From contig JAKLJI010000012.1 in assembly GCA_023151275.1 (NCBI GenBank), forward strand, positions 1 through 64,000: a stretch of 64,000 bases of DNA, written 5' to 3'. Positions 1 through 64,000 of the stretch are shown here, one piece after another. Within the stretch, counting starts at the first letter, position 1, and each line of letters begins with the position of its first letter. Position numbers and translations under genes: made by a program. This DNA is from Bacteroidia bacterium. GTDB taxonomy: Bacteria > Bacteroidota > Bacteroidia > UKL13-3. Under the pieces are notes generated by a model. The model was given only the letters and a program-made list of their open reading frames with translations. It made no database searches and was not told where the DNA came from.

Positions 1-780
1 CGCGGTGAGTACAACTCCATGAGTCGCGGTATGGCCAGCAACAATCAAGGATTACTTCAACTTGGTTTGGGCATTCGCTATTACTTCGGTAAAGAAAAAG
101 CGCCAAAACCCAAAGAAGAACCGAAACCCGTTGTGAAAGAAGAAGTGCAAAAAGCCGATCCTTACAAAGAAATGGTGAAAGTGACCATCAAATTGCAAGA
201 TGAAAAATACGGCAGACCTGTTCCCGGAAATATTGTCATCAAACAGAAAAACAAAGAAGTTTTCAATGGCAATGCAGATGCTTCAGGACTTAGCAATTTC
301 TACCTTGAACCCGGAAACTACAACGTGAGCGTAAGTGCAAAAGGATATATCCCTGCCGAAGAAGAATTGAGTTTGAAAGGAACCGAAAAAGGAACTTCCA
401 AAATCATTGAACTCAAACAACCTAAAATCGAAAAAGGACTAGTCTTCAAATTAAAGGCTATCAACTTTGAAACAGGTTCTAACAAAATGAAGGAATCCTC
501 TTTCAATATCCTCGATAAAATGGCAGATATCCTCAAAGAAAACCCAAGCATGGTGATTGAAGTTGCAGGACATACCGACAATGTAGGTGACGACCAAAAG
601 AACCTCGTATTGTCTGAAAGCCGCGCCAAAACAGTAATGGATTACCTCTTGCAAAAAGGTGTAAACGCCAAACAAATGAAAGCAGTAGGTTACGGTGAAA
701 CACAACCTATAGCCGACAACAACACCGAAGAAGGTCGATTAGCCAACAGACGTGTGATGTTTACTGTACTAGAATTCTAA
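1..780 (+). CDS. OmpA-family outer membrane protein, 5' end outside the window
   Basis: The frame is open from base 1, so the Met at base 19 is almost certainly internal and the gene starts upstream. The first visible residues (GLLQLGLGIRYYFG) look like the last strand of an outer-membrane beta-barrel ending in an aromatic residue. A Lys/Glu/Pro-rich linker follows, then a small carboxypeptidase-regulatory or PEGA-like beta domain (about residues 55-130 of the visible part), then a C-terminal OmpA domain with the peptidoglycan-binding signature GHTDNVG and the closing NRRV. OmpA domains bind peptidoglycan in the periplasm and tie the outer membrane to the wall. A strong hairpin terminator lies directly downstream. 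The family call is secure; the role of the missing N-terminus is not visible. Confidence 0.9.
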   Translation, partial: RGEYNSMSRGMASNNQGLLQLGLGIRYYFGKEKAPKPKEEPKPVVKEEVQKADPYKEMVKVTIKLQDEKYGRPVPGNIVIKQKNKEVFNGNADASGLSNFYLEPGNYNVSVSAKGYIPAEEELSLKGTEKGTSKIIELKQPKIEKGLVFKLKAINFETGSNKMKESSFNILDKMADILKENPSMVIEVAGHTDNVGDDQKNLVLSESRAKTVMDYLLQKGVNAKQMKAVGYGETQPIADNNTEEGRLANRRVMFTVLEF

Positions 781-805
781 TTCTTACTTCACTCAAACGT
801 TAAAC

Positions 806-837
806 AAAAAGGAGCCTGAAGCTCCTTTTTGTTTTTT
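806..837 (+). terminator. Intrinsic terminator after the OmpA gene
   Basis: A perfect 10-bp stem, AAAAAGGAGC pairing with GCTCCTTTTT around a 5-base loop, is followed by GTTTTTT. It lies 25 bases after the OmpA stop codon. Confidence 0.85.
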
Positions 838-1099
838 AGGGGGGGATTGAAACCATTTGATGAATTGACTTATGTATTAGAAAAGGCTTGGAATTATTCT
901 TTCCGATGCGGTCACTCAACTATATCCCAACAGTCCCCCGAAACCAAGGGCCAGTAATAAAAATCAGATTTGCATTGGATTCTATAATAAAAAGTTTCAG
1001 GTGTAGGTTCAGTAAGGGAAGCAAACTAAAAAGCGCAAAACTTCATACTAAACAAAATGCAATAAAAACCACAAAACCACTTATGGCATTTGCACTATG

Positions 1100-1464
1100 T
1101 TAAGTATTGGGGCTTTCTGGTAAACTGTTTAGAACTAGTTTAATTTTCTCCTTTAAATCCGGAAGATCTTTTTTTAGTTATTTCCCCAAACCAAAGTCGA
1201 ATCAACCCCAAAATACTCATGAACAAAAACATTTCTCATTCCAACTATTTGGGCCCATTCTATTGATGAAAAATTCAATTTGGTTGTATCCGATATATGA
1301 TTGCTTGCTTCTCCTATTATTTCCATCTGCTTTATACATGCAAATCTCATCATTGAATTATTCATGAAGTCCGAAAAATCCTTATCCAACAAGTAGGATT
1401 CAATTTCTAGGATTGCTTCAAAAATGTGCAGTACCCTTACCTTATCTCCAAGTTTACCGCGCAT
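1100..1464 (-). pseudogene. hepT: HepT-like HEPN toxin (DUF86), frameshifted near the C-terminus
   Basis: Reading from 1464, the first 96 residues match the HepT/DUF86 family, including MMRFACIKQMEIIGEA and the HEPN RNase motif R-x4-H-x-Y (RNVFVHEY). The frame breaks just after LVW in a GGGG run and stops at 1174. Removing one G there and one A from a 7-A run a few codons later restores EITKKDLPDLKEKIK and an ending LPESPNT with a stop at 1100. That is the C-terminus expected of the family. The catalytic motif lies before the first break, so a truncated 96-residue product would keep it. The gene follows mntA with an 11-bp overlap. HepT proteins are RNases that inhibit growth and are neutralised by MntA. 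Whether the two indels are true mutations or homopolymer sequencing errors cannot be decided here. Confidence 0.75.
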
Positions 1465-1747
1465 AGATTAGTTTCTTTTCAATATCAATTATTGGTCGGA
1501 TATGTGGTGAAAGTCCTCTGGAAGATACCAAATCCACTTTATTGCCTAATATCTTCTCTAAATCTAATTTCATTTGAATGAACTGTAATCCAATTTTTTG
1601 GGAGTAATCCAAGTCAACAAGTATGTCAATATCACTTTGATAATCCGCTTCGTTTCTAGCAAATGACCCAAATAGGTAAGCATTTAAAACTGGCTTTGTA
1701 GAAAAGTAATTTCTGATAGCATTGATTCTTTCTACTTCTAATTCCAT
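1454..1747 (-). CDS. mntA: MntA-like minimal nucleotidyltransferase antitoxin
   Basis: This 97-residue protein has the minimal nucleotidyltransferase signature: GSFAR at about residue 27, then SDIDILVDLD with the metal-binding Asp pair, and a further conserved Asp in NKVDLVS. Proteins of this family paired with HEPN toxins transfer AMP from ATP onto the Tyr of the toxin R-x4-H-x-Y motif and so silence it. It is the upstream gene of a two-gene unit and its end overlaps the start of the HepT-like frame by 11 bp, the usual arrangement of MNT/HEPN toxin-antitoxin pairs. The antitoxin is intact although its partner is frameshifted. The DNA around it is AT-rich and gene-poor, as expected for an acquired module. 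Confidence 0.85.
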   Translation of the reverse strand: MELEVERINAIRNYFSTKPVLNAYLFGSFARNEADYQSDIDILVDLDYSQKIGLQFIQMKLDLEKILGNKVDLVSSRGLSPHIRPIIDIEKKLIYAR

Positions 1748-2639
1748 AAAGCAAATATAAAAAAATATGGTAATGGAATCGTTGACGGTTTTTGCCTCTA
1801 CACCTTACTTGCAGATAGTACTTGGTCAACTATCAAAAAGGCAGTTAAAGACTGGTTGTTAGCTTATTTTGTTCAAATATTATGCGCTTTGTTTGCAAGG
1901 AAAATCTGATTCGCTGGTATTTTTGCAAAATCAAGAAGATAAATTGAATGAATCCCATCTACTTTGTATAAATTCATGATCTACAAATTTCGAGATTAGG
2001 CTAAAGAACCAATCTTGATTCTGGGACAGAAATTCGCTGTCGGCAGTCCCGTTACTAGCAACGGGAGCCAAAATCCGCGAGTAAGGTCATTCAGCGTATG
2101 ACAGTGCCTTTTTGGATGGTTCGCTTCGGGAAGGCCTTGTTGGAATGCGCGAATCAGGCGCGAAAAAGCAGTAAGGGATTTTGACGGGTGTTGGTCTAGC
2201 TAGGCAAGCTGGCGTCTCTGACAGCGAAAGGCTTTTGGAAAATTTAAGCCACAAATTTAAACACGAAACCTAAATAAGGCTTGCTGTTAAATTCAGAGCT
2301 GCATTAGATTCAAGGATAAGCCTGGTGGATAGTGCTCCTGTACAGCCATCTAGGCTTATCTGAAGAAGATGATGCGGAGCTGAATTAGCGAATCAGAAAG
2401 AATGCTGCAAGGCCAAAGACCGTAAAATCTACAAAAACCGTTTCAAAGCCTTGCAGAAGAATGTTCCATCCACGATTTAAATTCTTTTCAATCAGCAAAT
2501 TGAGCGTTTATCAGCAAGCCCTAAATACCTCGATGGATTAGTGTTCTCCTAACAAAAAACAGCAGTCTTCCCTAGGGTGAAGGTTTATGAATGATAATAA
2601 AGGTCTAAGTGGTTTAAGCCATTATTTGAATAGTTAATC
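1748..2639. other. Long region without a supported gene
   Basis: No convincing reading frame is present on either strand. There is a 7-bp hairpin at 2047-2066 (TCCCGTT/AACGGGA, 6-base loop). On the plus strand, the stretch 2282-2480 reads as short open segments broken by stops, which suggests a decayed gene, but I recognise no family in it. No inverted ends typical of an insertion sequence were found. Confidence 0.5.
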
Positions 2640-3497
2640 TTATTCTTTGCGATCCTCTTCTTGTTTGCTTGTTGACTTTCTGAGGGACGACAAGTTGGAC
2701 CCCACTTTCGTCCATTTACAAGCATAAACCAAAGGTAATTTTCCTTCAAGGCCTTTTATTTGAAACTTATTGGAACCCAATTCTACCACCTTATTAAAGC
2801 AAGGATAAGGCGAATAATCAAACTCTTGGAAGCTGCTTAATTGCAAGCCCTGATTCTGCAAACTTGTAAACACTTCGGCCAAGGAATGATTCCAGGTTAT
2901 ACTTTGGTAGCTATTGGTTTTATTGGTATCAGCATAAGAACCCATATCCGTTTCTACGATGGTTTCCTTATTAAAATAACTATAGGCCACTTGGGTAAAA
3001 TCATTATCAAACATCCACAATGCAGGATGAAATTCAACCAAGATAAAAGAGGCGCCGGTTTTCATGAGTCGCGCAACGCCTTCGGCCCAAGGAGATAGAT
3101 CGGGCAACCAACCTATTGTTCCATAGGAGGTAAAAACGATATCGAATTTTCCATTTAGGTCTGACGGCAAATCCATTACATTGTGCAAGCGGAACTCACT
3201 CTTCAATCCTGCTTGTACAGCAAGCTCACGAGCCTGTTTTACTGCCTGTTCAGAAAAATCAATTCCGGTGCAAAAAGCTCCCATTCGTTCAATACACAAG
3301 GTGTCTAAACCAAAATGACATTGCAGATGGGCGAGGTTCTTTCCACTAACATCACCGAGCATTTCCAATTCGATTGGCATCAACATGTTTTTTCCGGATA
3401 AAAATCCGGCAGTATCGTAAAAATCGGAGTGCAAATGTGCCGAAGCTCTTCTGTTCCAACTTGCTCTATTTATTTCAAATGCTTGTTGATTGTCCAT
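2640..3497 (-). CDS. Class I SAM-dependent methyltransferase
   Basis: The 285-residue product carries a Rossmann-type methyltransferase core: NLAHLQCHFGLDTLCIE (SAM-binding motif I in its C-H-F-G-x-D form), then TGIDFSEQAVKQAREL (motif II with the acidic ribose-binding residue), LPSDLNGKFDIVFTS (motif III/IV) and an aromatic-rich C-terminus. The substrate cannot be told from sequence; relatives in Bacteroidota are annotated only as class I methyltransferases. I chose the Met at 3497 because the six codons upstream of it (MSLLWI) look unlike the family start; a start at 3515 is possible. It stands alone, with gene-free DNA on both sides. Confidence 0.8.
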   Translation of the reverse strand: MDNQQAFEINRASWNRRASAHLHSDFYDTAGFLSGKNMLMPIELEMLGDVSGKNLAHLQCHFGLDTLCIERMGAFCTGIDFSEQAVKQARELAVQAGLKSEFRLHNVMDLPSDLNGKFDIVFTSYGTIGWLPDLSPWAEGVARLMKTGASFILVEFHPALWMFDNDFTQVAYSYFNKETIVETDMGSYADTNKTNSYQSITWNHSLAEVFTSLQNQGLQLSSFQEFDYSPYPCFNKVVELGSNKFQIKGLEGKLPLVYACKWTKVGSNLSSLRKSTSKQEEDRKE

Positions 3498-4180
3498 GAT
3501 CCAAAGTAAGCTCATCAGGAAACCAAATCCAATTTGTTCAAGTATCCAAAATGGATTGATTTTTTGCTTAGTTTATAACCTATGGCCGACCACCATATTA
3601 ATTGCCGCAACCATTCAAGGCAGGGTGCTCTGTAGGCATAAGAATCCTGCAATTCTGTGATTCAATATCTTCCAATGCCTTATGCAGGTTCAATAAATAG
3701 GGCTTATTGATTAACGTTCAACATGTGATTGAGAAATATTAATTCGGAAAACGCAATTCTTCTGCAAGGCGCTGGAACGTTTTTTTTGATTTTAGCGTCT
3801 TTTGCCTGGTATTTTTTTTCCTGAATTGCTAACCAGCCCTCCAACATCTTATTCTTATAGGCCTAGATGGCTTTACAATAGTTTTATCCACTAGCTGTAT
3901 GCTATGCAAAAAAACATAGGTTCGTACCCGACAATTTTTTTCTGCGGACAAACACGTTTTATAAAACTATAAACTTTTGACGACTTGGTGAAGTTGGGGT
4001 AAATAAAAATTTAAATTGCCAGCGCACAATTTTAAAAACAAAGATTGTTATGATAAACACCAGCCGAACATTGCAGCACATGCCGCAGCCTCCAAAACCA
4101 ACCCGAAGACCAAAGCTGCGGCAAGAGCTGCAATTTTTCTTTCACACAAGATTAAAATCATAATAACTAATTGAAATATC
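3498..4180. other. AT-rich region without a supported gene
   Basis: About 680 bases with long T and A runs (3780-3830) and no frame with family-like sequence. A 62-codon minus frame at 4048-4236 is Ala/Ile-rich but overlaps the start of the plus-strand lipoprotein gene and has no independent support. The region presumably holds the promoter of the gene at 4181. Confidence 0.4.
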
Positions 4181-4759
4181 ATGAAAGCAAAAATCTTCAC
4201 AATCATTGCCATTTCTTTTCTTTTTGCTACATGCAAAAGAGACAGATGTGGTGACGGAAAAACCTATTACAATTTATCTGAAAACGATAAAAGCAAAATT
4301 CCTTATAAAGGAAATGAAGTGTTAAAATTTTTTAACACAAGTACCTCTGACACTTTAATTTTTCAGGCAGAACCTCAATGGACTTATTATAGCAACAGTA
4401 AGTACTATGGTGCTGATTGCCCCATGGAAAATATTTGCGAGGGGCGTGGCATAGCTTTTTTCAATTTGAGCCAAAGCAAAAAAATTGTAGTTAATCAAGT
4501 ATACAGCACGTCAAACAATGTGCAATACATAGAGTTAAATTATAATGATATTTTTATCGTTAAAAAACCATTTCCCTTTATTAACGCAGGAAAGCCCACC
4601 TTTGACTCCGTTTTGATAAACGGAATTAAATACTACAATGTGCGAGCTATTACCGGTTCAATCAAACAGCCAATGGATGTTGGTTTTTGGTTTACCGAAA
4701 TAGAAGGAATTTTAAAAATTTATACTAACACAAATGACACATTAACTAAAATAAAATAA
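4181..4759 (+). CDS. Small predicted lipoprotein of unknown function
   Basis: The 192-residue product begins with a lipoprotein signal: KAKIF, a hydrophobic stretch and a lipobox ending at Cys18 (LFATC), followed by charged residues. After cleavage and lipidation it would sit in the outer or inner membrane facing the periplasm. The mature part is beta-strand rich, with a second Cys at about position 23 and two more near residues 85-90 (DCPMENIC), which could form disulphides. I recognise no domain. A 30-codon frame starting with a signal-peptide-like stretch begins 4 bases after its stop. The low GC content and lack of conserved neighbours fit accessory DNA. Confidence 0.65.
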   Translation: MKAKIFTIIAISFLFATCKRDRCGDGKTYYNLSENDKSKIPYKGNEVLKFFNTSTSDTLIFQAEPQWTYYSNSKYYGADCPMENICEGRGIAFFNLSQSKKIVVNQVYSTSNNVQYIELNYNDIFIVKKPFPFINAGKPTFDSVLINGIKYYNVRAITGSIKQPMDVGFWFTEIEGILKIYTNTNDTLTKIK

Positions 4760-4763
4760 GGCT

Positions 4764-4856
4764 ATGAAAACTTTAAAACTACATGCAATTTTAATCATTA
4801 CGCTGATACAACCCCCGAAAGCACATACCGGTTGGTTTGATGATTTTGTTGATTGA
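4764..4856 (+). pseudogene. 30-codon signal-peptide stub, possible remnant of an exported protein
   Basis: The frame reads MKTLKLHAILIITLIQ and then ends after 30 codons. A basic start followed by a hydrophobic run is typical of a signal peptide, but no mature domain follows. It begins 4 bases after the lipoprotein stop, so it may be the surviving start of a second exported gene in the same operon. It could also be a chance frame. Confidence 0.3.
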
Positions 4857-5156
4857 ATAATGAGTCCAGTGCGGCCGGTTTGGGGGAAGTATAGTGAGGG
4901 GGGAATAAATTGACTCTAGTCAAGCTGTACGTAACATAAAGAGTAGGAAAAGACAAGATTTGTAAATCAAATTCCCGAAGCTGGAATAAATTAGCACACG
5001 CTAACTTTATAACATTCTTCATCCCAAAAAGCTTGCTAAATCTTGAAGGCATCATTTAAAAATAATTCAAAACGAAGCGGCAAGAAACCCACCGGATTCT
5101 GCGATTCAGGGGCTTGGGAATTTCAAAGGAACTGCAGGAAAATGAAGTTAAATTAA

Positions 5157-6314
5157 CTATTCATAATCCTCACCGGATCCACCAGACATTTTCTGAACAA
5201 AATCCGCCTGATATTGCTCCAACTCCGGATTGCTTCGTTCATGCAGGTTGATACAATATTTTAGTCCGGCACCCGCCCCAATGGAACGAACCAAACCCAA
5301 TTCCAACAACAAATTAAAATCGCGCTGAATGGTTTTTCTGTTGCAATCAAATTCATTTACCAGGTCCTTGGTACTAATAAATCCGCGGTGCTGAACGATA
5401 TACATGATTAATTTCTGACGCTTGTTCAAAACACTTTCGTCAATTTCCTTCAACTTATAGCCACGTTCAAACACATAATTCATGATGTTTTTCTGGCGTG
5501 GATTCAGGCGTTCAAAATCTACTTGCTTTCTGAAATATGCTTTCAGCAAATCGCGGATGCGACCTAACTGGTTCAGATGCATACTCAGTCCAAACTGCAA
5601 TTGGTCGTTTAAATGCACCCCTGAGTTGGGCGATACCAACTGCACGTATTCATTCTTGAAGATATAAAGCTCATGCTCCAAACTAAGCAAACCTTCAATT
5701 TCCATCTTGTGCTTGCTTAACCAGAAATAGTGCAATAAACAAGCTGCTTTGGGCTTCAATTCATCAAAGATATCGAGGGCCATTAAGCGGAAATGCAGAA
5801 TCCAGGATTGCATAATGGGATGGAACTCTGAATCGTGATTAAGGAACTCGAAAAGCGAATCCAACTCAAGTTCTGTTTCGGCAGATAAGCGCTCCGGAAA
5901 ACGAAGAGGTTGACCTGAAAATAAATTTTGCTCCAGATTGCTTTGGTACAAGTCCAACACCAACAAGCGGTAAATATCGTAAAACAGGTTCAGGCTAATT
6001 TCCTCGTTACGTCGCTCCAGCAACAAGGCTTCTGCACGTCCAAAAACGTCAATAGCCCGCTCACTCAGGCCATTGGGACGCAGATTCTTGTTCAGGATAT
6101 ACTTAACCGTTTTAATATCCACCAAATTATGATCGAGGGCATTGGCGTAATAGTTCCGCAAAATGGAACTGTTCAGCGCTTCCTGTTCGCGGATGTGAGC
6201 CGGCAGGTCGATAAACTCGAAAATATTCCTCAATTCTTCGGTTTGCTTAATGCATTCCACGAATTGATGGTCGAGTGAAATCTCAGGTTCGTATTTGTTT
6301 ACAAGAATCATCAC
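5157..6314 (-). CDS. Fic-fold protein lacking the FIC motif, with C-terminal winged helix; probable transcription regulator
   Basis: Of 385 residues, about 40-210 follow the Fic protein layout: EALNSS near residue 47 in the place of the usual SSxIEG region, then helices ending in FHPIMQSWILHFRLMA, which aligns with the segment just before the catalytic loop of Fic AMP-transferases. Where HPFxxGNGRxxR should be, the protein reads LDIFDELKPKA, so the catalytic His and the phosphate-binding GNGR are absent. The C-terminal part (about 290-360) is a winged helix with KDLVNEFDCNRKTIQRDFNLL, like DeoR-type or Fic-associated regulators. It is therefore likely to bind DNA and perhaps a nucleotide-like ligand without transferring AMP. 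It is transcribed alone. Target genes are unknown. Confidence 0.7.
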   Translation of the reverse strand: MMILVNKYEPEISLDHQFVECIKQTEELRNIFEFIDLPAHIREQEALNSSILRNYYANALDHNLVDIKTVKYILNKNLRPNGLSERAIDVFGRAEALLLERRNEEISLNLFYDIYRLLVLDLYQSNLEQNLFSGQPLRFPERLSAETELELDSLFEFLNHDSEFHPIMQSWILHFRLMALDIFDELKPKAACLLHYFWLSKHKMEIEGLLSLEHELYIFKNEYVQLVSPNSGVHLNDQLQFGLSMHLNQLGRIRDLLKAYFRKQVDFERLNPRQKNIMNYVFERGYKLKEIDESVLNKRQKLIMYIVQHRGFISTKDLVNEFDCNRKTIQRDFNLLLELGLVRSIGAGAGLKYCINLHERSNPELEQYQADFVQKMSGGSGEDYE

Positions 6315-6401
6315 TTACGAATCTATGCGCTAAATCGCAAGGCAACAGGGCCCCTTTTGGGCTGATTCGGTGGATTTATGGGCGATTTCAAACAGCACAA
6401 T

Positions 6402-6444
6402 AAAAAAAACGCCGAAAACATCAGTAAACACTGACATCTTCGGC
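6402..6444 (-). terminator. Intrinsic terminator for the glycosylation operon
   Basis: On the minus strand, a stem built from GCCGAAGATGTCAGT and its near-complement around a short TTTA loop is followed by GTTTTTTTTATT. It lies 47 bases after the stop codon of the membrane glycosyltransferase gene. Confidence 0.8.
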
Positions 6445-6490
6445 ATTAATAAAATTTAGACAGGCAAAAAAACTGCTGTTAATAAATGGT

Positions 6491-9397
6491 TTAGTTCCCT
6501 CCTAATGCCTGATAACGCTTCATGCATTCAGCAGCATAAGACGGTTGATTTAATTGGTTGAAGACATTGGCAAGATCTTTCCATGCTTGCACCATATTCT
6601 GGTTTATTCCTAAAGCCATTTGATAAGCATCAGCAGCCTTTTGAAGGCTTCCGCTCATTTCATAAGCTTTGGCCAGGTAATAGTAAATCTCTGGAATTCC
6701 TCCTCCATGTTTGGCGGCCATTTCAAGCTGAGTTACTGCGGCTGCATAATTGCCCAAATTCATGTAGCACATACCGGCATAATACCAAGATTCGGTAACA
6801 TTTTCTTTGTAGGAGGTTGACTTTGCGAATATGTCAATTGCTCGCTGAAATTCCTTCCGGTTAAAGTACACCAAACCAAGATTACTCAAAGCTGTAAAGT
6901 TTTCTGGATAAATCTCAATGGCTTTATTCAGGTAGATTTCTGCTGTGTCAAAATTACCTTTATTTAAGTATGACCAACCCAACATGCGCCAGGCTTCTTC
7001 GTCTTTGGGCTGATACGTAATTGCACGACTGAAATACACAATAGCCGAATCAAAATCATTCCGCTCTGTGGCTTTGTAGCCTAATGGCATATCCATGTTT
7101 TCACGCTTTACAACAGCTGCTAATGGCACACCTTCTGCTTCAACCACGTAAACAGTTCCTTTGGGAGGAAATGAACCATTCAGCAATTCCTTTTGAGAGA
7201 ACGTACGTGAGGTCATAATCAGGTAATCCCATGCCTGCTTTTGCTCTTCAGTTTCGCGGGTCCAAACAAAATTGAGTTTGGGGTTGATTTGATGCGCCCA
7301 ATATGCGGCAGTAGTAATTTCATTATTTATACCAATGACTAAACTGTCGTTCGGGTGTTTTTTAGCAATCCACTCCGCTGCTTCGCGGCAGGAATTGGAA
7401 TAATAATCGGTTTCGTAAGTTCCGAATGCGCCTTTCAGGCCGCCAACCAATTCATTGAAATATACATATTGATTGGGATGATTGGCAATAAACCAGGCTG
7501 TTGGTCGAGCCATCAAACCAAGCAAAACTACAGTTGCGCCCAAGGCAATACCTTTTGATTTCGACATCAAATCATCGAAAAACAAGGCTGCCAATGGCAC
7601 TGCTGAAGGAAGAATAAACAGGTAATGCCTCCAACCGTTGTAGTAGTTTAGGTTACTAAGCTCGGCATAAGCAATTGGGAATAAACTCATAAACACCAGC
7701 ATAATGCGGAAGCCAAATCCTTTGTTCTTGCGGGAAAATGGCAACATAAAAATACTTCCAACAAAACCAAGCAAGAGATAAATGGGATTTCCTATGCCCA
7801 AAAATTTGATTACATAATACCAAGGAGCAGAGGTAAGCATATACATACGCTTGCCTTCAAACAATTCCACGTTGTTGGTGTAAAAGGCATTCTCAGATGC
7901 TTTTACATAAGCTTGATAGGGATGCGAAAGCGGGTCGTTAAGGGCATAAGGCCAAATCAGAATTCCAACCACATAACTGATAGCAAAAACAGCCAAAAAG
8001 ATTTTTGCATAAGGCAAAATAAGGCTCATGGGTTTTGCTGATTTATCCCTGAACCGCATCAACCAAATTACAAGCATAAACAAGCCCAGGTATGCTAACA
8101 AAAGAATTGCTCCAACACGTGAGGCAATGCCCATACCAATACCAACAGCTAACCAGAATTCATGCGAGAATTTAGGCGAAGGCAATCGGCGAAGCAGCTT
8201 AATCAAAAACAACCCGGCCCAGGCAAAACCCAAAGCAAATGGAATATCCGTTGGGTTATTCATGGAATGGCCAAACCATCCCGGATTGAAAAACATAAAT
8301 AGAAATGCCAAACAAGCCGCTCTCCATGAGCCCAACTCAAAGGCAATAAGGGATACAAAAATTATCCCAAGGAAGCCATATAGTGAATTGATGGTATGTC
8401 TGGTTTCATAAACACCAGTTCCAAACCAATTGTAAGCAATGGCAGAAACTGTATTGATTTGCTCCCCATAAAAACGGTAGGCTTGTCGAATATAATCAGC
8501 GCTGCTAGTGGGTTCAGCCAATGCTGCTGTATCCTCACCAAAGGTACTTAGGTAATTGTAGGCCAGTTGCGAATATTCATTGTGCGCTTTTTCATCCCAG
8601 GTACTGCCAAAATCGCGACTGAGCATGGGCATCAATACAAATCCCAGCACAGACAATACAAAAAAAGTAAATCGGTAAATTGCCGCATTTCCGGCGCCCC
8701 AATTTAGTCCGCTATGCTTAAGTTGTGCCAGAGCCGATGAAACAAAATAGTTCCAACGCAAGGCGAACAAGTTTTTGAAGGGAAGAATCGGAGATTCACT
8801 GAATGGTTTCTCTACCTGAACTGGAAGTTCTGAAAGCTGCAAATTTGCAGCCTGAGCCAAGTTTATGAGTTGCGACCATGAATCGGCGGCCAGCAATTCC
8901 TGCGTGCACAAGGTTGCCAGCTTCTCGGTTTTGGCCATGAAAATGCCCGAGAAGGGGTCTCGAAGATCCAAGGGACTTAACAAGCGACCAAGTGCATTGG
9001 TGATGCGGGAGGATGCCGTTTTCTTTTGCTTATCTACCTGTTGCAAAACCAATAAATCGGAGTTTGCCAATAGCTTTTTTGCGGCTTGAAAAGGCTGAAC
9101 CAACTGGGCTGCCGGAATATGGTGATGAGCCATAAACAAGGTATAAGCACCTTTTGCTTCTGCCAAGGCATTTGCCATTTGAGCGGCCAAAGGCTCTGCA
9201 CCTTTGATTAACCTCACTTTTGTTGCCAATTCCGGACTTGCAAATACAGCCTCGGCAGCGGTACTTGCTTTGAGCAGAACCAGTTCAAAATCTAATTTGG
9301 TCTTCTGAATAAATTGCTGAAGACTCTGGCTGGATGCGGAATCCAGTCCACGGTAATCAAGCAGGATGGTTATTTTTGATTCGCTGAGTTGGTTCAT
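6491..9397 (-). CDS. Fusion of GT-A-like domain, GT-C (PMT/ArnT-like) membrane glycosyltransferase and TPR domain
   Basis: The 968-residue protein has three parts. Residues 1-220 resemble a glycosyltransferase-2 type nucleotide-sugar fold but I see no clear DxD, so this part is probably degenerate. Residues 240-650 form a polytopic membrane region of about ten helices. Its first external loop carries STWDEKAHNEY, the acidic D-E pair at the position used for catalysis by PMT/ArnT-type transferases, which take sugars from polyprenyl-phosphate donors. Residues from about 768 to the end are five to six tetratricopeptide repeats. The gene is the last of a three-gene operon, 5 bases behind a methyltransferase and downstream of a DPM1-like GT2. 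Together they suggest that a lipid-linked sugar made by the GT2 is transferred to a protein or glycan outside the inner membrane. Confidence 0.75.
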   Translation of the reverse strand: MNQLSESKITILLDYRGLDSASSQSLQQFIQKTKLDFELVLLKASTAAEAVFASPELATKVRLIKGAEPLAAQMANALAEAKGAYTLFMAHHHIPAAQLVQPFQAAKKLLANSDLLVLQQVDKQKKTASSRITNALGRLLSPLDLRDPFSGIFMAKTEKLATLCTQELLAADSWSQLINLAQAANLQLSELPVQVEKPFSESPILPFKNLFALRWNYFVSSALAQLKHSGLNWGAGNAAIYRFTFFVLSVLGFVLMPMLSRDFGSTWDEKAHNEYSQLAYNYLSTFGEDTAALAEPTSSADYIRQAYRFYGEQINTVSAIAYNWFGTGVYETRHTINSLYGFLGIIFVSLIAFELGSWRAACLAFLFMFFNPGWFGHSMNNPTDIPFALGFAWAGLFLIKLLRRLPSPKFSHEFWLAVGIGMGIASRVGAILLLAYLGLFMLVIWLMRFRDKSAKPMSLILPYAKIFLAVFAISYVVGILIWPYALNDPLSHPYQAYVKASENAFYTNNVELFEGKRMYMLTSAPWYYVIKFLGIGNPIYLLLGFVGSIFMLPFSRKNKGFGFRIMLVFMSLFPIAYAELSNLNYYNGWRHYLFILPSAVPLAALFFDDLMSKSKGIALGATVVLLGLMARPTAWFIANHPNQYVYFNELVGGLKGAFGTYETDYYSNSCREAAEWIAKKHPNDSLVIGINNEITTAAYWAHQINPKLNFVWTRETEEQKQAWDYLIMTSRTFSQKELLNGSFPPKGTVYVVEAEGVPLAAVVKRENMDMPLGYKATERNDFDSAIVYFSRAITYQPKDEEAWRMLGWSYLNKGNFDTAEIYLNKAIEIYPENFTALSNLGLVYFNRKEFQRAIDIFAKSTSYKENVTESWYYAGMCYMNLGNYAAAVTQLEMAAKHGGGIPEIYYYLAKAYEMSGSLQKAADAYQMALGINQNMVQAWKDLANVFNQLNQPSYAAECMKRYQALGGN

Positions 9398-9402
9398 GGT
9401 GC

Positions 9403-9954
9403 TCAGTTTATTTTTTCAAATACAAACAGGTTATTTAATCCCAACTGGAATTTCTTTTTGGCAAGGAGTTTAAATTGGGTAGCATCGAAAATGCGTTCGG
9501 TTTGAGAAGGGTCAAAACCATAATGTTCTTCGAGGCTCATGCCATCAATCAATTTTAAAGCACTTAGTACATCAAGAATGGTATCTACCTGCGGAGAGGG
9601 AACGGTGATAATAACACGTCCTCCGGGCTTAAGGTGGGCATGGCAATGACGAGCTAGTTCCTGTTGCTGTTGCGTTGGAATATGCTCGAGAACAGCCAGC
9701 ATGGTAATGGCATCAAACAAAACCCCGGGAGGTGAAACTTGTGGAAAGTATCCCGGAATAAGGGTATAAAGCGGTTTTTCAATCTGTTGAGTTAGGGTGG
9801 GGTCGATTCCAAAACCATGGCTGATATGATCGGCCCAGGCATCGAACATGACACCATCCACACTTCCAATATCCAAAACAGTATCGCCTTTACGAATAAA
9901 AGGACGAGCTTTATTGATTCTAACCTTCTGCAAATAGCGGTCGAGCGCCTTCAT
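9403..9954 (-). CDS. Class I SAM-dependent methyltransferase in a glycosylation operon
   Basis: The 183-residue protein has the core of a class I methyltransferase: DTVLDIGSVDG (motif I), GFGIDP (motif II), FDAITMLAVLEHIPTQQ and LKPGGRVIITVPSP (motifs IV to VI). It is short, essentially a bare Rossmann domain. The gene starts 1 base after the GT2 stop and ends 5 bases before the membrane glycosyltransferase, so the three are surely co-transcribed. In such operons these enzymes commonly methylate a sugar or polyprenyl-linked intermediate. The actual acceptor is not visible. Confidence 0.85.
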   Translation of the reverse strand: MKALDRYLQKVRINKARPFIRKGDTVLDIGSVDGVMFDAWADHISHGFGIDPTLTQQIEKPLYTLIPGYFPQVSPPGVLFDAITMLAVLEHIPTQQQQELARHCHAHLKPGGRVIITVPSPQVDTILDVLSALKLIDGMSLEEHYGFDPSQTERIFDATQFKLLAKKKFQLGLNNLFVFEKIN

Positions 9955-9955
9955 A

Positions 9956-11113
9956 TTATTTTTTATTTACACTTAATACACCTAGGAAGAAGCTTGACAA
10001 AACGGTCTGCATGCCAATGATAATTGAAATAGCGCTGGGAATTACAATTCTGAGAATTCGAGGATAATCGAGCTGACCAAAATTGCTTTCTTCCCAAACA
10101 AAGAGCGAGTAAAAGGTTCCACCTAAACCCGCAAGGAAAAGGAATAAACCAATCAGTAAACCTGTTTCCAGACTGAATTTTGCAATTAAGCGCTCGAGTG
10201 AATCTTTGGCAGGTAAGAAACCCGCCTCAACTGCGTAAGTCCGGGTAAATACGCCAAAACTCAAAGCCTGAAAGCCAACTACTGTAAATGCGCCGGCATA
10301 CAACAGGGTATTTGTATCAAAATACACTTGTTCAAACAAACCCAAAGGACCTTGAATAACCAAAAGGCCTAAAACCAAACCAAGAACCATGAGGAACAAA
10401 CCCGGGTAGAGAAACAGCCAACGCGGAGAATAGATAAGTAAAAAACGTAGGTGCCTCCAACCATCGCGCCAGGTGCGCAGGTGAGGTGGACGCGAGCGTC
10501 CGTCTTTGGAAAGCGTAGTTGGAACTTCGGTAATTTTTAAGCCAAAAAGAGTTGATTTAACTACCATTTCACTGGCAAACTCCATTCCTGTGGTTTTTAA
10601 ATCTACCAGAGAAACAATGTCTTGCCTAAAACCCCGTAATCCACAATGAAAATCGCGCACCGGACAATTGAAAAACAGACGTCCAATAAACGAAAGGACT
10701 GGATTGCCCAGGTATTTGTGGAGAAAAGGCATAGCGCCGGGGGCTACACCACCCAAAAAGCGATTTCCCATTACCAAATCATGGCCTTTGCGAAGTTGCT
10801 CAAGGAAGGGACCGAGATTGGAAAAATCATAGGAATCGTCAGAATCGCCCATGATAACATACTTGCCTCTTGCTGCTTCAATAGCGCCCATAAGAGCGGC
10901 CCCATACCCTTTTCGGGGCACAGGAATAACCCGAGCACCCAAAGATTCGGCAATGGCCTGGGAGCCATCTGTGCTGCCATTGTCGCCAATTACCACTTCT
11001 CCGGCCACTCCATTGGCTTGAAGCCAGGAATTTGCCTTTTTAATGCAGGTACCCAGGGTTTCAGCCTCGTTGAGGCAAGGCATTACCACACTCAGTTCTA
11101 TTGATTCGTTCAT
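9956..11113 (-). CDS. Family 2 glycosyltransferase, DPM1/GtrB-like polyprenyl-phosphate glycosyltransferase
   Basis: The first 240 of 385 residues form a GT-A glycosyltransferase-2 domain: LSVVMPCLNEAETL, GDNGSTDGS and the metal-binding acidic cluster GDSDDSYDF, then GNRF and CGLRGFR as in dolichyl- or undecaprenyl-phosphate hexose synthases. Four hydrophobic helices follow (about 240-385), as in GtrB-type membrane-anchored enzymes. The expected reaction is transfer of a hexose from a nucleotide sugar to undecaprenyl phosphate on the cytoplasmic face. It is the first gene of the operon and would supply the lipid-linked sugar used by the GT-C enzyme two genes downstream. The sugar is unknown. 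Confidence 0.85.
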   Translation of the reverse strand: MNESIELSVVMPCLNEAETLGTCIKKANSWLQANGVAGEVVIGDNGSTDGSQAIAESLGARVIPVPRKGYGAALMGAIEAARGKYVIMGDSDDSYDFSNLGPFLEQLRKGHDLVMGNRFLGGVAPGAMPFLHKYLGNPVLSFIGRLFFNCPVRDFHCGLRGFRQDIVSLVDLKTTGMEFASEMVVKSTLFGLKITEVPTTLSKDGRSRPPHLRTWRDGWRHLRFLLIYSPRWLFLYPGLFLMVLGLVLGLLVIQGPLGLFEQVYFDTNTLLYAGAFTVVGFQALSFGVFTRTYAVEAGFLPAKDSLERLIAKFSLETGLLIGLFLFLAGLGGTFYSLFVWEESNFGQLDYPRILRIVIPSAISIIIGMQTVLSSFFLGVLSVNKK

Positions 11114-11296
11114 GTTTCATCAGCCTTACAGAAAGGCCATGCTTGCGAAAATAAGGGATTTGGGCAGAGTGAAAAAACTTGTTTGAGCTTACTTCCAATG
11201 ATTGATTGATTCAATCAAAAAAAGAACCTAAAAATGAATCCAAATCAAGATAGGTTTAACCTGGGGAAGTAGGCCTTTTAATAGGGCCAAGAACTG

Positions 11297-12478
11297 TTAC
11301 TCGAAGGTTTTCAGACTTTTTCCGGCTAGTTTAACCAGGTCAACAATTTTTTCGCGAAGCTCCTCAATATTAAGTTTTTTGCCAGCCGAAATAAATACGA
11401 CCTGACCATTTTCGCGAGCCATGTAGGAGTTTTTAAGTCGGTTTAAATAGGCATCGGAGTTTTGCACATCTTCACCCTCCAGGATAAAAGGTTCTTTCAG
11501 AGCATCCATTTTATTAAAGACAAGAAGAACCGGCTTATTTCTGGCTCCAATCTCTTTCAAGGTTTCATTTACCACCCGAATTTGTTCTTCAAAACCGGGA
11601 TGGCTAATATCAACTACGTGGAGCAATGCATCCGCCTCACGAATTTCATCCAACGTTGATTTGAAACATTCAACCAATTGGTGTGGAAGTTTACGAATAA
11701 AGCCAACCGTATCGGTTAAAAGAAAAGATAGGCCGGGCCAATCTACTTTGCGCACCGTACTATCCAAGGTGGCAAAGAGTTTGTTTTCGGCAAACACTTC
11801 CGATTTGGAGATAAGGTTCATCAGGGTTGATTTGCCCACATTGGTATAACCAACCAATGCAACACGCGGCTTATTGTCTCGGTTTCTGCGCTGGGTTAAG
11901 GCCTGTTTATCAATCAAAGCCAGACGTTCCTTCAACTTGTCAATCTTATTCCTTAAAGCACGTCTATCTGTTTCAATCTCCGTTTCACCGGGACCTTTCA
12001 TCCCAATCCCACCCTTTTGCTTGCTTAAGTGCGTCCACATGCGGGTAAGTCTGGGCAGCAAGTATTGGGCCTGGGCGAGTTCTACCTGATAACGGGCCTG
12101 AGCTGTTCGGGCCCGGGAGGCAAAAATATCCAGAATGAGGTTGCTTCTATCCAGAATCTTAACCTTAAGAATTTGTTCCAGGTTGCGCAATTGCGAGGGG
12201 CTAAGCTCATCGTCAAAAATCACCATATCTATTTCGTGAGCAGCCACATAGCCAGCAATTTCTTCCAACTTCCCCTCCCCAATATAGGTTCTTGGATGGG
12301 GATGATGCAGCCTTTGCAAATACCTGTTCTTCACCTCCGCTCCGGCGGTTAAGGCCAGAAACTCCAACTCGTCGAGGTATTCCTCGGCTTGCTCACTGCG
12401 CTGCATGGCGCTAATTACTCCAACCAAAACTGCATATTCTGCCGGCTTTGCCGTATCTATCAATTTACCTTTCGCCAT
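11297..12478 (-). CDS. hflX: HflX ribosome-associated GTPase
   Basis: The 393-residue product has the HflX layout. The N-terminal domain contains HPRTYIGEGKLEEI and FDDELSPSQLRNLE, followed by a coiled coil ending in KGPGETEIETDRR. The GTPase domain has the P-loop GYTNVGKSTLMN, DTVGFIRKLP as switch II and NKMD for guanine specificity. HflX splits stalled or stress-idled 70S ribosomes in the cytoplasm. It is transcribed alone and starts 62 bases from the divergent exported-protein gene, so the two promoters share this short interval. Confidence 0.95.
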   Translation of the reverse strand: MAKGKLIDTAKPAEYAVLVGVISAMQRSEQAEEYLDELEFLALTAGAEVKNRYLQRLHHPHPRTYIGEGKLEEIAGYVAAHEIDMVIFDDELSPSQLRNLEQILKVKILDRSNLILDIFASRARTAQARYQVELAQAQYLLPRLTRMWTHLSKQKGGIGMKGPGETEIETDRRALRNKIDKLKERLALIDKQALTQRRNRDNKPRVALVGYTNVGKSTLMNLISKSEVFAENKLFATLDSTVRKVDWPGLSFLLTDTVGFIRKLPHQLVECFKSTLDEIREADALLHVVDISHPGFEEQIRVVNETLKEIGARNKPVLLVFNKMDALKEPFILEGEDVQNSDAYLNRLKNSYMARENGQVVFISAGKKLNIEELREKIVDLVKLAGKSLKTFE

Positions 12479-12540
12479 TATTTTTCGCCAAACAAACCCT
12501 ACTCTGCTTATTTTCGTTTGTGTTTAAACGTCGCAAGTTA

Positions 12541-14010
12541 ATGGCAATCCGTAGCATTTTATACATTCTGTTTTTCTCTTGGAGCACAAGTCTCTTTTCC
12601 CAGCAACTGGAATGGGGCAGTCCACAAAAGGTAAAACAAAAAAGTTTTTACAATCAGGTATTGGGAGAAAGCAATGGTGCGGTGTTTTTGCTTCGGAGTA
12701 AAGACAGTGATTTCAAGCAGGAATTGGTAATTGAACGGTACAAGAGCAATCTCAGCCTTGAAATTTCCATTCAACTTCCTTTGAGCGTGAACGGTTCGGT
12801 TGAACGTGTGCTTTTGTTTCCGGAACAAATTCTGGTTTTTATTTCAGCGCGCAATACCGCCACCAACAAAATCGACCTTTTGGTGCAAAGCATGGATTTA
12901 AACTTTAAAATTCAGGGAAATCCACAAGTGCTTTGCAGCATACCGCAAGAAAGTTTTCTAGAGAAAAGACATATTCAGGTAAAACCCAATGCCGCGCGCA
13001 GTTTATTTGGAATCATGTATTTGAGTCAGAATAACAAACGAGAATCGGTTTTGCATTTATTTGCCTTCGACTTGCGCTTCCAACAGAAATTTGGAAAGCA
13101 ATTTGGTTTGGGCGAAGAAGAACGTTCAACCGTAATTTCTGCTTATGATTTAAGCAATACCGGAGAGAGTTTTTTGTTGATTGATTTTCCGAAAAAAGAA
13201 GGAGGAAGAAACAATGACGAAAGGAAGTACTTCTTGTATGGCTATTATCCAATAAGCGACCAAATGATGGAATACGATTTGGAAGGAACTGACAGCATTC
13301 GCATTGAAGATCTGGGGATGACCTTGAACAATGTGAGCAAAACGGTTGCTGTTTCCGGACTATGGTCGCCGCTAGATAAAAAAGCGACAAGAGGTTATTT
13401 CTACCGTCGTATTTCTTTTCAAAGCGGCCAAGTAGAATTTAGCAATCAGCAAGCTTTAAATGATGCCTTTTTTTCGAGTTTGAGCACCGCAAAACTTGAC
13501 CGTTTTGATCCGGATTTGAATGATTTCTATATCCGTAAACTCATAAGCAGAAGCGATGGAGGTCTGATGCTTATTGCAGAAAAGTATGTCCAAACCCGAC
13601 AAACCTATACCTATTACGTAAATAATTTTCCTCAAACATCAACCCGGGTAATCTACAGTTTTGATGAAGTGATTGTTTTGTCGATTGACCCTGCTGGAAG
13701 CCTGCAATTCCATTCCGTTGTTAAGAAAAACCAGAGTTCAGTTGGTGATGGAGGGTATTACAGTTCCTTTATTGCTATTCCAACATTAGACCAGGTGCAT
13801 ATACTATTCAATACCGAAGGCGATGAGGAGACCGACATTGGGCTACAATCTATCAGCTATCGCGGCCAGAGTGAAAACCGGATATTGATTAAAAAGTCGA
13901 ATACAAATGCCTCTATTATTCCGGGCGAATACAAACTGGTAAGCGCAAATTCGGCTATTGTTTGTGCAATTCGGGATAAGCGATTTACTTTGATGCGGAT
14001 AAGTTTCTAA
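12541..14010 (+). CDS. Exported protein of unknown function
   Basis: I placed the start at 12541, where a typical Sec signal peptide begins (MAIRSILYILFFSWSTSLFS before QQLEW). A longer frame starting at 12448 would run into the divergent hflX gene and lacks a signal peptide at its start. The mature part of about 470 residues is beta-rich, with repeated short strands and turns that might be a propeller-like fold, but no known repeat motif is clear. It ends 2 bases before a polytopic membrane protein gene and 991 bases before a YdcF-like gene, suggesting one transcript of envelope genes. I do not recognise the family. Confidence 0.7.
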   Translation: MAIRSILYILFFSWSTSLFSQQLEWGSPQKVKQKSFYNQVLGESNGAVFLLRSKDSDFKQELVIERYKSNLSLEISIQLPLSVNGSVERVLLFPEQILVFISARNTATNKIDLLVQSMDLNFKIQGNPQVLCSIPQESFLEKRHIQVKPNAARSLFGIMYLSQNNKRESVLHLFAFDLRFQQKFGKQFGLGEEERSTVISAYDLSNTGESFLLIDFPKKEGGRNNDERKYFLYGYYPISDQMMEYDLEGTDSIRIEDLGMTLNNVSKTVAVSGLWSPLDKKATRGYFYRRISFQSGQVEFSNQQALNDAFFSSLSTAKLDRFDPDLNDFYIRKLISRSDGGLMLIAEKYVQTRQTYTYYVNNFPQTSTRVIYSFDEVIVLSIDPAGSLQFHSVVKKNQSSVGDGGYYSSFIAIPTLDQVHILFNTEGDEETDIGLQSISYRGQSENRILIKKSNTNASIIPGEYKLVSANSAIVCAIRDKRFTLMRISF

Positions 14011-14012
14011 TC

Positions 14013-14999
14013 TTGCTCAATTTATTTCGACAAAACTCATTGGTATCAGTTATTAGCCTACTGATATTCACCTTCTTGGTGCGAATGGCGCCATCCATTA
14101 TTTCCATTCATGCCGATGCTGAAATACATACGCCATTGGCCCAGTTGCTATTTCACTGGTTTGAAACCACTCCATTTGTATCCGAAAACCAACCCCTTTT
14201 TGCCTCATTGCTTGTTTTTTTTCAAGGCTTATTGCTAAACTATACTGCCAGTTCACATGGGATTCTTTACAAGGACACCATGCTCCCCGGTTTGTTTTTT
14301 GTGTTGATTAATAGCATTTACCCGGCGCAATTGATGCTTAGCCCACAGATGATTGCCAATTCCTTCCTCTTGCTAATGGTTTTCAGGATTGGTTTTCTCT
14401 ATGAATCGGAAAGTCCGGTATTGTTGGTATTCGACTCCGGGATTTTGTTAGGAATTGGAATTTTGTTCAATTACGATTTATTGATTTACCTGCCGTTCAT
14501 CTTGGTGAGTATTGTAACCATGACCTCTTTTAACTTCAGGTATTTTCTAATTGCCGTTATTGGAATACTTCTACCAGCCTATTTTATGGGTGTGTATTTT
14601 TACCTGACCGATGAAATGGGGCCCTTTCTGCAGTCGTTTGAATACAGCTTGGTAAAAAGTTATTTGAATCCACCTCGGGTTACTTTCCTCATGTTGCTCA
14701 GTGGAATTGCGCTGGCGCCGGCGGTTTTGGGCTCACTTTTTCATTTGCAGGGTAATTATTTCAGAAACCGGGTTAAAACACGACGCATTCAATTGGTAAT
14801 TGGCATCATGTTGATTTTTGGAATCTTCTCGCTTTTGGCGGAAAACGAAAGCTTTGTATATGGAGTTGCATTTCTATCAGCACCTCTTGCATTGATAACG
14901 GCAAACTACTACATCAGTCAAAAACGGTTTTGGTTGAAGGAATTCTTCTTCCTGATAACGCTCTGCACATTGGTATTTAACCATTACTTTTATCGCTAG
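14013..14999 (+). CDS. Polytopic inner-membrane protein, DUF6427-like
   Basis: The 328-residue product has about nine hydrophobic helices with short loops and no catalytic motif. The beginning LNLFRQNSLVS and the segment SEXQPLFAS-like followed by NYDLLIYLPFILVSI fit, from memory, a Bacteroidota-only membrane family (DUF6427). The start codon is TTG at 14013, 2 bases after the previous stop; the next ATG would delete the first membrane segment. It is 2 bases from the downstream YdcF-like gene, so the three genes look like one operon. Function unknown. Confidence 0.75.
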   Translation: MLNLFRQNSLVSVISLLIFTFLVRMAPSIISIHADAEIHTPLAQLLFHWFETTPFVSENQPLFASLLVFFQGLLLNYTASSHGILYKDTMLPGLFFVLINSIYPAQLMLSPQMIANSFLLLMVFRIGFLYESESPVLLVFDSGILLGIGILFNYDLLIYLPFILVSIVTMTSFNFRYFLIAVIGILLPAYFMGVYFYLTDEMGPFLQSFEYSLVKSYLNPPRVTFLMLLSGIALAPAVLGSLFHLQGNYFRNRVKTRRIQLVIGIMLIFGIFSLLAENESFVYGVAFLSAPLALITANYYISQKRFWLKEFFFLITLCTLVFNHYFYR

Positions 15000-15001
15000 G
15001 T

Positions 15002-15772
15002 ATGTTTTACTATTTATCGAAGGTACTTTATGGTTTAGTTGCGCCGGTTAGTTTGGTGCTTATTGCCTTTTTGCTCTATTTTATTTCAGGCGTTAAACGT
15101 TGGATTTATTGGGCCTTTGGGTTGACTTTATTTTTCTCCAATCCATTTATTGCTCAAACGGTGATGGGATGGTATGAGGTTGAGCCCTATTTTGTAAAAC
15201 CCAATGAACGGTATGATGCCCTTATCATTCTGGGCGGATTTATTTCGAATTACGAAGATGATGAAGGCCGAATTAGGGTAGTTTACAACGATGGAAACGA
15301 CCGCATGTTGCAAGCCATTTCTTTGTACAAAGCAGGTGTTTCTAAAAAGATAATCTATACAGCCGGAAAGGATACTGTTTTTGGCAAAAAGGGAATTTCG
15401 GAAGCTGAATCGGGTAAGAAATTTTTGTTGAAATGCGGAATTCCGGAAACTGATATTTGGATTGAAACTGGCTCATTAAACACCTTTGAAAACGCCTATT
15501 ATACCAAAAAGCTTTTAGCTCAAAAAGACAAGGACTGGGCTTCCAAGAAATACTTGCTAATTACATCTGGGTTTCACATGCGCAGATCTTTGGGTTGTTT
15601 TGAAAAACAAGGAATTCCAGTGCAAGCTTATTCTACAGATATTCGTTCCATTCAAAGTAAGTTTACCATAATGAATACGCTTATGCCCACCTATGGTGGA
15701 TTTGAGCTTTGGACTTATTTATTTAAGGAATGGATTGGGCAAGTGGTGTATTGGTTTAAGGGGTACATCTAA
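15002..15772 (+). CDS. YdcF/SanA/ElyC-like DUF218 membrane protein
   Basis: The 256-residue protein has two N-terminal membrane helices (about 1-55) followed by a DUF218 domain: YDALIILGG near residue 73, NDRMLQAISLYKAG, YTAGK, then SLNTFENAYYTKKLL and YLLITSGFHMRRSLGCF. DUF218 proteins such as ElyC and SanA act in envelope polysaccharide or peptidoglycan precursor metabolism, although their exact chemistry is not settled. It is the last gene of a three-gene operon with an exported protein and a membrane protein. The family assignment is firm; the substrate is unknown. Confidence 0.85.
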   Translation: MFYYLSKVLYGLVAPVSLVLIAFLLYFISGVKRWIYWAFGLTLFFSNPFIAQTVMGWYEVEPYFVKPNERYDALIILGGFISNYEDDEGRIRVVYNDGNDRMLQAISLYKAGVSKKIIYTAGKDTVFGKKGISEAESGKKFLLKCGIPETDIWIETGSLNTFENAYYTKKLLAQKDKDWASKKYLLITSGFHMRRSLGCFEKQGIPVQAYSTDIRSIQSKFTIMNTLMPTYGGFELWTYLFKEWIGQVVYWFKGYI

Positions 15773-15988
15773 ACTGTTCCTACAGACAACCAATCATTTG
15801 CATTACTTGTAGGCCTTAAACTTTCGGTTCTTAGTGAGGAAAATTTTCATATTAAGTTGAGTAGATTAGTTGCACGTTTTAGTATCTCAAAAAGCTAAAA
15901 TCCAATATCAGATCGGTTTTTTGGTGTTTGCCTTTTCATTAAATTTTCGGTACCCGAATTGAAATCGGGTTAATTTGAGAGATTCAAC

Positions 15989-15996
15989 TAACTTTG
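15989..15996 (+). promoter_or_regulatory. Candidate Bacteroidota -7 element before ndk
   Basis: TAACTTTG fits the TAnnTTTG consensus of the Bacteroidota primary sigma factor and lies 22 bases before the ndk start codon, so the leader would be very short. No good TTG appears at the expected -33 distance, so support is partial. Confidence 0.4.
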
Positions 15997-16018
15997 CGCC
16001 CCGAAAATTATACATACC

Positions 16019-16435
16019 ATGAGTAACATCACCTTCACTATGATTAAGCCCGATGCAGTAGCAAATGGCCACACTGGAAAAATCATTGATCAGATTATCC
16101 AGGCTGGTTTTAGCATCGAGGCCATGAAATACACCCGTCTTAGCACAGAGATGGCCGGCGCATTTTACGATATTCACCGCGAGCGTCCTTTCTTTAACGA
16201 TTTGGTTGAATTTATGACCAGTGGAACTATTGTTGCTGCCATATTGAAAAAAGAAAATGCAGTAGCTGATTTCCGCACCTTGATTGGAGCTACCGATCCA
16301 GCTAAAGCTGAAGCAGGAACTATCCGCAATTTGTTTGCAAAATCAATTGAAGCCAATGCCATTCACGGTTCCGACAGTGATGAGAATGCAGCTCGTGAAG
16401 CTGGATTTTTCTTCTCGGCATTTGAGCGTTTCTAA
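16019..16435 (+). CDS. ndk: Nucleoside diphosphate kinase
   Basis: The 138-residue product matches Ndk over its full length: [17 protein letters not shown] at the start, the core [17 protein letters not shown], and the catalytic His in [12 protein letters not shown]. The enzyme transfers the gamma phosphate between nucleoside triphosphates and diphosphates through a phospho-His intermediate in the cytoplasm. The gene is monocistronic: it has its own -7 element and a strong terminator 25 bases after the stop. Confidence 0.97.
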
Positions 16436-16458
16436 GTAGAACAATAAAACTAGATTGA

Positions 16459-16489
16459 TAAAAGCTGCTCCAATCGGGCAGCTTTTTTT
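16459..16489 (+). terminator. Intrinsic terminator after ndk
   Basis: The stem AAAAGCTGC pairs with GCAGCTTTT around CTCCAATCGG and runs into a T tract. A MITE-like element begins 6 bases downstream. Confidence 0.85.
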
Positions 16490-16494
16490 ATGGG

Positions 16495-16671
16495 TTGAAC
16501 CCGGAATACGCATTTGACCATCTATTACTGCCCAAAATGCCTGTGAAATTGGGCGTAAACTCAGTTTCCCTCACTCACCATAGAGGTGGATTATGCCTTG
16601 CTCGTGAAACTGCCAATTTCTTTGGCCTTTTGGCCCTCATAACGAAGTTCAAATGCATAATCCGGGTTGAA
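16495..16671. mobile_element. MITE-like element copy 1 (167 bp, 18-bp inverted ends, TTGAA target duplication)
   Basis: The element spans 16500-16666. Its left end CCCGGAATACGCATTTGA and right end TCAAATGCATAATCCGGG are inverted repeats matching at 16 of 18 positions. It is flanked on both sides by the identical pentamer TTGAA (16495-16499 and 16667-16671), a perfect target-site duplication. It has no coding capacity. A central small hairpin (TCACC/GGTGG) is present. A second, closely related copy lies at 16911-17115. The parent transposase is not in the window. Confidence 0.8.
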
Positions 16672-16750
16672 GGCAAATTAGGAAGTCCACTTTATTAAAA
16701 TCCATTTGGTAATGGAAACGTTCTTGGAATTTGGAACGAAAACTGCGTTA

Positions 16751-16878
16751 GGTGCAGACGCGGTACCGCGCCAGATTTGGGCTTATGCGCTTGTGGGTAA
16801 AGGCAAGCGACCACCGGAAGCTCTGCCTTTGCCCATACAAGCGCAAGGCCAAAGCTGGGGAGTACAAGCAAATGCACC
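16751..16878. repeat. Large imperfect hairpin between the two MITE copies
   Basis: Two arms of about 54 bases form an imperfect inverted repeat around an 18-base loop at roughly 16806-16823. Matching blocks in order from outside are GGTGCA/TGCACC, CCAGATTTGG/CCAAAGCTGG and GCGCTTGTGGGTAAAGGCA against TGCCTTTGCCCATACAAGCGC. The paired blocks keep equal spacing in both arms. It is non-coding and could be a third mobile element or a structured RNA. Confidence 0.65.
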
Positions 16879-16905
16879 GACCCAAAGGGGAACGCCCAAA
16901 ATGCA

Positions 16906-17120
16906 ATAAACCCAGAATACGTATTCGACCATCTATTACTGCCCTGCAACCTGAATAAAGCAATTGTTCAGCTATTACGTTCCAAAATGCCTGTGAAATT
17001 GGGCGTAAACTCAGTTTCCCTCAATCACTATAACGGTGATTATGCCTTGCTCGTTAAACTGCCAATTTCTTCGGCTTTTTGGCCCTCATGACGAAGTTCA
17101 AATGCGTAATCCGGGATAAA
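16906..17120. mobile_element. MITE-like element copy 2 (205 bp, inverted ends, ATAAA target duplication)
   Basis: The element spans 16911-17115. It shares most of its length with copy 1 but carries an extra block of about 38 bases near its left end (roughly 16946-16984). The ends CCCAGAATACGTATTCGA and TCAAATGCGTAATCCGGG match as inverted repeats at 14 of 18 positions. Identical ATAAA pentamers flank it (16906-16910 and 17116-17120). The right flank merges with the terminator of the OmpA gene. An internal hairpin (AATCAC/GTGATT) sits where copy 1 has TCACC/GGTGG. Confidence 0.8.
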
Positions 17121-17154
17121 AAAAGCTGCCCAATTTTGTTGGACAGCTTTTTTG
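17118..17154 (-). terminator. Intrinsic terminator for the OmpA/TSP3 gene
   Basis: AAAAAAGCTG pairs with CAGCTTTTTT, with inner CCAA/TTGG pairing, around a TTTTG loop. It lies 22 bases after the OmpA stop on the minus strand and is T-rich in both directions, so it could also stop plus-strand transcripts. Confidence 0.8.
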
Positions 17155-17175
17155 GGGATTGAAATATCCGAAGAT

Positions 17176-19587
17176 TTATTTCACAATTTTGAACTCCACC
17201 CTGCGGTTGCGTTGACGACCCTCAGGAGTTTTGTTATCGGCAACTGGCTTTTTAGAGCCAAATCCAAAGGCTTTCATCTGAGTTGCAGGAACGCCTTTCT
17301 TGGTTAGGAAAGACTTAACAGCGTTGGAGCGAGATTGACTTAACTTCAAGTTCTTAGCGGCATTGCCTACATTATCGGTATGACCGCTGATTTCCAATTT
17401 GTACATTGGTTTTGATATCAACAAAGTGGCCAACTCTTCAAGACTCGAAAGCGATTTATCGCTAATCTTATCAGTACCAGTTTCAAACTCAAGGTTACTG
17501 AATGCTTCATTGATAACTTTTTGTTCTTCAACAGTTAACACAACCACATTTGGCTCAATTTTGCGGCAACCACCGTTTTCAGGGATACCCGGCTCAAGTG
17601 GGCAAGCATCTCTGTAATCCGGAATATTATCGCCATCGGTATCCGGGCAACCCGAGAATTGCGGCAAACCTGGCTGAGCTAAGCAGCTGTCTTTGTTGTT
17701 TGGAATTCCATCACCGTCGGTATCCGGACAACCATTAAACTGTTTCAAACCTGGAACAGCAGGACATTCATCGTCTTTATCGGCAACACCATCACCATCC
17801 TGGTCTGGGCAACCTTCAAGGTTTGCAGGACCTGAACGATCTGGGCAAGCATCTTCCTTATCGGCAACTCCATCACCATCTTTATCCGGACAACCTGAAG
17901 TTTCAAGCGTACCTTTTTCGGTAGGACAACGGTCTTTTGAATCCTGAACACCATCACCATCCTGATCTGGGCAACCATTAAGTGTTGCTAGACCTTTCTC
18001 GGTTACGCATGAATCTTTGCTATCCTGCACGCCATCACCATCTTGGTCTGGACAGCCTTTTGCTGTTTTAGAACCTTTTACATCTACACATTCATCTTCA
18101 TGGTCAGGAACACCATCACCGTCCTTATCCGGACAACCCGACATTTTCATTAAGCCTGGAATTTTCTTGCACTGGTCTTTTCTGTCCGGAACACCGTCAT
18201 TGTCACGGTCGAAACGATTACCGATGTTGATATTCATACCAAAGCGGGCATTCATGTAATTGGTTTTGTGCCAATCGTACATGCCCATGATATTATCGGC
18301 CATAGCATACATGGTAACAGGACCCAAGTGCATGGCAAAACCACCACCTATGGTATTGTAATTACCTCTGAAATTGCTATAAGCAACGCGAAGATCTAGC
18401 ACTTTCCAAATGCGCTGTGTGAAGTTTACTGAAAAGCCCGGGTAGAATTTGCCCTTCCACATTTCACCATAACCTACCAATCCTAAATTACCGCTTCTAT
18501 ACAACTGATAATTCATTCCGAAGAACATGCGGGTATTGAAACTTGTGGTATAAGAGCCGCTATCTTGAATTGGCTTGAAAAGTTCTGTTACCGAATCGGC
18601 TAGTTGCTGCAAGGTTGAATCCATTTTTTCCGGATCGAATTCATCCGGACGATCACCTTCGTAAACAAAATTTGCCTTACGCGAGTAGGTTCTGCCTTCT
18701 TTCCAATTCATTGAACCCAAATCAAGTACAGAAGCCGAAATATTCAACTTGTTAGAAGCTTTGTAGTTCACACCAAGATCAAAGGAAAAGCCGGAACCTA
18801 CAGGACTCGTAAGGTATCGGGTTCCAATGTTCATTTGTTCTGTAGCCTTTTGAGCTCCTGTTAAGGCCTGGTTATTACTCACGGCTTGTAGTTCTTCAAA
18901 CCTTGAGATTCCTGCCCCTTGCGCCTCATAATCGGTAGTTGCAGTCATACGAATAGCAGAAGCATCTCCACTATCTGTAAGCAAGGTGGTTTGGTTCCGA
19001 TTGGTTTTGCCATGGTAAATGCCAATATGGTATTTTCCACGGATACCAATGGTTAATTTCTCTCCAAACTGACGAGCATAGGAAGCATGAATGGCAGTTG
19101 ATGCGCGAACCTCAGCCTGTAAATCGCTAATTTGAATTTCTTTCCCAAACATGCGAGACCCGCTTCCATTGCCATAATAGCCCAAGGCAAGCACGTCTTT
19201 GGGCAGGCTAATGCTATGGTCTGTATTTACTTGCATGCCAATTGAAAAATAGTTCTTACGAATACGTAAGCCCATGTACAATACATCTAGGTTATTTGTA
19301 AACTGCATGTCGCGAAGATGGTATTTGGAGTTACCCAAAAATTTATCCAGGGTAGCATCAACAGTTTCGCCTTTGTTCAGCAGGTCGTTCAACTGAAAAC
19401 CCGGAACATAAACATGGTTATAGGTTTCAAACAAACCCAGTGTAAACCCTTGTCTGGCAGGAAGAGCCGGATTGAGGTGATTGCTTTGGGCTACCGAATT
19501 GAAATTGTAAAAGCTAAGGGAAGTCTGAGCCTGAGTGCCATTCATCCAGGCAACCAGAACTGTACAAAGTAGTATAATTCTTTTCAT
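17176..19587 (-). CDS. OmpA-family protein with DUF5723-like barrel and eight thrombospondin type 3 repeats
   Basis: The 803-residue precursor starts with a signal peptide (MKRIILLCTVLVAWMNGTQA). Residues about 21-460 resemble the DUF5723 outer-membrane barrel domain found in Bacteroidota. Residues about 462-675 contain eight calcium-binding TSP3-type repeats of about 27 residues, each starting with a D-x-D-x-D-G motif such as DKDGDGVPD and ending in GCP. The C-terminal OmpA domain (about 690-803) has GHTDNVG and NRRVEF for peptidoglycan binding. The rigid calcium-loaded repeats would span the periplasm between barrel and wall. The gene follows a large lipoprotein gene by 15 bases, so the two are probably co-expressed and may interact. 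Confidence 0.9.
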   Translation of the reverse strand: MKRIILLCTVLVAWMNGTQAQTSLSFYNFNSVAQSNHLNPALPARQGFTLGLFETYNHVYVPGFQLNDLLNKGETVDATLDKFLGNSKYHLRDMQFTNNLDVLYMGLRIRKNYFSIGMQVNTDHSISLPKDVLALGYYGNGSGSRMFGKEIQISDLQAEVRASTAIHASYARQFGEKLTIGIRGKYHIGIYHGKTNRNQTTLLTDSGDASAIRMTATTDYEAQGAGISRFEELQAVSNNQALTGAQKATEQMNIGTRYLTSPVGSGFSFDLGVNYKASNKLNISASVLDLGSMNWKEGRTYSRKANFVYEGDRPDEFDPEKMDSTLQQLADSVTELFKPIQDSGSYTTSFNTRMFFGMNYQLYRSGNLGLVGYGEMWKGKFYPGFSVNFTQRIWKVLDLRVAYSNFRGNYNTIGGGFAMHLGPVTMYAMADNIMGMYDWHKTNYMNARFGMNINIGNRFDRDNDGVPDRKDQCKKIPGLMKMSGCPDKDGDGVPDHEDECVDVKGSKTAKGCPDQDGDGVQDSKDSCVTEKGLATLNGCPDQDGDGVQDSKDRCPTEKGTLETSGCPDKDGDGVADKEDACPDRSGPANLEGCPDQDGDGVADKDDECPAVPGLKQFNGCPDTDGDGIPNNKDSCLAQPGLPQFSGCPDTDGDNIPDYRDACPLEPGIPENGGCRKIEPNVVVLTVEEQKVINEAFSNLEFETGTDKISDKSLSSLEELATLLISKPMYKLEISGHTDNVGNAAKNLKLSQSRSNAVKSFLTKKGVPATQMKAFGFGSKKPVADNKTPEGRQRNRRVEFKIVK

Positions 19588-19602
19588 GACGAGGATAAAT
19601 GA

Positions 19603-21723
19603 TTAGTTATTGCCCAAGGGTTTAAAATTCTTCAATTTGACTTTTGCACTTAGGCCAATTTTGGATGAATAATCCGAATATACTTTGACCGGTGTTGTAC
19701 CACCATTATAGGTGTTGATACCAAATCGGAAAATCAGTTTTGAAAGATTCTGGTTCTTCATCTTATTCAGCTCTTCCTGAGTAATTTTCAGCGTTGAAAC
19801 ATGGACTGTTTTGGTAGTTACTTTGCCTTGGCTATCTGTAACGGCTGATTTGATGAGCTGTGGATTTTGAACAGAGTCTTGAAGGATGGCATTTTTATCA
19901 GCGAAACCTAAATAGAGGTCCCCATCAAATGGGAAACCATTTTCCATTTTAATTATCAGTTCAAGGAAATCAATATTCTCCAACTTGATACCTTCAATCA
20001 AAAAGTTGCCAAGCGTTCCGTCGGAATTTACTGCAAAGAATGGATTATCGGTAGTATCTGAAAGGACAAAATTCTGGGCACTAAAATCAAACGGCATTTC
20101 CATTTCGTAGCCAACGGTAAGTTTAGAACCAGCACGTATGAAATCATTTTCACGATTAATGGTTCCAGAAACATCAGGCTGGGCGCTTCCGGTAAAGGAA
20201 ACTTTTGATGGAGGCAAAGCCAGCATTTTAACGATATCCGAATTGTTTTTGGAGAAGGTAAAATCACCACTGACAGCTGGATCTGAAGCATTCTGCGGAT
20301 AAGGAATAATAAATGCCGGACCGTTTAAGGGTTGGGTGGCGCCTGCTTTTGACCTTCCTGTTACAGCGATGGCAACTTTAATTGGGATACCAATATCGCT
20401 GGTAGTAATGATTTTAATGCGAGGATCAGCCAAATTAACACCTCTTTCAAAATCACTTAAGAAAGGAACATCTACTTCAGAGCCATTAACAGGAATTACT
20501 TTTTCTCCCAAGTAGCCGTCGATCAAATCAAATTCCAGGTTGGCAAATGCAAAGCTGGCATCTACAAAATCTGAGGAATCAAATTGTCTCATTTGGCCAG
20601 AGGAAACAATACGAGGTTCAACCTGAACTTTTACTTTGTTGTGAGGCTGCTGTGGGTCAAGTGTAAGATCGAGTTTTAAACCAGAGATATCGATGAATCC
20701 CGATTTTGTTTCGTTATTCACATCTAGGCTAATCGGAGGATATGGAGAACCATTTTTGGTTGCACCATTTAAAGTAATTATCAAATTAAGACGCTCACGG
20801 ATTGTTGATTTTAGGGTATAATTGATTTTACCCGCTTTGAACTGAACATGTTTCACACGAACAGAAGGATCGTCGGTTGCAATATTGACATTCAGGGTTT
20901 GCGGATTAATGGTTTGTGAAGGGAAAATAGCTTCACCCGAGATGGCTTTAACATCTCTGGTAAAAGCACTTACTCTGATGGTATCATTTAAATTCACTAA
21001 AACCGGGCTCGGACTAGAAAAGGTTTTAAACTCCGGCAGGCTATAACCCAAGCTAGAACTTAAGGTTTTCCCGGCTAGGTTGATTGAATCCAACTTATTT
21101 GAGTTTGGACCAATGTTTCTAAACACGAGCTGCCCAATCAAGGTCTGAAACGGAATCATGCTATAAAGATTCATCCGGGTAACATCAATGGTTACGGGTA
21201 GCTTGTTTTGGAAACTCATAACCAAATAGCCATTTGACAAATCAACGGTATTGAAATCTGCATTGGGCAGACTAAGTGTTGTAATGGTTGAGTTGTTATC
21301 TGTGATTGCAGGAAAAATGGTAACAGTTCCATTCACCTGATTCAAGGCATTTTGTGTAGCTGGTGAAAAATTCGACTTCATATCATTCAATGTTTTGAAG
21401 TCGGAAGTGCTTGTATTGCCGATTGTAATTTCACCCAGTTTTGCACCCGAACTGATTGAGGGTAGCTCTGGAAGTTTCACAAAACTATCCACCGGAAAGG
21501 AAGTAAGATTTTCTTCGCGAATGAAGAATTTGATTAGGCCATCATTCATGTATTGAATGTTTGAATCAGGTTTGACCAAATCATTCATTTTTAAATCAAT
21601 AATGGCTAATGGAACAGCAAATTCGGAATTTAAACCAAGGTCATTGAACTTATTTAAGTCGATATCCTTTTTACAGGAGCCAACAAGTACGACCAAAAAA
21701 TAGAGGAGTATTATTTTTCTCAT
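19603..21723 (-). CDS. Large predicted lipoprotein paired with the OmpA/TSP3 protein
   Basis: The 706-residue product has a lipoprotein signal peptide with the lipobox VGSC at residues 14-17, followed by KKDIDLNKFNDL. The mature protein is rich in beta strands and Asn/Thr/Ser, with several similar modules of about 100-150 residues that look like immunoglobulin-type or LEA-like beta domains. I do not recognise a named family. It is the first gene of the pair and ends 15 bases before the OmpA/TSP3 gene. In Bacteroidota such lipoprotein/OmpA pairs are common at the outer membrane. Exposure outside or inside the membrane is not decided by the sequence. Confidence 0.75.
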   Translation of the reverse strand: MRKIILLYFLVVLVGSCKKDIDLNKFNDLGLNSEFAVPLAIIDLKMNDLVKPDSNIQYMNDGLIKFFIREENLTSFPVDSFVKLPELPSISSGAKLGEITIGNTSTSDFKTLNDMKSNFSPATQNALNQVNGTVTIFPAITDNNSTITTLSLPNADFNTVDLSNGYLVMSFQNKLPVTIDVTRMNLYSMIPFQTLIGQLVFRNIGPNSNKLDSINLAGKTLSSSLGYSLPEFKTFSSPSPVLVNLNDTIRVSAFTRDVKAISGEAIFPSQTINPQTLNVNIATDDPSVRVKHVQFKAGKINYTLKSTIRERLNLIITLNGATKNGSPYPPISLDVNNETKSGFIDISGLKLDLTLDPQQPHNKVKVQVEPRIVSSGQMRQFDSSDFVDASFAFANLEFDLIDGYLGEKVIPVNGSEVDVPFLSDFERGVNLADPRIKIITTSDIGIPIKVAIAVTGRSKAGATQPLNGPAFIIPYPQNASDPAVSGDFTFSKNNSDIVKMLALPPSKVSFTGSAQPDVSGTINRENDFIRAGSKLTVGYEMEMPFDFSAQNFVLSDTTDNPFFAVNSDGTLGNFLIEGIKLENIDFLELIIKMENGFPFDGDLYLGFADKNAILQDSVQNPQLIKSAVTDSQGKVTTKTVHVSTLKITQEELNKMKNQNLSKLIFRFGINTYNGGTTPVKVYSDYSSKIGLSAKVKLKNFKPLGNN

Positions 21724-21819
21724 GCGTAAGTGATTACATAAATGGGATAAAATTGAATTAACCGATGTTAAAAATACAGGAATTAATCAGGAATGCCAAT
21801 GGATTTTTTTGCCAACGTA

Positions 21820-22167
21820 TTAAAAAAAAGACACTTTAGTTTCTGAGACAATCGTCGATTTCTCTATAATTTTCACAACAACGCAGGAAGTTGCTCTGAG
21901 GGCTTTAGGGATATTTAGGGCGAAAAAAGTATTAACTGAAGAAGCTGGAACTCTTTTTAATTCGACAACAAAATTTCCAGAATCCATGTAATAGCGTGAT
22001 AATTCAATCTTAAAGCAACCACGAATAAAACCATCAATTACTTCGAGGGTATATTCACCAGAATCTCCTAAAACCAATGAAACATACGGTTTATATGCAG
22101 AGGAACTCACTGAATTTCGTTCTGTATCTTTTGCAAAATCTTTTGCAACAAATAACCTGTTATCCAT
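21820..22167 (-). CDS. Small hypothetical protein
   Basis: The 115-residue frame has no signal peptide or membrane helix. It is rich in Val, Phe and Lys and predicted beta strands (KPYVSLVLGDSGEYTLEVIDGF, NFVVELKRVP, TSCVVVKIIEK). The composition is protein-like and it occupies an otherwise empty interval on the same strand as its neighbours. I recognise no family and see no clear promoter or terminator of its own. It may be a narrowly distributed cytoplasmic protein. Confidence 0.5.
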   Translation of the reverse strand: MDNRLFVAKDFAKDTERNSVSSSAYKPYVSLVLGDSGEYTLEVIDGFIRGCFKIELSRYYMDSGNFVVELKRVPASSVNTFFALNIPKALRATSCVVVKIIEKSTIVSETKVSFF

Positions 22168-22252
22168 AACTTCTGCAATTAAAACAGCAAGTTATGCCAC
22201 TCGTGTAAAAAACGACAATTCTTTAGAACCCGAAACCCACCATTTAATAACT

Positions 22253-22286
22253 AAAAAAGCCCGCTGCAAAGCAGCGGGCTTTTTCT
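22253..22286 (-). terminator. Intrinsic terminator after the acyl-CoA dehydrogenase gene
   Basis: GCCCGCTGC pairs perfectly with GCAGCGGGC around an AAA loop, flanked by A6 and T5 runs. It lies 17 bases after the acyl-CoA dehydrogenase stop codon. The flanking runs make it effective in both directions. Confidence 0.9.
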
Positions 22287-22303
22287 TAACTTAGAATGAC
22301 GAT

Positions 22304-23443
22304 TTATTTTAAAATCTCTCTGGAAATTACTATCCGTTGAACTTCGGATGTTCCTTCGTAAATCTGAGTAATCTTCGCATCGCGCATCAAGCGTTCAACA
22401 TGATACTCTTTCACGAAACCATAACCTCCATGAATCTGAACCGCCTCTGTAGTAACCCACATTGCAGTTTCAGATGCAAATACTTTGGCCATTGAGCTAA
22501 TCAAGGCATAATCCTGATGCGTATCTTTGAGGTAAGCAGCTTTCAAACAAAGTAAACGAGCAGCTTCAATTTGAGTTGCCATATCTGCAAGTTTGAATTG
22601 AATGGCTTGGTGATGCATAATTTCCTTACCAAATGCTTTTCTTTCTTTTGAATATTTAAGGGCTAATTCATAAGCACCGCTGGCAATACCCAAAGCTTGG
22701 GAGGCAATTCCTATACGTCCACCAGCAAGCACTTTCATGGCAAACTTAAATCCAAAGCCATCTTCACCAATTCTGTTTTCCTTTGGAACCTTTACATCCT
22801 GGAACATGATACTGTGCGTATCTGAACCTCTGATTCCCATCTTATCTTCTTTCTTTCCAACAACTACCCCCGGCCAATTTTTCTCAACGATAAATGCATT
22901 GATTCCTTTGTGTCCTTTTTCAACGTGAGTTTGAGCAATTACAAGGTAATACGTTGCAGTTGAACCATTGGTAATCCAGTTTTTGGTACCATTTAGCAAA
23001 TAATGGTCGCCCATGTCAATCGCAGTAGTACGCTGTGAGGTAGCATCACTGCCAGCCTCAGGCTCAGAAAGCAGGAAAGCTCCATGTACTTTACCTGATG
23101 CCATTGGCACTAAGTACTTCTGCTTCTGTTCTTCGTTACCGTACTCTTCTAATCCCCAACAAACCAAGGAATTGTTTACAGAAACTACCACAGAGGCTGA
23201 GGCATCCACTTTTGAAAGTTCTTCCATAGCCAATACATAGCTGATGGTATCCATACCGCTACCGCCGTATTTAGGGTCAACCATCATTCCAAGAAAGCCA
23301 AGCTCACCCAATTTTTTTATTTGCTCATGAGGAAATTCCTGTTTATCATCACGTTCGATAACACCTGGAAGAAGTTCAGTTTGAGCAAAATCTCTAGCTG
23401 CTTGTTGTACGTTTAAGTGCTCTTCGGTTAAATCAAAATTCAT
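22304..23443 (-). CDS. Acyl-CoA dehydrogenase (short-chain/butyryl type)
   Basis: The 379-residue protein matches acyl-CoA dehydrogenases over its full length: helical N-domain with FPHEQIKKLGELGFLGM, middle FAD-binding beta domain with AFLLSEPEAGSDA and NGTKNWITNG, and C-terminal helices with the catalytic Glu in QIYEGTSEVQR and a final REIL. It oxidises a CoA thioester to the trans-2-enoyl form and passes electrons from FAD to electron-transfer flavoprotein in the cytoplasm. Close Bacteroidota relatives are short- or branched-chain enzymes, but chain length cannot be fixed here. It is transcribed alone. Confidence 0.93.
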   Translation of the reverse strand: MNFDLTEEHLNVQQAARDFAQTELLPGVIERDDKQEFPHEQIKKLGELGFLGMMVDPKYGGSGMDTISYVLAMEELSKVDASASVVVSVNNSLVCWGLEEYGNEEQKQKYLVPMASGKVHGAFLLSEPEAGSDATSQRTTAIDMGDHYLLNGTKNWITNGSTATYYLVIAQTHVEKGHKGINAFIVEKNWPGVVVGKKEDKMGIRGSDTHSIMFQDVKVPKENRIGEDGFGFKFAMKVLAGGRIGIASQALGIASGAYELALKYSKERKAFGKEIMHHQAIQFKLADMATQIEAARLLCLKAAYLKDTHQDYALISSMAKVFASETAMWVTTEAVQIHGGYGFVKEYHVERLMRDAKITQIYEGTSEVQRIVISREILK

Positions 23444-23513
23444 ATGTACTGGTAGTTTAGATTACGAATATATTTATTTTTTTATTCCATCAACCTGATT
23501 TGCATCTGCTCAA

Positions 23514-24011
23514 TCAGGAAGATTTTATCTTTTTCTCAATGGCACTTGTTGAATATCCCGGAACAAAATCAAGCGTCATTACCTTACCTCCTCTTGCTGT
23601 AACAATATCAAAGCCAACAATGTTTTCCGGCTGATAATCACTTCCTTTAACTAAAATATCGGGTTTAACGCAAGCGATTAAATCGTAGGGAGTATCCTCG
23701 CCAAACAGGGTAACAGCATCAACAAAACCTAGGGATGCCAGAATTTGCATTCTTGAATTTTCATCCTGAATTGGGCGAGAGGGACCTTTAATTGCACTTA
23801 CAGAAGCATCTGTATTCAAACCGATTACCAACCTATTGCCTAAATCTGCGGCACGAGCCAGGTAATCAACATGCCCTTTGTGTAATAAATCAAAGCAACC
23901 ATTTGTAAAAACCACTTTATCTCCTTGTTCTTGCCAGTTTTGTACCTTTTGAGCAAGGGAATTCCAATCACAAATTTTTTCTAGAACCTCCTTATGCTTT
24001 CCCATTTTCAA
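23514..24011 (-). CDS. rfaE2: D-glycero-beta-D-manno-heptose 1-phosphate adenylyltransferase (RfaE2)
   Basis: The 165-residue product is a stand-alone cytidylyltransferase-fold enzyme with VVFTNGCFDLLHKGHVDYL, containing the HxGH nucleotide-binding motif, then GLNTDASVSAIKGPSRPI and a closing GYSTSAI. It matches the C-terminal half of HldE and makes ADP-heptose for the LPS core. No kinase half (RfaE1) is in the window. It overlaps the upstream flippase-like gene by 20 bp if Met1 is used, or 14 bp with Met3. The panD / flippase-like / rfaE2 order is common in Bacteroidota. Confidence 0.92.
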   Translation of the reverse strand: MKMGKHKEVLEKICDWNSLAQKVQNWQEQGDKVVFTNGCFDLLHKGHVDYLARAADLGNRLVIGLNTDASVSAIKGPSRPIQDENSRMQILASLGFVDAVTLFGEDTPYDLIACVKPDILVKGSDYQPENIVGFDIVTARGGKVMTLDFVPGYSTSAIEKKIKSS

Positions 24012-24993
24012 TCTTTCCTTTCATGAAAACATAGGACGAAGCTAGTAAGCCCAATAAGATTAAAATGAGCATTTGAGCCCCATGAACTAGGGTTGCGTAG
24101 GCAATTCCATCTTCCTTCGCAACACCAAAAAGTAACAAGGCTTGCATAACAAAAAAGTGATAGGTTCCAGCGCCGGCACCGGGAGCCGGAAGTACCACTC
24201 CTATTGTACCAATTGCGAATACCGTAAGGCATTCCATTACGCCTAAATGAGAAGTTGAATCAAGTGCAAACAGACAGAAGTACATCATCAAGATGTAGCA
24301 AATCCAAATCAAAAGCGACTCCGCGATGAATAAGCCTGGATTTTTCAATTTCCGAATACTCATCAAACCTTCCGCAAAACCGGAAAACAATCCAGCAAAT
24401 CGTTGAACAAGAGGCAATTTAGCCAATTGCTTGCGAAGCAGATAGACACCCATTAAGCCTACCAAAATAAGGATTCCAAGAATAAACTTTAGATTTGAAC
24501 CTGAAGAGGCTTGATTTGGAGTTTCAGTTCCATAGCCCTCCAGAAAACGCATTAAAAAATCAAACTGAAGGATAAAAATAACGGCGAGAATAAGGAACAG
24601 GATTAGCATATCCACTACCCTTTCGGTGACCACGGAGCCAAGTGATTTTTCAACTGGAACCTGATTAGTTTTTGATAAAGCCGCACATCTGGAAACTTCT
24701 CCGGCTCTTGGAATGAAGTAATTCATGAAGTATCCAATTAATACAGCTGCAAAAGAATTTGAGGCTGATACTTGGAATCCCATGGCATTGTACAATTGAA
24801 GGGCACGGCGTGCGCGAATCCAATGGCTGAAAATCGAAATTGCCATACCCATGCCCAACCAATACAAATTTGCTGAGGCTAAGCGGTCAAATAAATCTTT
24901 CCAATGGATATCACGAAAGACAAATACCAAGAAAAACGCCCCTATTGCGAAGACGACCAGGTATTTAAGTGTATTCTTTACAGAAGTGCTCAA
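23992..24993 (-). CDS. YbhN/AglD-like flippase-family membrane protein (lysylphosphatidylglycerol synthase TM region)
   Basis: The 333-residue protein has seven to eight membrane helices and the conserved features of the YbhN/UPF0104 family: an Arg-rich cytoplasmic loop after helix 2 ([13 protein letters not shown]), the helix [17 protein letters not shown], and the late motif [21 protein letters not shown]. The family includes the membrane half of MprF and proteins proposed to flip or transfer lipids. There is no aminoacyl-transferase domain. The start overlaps the panD stop by 4 bases and the end overlaps rfaE2, so all three are translationally coupled. The linkage to rfaE2 hints at envelope lipid or LPS work, but this is inference. 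Confidence 0.88.
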
Positions 24994-25340
24994 CTTGGTA
25001 ACTTGTTGTTATTATCGGGATAAATGGCAATTGGCTGGTATTTCTTTGCCTCTTCAAAATCCATTAAGCAATAGGAGATAACAATAACAGGGTCGCCAAC
25101 TGCCGCCTTGCGGGCAGCGGGACCATTCAGGCAAATATTACCGGATCCACGTTCACCCTTAATAACATAAGTCTCCAAACGTTCTCCATTATTGATATTA
25201 ACCACCTGTACTTTTTCATACTCAATCATGTTTGCAGCATCCATCAGATCTTCATCTATGGTGATGCTTCCTACATAATGCAGCTCAGTTTGAGTAATTC
25301 TTGCGCGGTGAATCTTGGATTTTAATAGTTGAATTTGCAT
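24990..25340 (-). CDS. panD: Aspartate 1-decarboxylase proenzyme
   Basis: The start at 25340 gives a 116-residue protein beginning [20 protein letters not shown] and placing the self-cleavage site HYVG-S at Gly24-Ser25, exactly as in known PanD. A frame running further upstream to 25478 has no support in the family. PanD cleaves itself to form a pyruvoyl group on Ser25 and decarboxylates aspartate to beta-alanine for pantothenate and CoA. Tyr and Asn catalytic neighbours ([31 protein letters not shown]) are present. Its stop overlaps the next gene by 4 bases. Confidence 0.95.
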
Positions 25341-25526
25341 AACAAGTTGAGGCCCTGAGGCCGTATTGAACTGCAAAGCTAAATCAAAAACCCAATTGGA
25401 CAAATTATGAGGAAGGAAACCCACGAAATGGAGTTCTGTCAAACGTTTGTCATAAGCCCCCTGGCTGACATAGGTCATTTTTGCAGGTGCTACATATCAA
25501 TTTTCTTTGCCCCACAATTTTAACAC

Positions 25527-26855
25527 ATGAAAAAGATCTCCTTTTTAATTTTTGCAATCCTTCCATTTCTTGGGTTCTCTCAGGAAATAAAGGATAGTGT
25601 TTCTATGTTACCTGGTAATGTGGTAGATGTTTATTACAATACCGTAACCGGAACCAAAGACACTGTAAGGAATAACAATTGGCACTTGGCATTTAGCACA
25701 CGCAGAGCACTTCCACCTTTTAGAACCATGCAAGCTGCAAGTGTTCGTATCAATGAAGGTCGTGGTGTGGAACTCTTCAAATCACCCTTCACAATCGACG
25801 AATGGGCAGATTTTGACACTACAGGCTGGATGGGTTGGAACACCTTTTACAACAGCGATAGTACCTGGGACATTGGCGCTTTTAACCAACAAAGAAATGT
25901 AAACAACCCTTTTGATTATGGATGGGGACAGTATGATATGGTAAGCAAAGATGTTAGTGGAAACAGAATTTGGTTGATTGCCATCAGCACCAATCCAAAT
26001 CCAGCTGCACCTAAATCGCTTAAAAAATTACACATTCAAAAAATCGTTTATGACACCATGTGGGTGTTCACCATCAGCAATTTAGACGGTAGCGATAGCA
26101 ATCAGGTAAGCATTAAGAAAACGGATTTTAATGGCAAAATGCACGCCTATTATAATGTTTTCACCAATCAGGTTATTGATAGAGAACCTGCCATGAATAC
26201 CTGGGATTTGTTGTTCACACGCTACAAAACCTTAGTTACCATGTATGGCCAAACCTTGATGTACCCTGTAATGGGTGTATTAAACAACCCTGAAGTTCAT
26301 GCTGCTCGTATTTTTGCGCCAGGTGCAGATACCTTGAAAATTGGCGGAAAAGATGACAGCTTGTATTTCAGCTCAAAAATCACCACCATTGGATGGGATT
26401 GGAAAGTAATTACCACAACTCCTGGTCCATGGCCTATTAAAGATTCATTGGCTTATTTTTTACATAGAAATGGTTCTAATGGCGATTATCAACGTTTGAT
26501 ATTCAGTTCTTATTGGGCTGATCAAACCAAACAAGATATCCATTTTGGATTATTCTCCTATAAAGTAATTCCAAGTCAGGTGAATGAACTAAGCGGAATG
26601 CTAGCCAATCTTCAGGTTTTTCCAAATCCAGCAAAAGAGCAATTGAATGTAGTTTTGAATTTCAATCAAGAGCCTGGTAAAATCCGTGCAGAGCTTGTTG
26701 ACCTTAAAGGAATTACTGTTTTCAGTGAAGAATTGGGTACAAGCGGAAAGGTTCGTGAAAAACAAATCAACCTGTCTGGAATAAACAGTGGAATGTATAT
26801 TTTACGTTTGGTTTCAGCAGAAGGAAGTATTCACAGCAAAATCCTTGTGGATTAA
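25527..26855 (+). CDS. HmuY-like secreted protein with T9SS sorting domain
   Basis: The 442-residue precursor has a signal peptide (MKKISFLIFAILPFLGFSQ). Residues about 25-350 follow the HmuY pattern: WHLAFSTR near residue 52, a RINEG stretch, TWDLLFTRYKT and a late GWDWK, each also seen in the HmuY-like lipoprotein three genes on. HmuY binds heme and hands it to its TonB receptor. The last 80 residues are a type IX secretion sorting domain (LQVFPNPAKEQLNV to ILRLVSAEGSIHSKILVD), so the protein should cross the outer membrane and be anchored or released. The stop codon abuts the GTG start of the TonB receptor. Heme binding is inferred, not shown: the ligand residues are not identifiable here. 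Confidence 0.75.
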   Translation: MKKISFLIFAILPFLGFSQEIKDSVSMLPGNVVDVYYNTVTGTKDTVRNNNWHLAFSTRRALPPFRTMQAASVRINEGRGVELFKSPFTIDEWADFDTTGWMGWNTFYNSDSTWDIGAFNQQRNVNNPFDYGWGQYDMVSKDVSGNRIWLIAISTNPNPAAPKSLKKLHIQKIVYDTMWVFTISNLDGSDSNQVSIKKTDFNGKMHAYYNVFTNQVIDREPAMNTWDLLFTRYKTLVTMYGQTLMYPVMGVLNNPEVHAARIFAPGADTLKIGGKDDSLYFSSKITTIGWDWKVITTTPGPWPIKDSLAYFLHRNGSNGDYQRLIFSSYWADQTKQDIHFGLFSYKVIPSQVNELSGMLANLQVFPNPAKEQLNVVLNFNQEPGKIRAELVDLKGITVFSEELGTSGKVREKQINLSGINSGMYILRLVSAEGSIHSKILVD

Positions 26856-28883
26856 GTGCAGTTAAGAAGTTCCATAGTTCAACTCGTATCTGGTGCCAGC
26901 CTTGTGCTGGCACCTTTTTTAGCTTTTACGCAGCAAGCTAAACAAGATAGTTTGCGGCAAAAAAACTTGGATTTGGACGAATGTATTATTACCGGACAAT
27001 ACCAGGAGACCAGCATGCGGAAATCGGTTTACCGCATAAAAACAATCGACAGCCAACGTATCCAAGCTCAAGGAGCATTTAACATACAGCAAGTATTAAG
27101 CAATGAACTGAATGTTAGAATTCTTCAGGACCCAATTCTAGGTTCTGCGGTAAAACTGCAAGGGGTTGGAGGAAACAATGTAAAAGTTCTAATAGATGGA
27201 GTTCCGGTATTGGGAAGGGAAGGTGGAAACATAGACCTCACACAAATAAACCTGAACCAGGTGGATAGAATTGAACTTGTTGAAGGCCCAATGAGCGTTA
27301 ATTTTGGAACGGATGCCTTAGGTGGAGTGATTAATATAATAACTAAAAGGCCAAAACGGGAACGCACACAAGGTAACCTGAGAGCACATGCCGAGTCGGT
27401 TTATCAGGTTAATTTTGACGGTTCAGTTCAGGTACAAAAAGGAAAAAATGGGTTTTCTGCTGGTTTAGGTAGGAATTTTTTTGGAGGCTATTCAGAAAAT
27501 CCAACATCCAGAACCAAACTCTGGAAACCACGGACGCAATACAATGCTAACCTCGATTTTAGTCGCTACATAAACAAAGGAATGATTCGGTGGTCGAATC
27601 AGCTTTTTAGGGAGAAGCTAAGCAACCGGGGAGAACCTGAAGTTGATTGGACCAAAGCAACCGCAATTGATCAATACTTTTTTACAAATCGTTTTGGAAG
27701 CTCCTTGTTTTTTGACTTCAAACCCGAGAAAAAAAGAAATTTAAACTTGGTAATCGCCTATAATTTTTACCAACGTTCATTAGAAACTACTTTAAAAAAC
27801 CTGGTTACATTATCAGAAACTCCAGTACCATCAAGTACAGCAAGAGACACTACTCGCTTTCATCAATGGATGAGTCGGGGCACCTACTCAAACGTTGCTC
27901 TGAATAAAAGCATTGCCTATCAGCTTGGATATGAAGTAAATACTGAAACTGCATCTGGCTCAAGAATTGTTGACCAACAAACCATTTCCGACTTCAGTTG
28001 CTTTGGTTCCATGGAAATAAAAGCCGGAAATCGCTTGTTAATGAGACCTGCAATGCGCATCAGTAAGCACTCCTTGTTCAGTGTTCCTTTGATGCCATCC
28101 TTCAATATTAAATTTGATTTCAACGAGTTTGTTCAGTTGAGAGGAAGTTATGGTAAAGGATTCAGAGCTCCGGGCATGAAAGAGCTTTTCCTTCAATTTG
28201 CTGATGTAAACCACAATATTGAAGGAAATCCGAATTTAAAACCGGAACACTCAGATAATATGCAAGTATCCATTGCTTTTGATCACAAGGAGGAAAACAG
28301 AGTTTTTAGACTTGAGCCTTCTCTCTTTTACAATCGGATTAGTGATATGATAGGATTAGCCAGGACTGGAATTGGAAACAATGCAGGCTTTCGTTATTTT
28401 AACCTCAACAGTTTTGAAAGTCACGGGCTAAACATAAATACAGAATACAGAAGACCTGTTTACTCCGTTTCTATTGGCTATGCATTGACTGGGAATAAAA
28501 ATTCATTTGGAAATCAAGCAAGCATAGACCAATTCTTTTATTCTCAAGAATTTAGATTGAATTGTAGCTACCATATTGAAAAAGTTGGGTTGGGAATAAA
28601 CTTTTTCTCAAAATACAACGGACGCTACCAAAGCTTTCAATACCTTGCAGAAACCAACACCACTGCAATAACGAGTATGGATGGATTTTTCCTTGCTGAC
28701 CTTTCCATGAATAAGAGCCTTTTCAAGAAAAAACTTGATATTCATGTTGGTGTGAAAAATCTCAATAACCTTACGAATATCAACGGTAATTTCTCAACGG
28801 GACCGCATGGAGGATTAACCAATTCAGCCATGCTAGGAATGGGGCGAATATTTTTCACGAGCCTTAACTATAAGCTTAATTAA
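26856..28883 (+). CDS. TonB-dependent outer membrane receptor, HmuR-like
   Basis: The 675-residue protein starts at a GTG directly after the stop of the HmuY-like gene and has a signal peptide. The plug domain (about 40-165) contains DECIITGQYQE, VKVLIDGVPV, DRIELVEGPMSVNFGTDALGGVINIITK, and a 22-strand barrel follows, with GSYGKGFRAPGMKELF and the NPNLKPEHSDN segment typical of heme and siderophore receptors, ending in an aromatic-containing last strand. There is no N-terminal carboxypeptidase-like domain, so it is not a SusC-type receptor. It lies between two HmuY-like genes, which makes heme the best guess for the ligand. TonB, ExbB and ExbD are not in the window. Confidence 0.88.
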   Translation: MQLRSSIVQLVSGASLVLAPFLAFTQQAKQDSLRQKNLDLDECIITGQYQETSMRKSVYRIKTIDSQRIQAQGAFNIQQVLSNELNVRILQDPILGSAVKLQGVGGNNVKVLIDGVPVLGREGGNIDLTQINLNQVDRIELVEGPMSVNFGTDALGGVINIITKRPKRERTQGNLRAHAESVYQVNFDGSVQVQKGKNGFSAGLGRNFFGGYSENPTSRTKLWKPRTQYNANLDFSRYINKGMIRWSNQLFREKLSNRGEPEVDWTKATAIDQYFFTNRFGSSLFFDFKPEKKRNLNLVIAYNFYQRSLETTLKNLVTLSETPVPSSTARDTTRFHQWMSRGTYSNVALNKSIAYQLGYEVNTETASGSRIVDQQTISDFSCFGSMEIKAGNRLLMRPAMRISKHSLFSVPLMPSFNIKFDFNEFVQLRGSYGKGFRAPGMKELFLQFADVNHNIEGNPNLKPEHSDNMQVSIAFDHKEENRVFRLEPSLFYNRISDMIGLARTGIGNNAGFRYFNLNSFESHGLNINTEYRRPVYSVSIGYALTGNKNSFGNQASIDQFFYSQEFRLNCSYHIEKVGLGINFFSKYNGRYQSFQYLAETNTTAITSMDGFFLADLSMNKSLFKKKLDIHVGVKNLNNLTNINGNFSTGPHGGLTNSAMLGMGRIFFTSLNYKLN

Positions 28884-28900
28884 AGAGAGTCAGACCGAAC

Positions 28901-29917
28901 ATGAGATTAACTGCTTTAATTCAACTCGCCTTCTGTCTGGCAATTTTGGGATTAGGCTCTTGTGAAAAGGAAGAAACTCCTTACAAGCTCCCTCCCAAAC
29001 CACATGGCAATATTCGGATAAGCCAAATAAATCTAGGGGAAAACTATGAGGAACAGATTTATATCCATTTACTTGACTCTCCATCAATAAAGGCGAGTTT
29101 TGATGGAAACAGTTGGGATTTGAGCTTTGAATCAAGTCCGTGGGGCAATCGAATTTACCTTAATGGAGGAAAAGGCGTTTTGGTTGCAAACTCTGGAAAC
29201 AAAACCTTTATCCGAATTTCAGAACCTGAATACTTAAATTACCGTTGGGATGAGGCCAGTGGCGGAGATTCTCTCGCACTAAAAAATTGGTGCGATAACA
29301 GAGGAATTTCGTTTGACAGCATTTATGTAATCGACCGTGGCCCTGGAGCTCCTGCCGCCACAAGGTACTTTCAGATGCGAATCAAACTTGTAGATGCAAC
29401 CCATTACGAACTTGAGGTAGCTGACTTAAAAGCCAAGCAAATTTCAACCTTTACTATTCAAAAAGACCCAAGTAAACAATTGGTTTTTTATTCCTATGAT
29501 ACTCCTACCAAAACCTTGAATCTTGAACCTGCTCGAGAAGACTGGCACTTGGTGTTTTTACGATACAGATGGATTTACTACGATTTTAAGCCTCCCTTGC
29601 TTTACACTGTAACTGGAATTCATATCAATCAGGAATTAATGCAAGTTGGGGTTGATAGCACCTTGCTGTTCGAAAACATTAGTTTGAAGGACAGCAGTAA
29701 GTTTGAATTTAGCAGCGACAGGGACCAAATTGGATTCGATTGGAAAAATTACGATTTCCAGAGTGGGAAATACAAAACTCGGAACTATGTAACCTATTTG
29801 ATTCGTTTGAAGAATTCAGGTAAGAATCGTTACTTTAAACTGCGCTTTATTGATTTTTATTCCAGCAGCGGACTTAAAGGTTCGCCAAAATTTGAAATTG
29901 AAGAACTAGAACCATGA
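28901..29917 (+). CDS. HmuY-family lipoprotein
   Basis: The 338-residue product has a lipoprotein signal with the lipobox LGSC (Cys21) followed by EKEE. The mature part fits HmuY: NSWDLSFESS, DWHLVFLRYRW near residue 210, IGFDWKNYDF and the closing YFKLRFIDFYSSSGLKGSP, a hallmark of the family C-terminus. HmuY proteins are heme carriers on the cell surface. It begins 17 bases after the receptor gene and overlaps the next gene by 4 bases. Unlike the first HmuY-like protein it has no T9SS domain and is anchored by its lipid. Confidence 0.85.
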   Translation: MRLTALIQLAFCLAILGLGSCEKEETPYKLPPKPHGNIRISQINLGENYEEQIYIHLLDSPSIKASFDGNSWDLSFESSPWGNRIYLNGGKGVLVANSGNKTFIRISEPEYLNYRWDEASGGDSLALKNWCDNRGISFDSIYVIDRGPGAPAATRYFQMRIKLVDATHYELEVADLKAKQISTFTIQKDPSKQLVFYSYDTPTKTLNLEPAREDWHLVFLRYRWIYYDFKPPLLYTVTGIHINQELMQVGVDSTLLFENISLKDSSKFEFSSDRDQIGFDWKNYDFQSGKYKTRNYVTYLIRLKNSGKNRYFKLRFIDFYSSSGLKGSPKFEIEELEP

Positions 29918-30957
29918 AAAAACTCGTAGCAGGATTATTTTTTGCAATTCCCGGCTTGCTAACCGCACAGGAAAAACCTGAACCCCATTTAAAAAACCTT
30001 CGCCAAATCAGCTTTGGCGGAGATAATGCGGAGGCCTACTTCAGCCCGGACAGTAAAAAAATTGCATTTCAAAGTAATAATAAGAAATGGGGGCTAAGCT
30101 GCGACCAGATTTTCATGATGGATTTGCAAAATCCAATAAAGGATTCAACGCAAAAGGCAAACCTAATTTCAACCGGAAAAGGAAGAACAACTTGTTCCTA
30201 CTACATGCCCGACAATAAGCATATTTTATATGCATCAACCCATTTGGGGTCGGAATCTTGTCCACCAGAACCACCACCATCAGGCAAATACTTATGGGCT
30301 ATATATCCTGAGTTTGACATTTTTGTGGCCGATGAAAAAGGCACTCTGGTAAAGCAACTCACCAAAACTGAGGGTTATGATGCAGAGGCCACCGTGAGTC
30401 CAAAAGGCGATAAAATTGTTTTCACAAGCACAAGAAACGGAGATTTGGATCTGTACATTATGGACATTGATGGTCGAAATGTGAAGCAAATAACTTTTGG
30501 CTTAGGCTATGATGGAGGTGCCTTTTTCTCGCCAGATGGAAAGAAATTGGTATTTCGGGCATCTAGGCCTCAAACTGAACAAGAAATTGCCGAGTACAAA
30601 GAACTTTTAGCCAAAGGTTTGGTAGCTCCAACCAATATGGAAATCTACACCTGCAACGTAGATGGTAGTGATTTGAAGAAAATCACTTCACTGGGAAAAG
30701 CCAACTGGGCTCCCTTTTATCATCCCTCAGGAAAGAAAATAATTTTCTCCTCCAATCACCATTCAGCACGTGGTTATGATTTTCAGCTTTACATGATAAA
30801 CGAAGATGGTAGCGGATTAGAACAAATAACCTTCAATAGCATGTTCAACGCATTTCCCATGTTTTCACCAGATGGCAAAAAGCTGATTTTCTCATCAAAC
30901 AGGAACAACGGCGGCACGCGCGATACCAATTTGTTTCTTGCAGATTGGAAAGATTAG
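29914..30957 (+). CDS. TolB-like PD40 beta-propeller, secreted
   Basis: The 347-residue precursor has a signal peptide (MKKLVAGLFFAIPGLLTAQ) and five to six WD40-like PD40 repeats with the signatures AYFSPDSKKIAFQSN, ATVSPKGDKIVFTSTRNGDLDLY, AFFSPDGKKLVFRA, PFYHPSGKKIIFSSN and PMFSPDGKKLIFSSNRN. Such propellers usually mediate protein contacts in the periplasm; some belong to peptidase families but no catalytic domain follows here. The start codon overlaps the HmuY lipoprotein stop by 4 bases, so it is the last gene of the heme-type operon. Its job there is not evident. Confidence 0.85.
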   Translation: MKKLVAGLFFAIPGLLTAQEKPEPHLKNLRQISFGGDNAEAYFSPDSKKIAFQSNNKKWGLSCDQIFMMDLQNPIKDSTQKANLISTGKGRTTCSYYMPDNKHILYASTHLGSESCPPEPPPSGKYLWAIYPEFDIFVADEKGTLVKQLTKTEGYDAEATVSPKGDKIVFTSTRNGDLDLYIMDIDGRNVKQITFGLGYDGGAFFSPDGKKLVFRASRPQTEQEIAEYKELLAKGLVAPTNMEIYTCNVDGSDLKKITSLGKANWAPFYHPSGKKIIFSSNHHSARGYDFQLYMINEDGSGLEQITFNSMFNAFPMFSPDGKKLIFSSNRNNGGTRDTNLFLADWKD

Positions 30958-31013
30958 ACTAATGAGTAATCAAACCAAAACATTTAACCCACTTGGATTT
31001 GCAGTAAATCCAT

Positions 31014-31057
31014 CAAAAAAGGGGGAATTCAGTCATTGCTGAATTCCCCCTTTTTCT
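31014..31057. terminator. Bidirectional terminator between convergent genes
   Basis: A 17-bp perfect stem (AAAAAGGGGGAATTCAG with CTGAATTCCCCCTTTTT, loop TCATTG) lies between the end of the PD40 gene and the end of the first giant T9SS gene. A and T runs on both sides allow it to act on both strands. Confidence 0.9.
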
Positions 31058-31071
31058 GTGATTTGATAAGT

Positions 31072-34000
31072 TTATTGAATGCTCAATGTTTGAGAGAAGG
31101 AAGACGAGCGACCTTCTATCTTCATCAAGTAGTTACCGGCTGGCAAATCACCAACCTGCAATGGAACTGAATTTCCCGAAATAATTTGCTTTGTTTCACT
31201 CTTAGACCAGGCTTTAATTTCCGTCCCTGAAGTAGTGTAAAGTACAATTTTAACACCGTCGCGTTCCGCATCCGGAAGTGAAATAAATACCTTGCCTTCT
31301 TTAACCGGATTGGGGTAAACTTTGAATCCAGATTTAAGCAATTTCTTCAATCCAACAGTTGTTAATGTTTTTCCTGAACCTGATGCGAAAGTTGAAGTCA
31401 AATATACCGGCAATCCTTCGCTATCATTGAACTCAAAGACTGCAAGGTGGTAAACTTGGTCTGAAACTAATCCATTTAAAAGAATCTCATTAACATTCCC
31501 TGAAGCAACAACCAAAGAACCATCGGATAATGTATCACCGATTTCAGGGAAATAGGCCTTTCCATCCATCGGGATACCCGTAACGGCTGCATCTTTCTTA
31601 AGAACTACTAAGCGTTTCTCTCCATTTCCCGGAGTCCATGCAAAACGCAAAGAATCTACACCTGACGAAACCAAACTCAAATTGGTTGAGGCTTGTGTAG
31701 GCGCTTGTATAGATGTTTTTGTTACAGCAACAACCTGTGGGAATGTGCTAGTTAGATAATTCGCAGTTAATTGAGCTCCATTATACTCAATAACTGCAAA
31801 CGCATAGGAAGTTAACTGAGAAAGACCTTTCACTGTAACACTGTTACCAGAACCTACATAAACCACCCTTTCATACTGAGATAAGTAAGAAGAATTCCCA
31901 TTGAAGAAATTATCCGTTTCATAAACAATACCTGTTTGAGGCATTGTACGAACACTATCATTTTCTGAGGCGATTACAATGCGTGAAGATCCGGAACCAT
32001 TTGTCCAACTCAATTGAATTTCATTTGTGCTAGTTGAAACAACTGTTAATCCTGTTGCAGGGGTTGCCGGAAGTGCACCAAGTTGAAGAGTGGTAAACGA
32101 TGTTGATGCAGGATTAACCTTATTCAAACGAGTCAACAAATTGAAGCCATTGTATTCATAAACTTCAAAATTGTAAGTGGTGTTTTGCAAAAGATCACTA
32201 ACAAAACATGAGTCTCCGCTTCCTTTGTAAACAACAAAATTTCCTGTACCGAGTTCACTTCCGTTACCAAAAGTTGAAGAGGCAAAATAGGTTGTGCTGT
32301 CAGAAGGTACTACTTGGGAATTGCTAGCAGCACGTCCAATGACAATACGTTCGGAACCATTACCACTTGTCCACTTTAATTTTGCAGAATTTAATGTGAT
32401 TTCACTTGCAGTTAAAGCAGTTGCCTGAACAGTTGGTGGCTGGAAAGACTCTGGGGTAGTGAAGGAAATCCTTGCAGGATTTGAAACCAAATAGGTAGTA
32501 TAAGAACCAAAACCGTTGTATTCAAAGCTTGCCAGGTGATAGGTTGTATTAAAATTCAAACCTGTAATTTCCACCAACGTGTCTGATCCTGCCAGAGCAA
32601 CAAATGAACTAGCAATTGGCTGGCCTGCACCAAAAGAAGATGAAGAGGAATAAACCTGACCGTCTGAAGGAATGGTGTCAACAACACTATTTTGTTTAAT
32701 AAGCAACAAGCGTTTTGCTCCGTTACCAGGAATTATGGCCACTTTGGCGGAAACAGCTGTTAAACTTCTTAACTGAATCGCTGCCGACTGCTGAGTTGGA
32801 GTTTGGGTAAGCAGGTCAACAATTGCAAGGTTCTCTTTGAAGGATTGAGTGGTATTGATTTCAAAATTTCCTGACAAAATCAATCTGTCATCCACTTTAA
32901 ACATTTTTCTCACTGCTCCTGAAGTTATGCTTACGGGGAATTCTAAGCTATTTCCAGAAGGAAAAGCAAAAGTTAATAATCCATTTTTGGCTTGACTTGA
33001 AATCTGGCCACCTAAGAATAGGGTATTGTTATCATACAACAAAGCAGATGGTGTACCCGAATACTGATATGACAAGGAAGTAACGTTACCGGTTGTCAAG
33101 TCAGCAGAAATCAACCCGGAAACCGACTGGGCACCAGACATTGAAAATGGTCCAGTTAGCAAAGCAGAGTTTGGCAACAAAATGAAATCATTAACAGAGG
33201 AATCAAGCTGGAGATTAATTGATTTCAAATCACCGTTGGATGAGAGCGAGAATGCCGCAAATGAACGTCTTGGTAATGAGTTAACTTGAGTGAACTCACC
33301 AGAAATGTATAAATCCGGTCCTTGCACCTGCATCTTTCTAACTTCTGCATCAACTGCCGGAGCCCAAGGATTTAGGTTTCCATTGATTAAACTTAATGAT
33401 GCAATATTCAGGCGTGTGCTATCTCCAAATCCTGAAAAATTTCCACCTACATAAATGGAGTTTCCAAGGATTGCAGTGGCGTAGACTTGGCCATTGCATC
33501 CAGGATCCCAATTTTGAAGTGTTCCATCGGTGGTGTCCACCATGGCCAATCCGTACCTTAAGTTCTGGTTGATACTGCTAAACGCCCCAGCTAATACTAT
33601 ATTCCCAGAGTTGATTTCCATAGAATGAATGGGGCCATCAGCTTGTAGATTCCAATTCAACAACTCCCCTGTTTTGTAATCAAGTGCAGCAAAATAGCGC
33701 TGTTGCTTACCTCCAAAACTTGAGAACTGCCCTCCAAAAATCATGAGATTCCCGGAAGCAGAAAAATCGTTTACTTTTCCATTTACTAAAGTTGATGGTT
33801 GCACCGAACCAGAAGAAGATGTAATCGCAAATCCTGCTCTGGCGTCCATACCAACCGAATTAAAATCTCCGCTAAAATGAATCAATCCATTCTGTACTTT
33901 AAGCTTTCTTACTGGTCCGTCTGTCCCTGGATCGAAATTAGACAACACTCCTGTTAACTGGTTTACTGCAGCAAGGTTTGCTCTTGAATTGGTTCCATTT

Positions 34001-34872
34001 ACTGCATTAAAACTACCGCCAGTGTACAATAAACCATTACTTCCATCTAAAGTTAATACTGCACCATCGAATTGAGGAGCCCAGAGGCGAAGTTCAGAAG
34101 TTTGAGGATTAACAGATGCAATATTGCTTCTATATACACCAGAAACAGAATCAAATGCACCTCCAATAAATAAAATTGAATCGGCAAAATACAATGAGTT
34201 GACAAGCCCATTAATTGGGAAATTTGCTGTAGCAAGCGTACCATCCATTTGCAATGCTGCCAACGAACTTCTTAATCCACCGGCGATAAAACTAAACGAG
34301 CCTCCAACCCAAATTCTTGAGCCATCGAAAGCCAGTGCATGAATAATGCCATCTGGATTAGGAGCAAATGAGCTCAAAGAATTTGTTGAAAGCTGCCATT
34401 CGGCCAAACCTATGCGGGTTTGATCATTTACAGCATTGAATGTACCTGCTATCAACAATTTATTTCCAATAACAAGCATGTTGTTTACAGGACCTGAAGG
34501 GCTACATGCAAATTGCATATCACGGCTAAAATCAGGGTTTAATGCAACCAGGTAGTGTTTTTGACCAGCTAGGGCAAAATCACCTCCAATATAAATCCTC
34601 CCTGTGGCATCGGTCACAATAGAACTAACCTTACCGTGGATTTCAATTGGAATGGTAACGCTATCGGTGTTTTCTAACGAATAGGCGCCCAAAGAACCTG
34701 TAGCCTTACCAACATAAGTAAAATCGCCACCTAAAAAAAGCTTATTTGCAGTTCGTTTCACTGCATTAATCGTTCCATTTGTCTGAGGAAAATTTCCCAA
34801 AAGCACTTGAGCTGAAGCTTGCACAAGGCTCATAAACAAAAGGGCTATTATCAATACTATTCTGTTTTTCAT
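31072..34872 (-). CDS. Giant T9SS cargo protein with propeller repeats and four FnIII-like domains
   Basis: The 1266-residue precursor has a signal peptide. Residues about 25-690 contain many repeats with the pattern (L/I)(Y/F)(I/V)GG-x-F, as in LFLGGDFTYVG, IYIGGDFALAG, IWVGGSFSFI and IYVGGNFSGFG, a propeller type. Four FnIII-like domains follow, each with GNG/GSG before a basic R-(L/I)-hydrophobic strand (PGNGAKRLLLI, SGNGSERIVIG, NGSGSSRIVIA, PGNGEKRLVVL) and ending in a (E)YNG-type turn. The C-terminus is a type A T9SS sorting domain (FKVYPNPVKEG to TLSIQ). It should be exported through T9SS and displayed on the surface. It lies 8 bases behind a 2027-residue paralogue. Confidence 0.85.
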   Translation of the reverse strand: MKNRIVLIIALLFMSLVQASAQVLLGNFPQTNGTINAVKRTANKLFLGGDFTYVGKATGSLGAYSLENTDSVTIPIEIHGKVSSIVTDATGRIYIGGDFALAGQKHYLVALNPDFSRDMQFACSPSGPVNNMLVIGNKLLIAGTFNAVNDQTRIGLAEWQLSTNSLSSFAPNPDGIIHALAFDGSRIWVGGSFSFIAGGLRSSLAALQMDGTLATANFPINGLVNSLYFADSILFIGGAFDSVSGVYRSNIASVNPQTSELRLWAPQFDGAVLTLDGSNGLLYTGGSFNAVNGTNSRANLAAVNQLTGVLSNFDPGTDGPVRKLKVQNGLIHFSGDFNSVGMDARAGFAITSSSGSVQPSTLVNGKVNDFSASGNLMIFGGQFSSFGGKQQRYFAALDYKTGELLNWNLQADGPIHSMEINSGNIVLAGAFSSINQNLRYGLAMVDTTDGTLQNWDPGCNGQVYATAILGNSIYVGGNFSGFGDSTRLNIASLSLINGNLNPWAPAVDAEVRKMQVQGPDLYISGEFTQVNSLPRRSFAAFSLSSNGDLKSINLQLDSSVNDFILLPNSALLTGPFSMSGAQSVSGLISADLTTGNVTSLSYQYSGTPSALLYDNNTLFLGGQISSQAKNGLLTFAFPSGNSLEFPVSITSGAVRKMFKVDDRLILSGNFEINTTQSFKENLAIVDLLTQTPTQQSAAIQLRSLTAVSAKVAIIPGNGAKRLLLIKQNSVVDTIPSDGQVYSSSSSFGAGQPIASSFVALAGSDTLVEITGLNFNTTYHLASFEYNGFGSYTTYLVSNPARISFTTPESFQPPTVQATALTASEITLNSAKLKWTSGNGSERIVIGRAASNSQVVPSDSTTYFASSTFGNGSELGTGNFVVYKGSGDSCFVSDLLQNTTYNFEVYEYNGFNLLTRLNKVNPASTSFTTLQLGALPATPATGLTVVSTSTNEIQLSWTNGSGSSRIVIASENDSVRTMPQTGIVYETDNFFNGNSSYLSQYERVVYVGSGNSVTVKGLSQLTSYAFAVIEYNGAQLTANYLTSTFPQVVAVTKTSIQAPTQASTNLSLVSSGVDSLRFAWTPGNGEKRLVVLKKDAAVTGIPMDGKAYFPEIGDTLSDGSLVVASGNVNEILLNGLVSDQVYHLAVFEFNDSEGLPVYLTSTFASGSGKTLTTVGLKKLLKSGFKVYPNPVKEGKVFISLPDAERDGVKIVLYTTSGTEIKAWSKSETKQIISGNSVPLQVGDLPAGNYLMKIEGRSSSFSQTLSIQ

Positions 34873-34880
34873 ACTCTAAT

Positions 34881-37800
34881 TTATTTTGTTATGGCAACTT
34901 TAATAGCTTCTATTTTTACATCATTTTTAATCACTTCAAGAATATAATATCCCTGCTCGATGCTTCCAGAGTTGATCAAGAAATCCTCAAGTCCACCTTT
35001 TGCTTCAGCCTTTTGAGAATGAACCAATTTGCCCGACAAGTCTGAAAGTTTAAACTCAATTGAACTTGATGCTTCTGTTTGCATGCGAACGTTGAATATA
35101 CCCTGATTTGGATTTGGCATTAAATCAATCGCCTCCATATCAAATTTCTTAGCATTCGAGTTAGCAACCATATCTGGACGAGAGCTGGTTGAAGGTTCTG
35201 CCATAATGGCCAAAATTTCATTTTGAGTTAAGGCCTTTTTATATATTCTAAAATCATCCATGTTGCCATTTAGCGCCTGCATTGGGCTGGACTGTCTTGA
35301 GAAGCCTAATGTCAAAGCTGCTTGTGAAAGGCCTACTTGCCCACCTGAATTTGAAGCTGAACCAATTTCTGCACCGTCAACAAAAAGTCGAATGTTATTT
35401 CCTGATTTATAAACAACCGAAATATGTGTCCAAGTATTTGGTTTAACAATGTTATTAGCAGACCAATACTGACCAACTAAATTCCAGTTGCCGTAGCTGT
35501 ATACATAGGCAACAACCTCACCATTTCTTCCAACCCAAAGACCAAGTGCTGGAGAATTAACTTTTGATAAATCACCGAAAGTAATGCAATGCCAATAATC
35601 TGAATTATTAAATGCAGGAATATTAACCCAAGACATATAGGAGATTTCGTCGAGTGCAGCACCACCTAAGATTGTTGTACCAATTGTAACATCTGCACCA
35701 CTTGTACCTGTAGCAACCAAACTACGAGCCGATTGACTAAATCTGTCACTTCCAAAAAAGCTTGTACCAACTTGGGAGGCATGGAAACCATATCCACTGT
35801 AATCGTTATAATCACCATTGAATTTGTACCAAAGAACCAAATCTGCATTGGTATTACCGGTAGAGTTTTGAAGAGATGCATTGTGCACGAACCAATCCCA
35901 CTCAGGCTGATTTTGCGAATTCATTCTAGAGTATATTTCAAATCCACTGAAATCCGCAATTCCATTGAAATAGCCCGTGAAGAAAATCTCACTTGCCGAT
36001 TTTGCAAAAATGCCCCGTCCCTCTTCATCTAAATTACCTCCAAATTTCTTAGCACTTATTGGAGCTCCATTAGACTCATAGCCAGCAACTACAACATCCA
36101 AGTTACCAGATGAAACTAAAGATTCTGAACCAAATGCCACCGTACCAGCAAAACTACCCACTACAAATACTTTGCCGGTTGGATCCATAGATAACCCTCT
36201 AAATCCATCCTGACCAATTCCACCAACTGCATTCACCCATTGGAATGAACCCGTAACCGAATCAAGTCGAGCTACAAAAGCGTCAGAAACACCTAATGAT
36301 GTTTTTGAGAACGAACCGAAAGTTGCCACATTGGAGAACAATCCAGCCAGGTAAATATTACCTCTTACATCTGTACCTACACCAAATCCGCCATCAGACC
36401 CTGGTCCTCCAAAGGATTTCGCCCAACTGAAGGCACCTCCAGAAGTTAACTTAGCAATGAATCCATTGCTTTCATTACCCGAATTAGTAAGAGTGGTTGA
36501 GCCAAAACTTGCATTTAATTTGTAGTCACCCACAACAATAACTGAACCGGAAGCATCGGTTGCAATTCCCTGGCCATAATCGTAACTGGTTCCTCCAGCA
36601 CTGATAGCCCAAGTCAAAGCACCATTTGATGAAGCAAATTTCGCAACCCAAACATCAGTTGCACCATTGGATGTTAAGGTAGTCTGTGAATTAGAGAAAG
36701 TGGCAGTTCCATGGAAATAACCTGTTACAACTGGATTTCCACTCGGATCCACTGCCACAGCAAAAGCCACATCTTGATTTGAGCCACCGAAAGATTGTAC
36801 CCACAATATGCTTCCAGAAGGACTTACTTTGGCGATGAAGGCATCGTCAGAACCATTACTCGATCTCGAAAAAGAACCAAAAGTTGCAACATTACGGAAT
36901 GAACCTACAATATAAGCATTACCTGAAGCGTCAAGAGCTACCGTAGATGCAGCATCTTCTCCAGATCCGCCGGCCGTTAAATTCCACAGAAGATTTCCTG
37001 ACTGAGAATATTTTGCCAAGAAAATGTCATTACTGCTGGAATTCACCAAATTCAAATCCATGTACATGCTACCAGCATAAGTTCCAGCAACATAAACGTT
37101 ACTTGATGCATCAAGTGCTACTCCTCCTGCAGCATCCTTTCCAGAGCTTCCAGAATACCTAGGCCAATTTGGAGGAAGGGTTTTTCCATTACCACTAACA
37201 CCATCTCTAAGGTACTTGGTCTCAGTTTGGGAGGTATAAACATTCAAAGCTGAATTGTATTCCAAGACAGAATAAAAATAATCTGTGTAAGGTTCCAAGC
37301 CGGACACTAAAACAGAACTAGCAAAACCCGCATAAACAATTTTATTGTCGCCACCTATATTTTGCGCTGATTGGAAATTTGCATTTGGAATATAAATTTG
37401 GTTATCAACAGGTAAGGTATTTACTGGTCCACCCTTTCTCGCCACTACTATTCTAAACGCACCGTTACCATTTGTCCAGCGAACCATTTGCTCGGTGCGC
37501 GCAGAAACAACTTGTACATTTGAGGCATTGACAGTTGGAGTTTGAACCAAAGGTGGGGTAGTAAACTGTACATTCCCTGGACCAACCCAGATTCCATTAA
37601 TGTAGTCATACCCGTAATAATTCTGTGTACCCGGACCGTTAGTGTTATACTCAACAACTACAAAATGATAGGTGGTATTTGGCATAAGCCCCGAAACCAC
37701 ACAACTATTTGCAGTGCCATTGTAAACTGTTTTATAATTCTGCACGGCACCATTTTTAATAACCGGTACCATGCCAGGGAAAGGATTACTCGAATTCATG

Positions 37801-40800
37801 TCAGCATTTGCTGTATAAGAAACCCCATTTGAAGGTAAGGCAAAAACTGGATTAAAGCCAGCACCTGCAAGTGCAAGGACCATTCGATTGGTTCCATTAC
37901 CAGGAGTCCAAGAAACATTAACTGCGCCGCCTGGTAAACTGGTAGCCGTAACATTGTAGGCAAACTGAGTTGGTCTTGTCGCCATAGATAATGTTGTACG
38001 ACTAATCGTAGGCACTGAGCTTGTTAAATACCTGGTGAAAACACCACCGTAAGAATTGTATTCAAAAATTGCAAAATGATAAGTTTGGCCTGGATCCAGG
38101 TTAGTTACCTGACAAGTATTTCCTGACCCATCGTAAACTACATAGTTCCCATTGCCCATGTCTGAACCAAAACCATAATCTGAACTTGCCCAATAAAAAC
38201 TATTACTTGTTGGATAGGCAGAAATGTCCACTGGAGCGCCCGCTTTAGCAATCACTATTCTTGCCATACCGTTACCTGAATTCCAGCTTAAGTTCAAAGA
38301 ATTCTGAGTAATTCCGGATGCTTGTAAATTAAATGCTGGTGATGTTGGAGGCAAGAAGTCTAAGGTTGAGCCTATTGCATTAGTAGAAATGGTGTTAGCA
38401 TAAGTTGGATTTGCTGTTCCACCATTGAATTCAACTATTCGAATTGAATAGGAAGTATTTGAAGACAGGTTATTTACAACAACTGAATTACCTTGACCTA
38501 CCATAACTACAAAACCACCACCAATATTTGAACCATTTCCAAAATAGTTGTTTGCATAATAGTTAAGTCCATTTTGAGGGAATGCAGTTGGAGCAGAAAG
38601 TGGACGTATGTAAACCAATCTTGAAGTTCCATTTCCATTATTCCAATTGATTCTAAAACTATTCACGGTGCGATCTGTAACGGTTACACCTGATGCTGGA
38701 ATGGTTGGAGCAGTTGGTAATACCACATTCACAGCACCCAAGTAAAGGTTATTCGCCGTTAGAACAGATAGCTGATATGGGGATACCGAATTACCACTAG
38801 AACCAAAAATCGGCAAACTTGTTCCATGTACAAAAGTAGTGGTTCCTAATCTTGTTAATCCTAATGGGTAGTTACCATACCCATAAGCTGGAAATAAATT
38901 TGTAAAAGACGAATTAGCCATGTTGTATCTAACAACCTGTGAGCCATTATTAAAAAAATCCAATTGACTATTATCAATAGGAATCAAATTGGAATAAGGG
39001 TAAATATTTCCATTTGTGTTTCCTGAAATAAAATTACCAGTTCCGGCATCTACCCGAGCAAGGTTTAATGCATACTTTGAACTAGAATTTTGCAAATAAC
39101 CATTGAACATTCCAGAAAATGCTATAGTTGATGTTGAAGGGAGCTGAACAATATCATATACCTCAGATGGATTAAATGAACTAGTTGGCAAACCGGCATT
39201 AAAAGAATTAATAGCACCTGAAAATGGATTCAACGACAACAAAGAAAATCTTATACCCGTAAATCTGCCTCCTATATAAACCGATGACCCACCAAAATAG
39301 CGAATAACATTTACCCTTACCGGATTTGACCCATTTACAGCCTGAATTGGTGGGTTAATTCCTGATAATGTAACTGGCGACGATTGAATATTATCCAATA
39401 CAAAAAATCCATTCCGAAATGCATTGGTAGCTGAACCTGAGGAATTAATTACAGTTACACTTGAGAAATCTCCACCTACAAAAAGCCGAGAACCAGCAAA
39501 ACATATCGACCTTACACTGTTGTTTGTATTTGCCCTTACCACTGGATTAAAAGTTCCGGTGAAATTGTTTACTACCGCAAAGTTAATTGCTGAATTACCA
39601 CCTACTTGGTTAAAGCTTCCCCCTAAAAAAACATTATTTCCGGATGATTCAATGGTGTAAACTGAACCATTTACATTGGGATTAAAAGGTAACAGTTGAA
39701 ATGTTGTTAAGTCCATTGCGGCAGCTCCTCTGCGCTCAATCAAACCAATTTTTGTAAATCCACCTGTGGCAATCACATTTCCGTTCGTGAAGTTTGCAAA
39801 AACCCGAACGGTAGCATTTGGTCTTGGGTTAAAGGCATTAAGAATTGGGGCACTAGTTTGATTGGTAGGCAAATTATAAATGGCAAACCTATCACGAGAA
39901 TTTCCAGAAATTGAAGTGAATGCTCCACTTACCCAAAGTGAACCATTGATAATTCCGGATGCCTCAATTGTAGAATTTGGATTCGGACTCCAAGTATTTA
40001 ATACCTGAAGAAAGTTAGTATTGAATGCGAATAATCTGGCCCTTGATATATTATTTACACTGGTGAATCCCCCTCCTACAAAAATATTTTGTCCATTAAC
40101 AGCCAATGTAAATACAGAACTATTCAAATTTACATTTGCCGGAGATAGCATAAACATCGAGGTATTCAAATCAATACCGGCAAAATAGGTTCTGACATTA
40201 GAGTTTACTGAATTGAAGTTTCCTCCGAAATACAATACTGTTCCTGAAACTGCCAAATCGTAAACTATGGCATTATTGACACTGTTACTTAAACGAATAA
40301 GTGGGTTAAACTGGCTTACCCAAGAACCATTGTTTACGTTATAACAAACTAACTGCTTTGTGGTTCCATTGTGTGTGAATCGTCCTGCAACAACAAGATA
40401 ATTTCCGTAAATTAGTGCAGACTGAACATCTGCAGAGGTAAAGCCTGGAGACCAACTTGTCATTGTATTGGTGGACAAATTGATTGCAAAACCACCAACA
40501 CGTGTTTGATAATTAACTGAGGTAAATGAGCCAAAAACATAGGCAATGTTGCCATTCACTACAATTTTATTTACCGCTCCATTTACATTTAAATTCAGAG
40601 GATGGACGGAAAGCGAGGAATTCAAACGAGCGAAATAAGTTCTGGTTTGACCACCAACTGTAGTGAAATAACCTCCCAACAAATAACCTCCAGAACCATC
40701 AGAAACCAAAGTTCTAATCTGGCTATTTACGGCAGGCAAATTGGCTTGAACAGGCTGTCCACTGCTTAAATTTACAGCAGCCCAATAATTGGAAGGAAGC

Positions 40801-40964
40801 TCAAATCCCGTAAAATTTCCGCCCATATATAGGGTGTTTCCAACAATTTTCTGGGTTAGAATTGAACCATTTGGTTGCATTGGCAGATTCACTAAACTCA
40901 CTTGTGAGCTGCCCAGGAAGGGTAGCAACAGCATCACCATCCAGACGAGTAAACTCTTTTTCAT
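34881..40964 (-). CDS. Giant T9SS cargo protein with propeller, four FnIII-like, SBBP-type propeller and LamG domains
   Basis: The 2027-residue precursor has a signal peptide and a first propeller region (about 25-760) with repeats such as LYMGGNFTGFE and IFVGGGFTSVN. Four FnIII-like domains follow (about 770-1245), with NGNGTSRLVYI, SGNGMARIVIA, PGNGTNRMVLA and NGNGAFRIVVA. Next is a seven-unit SBBP-type region (about 1260-1680) with units like GKDAAGGVALDASSNVYVAG. Then comes a laminin-G/concanavalin-like domain (about 1690-1880, with DFRIYKKALTQNEI), and a T9SS sorting domain (MPNPNQGIFNV to KVAITK). These are adhesion-like domains; LamG may bind glycan. It is upstream of the 1266-residue paralogue in the same operon. 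Ligands are unknown. Confidence 0.85.
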   Translation of the reverse strand: MKKSLLVWMVMLLLPFLGSSQVSLVNLPMQPNGSILTQKIVGNTLYMGGNFTGFELPSNYWAAVNLSSGQPVQANLPAVNSQIRTLVSDGSGGYLLGGYFTTVGGQTRTYFARLNSSLSVHPLNLNVNGAVNKIVVNGNIAYVFGSFTSVNYQTRVGGFAINLSTNTMTSWSPGFTSADVQSALIYGNYLVVAGRFTHNGTTKQLVCYNVNNGSWVSQFNPLIRLSNSVNNAIVYDLAVSGTVLYFGGNFNSVNSNVRTYFAGIDLNTSMFMLSPANVNLNSSVFTLAVNGQNIFVGGGFTSVNNISRARLFAFNTNFLQVLNTWSPNPNSTIEASGIINGSLWVSGAFTSISGNSRDRFAIYNLPTNQTSAPILNAFNPRPNATVRVFANFTNGNVIATGGFTKIGLIERRGAAAMDLTTFQLLPFNPNVNGSVYTIESSGNNVFLGGSFNQVGGNSAINFAVVNNFTGTFNPVVRANTNNSVRSICFAGSRLFVGGDFSSVTVINSSGSATNAFRNGFFVLDNIQSSPVTLSGINPPIQAVNGSNPVRVNVIRYFGGSSVYIGGRFTGIRFSLLSLNPFSGAINSFNAGLPTSSFNPSEVYDIVQLPSTSTIAFSGMFNGYLQNSSSKYALNLARVDAGTGNFISGNTNGNIYPYSNLIPIDNSQLDFFNNGSQVVRYNMANSSFTNLFPAYGYGNYPLGLTRLGTTTFVHGTSLPIFGSSGNSVSPYQLSVLTANNLYLGAVNVVLPTAPTIPASGVTVTDRTVNSFRINWNNGNGTSRLVYIRPLSAPTAFPQNGLNYYANNYFGNGSNIGGGFVVMVGQGNSVVVNNLSSNTSYSIRIVEFNGGTANPTYANTISTNAIGSTLDFLPPTSPAFNLQASGITQNSLNLSWNSGNGMARIVIAKAGAPVDISAYPTSNSFYWASSDYGFGSDMGNGNYVVYDGSGNTCQVTNLDPGQTYHFAIFEYNSYGGVFTRYLTSSVPTISRTTLSMATRPTQFAYNVTATSLPGGAVNVSWTPGNGTNRMVLALAGAGFNPVFALPSNGVSYTANADMNSSNPFPGMVPVIKNGAVQNYKTVYNGTANSCVVSGLMPNTTYHFVVVEYNTNGPGTQNYYGYDYINGIWVGPGNVQFTTPPLVQTPTVNASNVQVVSARTEQMVRWTNGNGAFRIVVARKGGPVNTLPVDNQIYIPNANFQSAQNIGGDNKIVYAGFASSVLVSGLEPYTDYFYSVLEYNSALNVYTSQTETKYLRDGVSGNGKTLPPNWPRYSGSSGKDAAGGVALDASSNVYVAGTYAGSMYMDLNLVNSSSNDIFLAKYSQSGNLLWNLTAGGSGEDAASTVALDASGNAYIVGSFRNVATFGSFSRSSNGSDDAFIAKVSPSGSILWVQSFGGSNQDVAFAVAVDPSGNPVVTGYFHGTATFSNSQTTLTSNGATDVWVAKFASSNGALTWAISAGGTSYDYGQGIATDASGSVIVVGDYKLNASFGSTTLTNSGNESNGFIAKLTSGGAFSWAKSFGGPGSDGGFGVGTDVRGNIYLAGLFSNVATFGSFSKTSLGVSDAFVARLDSVTGSFQWVNAVGGIGQDGFRGLSMDPTGKVFVVGSFAGTVAFGSESLVSSGNLDVVVAGYESNGAPISAKKFGGNLDEEGRGIFAKSASEIFFTGYFNGIADFSGFEIYSRMNSQNQPEWDWFVHNASLQNSTGNTNADLVLWYKFNGDYNDYSGYGFHASQVGTSFFGSDRFSQSARSLVATGTSGADVTIGTTILGGAALDEISYMSWVNIPAFNNSDYWHCITFGDLSKVNSPALGLWVGRNGEVVAYVYSYGNWNLVGQYWSANNIVKPNTWTHISVVYKSGNNIRLFVDGAEIGSASNSGGQVGLSQAALTLGFSRQSSPMQALNGNMDDFRIYKKALTQNEILAIMAEPSTSSRPDMVANSNAKKFDMEAIDLMPNPNQGIFNVRMQTEASSSIEFKLSDLSGKLVHSQKAEAKGGLEDFLINSGSIEQGYYILEVIKNDVKIEAIKVAITK

Positions 40965-41492
40965 ATGCGTTGATTATTAGATTTTTAACAAAATAGGTAA
41001 TATCAAATATAATCAAAGGACACAACTAGCAGACATTAAGAAGGTCTTAAATGATTAAGTGGCTGAGTTTGGTAGATGCAAATATCATAAACGACTGCTT
41101 TTCAAGAATATAAAAAAACTTATGGATTACAATTCAGACTTACAATTTCTGCATAATCGCAAATCATCCCGTTTTTCCCACCATTCGTCCCAAAGATTTC
41201 CTCGTCCCCCAAACTACCAATCAAACCTCAATTTGGGATAATAATCAAACCAAATTCCAGCTTGGTAAAGAAGTATCCTTCTGACCAACTAAATCGTCAA
41301 GATTGCAGTTTTTTTTTCAACAACCAAACAACTCACCCTCATTCCAAAAGAATTGTTTTGAGAGTCCTAAAGTTAATGATAATTAGATTGGGACAAATTG
41401 ATTATTGAAGTTCAATCGCTTATCAATCCATTATAATCTTAAAATTTCAACCTAAAATTCAAACTCACTTAAGATTTGACTGTTTATTCTAT
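40965..41492. other. AT-rich intergenic region between divergent genes
   Basis: About 530 bases separate the giant T9SS gene (minus) and the lipocalin gene (plus). It should hold both promoters. No convincing -33/-7 pair is seen for the plus gene. On the minus strand, a weak TATTTTG near 41000 could belong to the T9SS operon. A 60-codon plus frame at 41059 has low-complexity content and no support. I see no repeat. Confidence 0.4.
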
Positions 41493-42026
41493 ATGAAAAC
41501 TCTAAAACTTGCCTTTCTTCTGATTTTAGTTTCCTGCTCAACTGAAAAGCAGGCTCTGGAAATTGCTACCGAACTAAATCCTGAAAAATATGCCGGTACT
41601 TGGTACGAAATTGCCAGAAAACCCAATCGCTTTGAGGATGGTTTGGAACAGATTACAGCAACTTACACACTTTTAGAAAACGGCGATATAGAGGTATTAA
41701 ATCAAGGTGTCAAAAATGGCGAACGAAAACAAGCCAAAGGAAAAGCCTGGATTCCCGATTCTAAAAAGCCCGCTGCGCTAAAGGTTAGCTTCTTCTACCC
41801 CTTTCGAGCAGATTATCAAGTAATTTGGCATGACCCTAATTACCAGTACTCCTTAGTTGGGGAACCAGATAGAGAATACCTCTGGATTCTTGCACGTAAA
41901 CCTGTAATTTCTGATTCTAGCTACAAGGCTTTGGTGAATTTTGCAGAAAGCAAAGGCTTCTCTTGCACAGATTTAATCTTGCCAAAACAATCCACAACCC
42001 CTACTTCCACCACAAATAATCCGTAA
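41493..42026 (+). CDS. blc: Bacterial lipocalin (Blc-like lipoprotein)
   Basis: The 177-residue precursor has a short lipoprotein signal with the lipobox LVSC (Cys15). The lipocalin hallmark KYAGTWYEIARKPNRFE (G-x-W) is at about residues 32-47, followed by TATYTLLENGDIEV, GKAWIPDSKKPAALKVSFF and the late YLWILARKP with the conserved Arg. Blc-type lipocalins sit in the outer membrane and bind fatty acids or lysophospholipids under stress. The tail is Thr/Ser-rich. The gene is 15 bases upstream of uvrA, so they may share a transcript. Confidence 0.92.
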   Translation: MKTLKLAFLLILVSCSTEKQALEIATELNPEKYAGTWYEIARKPNRFEDGLEQITATYTLLENGDIEVLNQGVKNGERKQAKGKAWIPDSKKPAALKVSFFYPFRADYQVIWHDPNYQYSLVGEPDREYLWILARKPVISDSSYKALVNFAESKGFSCTDLILPKQSTTPTSTTNNP

Positions 42027-42041
42027 TTTGCCCCACACAAC

Positions 42042-44897
42042 ATGGCAAAAATAAAATCAGAAATCCCTCGTAATCAGGAAGAGCAAATCGAAATTCTTGG
42101 AGCAAGGGAACATAATTTAAAAAATATCGACGTTACTATTCCTCGTAACAGTCTTGTTACCATTACAGGACTTAGTGGTAGTGGAAAGTCGTCGCTGGCA
42201 TTTGATACCATTTTTGCCGAAGGTCAACGTAGGTACATGGAGAGCTTTTCTGCCTACGCCCGACAGTTTATTGGTAACATGGAAAGACCTGACGTTGACA
42301 AAATCAATGGACTTTCTCCGGTTATTTCTATCGAACAAAAAACAGTAAATAAAAATCCGCGCTCAACAGTTGGTACCATAACCGAAATCTATGACTTTAT
42401 GCGCCTGCTATACGCTCGTGTAGCTGATGCTTACAGTTATATCAGTGGCGAAAAAATGGTTAAAATGAGCGAAGATCAAATCATCGCCTCAATTATTTCA
42501 CAGTTCGAAAACCAACGGATTAGCATTCTTGCGCCATTGATTAAAGGTAGAAAAGGTCATTACCGAGAATTGTTTGAACAGGTGCGCAAACAAGGCTACT
42601 CCAAAGTCAGACTTGATGGTGAACTGCTGGAACTTACTCCAAAAATGCAGGCCGATCGGTATAAAATTCATGATATTGAATTGTTGATTGACCGCATTGA
42701 ACCGAAAAAAGATGCCCGCGTTCGGATTCAGGAAAGTGTGAAAAGTGCGCTCAAAATGGGAAAGGGTACGCTGGTTATTCTGAAGGATGATGATAAAAAG
42801 GCTTATCATTTTAGTCGGTTTTTGATGGACCCGGTTTCCGGAATTTCCTACGATGAACCTCAACCCAATACCTTTTCTTTCAATTCTCCCTACGGTGCCT
42901 GCAAAAGCTGCGACGGTTTGGGCATTAAAAGTATTATTGATGAAAATGCCATTGTCCCAGACAAGAAGCTTTCTATTAACAAAGGAGCTATTGCCCCTCT
43001 TGGTGAATACCGCGAAAACTGGACATTTACCCAATTGCGCGAACTTGGAAAACAGCTGAAATTCTCGTTTGCTGATCCCATAGAAAAAATCTCGAGGGAA
43101 GCTTTAGATGCTATTTTCTACGGATACGATAAACCCTTGGTAATCCCTTACCAATATGCATCGGGATACACACAAAACTACAATTCAACTTGGGAAGGAC
43201 TTGTTCCATTTATAACTCGCCACTACCACGAAAAAAGTTCAGACTCTGTGTTTCGTTGGGCCGAAGAATTTATGCAATTGCAAGAGTGCCCCGATTGCCA
43301 TGGAGCCCGTTTACATCGCGAAGCGCTTTCCTATAAAATCGGAGGCCAAACCATTGCCGATTTAGCAGCCATGGAAATCAAAGCTCTCCAAGTTTGGTTT
43401 GATTCTGTTGAACACCATTTAGACAATCGCCAACAAGTAATTGCTACCGAAATTTTAAAAGAAATCAGAAGTAGAATTGGCTTTTTGGTAGGCGTTGGAA
43501 TTGATTATCTAACGCTAAACTCTCCTGCAAAAACACTAAGTGGTGGTGAGGCTCAACGCATCCGATTGGCCACCCAAATTGGTTCGCAGCTAACCGGTGT
43601 TTTGTATATTTTAGATGAACCCAGTATTGGACTTCACCAACGCGATAACCGCAGGTTGATTGACTCCCTGAAACACTTACGCGATGCCGGAAACAGCGTA
43701 ATTGTTGTTGAGCACGATAAGGACATGATGGCCGAAAGCGATTTTATTCTCGATATCGGTTATGGTGCCGGAATGCATGGTGGGCATATTGCCGCTCAGG
43801 GAACATTAACTGAAATCCTGAAACAAAACTCGGTAACAGCTGAATACCTAAGCGGAAAAAAGCAAATTCAAATTCCCGAAACACGGCGTAAAGGAAATGG
43901 GAAAAAGCTTGTCCTGAAAGAAGCATCAGGCAATAACCTCAAAAATGTAAGCATCGAGTTTCCTCTCGGAACTTTAATTGGAGTTACCGGTGTTAGTGGT
44001 AGCGGGAAATCTTCGTTAATCAATGAAACCCTATATCCCATTCTTAGGCAACACTTTTACGGTTCCTTTCAAAAACCGCTACCTTATAAATCAATCAAAG
44101 GCTTAGAACATATTGATAAGGTAATCGATATCGACCAAAGTCCAATTGGCAGAACTCCAAGAAGCAATCCTGCAACTTATGTTGAGGTATTTGGAGACAT
44201 CCGCAACTTGTTTGCCTCGCTGCCTGAAGCCAAAATAAGAGGCTATAAGCCCGGGCGTTTTTCGTTCAATGTAAAAGGCGGACGCTGCGAAACTTGCCAG
44301 GGAGGCGGCATGCGCAGCATTGAAATGAATTTCCTGCCGGATGTGTATGTGAAATGCGAAACCTGCAATGGCAAGCGATACAATCGAGAAACACTTGAAG
44401 TTAGATACAAAGGCAAAAGCATCAACGATGTGTTAAATATGTCCATTGAAGATGCTGTGAAATTCTTTGAACATACGCCATCCATCCTTCGAAAAATACA
44501 AGCGCTAAACGATGTTGGATTGGGATATATCACATTGGGCCAAGCTTCAACTACTTTAAGCGGTGGAGAAGCTCAACGCGTAAAACTAGCCACCGAGCTT
44601 AGCAAACGCGATACGGGTAACACCCTGTATATTCTGGATGAACCAACAACCGGTTTGCACTTTGAGGATGTAAGGGTATTACTTGATGTATTGCAAAAAC
44701 TCGTCGATAAAGGAAATACGGTAATTGTGATTGAACACAACCTGGATATGATTAAGGTGGCAGATTACCTGATTGACATGGGACCTGAAGGCGGTAAATA
44801 TGGCGGAGAGCTCATTGGATTCGGCACTCCGGAGGAATTGATTAAAAACAAAAAAAGCCATACCGCCATCTTCCTCAAAGAGGAATTGGGCCTCTAA
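42042..44897 (+). CDS. uvrA: UvrA, excinuclease ABC subunit A
   Basis: The 951-residue protein has the complete UvrA layout: a first ATP-binding half with GLSGSGKSSLAFDTIFAEG (Walker A, near residue 43), a zinc module (CKSCDGLG and CPDCHGARL), and a signature LSGGEAQRIRLATQIG. The second half has GVSGSGKSSLINETL, the zinc finger CETCQGGGMRSIE/VKCETCNGKRY, and LSGGEAQRVKLATELS with ILDEPTTGLHFEDV. UvrA finds bulky DNA lesions and loads UvrB in nucleotide excision repair in the cytoplasm. It follows blc by 15 bases. uvrB and uvrC are not in the window, as is usual. Confidence 0.98.
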   Translation: MAKIKSEIPRNQEEQIEILGAREHNLKNIDVTIPRNSLVTITGLSGSGKSSLAFDTIFAEGQRRYMESFSAYARQFIGNMERPDVDKINGLSPVISIEQKTVNKNPRSTVGTITEIYDFMRLLYARVADAYSYISGEKMVKMSEDQIIASIISQFENQRISILAPLIKGRKGHYRELFEQVRKQGYSKVRLDGELLELTPKMQADRYKIHDIELLIDRIEPKKDARVRIQESVKSALKMGKGTLVILKDDDKKAYHFSRFLMDPVSGISYDEPQPNTFSFNSPYGACKSCDGLGIKSIIDENAIVPDKKLSINKGAIAPLGEYRENWTFTQLRELGKQLKFSFADPIEKISREALDAIFYGYDKPLVIPYQYASGYTQNYNSTWEGLVPFITRHYHEKSSDSVFRWAEEFMQLQECPDCHGARLHREALSYKIGGQTIADLAAMEIKALQVWFDSVEHHLDNRQQVIATEILKEIRSRIGFLVGVGIDYLTLNSPAKTLSGGEAQRIRLATQIGSQLTGVLYILDEPSIGLHQRDNRRLIDSLKHLRDAGNSVIVVEHDKDMMAESDFILDIGYGAGMHGGHIAAQGTLTEILKQNSVTAEYLSGKKQIQIPETRRKGNGKKLVLKEASGNNLKNVSIEFPLGTLIGVTGVSGSGKSSLINETLYPILRQHFYGSFQKPLPYKSIKGLEHIDKVIDIDQSPIGRTPRSNPATYVEVFGDIRNLFASLPEAKIRGYKPGRFSFNVKGGRCETCQGGGMRSIEMNFLPDVYVKCETCNGKRYNRETLEVRYKGKSINDVLNMSIEDAVKFFEHTPSILRKIQALNDVGLGYITLGQASTTLSGGEAQRVKLATELSKRDTGNTLYILDEPTTGLHFEDVRVLLDVLQKLVDKGNTVIVIEHNLDMIKVADYLIDMGPEGGKYGGELIGFGTPEELIKNKKSHTAIFLKEELGL

Positions 44898-44926
44898 CCG
44901 GATTATTCCCTTATATTTGAGCCCTT

Positions 44927-45457
44927 ATGAGGCTCGCATTGAAACAGGCATTTGGTGCTTTTTCCAAGGCAGCAGTTCTTTTTGCAGGACTGCTGTTGCT
45001 TGCATCTATTCCTGCGCAAGCCCAAAAGAAAAGACCATATCCAAGCATTCAATCCTATATCGACACCTTCGCAGGCCAAGCTGTTTACCTGCAACGTGAA
45101 ACCGGCATTCCGGCATCTGTAATACTTGGTGTAGCCATTGTTGAATCTGCTTATGGCAATAGTAAAAACAGTCAGATTCTTCACAACCATTTTGGAATTA
45201 TTGGCTCTAATAATCTACGTCAACGTGGCCTAAGATACCGTTCAAGGTACAAGGAATACGAATCTGATTCTGCTTCCTTTGCACATTTTTGTACTGTAAT
45301 TATGAGCAAGCCTTATTACGAAAAAATAAAAGGCATGCGAAACAATGGTATATGGCTCAAGCATATTAGCAAGACCTATACCACAGCAAGAAGTAAATGG
45401 GCCAAGCGCGTATTATTTATTATTCGTAAATACAAACTCGGACGATTCAACGCCTGA
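44927..45457 (+). CDS. Glucosaminidase-domain exported protein (FlgJ/AcmA-like)
   Basis: The 176-residue precursor has an N-terminal signal sequence (ending near AQAQ, residue 32). The catalytic domain follows the glucosaminidase family: IPASVILGVAIVESAYGNSKN with the catalytic Glu, then HNHFGIIGSN, RSRYKEYESDSASFAHFC and the closing helices. Such enzymes cut the bond between N-acetylglucosamine and N-acetylmuramic acid in peptidoglycan. It starts 29 bases after uvrA and 4 bases before two SGNH hydrolases and an MBOAT acyltransferase, a cluster pointing to cell-wall or exopolysaccharide modification. Confidence 0.88.
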   Translation: MRLALKQAFGAFSKAAVLFAGLLLLASIPAQAQKKRPYPSIQSYIDTFAGQAVYLQRETGIPASVILGVAIVESAYGNSKNSQILHNHFGIIGSNNLRQRGLRYRSRYKEYESDSASFAHFCTVIMSKPYYEKIKGMRNNGIWLKHISKTYTTARSKWAKRVLFIIRKYKLGRFNA

Positions 45458-45461
45458 TTGC

Positions 45462-46787
45462 ATGTCGCGAAATTCGGAACCTTTAAAAATCATAGGCCTA
45501 AGCTTTATCATACTGGCCGTTTTTTCGTTGATTAGTCCGGAGCTTCAAGTGAAATTAGGGCTCAAAAAGCCATTCGACTTATTTTCCGATTTCCGAAAAC
45601 TAACTACGGAATCGAAGCCTGTAGCGTCGAAGAAAAACGATAGTCTTCCTGCTACAAAACCCGCAAGCATCCCCCATTTTGTCGATTTTTCAAGCAAAGA
45701 AACCGATCAAAGTTTGGAGCAATTTTTTAAAAAACTTCAGGCCCTGAAGAAAGGCAAACGCAAAAAAGTACGGATTGGCTACTTCGGAGATTCCATGATT
45801 GAAGGCGATTTAATCACACAAAACATACGCCAAATTCTGCAATCTACTTATGGAGGTCATGGTGTTGGATTCGTTCCCATAACAAGTGTGGTGGCAGGAT
45901 TTCGTCAAACCGTTCAACATACATTTAGCCAAAATTGGATTGACCAAAATTTTCAAAACGCAAAAAAAATCCCATTCCATTTCTTATCGGGACATCAATT
46001 TAAAGCCAATGAATCTGCCTGGGTTGAATACGGCGCCGTCAAACAAAAACAACTTAACACCTTACCTAATCCAACATTACTTTGTGCCAAAAATGAGCAA
46101 GCCATCCTGATTCAAATGAATGCGGAAGAGTTAAGTCTCAATCCAAATAAAGCATTCAATGCTTTCCGATTAAGTGAAAATGATAAGTTGAATAAAATAA
46201 AACTGAACTTCCCTCAAGGTGCTTCAGGCATTTACGGCATCTGTTTTGAAAGCGATTCCGGTCTCGTATTGGATAATTTTTCATTCAGAGGAAGTTCCGG
46301 CCTGGAACTAAATTGCATGAAGTCCGATGCTATGGCAGAACTCTTCAATGCAAGGCCTTACGATTTGCTTATTCTTCACTATGGTCCAAACTTGCTCTTC
46401 AAACCGCTGAATACCGACTTTTCATACTACAAAAAGCAACTCAAGAAAACACTCACGCATCTTAAAAAGAATAGTCCCGGCTGTGCCATCTTACTCATTT
46501 CTTCTGCCGATAAATCTTACCGCTCAAAAGAAGGAAAATGGATTACTGCGCCAGGTGTAGAACCTCTTATTGCTGTTCAAAAAGAACTGGCAGAGGAGCT
46601 GGGCTTTGGTTTTATAAACCTTTATGAACTTATGGGAGGAAACGGAACAATGACCAAGTGGGTCGAACAAAAACCGGTGCTCGCCTACAAAGATTATACG
46701 CATTTTAACAACTCGGGAGCCGCCTACATTGGCAAGCTTCTCGCCAAAAAACTTCAGCAGAATAACCATGAACAGAAACCGAATTAA
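45462..46787 (+). CDS. Membrane-anchored SGNH/GDSL hydrolase-like protein (1 of 2)
   Basis: I start this gene at 45462, 4 bases after the glucosaminidase stop, where a membrane anchor begins (SEPLKIIGLSFIILAVFSLI). A longer frame from 45345 would overlap the glucosaminidase gene. The 441-residue protein has the SGNH motifs: GYFGDSMIEGD (block I, nucleophile Ser), LLILHYGPN (block III with Asn) and YKDYTHFNNSGA (block V, D-x-x-H). SGNH proteins next to MBOAT transferases move or remove acyl groups on glycans. Its end overlaps the second SGNH gene by 20 bp, which implies tight coupling. Confidence 0.85.
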   Translation: MSRNSEPLKIIGLSFIILAVFSLISPELQVKLGLKKPFDLFSDFRKLTTESKPVASKKNDSLPATKPASIPHFVDFSSKETDQSLEQFFKKLQALKKGKRKKVRIGYFGDSMIEGDLITQNIRQILQSTYGGHGVGFVPITSVVAGFRQTVQHTFSQNWIDQNFQNAKKIPFHFLSGHQFKANESAWVEYGAVKQKQLNTLPNPTLLCAKNEQAILIQMNAEELSLNPNKAFNAFRLSENDKLNKIKLNFPQGASGIYGICFESDSGLVLDNFSFRGSSGLELNCMKSDAMAELFNARPYDLLILHYGPNLLFKPLNTDFSYYKKQLKKTLTHLKKNSPGCAILLISSADKSYRSKEGKWITAPGVEPLIAVQKELAEELGFGFINLYELMGGNGTMTKWVEQKPVLAYKDYTHFNNSGAAYIGKLLAKKLQQNNHEQKPN

Positions 46788-47964
46788 TCTCTTATTCATT
46801 CTCTTCATCCTTAGCATTGTTCGTGTTGAGGCACAGGATGAACTTGTACTTGACTTAAGTAAAAACACCATTCGACAAAAGGAAAGTCTGTACCCCATTC
46901 TCGACCAACTTCAGCAAAACAAATCCAGACAGATTTCAATTGTTCATATCGGCGACTCCCATATTCAAGCCGATTTCTTCACTGGTAGAATCCGTGAAGG
47001 TTTGCAGAACCAATTTGGAGATGCAGGTAGAGGCCTAATCTTCCCCTACAAATTTGTTCAAACCAATGGTCCGCGCGACTACCGCTTTACCGATAACAGC
47101 TGCCAATGGAAAGGCATGCGCATTATGAAAGCTGACAGCCTCAATCCCGTTGGTATTCCTGGCATCAAACTCGAACTTAACACCGCGAATTGTGGATTCA
47201 CAATTCAATTCTACGACGACAGCTTTAGCTTGGAAAAAGGCTTTTCCGACCTTGATATTCTTTTTGAAGGAGAAGCTGAATTTGAAATTCTTGACCTCAA
47301 CAGTCGTAAATTATTCAGCCCACAAAGCGACTCCCTTGCCGGCAAAACGCGCATAAAAAACTTTAGAGCTACCCGCATTACAGACCTTATTAGCTTTCGC
47401 ATTTCCAATGTAAAACCCGGGTTTATTTTAAAAGGATTAAACCTGCACCGCAATTCACCCGGTGTGCTGTATCATGCCATCGGACTAAATGGTGCAACCT
47501 TTAACGATTACCTAAAATCGCCAGAATTCACAAAAGAACTGCTCTTGCTTAAACCCGAACTACTCGTTGTTTCTCTTGGCACCAACGAAAGTGTTTCAGC
47601 CATAGATTCTGCTACCTACATTTCGCAAATCAAGCAATTACTTAGCCCATTTCGCGAAAATGGAATTCCAATTCTGCTTACCGGACCGGCAGATAATGCA
47701 AGAAGAAAAACCATTCGAACCAAACGAGGTAAAAAATTAGCGGCTTACACGCACAATGAAAAAGTGCAGCAACTCAACCAATGGATGAATAGCTGGTGCG
47801 CCCAAGAAGGAATTGCATACTGGGATTTGTATGAAACCATGGGTGGCAAAAACTCCATCAAAGAATGGGTGAAGTATGGACTTGCCGCCCGCGACCATAT
47901 TCACTTCAGCAGGAAAGGGTATATTTTACAAGCTGATTTGCTGCTAGACGCCTTTCTGCACTAA
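46768..47964 (+). CDS. Secreted SGNH/GDSL hydrolase-like protein (2 of 2)
   Basis: The chosen start at 46768 gives a clean signal peptide (MNRNRINLLFILFILSIVRVE); an upstream start at 46729 would not. The 398-residue protein has block I HIGDSHIQADF with the nucleophile Ser, LLVVSLGTNES for block III, and block V ARDHIHFSRKGYI (D-x-x-H). It is a paralogue-like partner of the preceding SGNH protein, but differs in having a cleavable signal and no membrane anchor. The stop overlaps the start codon of the MBOAT gene by one base (TAATG), a mark of translational coupling. Confidence 0.88.
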   Translation: MNRNRINLLFILFILSIVRVEAQDELVLDLSKNTIRQKESLYPILDQLQQNKSRQISIVHIGDSHIQADFFTGRIREGLQNQFGDAGRGLIFPYKFVQTNGPRDYRFTDNSCQWKGMRIMKADSLNPVGIPGIKLELNTANCGFTIQFYDDSFSLEKGFSDLDILFEGEAEFEILDLNSRKLFSPQSDSLAGKTRIKNFRATRITDLISFRISNVKPGFILKGLNLHRNSPGVLYHAIGLNGATFNDYLKSPEFTKELLLLKPELLVVSLGTNESVSAIDSATYISQIKQLLSPFRENGIPILLTGPADNARRKTIRTKRGKKLAAYTHNEKVQQLNQWMNSWCAQEGIAYWDLYETMGGKNSIKEWVKYGLAARDHIHFSRKGYILQADLLLDAFLH

Positions 47965-49445
47965 TGGAAAACCTCCTCAACCTTCTTGCTTACAATCCGG
48001 AAGACCCACTCTTATTCAACAGTGGATTCTTCTTGTTTTTCTTGCTCGCTTTTTTGTTGGTCAGGCAAGTTTCAGGAACCAACAATAAGCTTAAGATTTA
48101 TGCATTCACGCTATTCTCACTTTACTTCTTTTATAAAGCCTGCGGGTGGTATGTTGGTCTTGTTATCTTATCGGCTGTTGTTGATTTCAACCTATCAAGG
48201 CTCATCTTTCGGTCGGGCTCGGCATCCTTTCGCAAGCTCATTCTAAGCTTTAGCATTGTCATTAACTTAGGCCTGCTTTTCTACTTCAAATACACCGACT
48301 TTTTCATCCGGCTAATCAATGATTTTTCAAGCCAACAAATCAATCCACTCAACTTAATTCTGCCCATTGGAATTTCATTCTATACGTTTGAAAACATTAG
48401 CTATACCATTGATGTGTACAGAGGCCATTTTAAGCCCTTGAATACATTTATGGAATACCTGTTTTTCCTGAGCTTCTTTCCCAAACTGGTTATGGGACCC
48501 ATAGTTCGTGCTGCGGATTTTATTCCACAAATCAACCAAAACAGCCCATTAAGCTCAGAGAACTTGTCTAAAGGTTTTTACCTAATAGCATCCGGCCTAT
48601 TTAAAAAAGTGGCCATCTCAGATGTTATTCAAGTAAACCTAGTTCAATATGTTTTTGACGACCCTGCTCGCTATACCGGGTTTGAATGCTTGCTTGCTGT
48701 TTACGGCTATGCGCTCATCATTTACTGCGATTTTTCGGGTTACTCAGACATGGCCATCGGCCTTGGAAAATGGCTCGGATTCGATATCAATATCAACTTC
48801 CTTTCCCCTTACCAATCTGCATCAATCACCGAATTCTGGAGGCGTTGGCATATCTCACTTTCCTCTTGGTTACGCGACTATTTGTATATCCCACTAGGAG
48901 GCAATCGAAATGGAAAATTCAGACAATCCCTCAACCTGGCAGCAACCATGCTCATTGGCGGTTTTTGGCATGGGGCCAACTGGACATTCATTTTCTGGGG
49001 TGGCCTGCATGGCCTTGCACTTGGACTGGATAAGTTAAAACTAAAATACCTGGGACCAATAATCAGCAAATCTGAATCGAAACCCTTGCAACGCAAGCTC
49101 TGGCGCTGGGGAGGCATTTTGTTTACCTTCCATTTGGTTTGCCTGGGTTGGGTATTTTTCAAATCAGATAGCTTCTCAACAGCACTAACTTTAATCGCCC
49201 AAATTGGAGGAAATTTCAGCCTAGAAACCGCCACACAGGTGCTTGGCCATTACCAACAAGTTGTACTTGTCATGCTAGTGGGATTTGGCTTACATGCCAT
49301 AAGTTTAGAAACCGAAGCACGCTTCTCAAACCTATTTCACAAGTGGCGACCAATAGGCTATGCCCTTGCATTAAGCTTGCTCATACTCTTGTTAGACCAG
49401 GTAAAATCGGCAGAACCCGTAATGCCCGTCTATCTTCAATTTTAG
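47964..49445 (+). CDS. MBOAT-family O-acyltransferase (AlgI/PatA-like)
   Basis: The 493-residue polytopic protein (about ten to eleven helices) has the MBOAT hallmarks: ILPIGISFYTFENISYTIDVYRG, FFPKLVMGPIVRA, the region WRRWHISLSSWLRDYLYIPLGG and the catalytic-His segment GGFWHGANWTFIFWGGLHG. AlgI, PatA and DltB are members; they pass acyl groups across the inner membrane to glycans. It is translationally coupled to an SGNH protein (1-base overlap), with a second SGNH and a glucosaminidase upstream. Together these resemble an O-acetylation system for peptidoglycan or a surface polysaccharide. The acceptor is not determined. Confidence 0.92.
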   Translation: MENLLNLLAYNPEDPLLFNSGFFLFFLLAFLLVRQVSGTNNKLKIYAFTLFSLYFFYKACGWYVGLVILSAVVDFNLSRLIFRSGSASFRKLILSFSIVINLGLLFYFKYTDFFIRLINDFSSQQINPLNLILPIGISFYTFENISYTIDVYRGHFKPLNTFMEYLFFLSFFPKLVMGPIVRAADFIPQINQNSPLSSENLSKGFYLIASGLFKKVAISDVIQVNLVQYVFDDPARYTGFECLLAVYGYALIIYCDFSGYSDMAIGLGKWLGFDININFLSPYQSASITEFWRRWHISLSSWLRDYLYIPLGGNRNGKFRQSLNLAATMLIGGFWHGANWTFIFWGGLHGLALGLDKLKLKYLGPIISKSESKPLQRKLWRWGGILFTFHLVCLGWVFFKSDSFSTALTLIAQIGGNFSLETATQVLGHYQQVVLVMLVGFGLHAISLETEARFSNLFHKWRPIGYALALSLLILLLDQVKSAEPVMPVYLQF

Positions 49446-49467
49446 GTAATAGCTCCAGTTTTTTTTG

Positions 49468-49600
49468 GCCGTTCCCCCGCTATGCCTTCGGCATGAAGCG
49501 GCGTCGGGCTTTGCGCTCCAATCTTTTTTGCCCTGCCCGAGGCGCGACCCGCCCACGTCAAAAAAGGATTTCCACTGCAATCCCTAACGGAGGGGGCGTT
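49468..49600. repeat. Inverted-repeat intergenic element between convergent genes
   Basis: Two imperfect inverted arms are visible: CGTCGGGCTTTGCGCTCCAA (from 49502, running on to TTTTTTG at 49530) and its partner at 49559-49589 (CAAAAAAGGATTTCCACTGC and onward). A small inner hairpin, ATGCC-TTC-GGCAT, lies at 49482-49494. The centre is GC-rich (49531-49556). I recall very similar sequences in intergenic gaps of many Bacteroidota genomes, but could not check this here. It could stop transcription from both sides. Confidence 0.6.
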
Positions 49601-49648
49601 TCCAGAACTTCAGGCATCTGCAAAAAGCAAATACGTTACATGGCAAAC

Positions 49649-49831
49649 TTAGCCCTCAGAAAGGCCATGCTTTTGCAAGATTCTATCCAGTTCATCACTG
49701 GTAATACTACAAACAATGGCGATGTAATCCTTGGACAACCGGTCCTTATATTCCAAATACGTTGCAACAATTTCGTGCTCTTCATATTTCTCCGGCTCCG
49801 GTGGGAAATCACCGGAATAAGGTTTTGACAT
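49649..49831 (-). CDS. Small hypothetical protein
   Basis: I chose the internal Met giving 60 residues (MSKPYSGDFPPEPEKYEEHE onward) because the 35 residues upstream of it look unlike coding sequence. The product is acidic and charged, with a probable helix near DRLSKDYIAIV and another at TSDELDRILQKHG. No signal, membrane segment or known domain is present. It lies between two repeat regions on the opposite strand to its neighbours. Support is limited to length and composition. Confidence 0.45.
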   Translation of the reverse strand: MSKPYSGDFPPEPEKYEEHEIVATYLEYKDRLSKDYIAIVCSITSDELDRILQKHGLSEG

Positions 49832-50091
49832 AGGTGGATGATTAGTAAATTTTATTCTTTGCAAGTTACATGCAACCTGACCCAATTCAACAACCATGAT
49901 AGGTTGATGAGTACATTTTTTTAAACCTTCTAACAATGAAAAAGGATGGAAGCGCCCTTGCCTTTCCAGAACGACTCAAAACCATCCCTAAACCCTTCAT
50001 TCAATTCATGCCTTAATGCTCAAATAAATGAAACAATAAGGATTGAAACTCCTAAAATAAATCGCTATTCTCCTACTATCCGGTACTTCAA

Positions 50092-50708
50092 ATTCATCCA
50101 CGTAAATCCTTCATTCCCTTCATCCCTTCATGGTTAAATCAAGCCAACCATGAAGGAATGAAGAACATAAAGCGCCTTATTCTCCTCTAAAATCGTTTTG
50201 CTCAAATTCATCCACGTAAATCCTTCATTCCCTTCATCCCTTCATGGTTCAATCAAGCCAACCATGAAGGAATGAAGAACATGAAGCGCCTTATTCTCCT
50301 CTAAAATCGTTTTGCTCAAATTCATCCACGTAAATCCTTCATTCCCTTCATCTCTTCATGGTTAAATCAAGCCAACCATGAAGGAATGAAGAACATAAAG
50401 CGCCTTATTCTCCTCTAAAATCGTTTTGCTCAAATTCATCCACGAAAATCCTTCATTCCCTTCATCCCTTCATGGTTCAATTAAGCAAACCATGAAGGAA
50501 TGAAGAACATGAAGTGTATTATTCTCCTCCAAAACCGTTTTGCTCATATTCATCCACGTAAATCCTTCATTCCCTTCATCCCTTCATGGTTAAATCAAGC
50601 CAACCATGAAGGAATGAAGAACATGAAGCGTCTTATTCTTCTCCAAAATCGTTTTGCCTCAAATTCATCAACGTAAATCCTTCATTCCCTTCATCTCTTC
50701 ATGGTTAA
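50092..50708. repeat. 114-bp tandem repeat array, five full units plus a partial sixth
   Basis: Unit starts (at ATTCATCCACG) fall at 50092, 50206, 50320, 50434, 50548 and 50663, an exact 114-bp period except for one extra C in unit five. Each full unit contains a hairpin: CCTTCATGGTT pairs with AACCATGAAGG around a 10-base loop, with a second possible pairing of CTTCATTCC with GGAATGAAG. A degenerate partial unit precedes the array (about 50050-50091). Loop bases alternate A, C, A, C, A across units, suggesting amplification of 228-bp pairs. The array is non-coding in all frames and lies directly upstream of the CxxCH heme gene. Confidence 0.9.
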
Positions 50709-50753
50709 TATTCTTCCATTCATTGTTCAATCCAAAAAACGTACCTTTATAGC

Positions 50754-51212
50754 ATGAAAAACAAAACCCTGCTCATTGTTGGAAGCCTCGCTTTTATCCT
50801 CCTCGTAATAAGTTTTTTTGACGATACCGATAACCGTGGAGAATGGTATGGACCCAATGACTTTACACATAGAATAACAGCTGATGCTCCCGTGAAAGCG
50901 ATCCTTGAAAAGGCCTGCTTTGATTGCCATTCCAACAAAACCAATTACCGCTGGTACAATGATGTTCCTCCGGTTAGTTTGTTGTTGAACAATCATGTGA
51001 ATGAAGGCAAAAAGGAGCTAAATTTCTCTGAATTTGCGACCTATTCTGCCAAACGCGCAAAACATAAATTGGAAGAAATAGCCGAACAAATTGAAAATGG
51101 GGAGATGCCCATGAAGCCTTACCTGCTCACCCATGCAGAAGCCAAATTAAGCGATGAGGAAAAAGCCTTGCTCATCACCTGGAGCAAAAATGCTATGGCC
51201 GAAATTCACTAG
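50754..51212 (+). CDS. Membrane-anchored heme-binding (Haem_bd) protein
   Basis: The 152-residue protein has an N-terminal membrane anchor or uncleaved signal (KNKTLLIVGSLAFILLVISFF) and then a Haem_bd-type domain with the covalent heme motif CFDCH (CxxCH, near residue 63) in ILEKACFDCHSNKTNYRWY, PPVSLLLNNHVNEGKKELNF, and MPMKPYLLTH with a likely Met or His axial ligand. It belongs to a family of small periplasmic cytochrome-like proteins common in Bacteroidota. It is transcribed alone, right after the tandem repeat array. The electron partner is unknown. Confidence 0.88.
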   Translation: MKNKTLLIVGSLAFILLVISFFDDTDNRGEWYGPNDFTHRITADAPVKAILEKACFDCHSNKTNYRWYNDVPPVSLLLNNHVNEGKKELNFSEFATYSAKRAKHKLEEIAEQIENGEMPMKPYLLTHAEAKLSDEEKALLITWSKNAMAEIH

Positions 51213-51225
51213 TAGTTAAAGCGTT

Positions 51226-51852
51226 TTAGGTTCCAGCTTCAAAATGACTCCTGTCGTTTCGCTTGAGCACATGGAATTTCCCATTTGTGTACTCCAAAAG
51301 GTATAGGCCTAAATTAGAATGCTCAAAGGTTTCCATGGTGCTCAAGGGTTGGTTAAGCAACGTGCATAACATGCTCTTCATGGCACGGCCATGCATGCAC
51401 ACCAAAATGGTGTTCTCAGCCTCATTCTTAAATACCCTCTCGATAATTTTCATCTGACGGGCCTGCATTTCACTGGCACTTTCTCCTTTTTCTATTCTGG
51501 CACTATAATCACCTCTCTTCCACGCATTGACTACGCGCCAATACTCCAGCCGTTCGGCATCAACTTGTTCTTTGCCTTCAAAAACTCCCCATGAAATCTC
51601 ATTGAGTTCCGGAACAACGGTATAAGGTAGGCCAAGGTCTAAAAAGCCTTGAACACTTTGACGCGTGCGTTGAAGCGCACTGATATAGACATGATCAAAG
51701 TTTTCGGAACTATAGGCACTAAAAAACTGCTCAGCCTGCTTACGACCTAATTCATTCAGTTCCTTATCAACGCCACTTCCCTGAACAATTCCCAGACGGT
51801 TAAACTCGGTTTCCCCGTGTCTAACCAAAAATATCTTTTTTGATTGAGCCAT
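51226..51852 (-). CDS. Histidine phosphatase family protein (phosphoglycerate mutase-like)
   Basis: The 208-residue protein starts with KKIFLVRHGETEFN, the RHG motif carrying the phospho-acceptor His, has QRTRQSVQGF with the second Arg, EISWGVFEGKEQ with the acid-base Glu, and VCMHGRAMKSML with the second catalytic His. This branch contains cofactor-dependent phosphatases such as alpha-ribazole or sugar phosphatases; the substrate cannot be told here. It is convergent with the CxxCH gene and divergent from the FIST gene. Confidence 0.9.
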   Translation of the reverse strand: MAQSKKIFLVRHGETEFNRLGIVQGSGVDKELNELGRKQAEQFFSAYSSENFDHVYISALQRTRQSVQGFLDLGLPYTVVPELNEISWGVFEGKEQVDAERLEYWRVVNAWKRGDYSARIEKGESASEMQARQMKIIERVFKNEAENTILVCMHGRAMKSMLCTLLNQPLSTMETFEHSNLGLYLLEYTNGKFHVLKRNDRSHFEAGT

Positions 51853-51905
51853 GTTTCTGCAAATTTGATAGAAATGGTCTATTTTGTCTCACAATTCTTC
51901 CACGT

Positions 51906-53042
51906 ATGAAAACAATTCAAGTAACCTGCAATGCCCAAGGTGTTTGGAACAAAGATGTTTCTGCCACTGCCATTCAACCCCAATTGATAGTGGTTTTTGG
52001 AGCAACCGAGTTTTTTAAGAATCCAGTTGTCCTAGATTCGTTGAAAAATCAGTTTCCCGATTCAGTAATCATTGGAGGCTCTACAGCTGGAGAAATTGCG
52101 GATACAACTGTAAACGATGGAACTTTAGTTGCAACACTTGTTGAATTTGAAAAATCGAGTGTAAAATTTACAAGTACAGAAGTTGGAAAAGCTGAAGATA
52201 GCTTTGATGCCGGAGTACGGTTGGTAAGCCAACTGGATAGCAATGGACTCAGGCATATTTTTGTGGTAAGCGAAGGCCTGCAAATAAATGGTTCTGAATT
52301 GGTACGAGGCATTAGGAGTGTCCTTCCTCCGGGCATTACCGCCACAGGTGGACTTGCCGGAGATGGAGCAGATTTTAAAGAAACGTATGTCTTGGGACCA
52401 AACGGAAAACCTTTTGGCAAAATGGTTACCGCAATTGGTTTGTACGGGGAAAGTTTGAAGGTTGGCTATGGTTCACTGGGCGGTTGGGACAGTTTTGGCG
52501 TTGAACGAATGGTTACACGGAGTGTCAACAATATCCTCTTTGAACTTGACGGAAAACCGGCATTGGAACTGTATAAATCATTCTTAGGAGACCATGCTGC
52601 AAACCTACCTTCTTCCGGACTATTATTCCCTCTGAATATGCGCGTTGGAAAGGAAGATACACCGCTTGTTCGTACCATACTGGCAGTAAACGAAGCCGAC
52701 CAATCGCTCACTTTTGCGGGTGATATACCGGAAGGCTCTTATGTTAGATTGATGAAGGCCAACTTCGACCGACTTATTGATGGGGCTGTTGGTGCAGCAG
52801 AAAGTACGCTTACAACAGATGATTTGAAAAATCCCGATTTAGCAATTTTGATTAGTTGTGTTGGGAGAAAGCTCGTACTCAAACAAATGATTGAAGAAGA
52901 GGTTGAAGGAGTTTCTGATGTATTAGGAAAAGAAACCCAACTGTGTGGGTTTTATTCCTATGGAGAAATTTCACCTTTCAAATCAGGTGCCTCCTGCGAG
53001 CTTCACAATCAAACCATGACCATTACAACCTTGAAGGAATAA
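51906..53042 (+). CDS. FIST-domain sensor protein
   Basis: I start at 51906 (MKTIQVTCNAQGVWNKDVS). A start at 51840 would run into the divergent phosphatase gene and has poor N-terminal sequence. The 378-residue protein has the FIST N domain (QLIVVFGATEFFKNP, IGGSTAGEIADT, FVVSEGLQINGSELVRGI, TGGLAGDGADF) and the FIST C domain (DGKPALELYKSFLG, LRMGKEDTPL-like, and the ending CGFYSYGEISP). FIST modules occur in signal transduction proteins and are thought to bind small ligands. It has no output domain, and the next two genes, 6 bases and 3.8 kb downstream, are sensor kinases, so it likely feeds them. Confidence 0.9.
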   Translation: MKTIQVTCNAQGVWNKDVSATAIQPQLIVVFGATEFFKNPVVLDSLKNQFPDSVIIGGSTAGEIADTTVNDGTLVATLVEFEKSSVKFTSTEVGKAEDSFDAGVRLVSQLDSNGLRHIFVVSEGLQINGSELVRGIRSVLPPGITATGGLAGDGADFKETYVLGPNGKPFGKMVTAIGLYGESLKVGYGSLGGWDSFGVERMVTRSVNNILFELDGKPALELYKSFLGDHAANLPSSGLLFPLNMRVGKEDTPLVRTILAVNEADQSLTFAGDIPEGSYVRLMKANFDRLIDGAVGAAESTLTTDDLKNPDLAILISCVGRKLVLKQMIEEEVEGVSDVLGKETQLCGFYSYGEISPFKSGASCELHNQTMTITTLKE

Positions 53043-53048
53043 AATGGA

Positions 53049-56000
53049 ATGGTCCAGAGGTTCCGAATAATTTTTCTTTTACTCTTCCTGATTTTTGGAG
53101 TGAGAACCTATTCCCAATCCTGGGAGGAGAGCTCATTACAAACTTCATTTGACCATGCCGATGGTTTATTGAACACAGCCTATACCAACCTGTTCAAGGC
53201 ATCTGATGGAACAATTTGGGCAAATAGCGACCGGGGTCTGGCCTGGTTTGACAATTACCGTTGGCATTCCTACAAAAGCTTCCAGGGCCAGAGCAACATC
53301 TTCAATTTCGGCCCCATGGACGAGTTACCCTCCGGCGAAATTGTTACAACCTACAACGATACGCTCTACCTGTTTTCAAAAAAGGGTTGGAAAAAACGAG
53401 TGTATTTTTTCAAAGGAAAAAAGCTTGCAGTGTTTTCTGCAGCTGTTGATGGAGATGACCTAATTCTTAAAGTAAACACAGGAGTACCAGACCATAGTTG
53501 GATGGTTAGAATTTCTGGTAGGCAACTTAAAATTATACATGATAATGCTAAATCAGAAGCAGGCTTCTTTAGCAATGCCATGAAAACGCGTAACGGTGGC
53601 GTGCTAATGGTGATTAAGAATAAGGTTTACTATTATAAAAACAGGAAGAATCGCTTCCTATTTAGGTTACCTTTCTCCGAAGTTGCCCCGCTAAGAATGG
53701 ATGTTCTAAAAAATGGGGATGGCTATATTGGCTTTTCAAGCACACCTCGCGATTACCACATTGTACGATTTAACCTAAGCCAAGAAAATAAATTCTCCAT
53801 TCAAAATCTCCCCTATTACCTGTTTCCCAGGTGGTGCGAATTTTTAAACAATGGAGACATTCTGGTATTGAACCGGGGAGGAAACATCTTTGAATTGGCT
53901 AAGCAAGGAAAAATTACACAAGTAGGGCAGAACTGGTCTGCAGGTAGTAGAAATTTCATCATCGAAACAAACCCTGGTGAAATTTGGATGGGCTCTTTTG
54001 GAAAACTTTATAGGATACGTTTTCAATCTCCATTTTGGGCATACCAAAAATTTGACTATGCCAATCAATTTAACCATGTGAATGCGCTTTTCCAGGATAA
54101 AGAAAAAAACACCTGGATTGGAATTGACTTGGGATTAATTCGGAAAGCACCTGATGGCAGATTAACTTACTTTTTGAGAGTTGGAAAAGATTCAATTCGG
54201 GAGCTTACATCGATTGCACAAGACGACCAGGGAAAAATCTGGGTGGGTTCAGGTTCAAGGCACAAATCAACCTTTTGCTTTGATGGAAAAAATTGGAGAC
54301 GAATGGACGCCAGCAACGGCTTCACCAACCATTCTGTCCATAAAATTATCAAGGGTCTAGATGGCAGTTTGTACTTCTTACTGTTTTCAAACAAAGGAAT
54401 AATCATGGGTTCCGGTGAAGGAATTATTCAGTTGAAAAATGGAAAGTTCTCTTCTCCTCCAATTGCAAAAGTTGTCGGAAACCAGCGTGTATATGACCTT
54501 ATTCAAGCACCAGATAGCACAATTTTTATTGCTGGAAACGAATTTCTGTTCAATTACAAAGTTCAATCAGGCCAGGTAAGTCGATTAGCTTCGAATCAAA
54601 ATTTCGGTAAAATCTATGATTTAGCAACAAACGACTCGGGTGAAATTTTCCTTTACTCAACGCCTTACGGCATTGGCAAACTTGAGAAAGATAGCATCCT
54701 CTTTCTTGGAAATTTTCAGGAAAGGGACTCCAGAAAAAGTGTGGCAGAAATTCATTTCGACCACAACGGAATCCTTTGGCATACCGGTGCCGAAGGAATA
54801 AATGCGTGGTTCAATGGTTACAATTATCAGCTTGATCAGCGTGTGGGATTGAAAACACAAGTGTCTTGGCCAATAATCTCTGTGCATAATCAATTGGTAA
54901 TCGGAACAAGTGGTGAGGGTCTTCAGTACATTAATGATTCTTTACTAAAAATTCCTTTACCTGAAGTTGAATTTAAAAACATCATTAGTGATGATGTAAG
55001 CAGGGGAATTGCATGGAGTGCCATTACCTGGAACCACGAATATCCCAATGATTATTCAATCCAGTACCAGGTTAATGATGAAGCGTGGTCCAATTGGACA
55101 TCAGATCATCAAATCTTGCTGCCTGGCTTAAAATCAGGCAAAAACACAATAAAATTCCGAATTAAAGGATTGGTTCCCCATTTGCTTTTGGATAAAGAGC
55201 TCTATCAAACCAGTTTATATATCCCCTACCCTATTTTTCTACAACCTGTATTTTTAATACCATTCACGGTTTTGCTAATAATAATTCTTGCCATTATTGT
55301 TCGCAATAACAAGGTAAGTCGAAATTTCATTAAAAACCTTCAAGAAAGTGAGCGAAAGATCAACTCCTTTGTTCGCTCCATGCCATTTAACTCGGCTATT
55401 ATTGATGAATCCGGAACCTGTATTGAATCTTATTTTCCTTATCAATCCAACAAAAATGCCTTTAGAATAAATGAAGGAGAAAATATTGCTAAATCATTCA
55501 CAACCGAAAATAAACAAGAATTTACCGAAGCTCTCAAAAAATGTATTGGAAGTGGTTCTTATGAAATCCTGGAGTTCAATGAGAATAAAACTCGGGAAGA
55601 ATCCCGCTATTTTGAACTGAGGTTATCGCCCTTTTTGGAATCAGGTAAAACGAGAGCTATAGCAATATTTATTGACATCACCGAATCCCAAAAAAATCGA
55701 CAAGAACTACTCCATGCAAAGCAAATTGCCGAAAAAGCCAGTCAGGCAAAAATGCAGTTTCTTTCAAACATGAGTCATGAAATCCGGACACCTATGAATG
55801 CCATAATTGGCATCACCGACTTGTTATTAGAAGACAATTTAGACAATACCTTAAGAGATAATCTGGAAATTATTCGCAAATCTGCCGACCATTTGCTGGT
55901 AATTATCAATGACATCCTCGACCTCTCAAAAGTTGAAGCCGGAAAAATTCAAATAGACCAAACACCGTTTGCATTACGACCTCTTATTAACCAATTTTCG

Positions 56001-56861
56001 GATATTCTAAAAATCAGGGCGGCCCAAAAAGGACTCACCTTTACCCGGGAAATTCATCCCGATATTCCCGAACAAGTAATTGGCGACCCGGTTAGACTCA
56101 ATCAAATTCTGGTGAACCTTATGGGAAATGCCATCAAATTTACCCGTGAAGGTGAAGTTAAAATTGAGGTACTTCCGCAGCGAAAGGAAGGAAATACCAT
56201 TTGGCTTATTTTTAAAATTAGCGATACAGGAATCGGGATATCAAAAGAAAATCAGGATAAGATTTTTGAAATTTTTGACCAAGAAAACCTTCAAATCTCC
56301 AGGCAATATGGAGGAACAGGATTGGGCTTAAGCATATCCAGGCAATTAACCCAACTTATGGGCGGACTGATTGAGTTGGAAAGTGAAAAAGGCCATGGAA
56401 GCGTCTTTACAGTGACTCTTCCGTTTGGAATTACAGATTTACCTTCTCTTCCTCAAAATAAGGCCAGACAAATGCCGGAAGGCAATTTGAATGGAAAGAG
56501 ACTATTGATTGTAGAAGACAATCGTATGAATCAGTTAGTACTGGGAAGAATTCTCACCAAATGGAATTGCGAGTATGCCATTTCGGAGAATGGTTTGGAA
56601 GCGCTAGAAAAACTCAAAACTGAGAAATTCGACTTGGTGCTAATGGACTTACAAATGCCTATCATGGATGGACTAGAGTGTACCCGATTGATTAGAAGCG
56701 ACTTGAAGTTGACGGATTTACCCATAATTGCGTTAACAGCTGACGCATTTCCTGAGGTACAAGCCGAGACTTTTGCAGCGGGGATGAATGATTTCGTATC
56801 CAAACCCTTCAAACAAGAAGAACTGTACTCAAAAATTGTAAATTTGGTGAAGCCTTTTTAA
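53049..56861 (+). CDS. Hybrid histidine kinase with periplasmic propeller sensor, PAS, HisKA/HATPase and receiver
   Basis: The 1270-residue protein starts with a signal-like hydrophobic segment (MVQRFRIIFLLLFLIFGVRT). Residues about 25-650 contain Reg_prop-type propeller repeats (for example LFKASDGTIWANSDRGL, LFQDKEKNTWIGIDLGL, IHFDHNGILWHTGAEGI), then a Y_Y_Y-like beta domain. A membrane helix lies at about 730-755 (FLIPFTVLLIIILAIIV). In the cytoplasm are a PAS-like domain (about 765-885), HisKA with the phospho-His in SNMSHEIRTP (about residue 910), HATPase with DTGIGI and GGTGLGLSI, and a receiver domain with the phospho-Asp in LVLMDLQMP (about 1200). No DNA-binding domain is fused. It follows the FIST gene by 6 bases. 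Confidence 0.92.
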   Translation: MVQRFRIIFLLLFLIFGVRTYSQSWEESSLQTSFDHADGLLNTAYTNLFKASDGTIWANSDRGLAWFDNYRWHSYKSFQGQSNIFNFGPMDELPSGEIVTTYNDTLYLFSKKGWKKRVYFFKGKKLAVFSAAVDGDDLILKVNTGVPDHSWMVRISGRQLKIIHDNAKSEAGFFSNAMKTRNGGVLMVIKNKVYYYKNRKNRFLFRLPFSEVAPLRMDVLKNGDGYIGFSSTPRDYHIVRFNLSQENKFSIQNLPYYLFPRWCEFLNNGDILVLNRGGNIFELAKQGKITQVGQNWSAGSRNFIIETNPGEIWMGSFGKLYRIRFQSPFWAYQKFDYANQFNHVNALFQDKEKNTWIGIDLGLIRKAPDGRLTYFLRVGKDSIRELTSIAQDDQGKIWVGSGSRHKSTFCFDGKNWRRMDASNGFTNHSVHKIIKGLDGSLYFLLFSNKGIIMGSGEGIIQLKNGKFSSPPIAKVVGNQRVYDLIQAPDSTIFIAGNEFLFNYKVQSGQVSRLASNQNFGKIYDLATNDSGEIFLYSTPYGIGKLEKDSILFLGNFQERDSRKSVAEIHFDHNGILWHTGAEGINAWFNGYNYQLDQRVGLKTQVSWPIISVHNQLVIGTSGEGLQYINDSLLKIPLPEVEFKNIISDDVSRGIAWSAITWNHEYPNDYSIQYQVNDEAWSNWTSDHQILLPGLKSGKNTIKFRIKGLVPHLLLDKELYQTSLYIPYPIFLQPVFLIPFTVLLIIILAIIVRNNKVSRNFIKNLQESERKINSFVRSMPFNSAIIDESGTCIESYFPYQSNKNAFRINEGENIAKSFTTENKQEFTEALKKCIGSGSYEILEFNENKTREESRYFELRLSPFLESGKTRAIAIFIDITESQKNRQELLHAKQIAEKASQAKMQFLSNMSHEIRTPMNAIIGITDLLLEDNLDNTLRDNLEIIRKSADHLLVIINDILDLSKVEAGKIQIDQTPFALRPLINQFSDILKIRAAQKGLTFTREIHPDIPEQVIGDPVRLNQILVNLMGNAIKFTREGEVKIEVLPQRKEGNTIWLIFKISDTGIGISKENQDKIFEIFDQENLQISRQYGGTGLGLSISRQLTQLMGGLIELESEKGHGSVFTVTLPFGITDLPSLPQNKARQMPEGNLNGKRLLIVEDNRMNQLVLGRILTKWNCEYAISENGLEALEKLKTEKFDLVLMDLQMPIMDGLECTRLIRSDLKLTDLPIIALTADAFPEVQAETFAAGMNDFVSKPFKQEELYSKIVNLVKPF

Positions 56862-56871
56862 GGAACGTATT

Positions 56872-59800
56872 ATGCACAGATTACTTAAACGTCAGCTAAA
56901 AAAAATATTTGGAGAAAAAGAACCTGATAATCAGGAACTCAAACAACTGATTGAACTGGTTGACGAAAGCTATCACCATTTTCATGATGACTATTTGAAA
57001 CTGGAACGTATTCTGGAATTAAGTTCCAAAGTATCCTTTAAAGAACTTACCAACTTCAAAGGAGCAATTGACGAGGCAGCAATAGTTTCGATTACCGATG
57101 TTAAGGGTGAAATTTTATTCGCTAACGATAACTTCGTAAAAATATCAGGATACTCGCTTAGCGAACTTATTGGTTCAAACCACAGCATTGTAAATTCAGG
57201 TTATCATCCCAAATCATTCTGGAAAGAAATGTGGGCAAGCATTGGGAAAGGAGAAACCTTTAAGGCTGAAATTTGCAACAGAAACAAAAACGGAGAAATA
57301 TACTGGGTAAACTCAACCATCATTCCATTTCTACTCGAAAATGGCAAACCCTTCCAATACATCAGTATTCGTTTTGATATTACTGCCAGAAAAAAAATAG
57401 AAGAGGAAATTAAAACCTTGGCCCTTGTTGCCCAAAAAACCCAAAATGCCGTAATCATGGCAGATGTGGATGGAAGAGCAATGTGGGCAAATGAGGCCTT
57501 TACAACAATTTCCGAATATGCTGTTGACGAACTCTTAGGCAAAAAACCCGGTGACCTTTTACAAGGTGAAGATACTGACCTTGAAACCATCAAATATGTT
57601 TCTGATGGATTAAAGGCAAAAATTCCAATGACATTTGAGATTTTGAATTATACGAAGTCAGGAAGAGCCTACTGGGTAAACATCAATCTTACACCCCTTT
57701 TTGATGAAGGTAAACATTTTGGGTTCATTGCCATTGAATCAGATATTACCGAGAAAAAGAAGGCCGAACAACAACTCAAAGAAAATGATAAGATGTTGAG
57801 GGCTTTAAACAAGGCATCCTCAGCACTTTTAGTCAATGGAAATTTTGACATCGCAGTTGAAAATGCTTTGAAAATCATGGCCGAGGCTCTTGATTTAAAT
57901 GACATTGGTTTGTATGAATTTCAAACGGCAAATTCAAAATCCTGCATCTACGAAAGGAAATCAAGGCTCTCAAAAAACGATAACTCCTATCAGTTGCACG
58001 TTGACGAACCGGGATTAATTGAATGCAAGCACAATGAGGATTGGCAAAAAGCACTGGAATCTGGACTACTCATTGAAGGAAAATCTAGTCAGGCCCCAGG
58101 CTTTTCCAATGCAGATATTATTCGACTGAGCCCTGTACTAATTCAAAATAACCTATGGGGCTTGGTTTGCTTTGGAGGCAAAGAAATTTCGGACGAAAAG
58201 AAAAAAGCGGCAGAACCCTATTTGTTAAACTTCTCGAATACGCTAGGCGCTGCCGTTGAACGAAACATTTCAGAACAAAAGCTAAAGGAAAATGAAGAAA
58301 AATTCAGGTTACTGATTGAATCTGCAACTGATATTTTCTATTACACTGATGCCAAAGGTAATTTCACCTATGTTAATGAAATCGCCACAAAAATTACAGG
58401 TTATTCCAATCAGGAGTTGATGAGCATGAACTACCTGGATTTGGTGGAACCCAACTACAGGCAGGAAGTGAAAAACTTTTATTCCCTTCAAACCTTTAAG
58501 GGACAGCGCGTAACTTACAATGAGTTTCCAATACGAACCAAATCAGGCAAAGCGGCTTGGGTGGGTCAAAACGTTCAACTAATTGTTCACCATGGAAGTA
58601 TCCAGGGAATTCAGGCCATAGCCAGAGATATTACCAACCTAAAACAAGCCCAACTTGAGGTAGAAGTTTCTCGAAACTTCTTGAATGAAATCATCGATTC
58701 AATTCCAAACCCGCTTTTTGTTAAGAACCGCAATCACCAATGGGTATTAGTTAATCAGGCTTATTCAAACCTAACTGGAATTCCTAAGGAAAAAATCATT
58801 GGCAATACCGAGTTGGATTTCCTCAAACCAGAAGATGCCAATTTTTATCGTGGTGTTGATGAAGAGCAGTTCCAAACCCAGGAAGAAACTGTACGAGAAA
58901 GTGTTGAAATAACCCCTGGAGGTGAAATCAAAAATCTACTCATCAAAAAGAATCTATTTACAAGTAGAAACAGTCCATTCCTTATCGCTATTCTGACGGA
59001 TATTACTGAAATCAAAAAACGAGAAAGCGAAATTCTTCTCTACAACCAAATTACCGACCAAATTAAGGACGCAATATCAGTAGCTGATAAAAATGGCAAA
59101 CTTGTTTATGTAAATCAAAGTCATGCCAATGCACTAGGTAGAACCAAACAAGACTTAATAGGCCAACATATCTCCATCATGGAGAAGAACTTTTCTGACC
59201 AAAGCAGTTGGGAGCGCCATTTCAACGAGGTGAAAGAAAAGGGTGCAATGATCCTTGAAGGCTATAACATCAGAAAAGATGGAAGTGAATTCCCTATAGA
59301 AGCAAGTGTAAACTGGATAAAATTAGAAGGGCAAGAACTTATTGTAGCTGCCATTCGGGATATCACCGAGCGTAAGAAAATTGAAAAAGAAATTAGAGAC
59401 AAGAGTCAAATTTTAAATGCCATTACATCAAACCTCCCTGTTATTCTTTATCGACTTAATGACGCAGGAGTCTTTACTGAAATTATTGGAAATGGACTAA
59501 GAAGGTTGGAAATTGGGGATAACCAATTGAGAGGCAAAAACTATGCTGAAGTTTACTCCGAACAGGAATATCCTGAAGTTTACAGGCACCTGAAAGATGC
59601 ACTTGAAACCAAAGAAGCAAGGAACTATGTAACATCGGGCAATGCTAAAGATGGGCAGTTTTTTTACGACAATTTTGTATTTGTTGATGAAACCAATACC
59701 GACAGCATCATTGGTTTTGCATTGGATATTACTGAACGAAAACGTGCTGAGGAACAATTGGGCCAAAGTGAAAAACGATTCCGTTCATTGGTGCAAAACG

Positions 59801-62010
59801 CAACCGACATTACAACTGTGCTAAGTGCAAGCGGCGAAGTTATTTACGAAAGTCCTTCATTCTACCGCATTTTTGGGTACGATGAAACAGATGTCAAACA
59901 AAAAAATATTTTTGAATTAATTCATCCTGAGGATGTGGCTCATGCAATGGAAGAATTCAAAAGAGGATTGGAACGTGGCGGTGTTTCTTCTTCTGTTCAG
60001 TTTAGGATGCGGCATAAAAACGGCAGCTACATTCCTGTAGAATCCATTGGAAACAACTTACTCCATGAACCTGAAGTGAATGGTATTGTGGTGAACTCAA
60101 GGGATATCACTGAACGCTTGAAAGCCGAACAAGACAACAATAATCTGAAGAAATTCTATGAAGATATTTTAAATAAAATTCCTTCCGATGTTGTTGTATT
60201 CAACCACAATCATCAATACATGTTTGTGAATGAAATGGCCGTTCGCGACCCCATCAAACGCAAATGGCTACTTGGACATGATGATTACGACTATTGCAGC
60301 AAATTCAATATTGCAATAAGCATCGCAGATAAACGAAGGGAAATATTCAACCAGGTATTTAGCAGCAAACAGCAATTTGAATTTGAAGAGTTGGTGAAAA
60401 AACCGGATGGCAATCACCGCTGGATGTTGAGACGCATGTACCCTGTTGTGAATGAAGAAGGCCAGGTAAATTTTGTAATTGGATTTGGAATTGACATTAC
60501 TGAGCGCAAAAAAGCCGAAGAAAGTGTTAAGGAAAGCGAAGAACGTCTTTCACTAGCAATCAATTCTGCCAATCTAGGTATCTGGGATTGGAGGGTTGAG
60601 GAGAATAAGTTAATTTGGGATCAATCGATGTATGGACTTTTTGGGATAAAGCCTGAAGATTTTTCGGGAGATTATGATGCCTTTGAAAAAACCTTGCATC
60701 CGGAAGATAAGCAACGTGTAAATGAAGAAATCGCTCAAGCACTTTATAATGGAGGCCAATTTCAGGGCCTATTTCGAGTAATAACAAAATCAGGAGAAAT
60801 CAAGTTCATAACCGCCTATTCAAAAATCTTCAGAAAAGAGGATGGTACTCCGTATAGGATGATTGGTGTGAACTTTGATATCACAGAAACAAAACTGGCA
60901 GAAGAGCGCATACTGAAACAGCAGCATGATTTGGAAGAAGCCCAGCATATTGCGCGTGTTGGAGGATGGGAGGTTCAGGTTAGCACAAGGGCCATTACCT
61001 GGAGCAGGGAGATGTTCACCATTTGTGAAATTGACCCAGGCACTCAACCAAGCTTAAATGATACCCTAAAACTAATTGAAGGCGAAGAACGCGAACAGAT
61101 TCAGCAAAAATTTATTGCTGCAATTGAAAATCATGAACCTTTTGAACAGGAAGCCAAATTAAAAACAGGTAAAAAGAAGCTAATTGATATCCGAATCAAA
61201 GGAGTGCCCCTGGTTGAAAATGGAAAAATTTCAACCATCAAAGGTATCTTCCAGGATATTAGTGCTGAAAAAGAAGCCCAGCATCAATTAAAACTCTACA
61301 ACGAGGAACTGGAGAAAAAGAACAAAGAGCTTGACCAGTTTGCGTATGTAGTTTCCCACGATTTAAAAGCACCACTTCGCGGAATCAATAACCTTTCTAT
61401 GTGGATTGAAGAAGATCTGGAAGGTAAATTGGAGGACGATACCCGGAACAACCTGGATTTAATGCGCAAACGCGTTAAACGCATGGAAGGCTTAATTGAT
61501 GGTATTCTTCAATATTCCCGTGCTGGCAGAGTTAAACATCAGGCATCTGTCTTTAATGTAGGCGAACTTGTTGAAGACATTGTTGAGAGTTTAAGTCCAC
61601 CCGAAAAATTCAAGATAATCGTTCAGGAGGACATGCCGAATATGGCAACTGAACGAATTGCAATTGAGCAAATCTTTAGCAACTACATCAGTAATGCTAT
61701 CAAATACAATAACAATCCAGATCCCGAAATTCATATCAGCTATACCTTAAATTCAAAAAACTTTTTTGAATTCTGCGTTGCCGATAATGGCCCAGGTATT
61801 GAACCGGAATTTCACGAAAAGGTATTCGTTATCTTCCAAACCCTTCAGGCTAGAGATACTTTTGAAAGTACCGGAGTGGGATTGGCAATTGTGAAGAAAA
61901 TAGTTGAAGACAAAGGAGGAAAGGTTTGGATTGAATCGGCCAAAGGGCAAGGTTCCAAATTTTACTTTAGCTGGCCTGCTACTCCTGAAATGGTGGAGGA
62001 GGACATTTAA
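56872..62010 (+). CDS. Soluble multi-PAS (ten) and GAF histidine kinase
   Basis: The 1712-residue protein has no signal peptide or membrane helix. I count ten PAS domains by their (V/I)-x-(F/V)-x-N-type cores and the linker DITERKKAEE: two at about 55-300, a GAF domain at about 303-466, then eight more up to about 1470. A phytochrome-class HisKA follows (FAYVVSHDLKAPLRGINNLS, His about 1496) and HATPase with NYISNAIKYN and DNGPGIEPEFHEKVF. No receiver domain is fused. Such proteins integrate several small-molecule or redox cues in the cytoplasm. The gene begins 10 bases after the hybrid kinase and its stop overlaps the Kazal-protein start by one base (TAATG). Confidence 0.92.
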   Translation: MHRLLKRQLKKIFGEKEPDNQELKQLIELVDESYHHFHDDYLKLERILELSSKVSFKELTNFKGAIDEAAIVSITDVKGEILFANDNFVKISGYSLSELIGSNHSIVNSGYHPKSFWKEMWASIGKGETFKAEICNRNKNGEIYWVNSTIIPFLLENGKPFQYISIRFDITARKKIEEEIKTLALVAQKTQNAVIMADVDGRAMWANEAFTTISEYAVDELLGKKPGDLLQGEDTDLETIKYVSDGLKAKIPMTFEILNYTKSGRAYWVNINLTPLFDEGKHFGFIAIESDITEKKKAEQQLKENDKMLRALNKASSALLVNGNFDIAVENALKIMAEALDLNDIGLYEFQTANSKSCIYERKSRLSKNDNSYQLHVDEPGLIECKHNEDWQKALESGLLIEGKSSQAPGFSNADIIRLSPVLIQNNLWGLVCFGGKEISDEKKKAAEPYLLNFSNTLGAAVERNISEQKLKENEEKFRLLIESATDIFYYTDAKGNFTYVNEIATKITGYSNQELMSMNYLDLVEPNYRQEVKNFYSLQTFKGQRVTYNEFPIRTKSGKAAWVGQNVQLIVHHGSIQGIQAIARDITNLKQAQLEVEVSRNFLNEIIDSIPNPLFVKNRNHQWVLVNQAYSNLTGIPKEKIIGNTELDFLKPEDANFYRGVDEEQFQTQEETVRESVEITPGGEIKNLLIKKNLFTSRNSPFLIAILTDITEIKKRESEILLYNQITDQIKDAISVADKNGKLVYVNQSHANALGRTKQDLIGQHISIMEKNFSDQSSWERHFNEVKEKGAMILEGYNIRKDGSEFPIEASVNWIKLEGQELIVAAIRDITERKKIEKEIRDKSQILNAITSNLPVILYRLNDAGVFTEIIGNGLRRLEIGDNQLRGKNYAEVYSEQEYPEVYRHLKDALETKEARNYVTSGNAKDGQFFYDNFVFVDETNTDSIIGFALDITERKRAEEQLGQSEKRFRSLVQNATDITTVLSASGEVIYESPSFYRIFGYDETDVKQKNIFELIHPEDVAHAMEEFKRGLERGGVSSSVQFRMRHKNGSYIPVESIGNNLLHEPEVNGIVVNSRDITERLKAEQDNNNLKKFYEDILNKIPSDVVVFNHNHQYMFVNEMAVRDPIKRKWLLGHDDYDYCSKFNIAISIADKRREIFNQVFSSKQQFEFEELVKKPDGNHRWMLRRMYPVVNEEGQVNFVIGFGIDITERKKAEESVKESEERLSLAINSANLGIWDWRVEENKLIWDQSMYGLFGIKPEDFSGDYDAFEKTLHPEDKQRVNEEIAQALYNGGQFQGLFRVITKSGEIKFITAYSKIFRKEDGTPYRMIGVNFDITETKLAEERILKQQHDLEEAQHIARVGGWEVQVSTRAITWSREMFTICEIDPGTQPSLNDTLKLIEGEEREQIQQKFIAAIENHEPFEQEAKLKTGKKKLIDIRIKGVPLVENGKISTIKGIFQDISAEKEAQHQLKLYNEELEKKNKELDQFAYVVSHDLKAPLRGINNLSMWIEEDLEGKLEDDTRNNLDLMRKRVKRMEGLIDGILQYSRAGRVKHQASVFNVGELVEDIVESLSPPEKFKIIVQEDMPNMATERIAIEQIFSNYISNAIKYNNNPDPEIHISYTLNSKNFFEFCVADNGPGIEPEFHEKVFVIFQTLQARDTFESTGVGLAIVKKIVEDKGGKVWIESAKGQGSKFYFSWPATPEMVEEDI

Positions 62011-62492
62011 TGAAATCCATTTACGCAGTTATTTTAGGACTGTTTATTCTAGGATTCTCACTTAGCTCAAATGCACAAGCGTGCATAGATCAGTTGCGAA
62101 TTAACCCAACCTATCCATGCCCGGATTTGGATTATAATCCGGTTTGTGGGTGTGACAATGTTACTTACAGAAATCTTTGCTATGCCATAAATAGATCTGG
62201 GGTAAATTATTATGTTGATGGAACATGCAGTGGTTTTGAACTTGACGTATTTCCAAATGTAGTTTCCGAAAACATGGTTTTGAAAATAACATTATCCCAA
62301 GCTGCAGAAACATCCACTACCTTTATGTTGGTTGACGTTTGGGGTAAAATTTTTATCCAAAGGCAATTGCCCGCAGTGAAGCGATTTGAATTCCAACTGG
62401 ACGAAATAATCTATATACCAAGAGGAACCTATATTGCTTTAGTTTACAATACTGCCGGAAACTACCGTTACCAAAAGTTTGTAAGGCAATAG
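62010..62492 (+). CDS. Secreted Kazal-type inhibitor domain protein with a T9SS-like tail
   Basis: The 160-residue precursor has a signal peptide (MKSIYAVILGLFILGFSLSSNA, cleaved near QA). Residues about 25-72 form a Kazal-like module with six Cys in the order expected: CIDQLRINPTYPCPDL, YNPVCGCDNVTYRNLCYAIN and VDGTC. Kazal domains inhibit serine proteases. The last 80 residues (FELDVFPNVVSENMVLKI and on, to YRYQKFVRQ) look like a short T9SS type A sorting domain, although the NPN turn is replaced by NVV. It overlaps the multi-PAS kinase by one base, so its translation depends on that message. Confidence 0.8.
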   Translation: MKSIYAVILGLFILGFSLSSNAQACIDQLRINPTYPCPDLDYNPVCGCDNVTYRNLCYAINRSGVNYYVDGTCSGFELDVFPNVVSENMVLKITLSQAAETSTTFMLVDVWGKIFIQRQLPAVKRFEFQLDEIIYIPRGTYIALVYNTAGNYRYQKFVRQ

Positions 62493-62619
62493 GAAACTGG
62501 GCCGAAAACAAGAGGATTACTAAAATTTCGAGGCGTATTGAAAGTATAAGTTTGGCCATTGAACTGAAAACCTGTAAACTTGCCATCCAATTCACAAAAA
62601 AGGATTTTTAAACATTTTG

Positions 62620-62650
62620 TTGTGAATTAGAAATACTTACCGTATTTTTG
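62620..62650 (+). promoter_or_regulatory. Bacteroidota-type promoter of the rplM operon
   Basis: A -7 element TATTTTTG (62643-62650, fitting TAnnTTTG) is preceded by TTG at 62620-62622, 20 bases upstream, with TTTTG just before it. The start codon follows 27 bases downstream. This is the expected shape for the primary Bacteroidota sigma factor. Confidence 0.65.
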
Positions 62651-62676
62651 CAACCCATTTAATATAAAGTAGAGTC

Positions 62677-63120
62677 GTGGACGCATTGAGTTACAAAACC
62701 ATTTCCGCCAAGAAGGCCACTGCCAACAAAGAGTGGTTGGTGGTTGACGCTGAGGGTCAGACATTAGGCCGTTTTGCCAGTAAAATTGCCAGCATTTTGA
62801 GAGGCAAACACAAAACAAGCTTCACCCCGCATGCGGATTGCGGTGATAATGTGATCATTATCAATGCTGAGAAAATCCGTTTCACAGGTAATAAGCTGAA
62901 CGAAAAAGAATACAAGTTTTTCTCTGGTTATCCAGGAGGTCTTCGTTTCGAAGTAGCTAAAAACCTTTTAGATCGTCGTCCTACTTATGTAGTAGAACAC
63001 GCTATCAAAGGTATGTTACCTAAAAATAAACTAGGCGCTGAATTGTTCCGTAACCTGTATGTGTATGCAGGAAATGAGCATCCACATGGCGCACAGCAAC
63101 CCAAAGAATTAAAATTCTAA
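62677..63120 (+). CDS. rplM: 50S ribosomal protein L13
   Basis: The 147-residue product matches L13 throughout: [20 protein letters not shown] at the start, [44 protein letters not shown] and [12 protein letters not shown]. The start is a GTG codon at 62677; no ATG lies upstream in frame near it and the sequence from GTG matches the family start. L13 is a 23S rRNA-binding protein needed early in 50S assembly. It is first in the rplM-rpsI-rpsB operon and rpsI starts 3 bases after its stop. Confidence 0.97.
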
Positions 63121-63123
63121 TCG

Positions 63124-63510
63124 ATGGAAGTAAATAACGCAATTGGAAGAAGAAAAACAGCTGTTGCACGCGTGTATTTAACACCCGGAACTGGCAATAT
63201 GACTGTTAATGGCAAGGACAGCAAGGTATATTTCCCTTCTATCGTCCTGCTAAGTGCGGCAAATAAAGCATTCGAAGTAACCAATACTTTAGGTCAGTTC
63301 GACGTTAACGCTCACGTTGACGGAGGCGGAATGAAAGGACAGGCAGAAGCTTTGAAACTTGCAATTGCCCGCTCACTGGTAAAATACAATGCTGAACTGA
63401 AACCTGCTCTAAAAGTAGCCGGACTTATGACACGTGACCCTCGTATGGTTGAGCGTAAGAAGCCTGGTCAGAAGAAGGCACGTAAGCGTTTCCAGTTCGT
63501 AAAACGTTAA
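63124..63510 (+). CDS. rpsI: 30S ribosomal protein S9
   Basis: The 128-residue product matches S9: NAIGRRKTAVARVYLTPGTG at the start, GQFDVNAHVDGGGMKGQAEA, IARSLVKYNAELKPALK and the basic ending KKARKRFQFVKR that reaches into the ribosomal P site near tRNA. It is preceded by rplM (3 bases) and followed by rpsB (22 bases). Confidence 0.97.
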   Translation: MEVNNAIGRRKTAVARVYLTPGTGNMTVNGKDSKVYFPSIVLLSAANKAFEVTNTLGQFDVNAHVDGGGMKGQAEALKLAIARSLVKYNAELKPALKVAGLMTRDPRMVERKKPGQKKARKRFQFVKR

Positions 63511-63532
63511 TCGAATTTTCTTTACAAATACC

Positions 63533-64000
63533 ATGTCTAAAATCACTCACGAAGAGTTGCTGGAAGCGGGTGTGCACTTCGGTCACCTTACTCGCAAATG
63601 GAATCCAAAGATGGCTCCTTACATTTTTATGGAGAAAAACGGAATCCACCTCATCGATTTACACAAAACAGCCGTTAAGCTGGATGAGGCAGCCCAATCC
63701 ATCAAAAACATTGTAAAATCTGGTCGTAAGGTGCTTTACGTGGCTACCAAAAAACAAGCCCGTGAAATCATCGAATCCGAAGCCAAACGTGTTAACATGC
63801 CTTATGTTAGCGACCGTTGGTTAGGTGGTATGCTTACCAATTTTACTACCGTTCGTAAAAGCATTAAGAAAATGCAGAGTCTTGAAAAACTCTCTACAGA
63901 CGGAACTTACACCAACATCAACAAAAAAGAGCGTTTGATGATTGAGCGTGAAAAAATCAAGCTTACCAAAGTTCTTGGTGGTATTGCTGATTTGAACCGC
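63533..64000 (+). CDS. rpsB: 30S ribosomal protein S2, 3' end outside the window
   Basis: The frame is open from the ATG at 63533 to the last base, giving 156 residues of S2: ITHEELLEAGVHFGHLTRKW, FMEKNGIHLIDLHKTAVKLD, VLYVATKKQAREIIESEAKR and the conserved DRWLGGMLTNFTTVRKSI. S2 is one of the last proteins to join the 30S subunit. Truncation is due to the window edge, not a mutation. In Bacteroidota tsf usually follows. Confidence 0.97.
   Translation, partial: MSKITHEELLEAGVHFGHLTRKWNPKMAPYIFMEKNGIHLIDLHKTAVKLDEAAQSIKNIVKSGRKVLYVATKKQAREIIESEAKRVNMPYVSDRWLGGMLTNFTTVRKSIKKMQSLEKLSTDGTYTNINKKERLMIEREKIKLTKVLGGIADLNR

Follow-up and report, generated by a model that had tools for sequence, protein, structure and literature searches.

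The locus and the domains of its protein

The window, i.e. the whole stretch of 64,000 nucleotides that was analysed, carries on its (-) strand at 5157..6311 a gene for a putative pseudo-Fic winged-helix regulator (384 aa plus stop). The first-pass annotation had placed the open reading frame at 5157-6314 (-); the frame is present as claimed, and comparison within the family moves the start codon to the ATG at 6311 (MILxNKxEP), the GTG at 6314 lying one codon upstream. The upstream gene ends in a strong terminator hairpin at 6408..6447 (-) (-24 kcal/mol, z -7.3), so the pseudo-Fic gene is a separate transcription unit. Its Bacteroidota-type -7 element, TAGATTCG at 6318..6325 (-), ends 6 nt before the ATG, which implies a leaderless or nearly leaderless mRNA. 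Certain neighbours are common within sub-groups of the family: two downstream on the opposite strand, a CoA-ligase-like gene and one for a small protein, and upstream a TPR membrane-protein gene. Since the neighbours vary between sub-groups and the terminator in the window sets the upstream gene apart, an operon partner was rejected and no functional partner is claimed.

Fic enzymes normally attach AMP to other proteins. The Fic-fold domain of the window protein occupies 5520..6311 (-), approximately residues 1-264, and the SoFic structure 3zec could be aligned over residues 2-264. The Pfam Fic model (PF02661) has no match in the window protein at E<=10, and at E<=1 it matches 18 of 40 family members (best 5.9e-6). 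As a query against PDB sequences the window protein alone gave no match and only the family profile succeeded: the profile of 40 relatives matched SoFic, FICD and other Fics among the solved structures at 2e-5 to 1e-3. With phmmer, a search of the ORFs of the fetched loci retrieved canonical Fics of its own genome at 6.5e-8 and 2e-5. An AlphaFold2 model (pLDDT 80, pTM 0.71) predicts the Fic helical core, by which fold the protein belongs to the Fic/Doc/AvrB (Fido) superfamily. Fic structures rank first in Foldseek with this model (1.1e-7 to SoFic), a second structural alignment to SoFic 3zec gives Z 24.8 and an rmsd of 2.8 A over 240 residues, and the 24 structures with the highest Z all belong to Fic proteins (Z 21-26; with the alignment confined to the Fic domain, the rmsd is 2.4-2.9 A). 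Full-length alignments of the model to Fic structures have a high rmsd, probably because the modelled winged helix sits at a different angle. The phmmer, profile and structure matches rule out a chance resemblance, and the Fic helices that the first-pass annotation had recognised are borne out; structure prediction, which it had proposed as a check with a missing bundle as the refuting outcome, returned the Fic helical bundle. The host genome (G000) as a whole contains nine Fic-domain matches over the Pfam cut-off, located on contigs C8, C10, C17, C29, C32 and C74, four of them on C17.

The only domain that Pfam recognises in the window protein is the DeoR-type helix-turn-helix. This winged helix, with its conserved NRKTIQRDF segment, lies at 5280..5420 (-), residues 298-344, and HTH_DeoR (PF08220) scores 31.1 bits vs a cut-off of 21 (residues 299-345 counted from the GTG), in agreement with the earlier description of an intact C-terminal DNA-binding domain. 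The same model is matched by 40 out of 40 family members, and the core N-R-K-T-x-Q-R-D-F is invariant in 40 sequences. Between the two domains lies a family-specific segment, LNPRQKNIMNYVFERGY..., at 5430..5507 (-) (residues 269-294), which resembles the first helix of the winged helix: 17 residues of LNPRQKNIMNYVFERG align with a score of 42, a value reached by about 1 in 1000 shuffles. The segment was found in members of all four families that carry the protein, and not in the canonical Fics compared. Note that the stretch 5379-5507 (-) thus encodes two similar helices in tandem, LNPRQKNIMNYVFERGY (residues 269-285) and LNKRQKLIMYIVQHRGF (residues 295-311), which may stem from duplication of part of the winged helix.

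The ATCCAC box in the promoter

A conserved box, ATCCAC (in AAATCCACCGA), is found at 6370..6375 (-) in the window, where it starts 64 nt upstream of the ATG and 50 nt upstream of the -7 element. Of the 37 non-redundant promoters of the gene, 29 carry the box at a distance of 49-52 nt upstream of the -7 element, as compared to 0.045 expected by shuffling; as the shuffle was mononucleotide and the promoters share descent, this figure measures conservation and not independent origins. There are also column preferences around the box: ATCCAC tends to have C or G four bases ahead of it and A or T immediately ahead, and to be followed by CA. Basal members have variants of the box, AATAAACAC in L079-L081, TTATGCACA in L084, TTATACACA in L083 and AATCCACAGGAATGTGGATA in L085. 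Anchored column analysis of the promoters revealed no conserved inverted partner half-site of ATCCAC. The sole palindromic form seen is in L085 (f38), where the inverted repeat ATCCACA GGAA TGTGGAT stands about 90 nt upstream of the gene.

A wider regulon reached through the box was considered and rejected. Both the box-spacer-minus7 pattern, searched across 58 genomes, and GTAATCCACCA, searched in 19 genomes from a single genus, gave totals like those of the reversed-pattern control; the count in the own genome was 8 vs 2 in the control (7 besides that of the pseudo-Fic gene), and the genome-wide box searches found no regulon beyond the pseudo-Fic gene itself. The recurrence of the box therefore lies at the gene's own promoter, and its presence there with no clear genome-wide excess elsewhere points to autoregulation. 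Judging from these sequences, the conserved family probably consists of regulators that bind the promoter of their own gene.

The main rival explanation for the box is that it is bound by DnaA or another factor, e.g. a global regulator, in which case the pseudo-Fic protein would regulate unrelated targets. The DnaA box is TTATCCACA, and the ATCCAC box resembles it, closely in some family members: the variants TTATCCACC, TTATGCACA and TTATACACA, present in several members, match or nearly match this consensus. However, the commonest genera read TAATCCACC or ATATCCACC, which depart from it, and the arrangement of box and -7 element has no genome-wide enrichment. On balance we think this explanation unlikely, but serious enough to be kept in mind.

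Loss of the catalytic loop across the family

The former catalytic loop, LDIFDELKPKAA, is encoded at 5742..5777 (-) (residues 179-190). In an alignment with canonical Fics from its own genome, the window protein has LDIFDELKPKAA where they have IHPFxDGNGRxA, and the HPFx[DE]GNGR position reads DIFDELKPK; the HxFx[DE]GN[GK]R loop of PF02661 with its catalytic His is absent from the window protein. The loop residues quoted in the first-pass annotation, and the loss of both the His and GNGR, are therefore correct. The loss is shared by the family: HPFxxGNGR is found in none of 56 aligned family sequences, and the position of the catalytic His is occupied by P (30), K (8), R (5), Q (5), G (3), N (2), D (1), L (1) and H (1), the last being L068, which keeps only the His, without GNGR. 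Other parts of the enzyme differ as well. The region of the substrate-docking flap, a beta-hairpin in Fics, lies at 5868..5984 (-); it is 39 residues long vs a median of 50 in canonical Fics, and has no strands in the AlphaFold2 model, where its pLDDT is <60. The inhibitory [S/T]xxxE[G/N] motif, carried by an N-terminal helix in class II Fics, is missing, and its position (6129..6146, (-), residues 56-61) reads ANALDH. This motif is kept, as STALEG or ATALEG, only in the basal L082-L084 and is gone in the crown group. Since L083 and L084 have ANGR in place of GNGR and Gly in place of the catalytic His, the erosion looks stepwise. The genes of the three basal members (L083, 4001-5149 (-); L084, 3938-5083 (+); L082, 4007-5149 (-)) combine half-eroded motifs (GPWGMANGR, GPFGVTNPK) with the inhibitory-type motif, and on their sequences these proteins are apparent intermediates in the loss of the enzyme.

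Work on Fic proteins has treated them as enzymes, in which an altered motif is usually a sign of other chemistry. The domain could retain a catalytic or nucleotide-handling activity of another kind, like the kinase Doc or the glycosyltransferase AvrB. The metal-site acid (Glu) is retained in 46 of 56 family sequences, 51 have Lys or Arg at the phosphate position, and all 56 have the Ala two positions further on; in addition, other activities are described in Fido members with altered loops (PMC4454073; PMC2686095; PMC10866546). On the other hand, the general-base His is absent in 55 out of 56 sequences, the G-N-G turn is replaced, the flap region is shorter, and the loop is far from constant among the four families, a variability that active sites seldom show. 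We consider retained chemistry improbable. The acid and the Lys/Arg that persist in the old pocket are compatible with ligand binding as well, and from the alignment these former metal and phosphate positions are the likeliest points of contact with a putative ligand.

It is also conceivable that the dead Fic protein serves in trans as an antitoxin or partner of canonical Fics, DNA binding being secondary. There is a precedent for a Fic protein that neutralises another in trans (PMC5651007), and the nine Fic-domain matches of the host genome would offer such partners. However, a canonical Fic motif was found among the neighbouring ORFs in only 1 of 36 loci (L074), and the inhibitory SxxxEG is lost in the crown group, which makes this role very doubtful.

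The loss is shared by several families. An ortholog is present in 52 of the 58 genomes of the host family (absent from G006, G016, G025, G032, G036 and G040; the G036 match at 1.6e-5 has an intact HPFQDGNGR), and among 395 genomes sampled from the class there were further members in families f34, f38 and f58, all motif-less in the alignment. In the phylogeny, 23 motif-less sequences, drawn from the four Bacteroidia families, group in a single clade that excludes the 29 canonical Fics (support 99-100), and the clade is still separate after removal of the motif columns (support 100); the canonical set is a sample picked by motif, so a clade member with an intact motif may exist. A sample of the phylum gave no match beyond the own genome at 1e-15, a null that says little, since the sample seems weighted to well-finished genomes. 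No plasmid relatives were found.

The dN/dS values between relatives are 0.01-0.12, mostly 0.02-0.05, with low values for the Fic part and the winged helix alike; some pairs, the window's own among them, are saturated at synonymous sites. A pseudogene is ruled out by these values. That the gene is decaying, as the lost motif and the failure of the Pfam Fic model might suggest, has a negligible probability given open frames, dN/dS of 0.01-0.12 across many genomes and the presence of an ortholog in 52 of the 58 genomes of the family. The survey of relatives thus found a motif loss conserved under strong purifying selection, and not the decayed copy beside intact relatives that the first-pass annotation had set against its own reading.

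Proposed role and comparison with known systems

We consider it probable that the window protein is a pseudo-Fic DNA-binding regulator that has lost catalysis and kept the fold of its ancestor, a Fic AMP-transferase bearing a winged helix at the C terminus. The ancestor would have had the architecture of SoFic, CbFic2 and CccR; after the loss of catalysis the protein would have been retained as a DNA-binding transcription regulator, its winged helix binding ATCCAC in its own promoter and its Fic domain acting as a dimerisation module, possibly also a ligand-sensing one. The fold, the conserved loss and the purifying selection support the earlier suggestion of a Fic scaffold that is no longer an enzyme but has stayed joined to a DNA-binding domain, and the conserved promoter box adds support to its second part, a transcription regulator. 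More tentatively, we speculate that these proteins are ligand-sensing transcription factors of Bacteroidia, in which a Fic fold without catalysis, flap and auto-inhibition may have come to bind an effector and to mediate dimerisation, and in this way to govern the binding of DNA at one element upstream in the promoter.

It is useful to compare the protein to CccR of Yersinia pseudotuberculosis, an autorepressor and toxin in which a Fic domain is followed by a C-terminal HTH domain that binds its own promoter (PMC9755527). Both proteins have a Fic domain followed by a DNA-binding HTH and are of similar length. CccR, however, retains HPFGNGNGR and AMPylates FtsZ, and its operator is palindromic and located near the -35/-10 elements (PMC9755527), whereas the window protein lacks the catalytic loop and has a single, non-palindromic ATCCAC box about 60 nt upstream. 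Autoregulation has been demonstrated in CccR; in the window protein we infer it from the promoter box and the CccR analogy, and binding of the box by the pseudo-Fic protein is likewise an extrapolation, since the box, unlike the CccR operator, is non-palindromic and without a partner half-site. Our guess is that a box about 60 nt upstream of the start would fit an upstream activator or modulator better than CccR-like repression at -35/-10.

SoFic (SO_4266; 3eqx, 3zcn, 3zec) and CbFic2 (8cil) have the same domain order and rank with the closest structural matches (Z about 24-25); their identity to the window protein is only about 10-14%. Both are active enzymes, unlike the window protein: CbFic2 has HPFDDGNGR and an inhibitory TSAIEG helix, and its DeoR-family HTH binds DNA (PMC10628234). 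AvrB, an effector glycosyltransferase, and Doc, a kinase toxin, are Fido members with altered loops (PMC2686095, PMC4454073); like the window protein they have a Fic-type fold with a departed motif. The winged helix is of the kind common in DeoR/GlpR-type regulators (PF08220), and in the window protein it is C-terminal and joined to a Fic fold. DeoR proteins themselves have an N-terminal winged helix and a sugar-phosphate-binding domain.

Fic-winged-helix fusions and degenerate Fic motifs have already been described (PMC9755527, PMC10628234, PMC4454073, PMC2686095); no description of a conserved motif-less Fic-winged-helix family was found in the literature searched, which covered few subscription papers. 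If the proposed role is true, the Fic fold joins the enzyme domains that have turned into regulatory domains. The defined promoter box makes the regulator idea directly testable, and motif-based annotation overlooks what is a conserved gene of these bacteria.

Two smaller points concern the winged helix and the surroundings of the gene. In three members of f58 the NRKTIQRDF segment has diverged to DKKTIQDEI (L146), DKKTVQDDL (L147) and AEDVINSDF (L148), and from these sequences the three proteins may have lost or changed DNA binding; in general, the winged helix could serve localisation rather than transcription. Finally, at 1174-1747 (-) the window contains tandem genes for a HepT-like RNase (PF01934, 2e-19) and for a nucleotidyltransferase (PF18765/PF01909), i.e. 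a toxin-antitoxin pair of the MntA-HepT type, which was not seen beside the pseudo-Fic gene in relatives. The nucleotidyltransferase of MntA-HepT pairs is an AMP-transferring enzyme.
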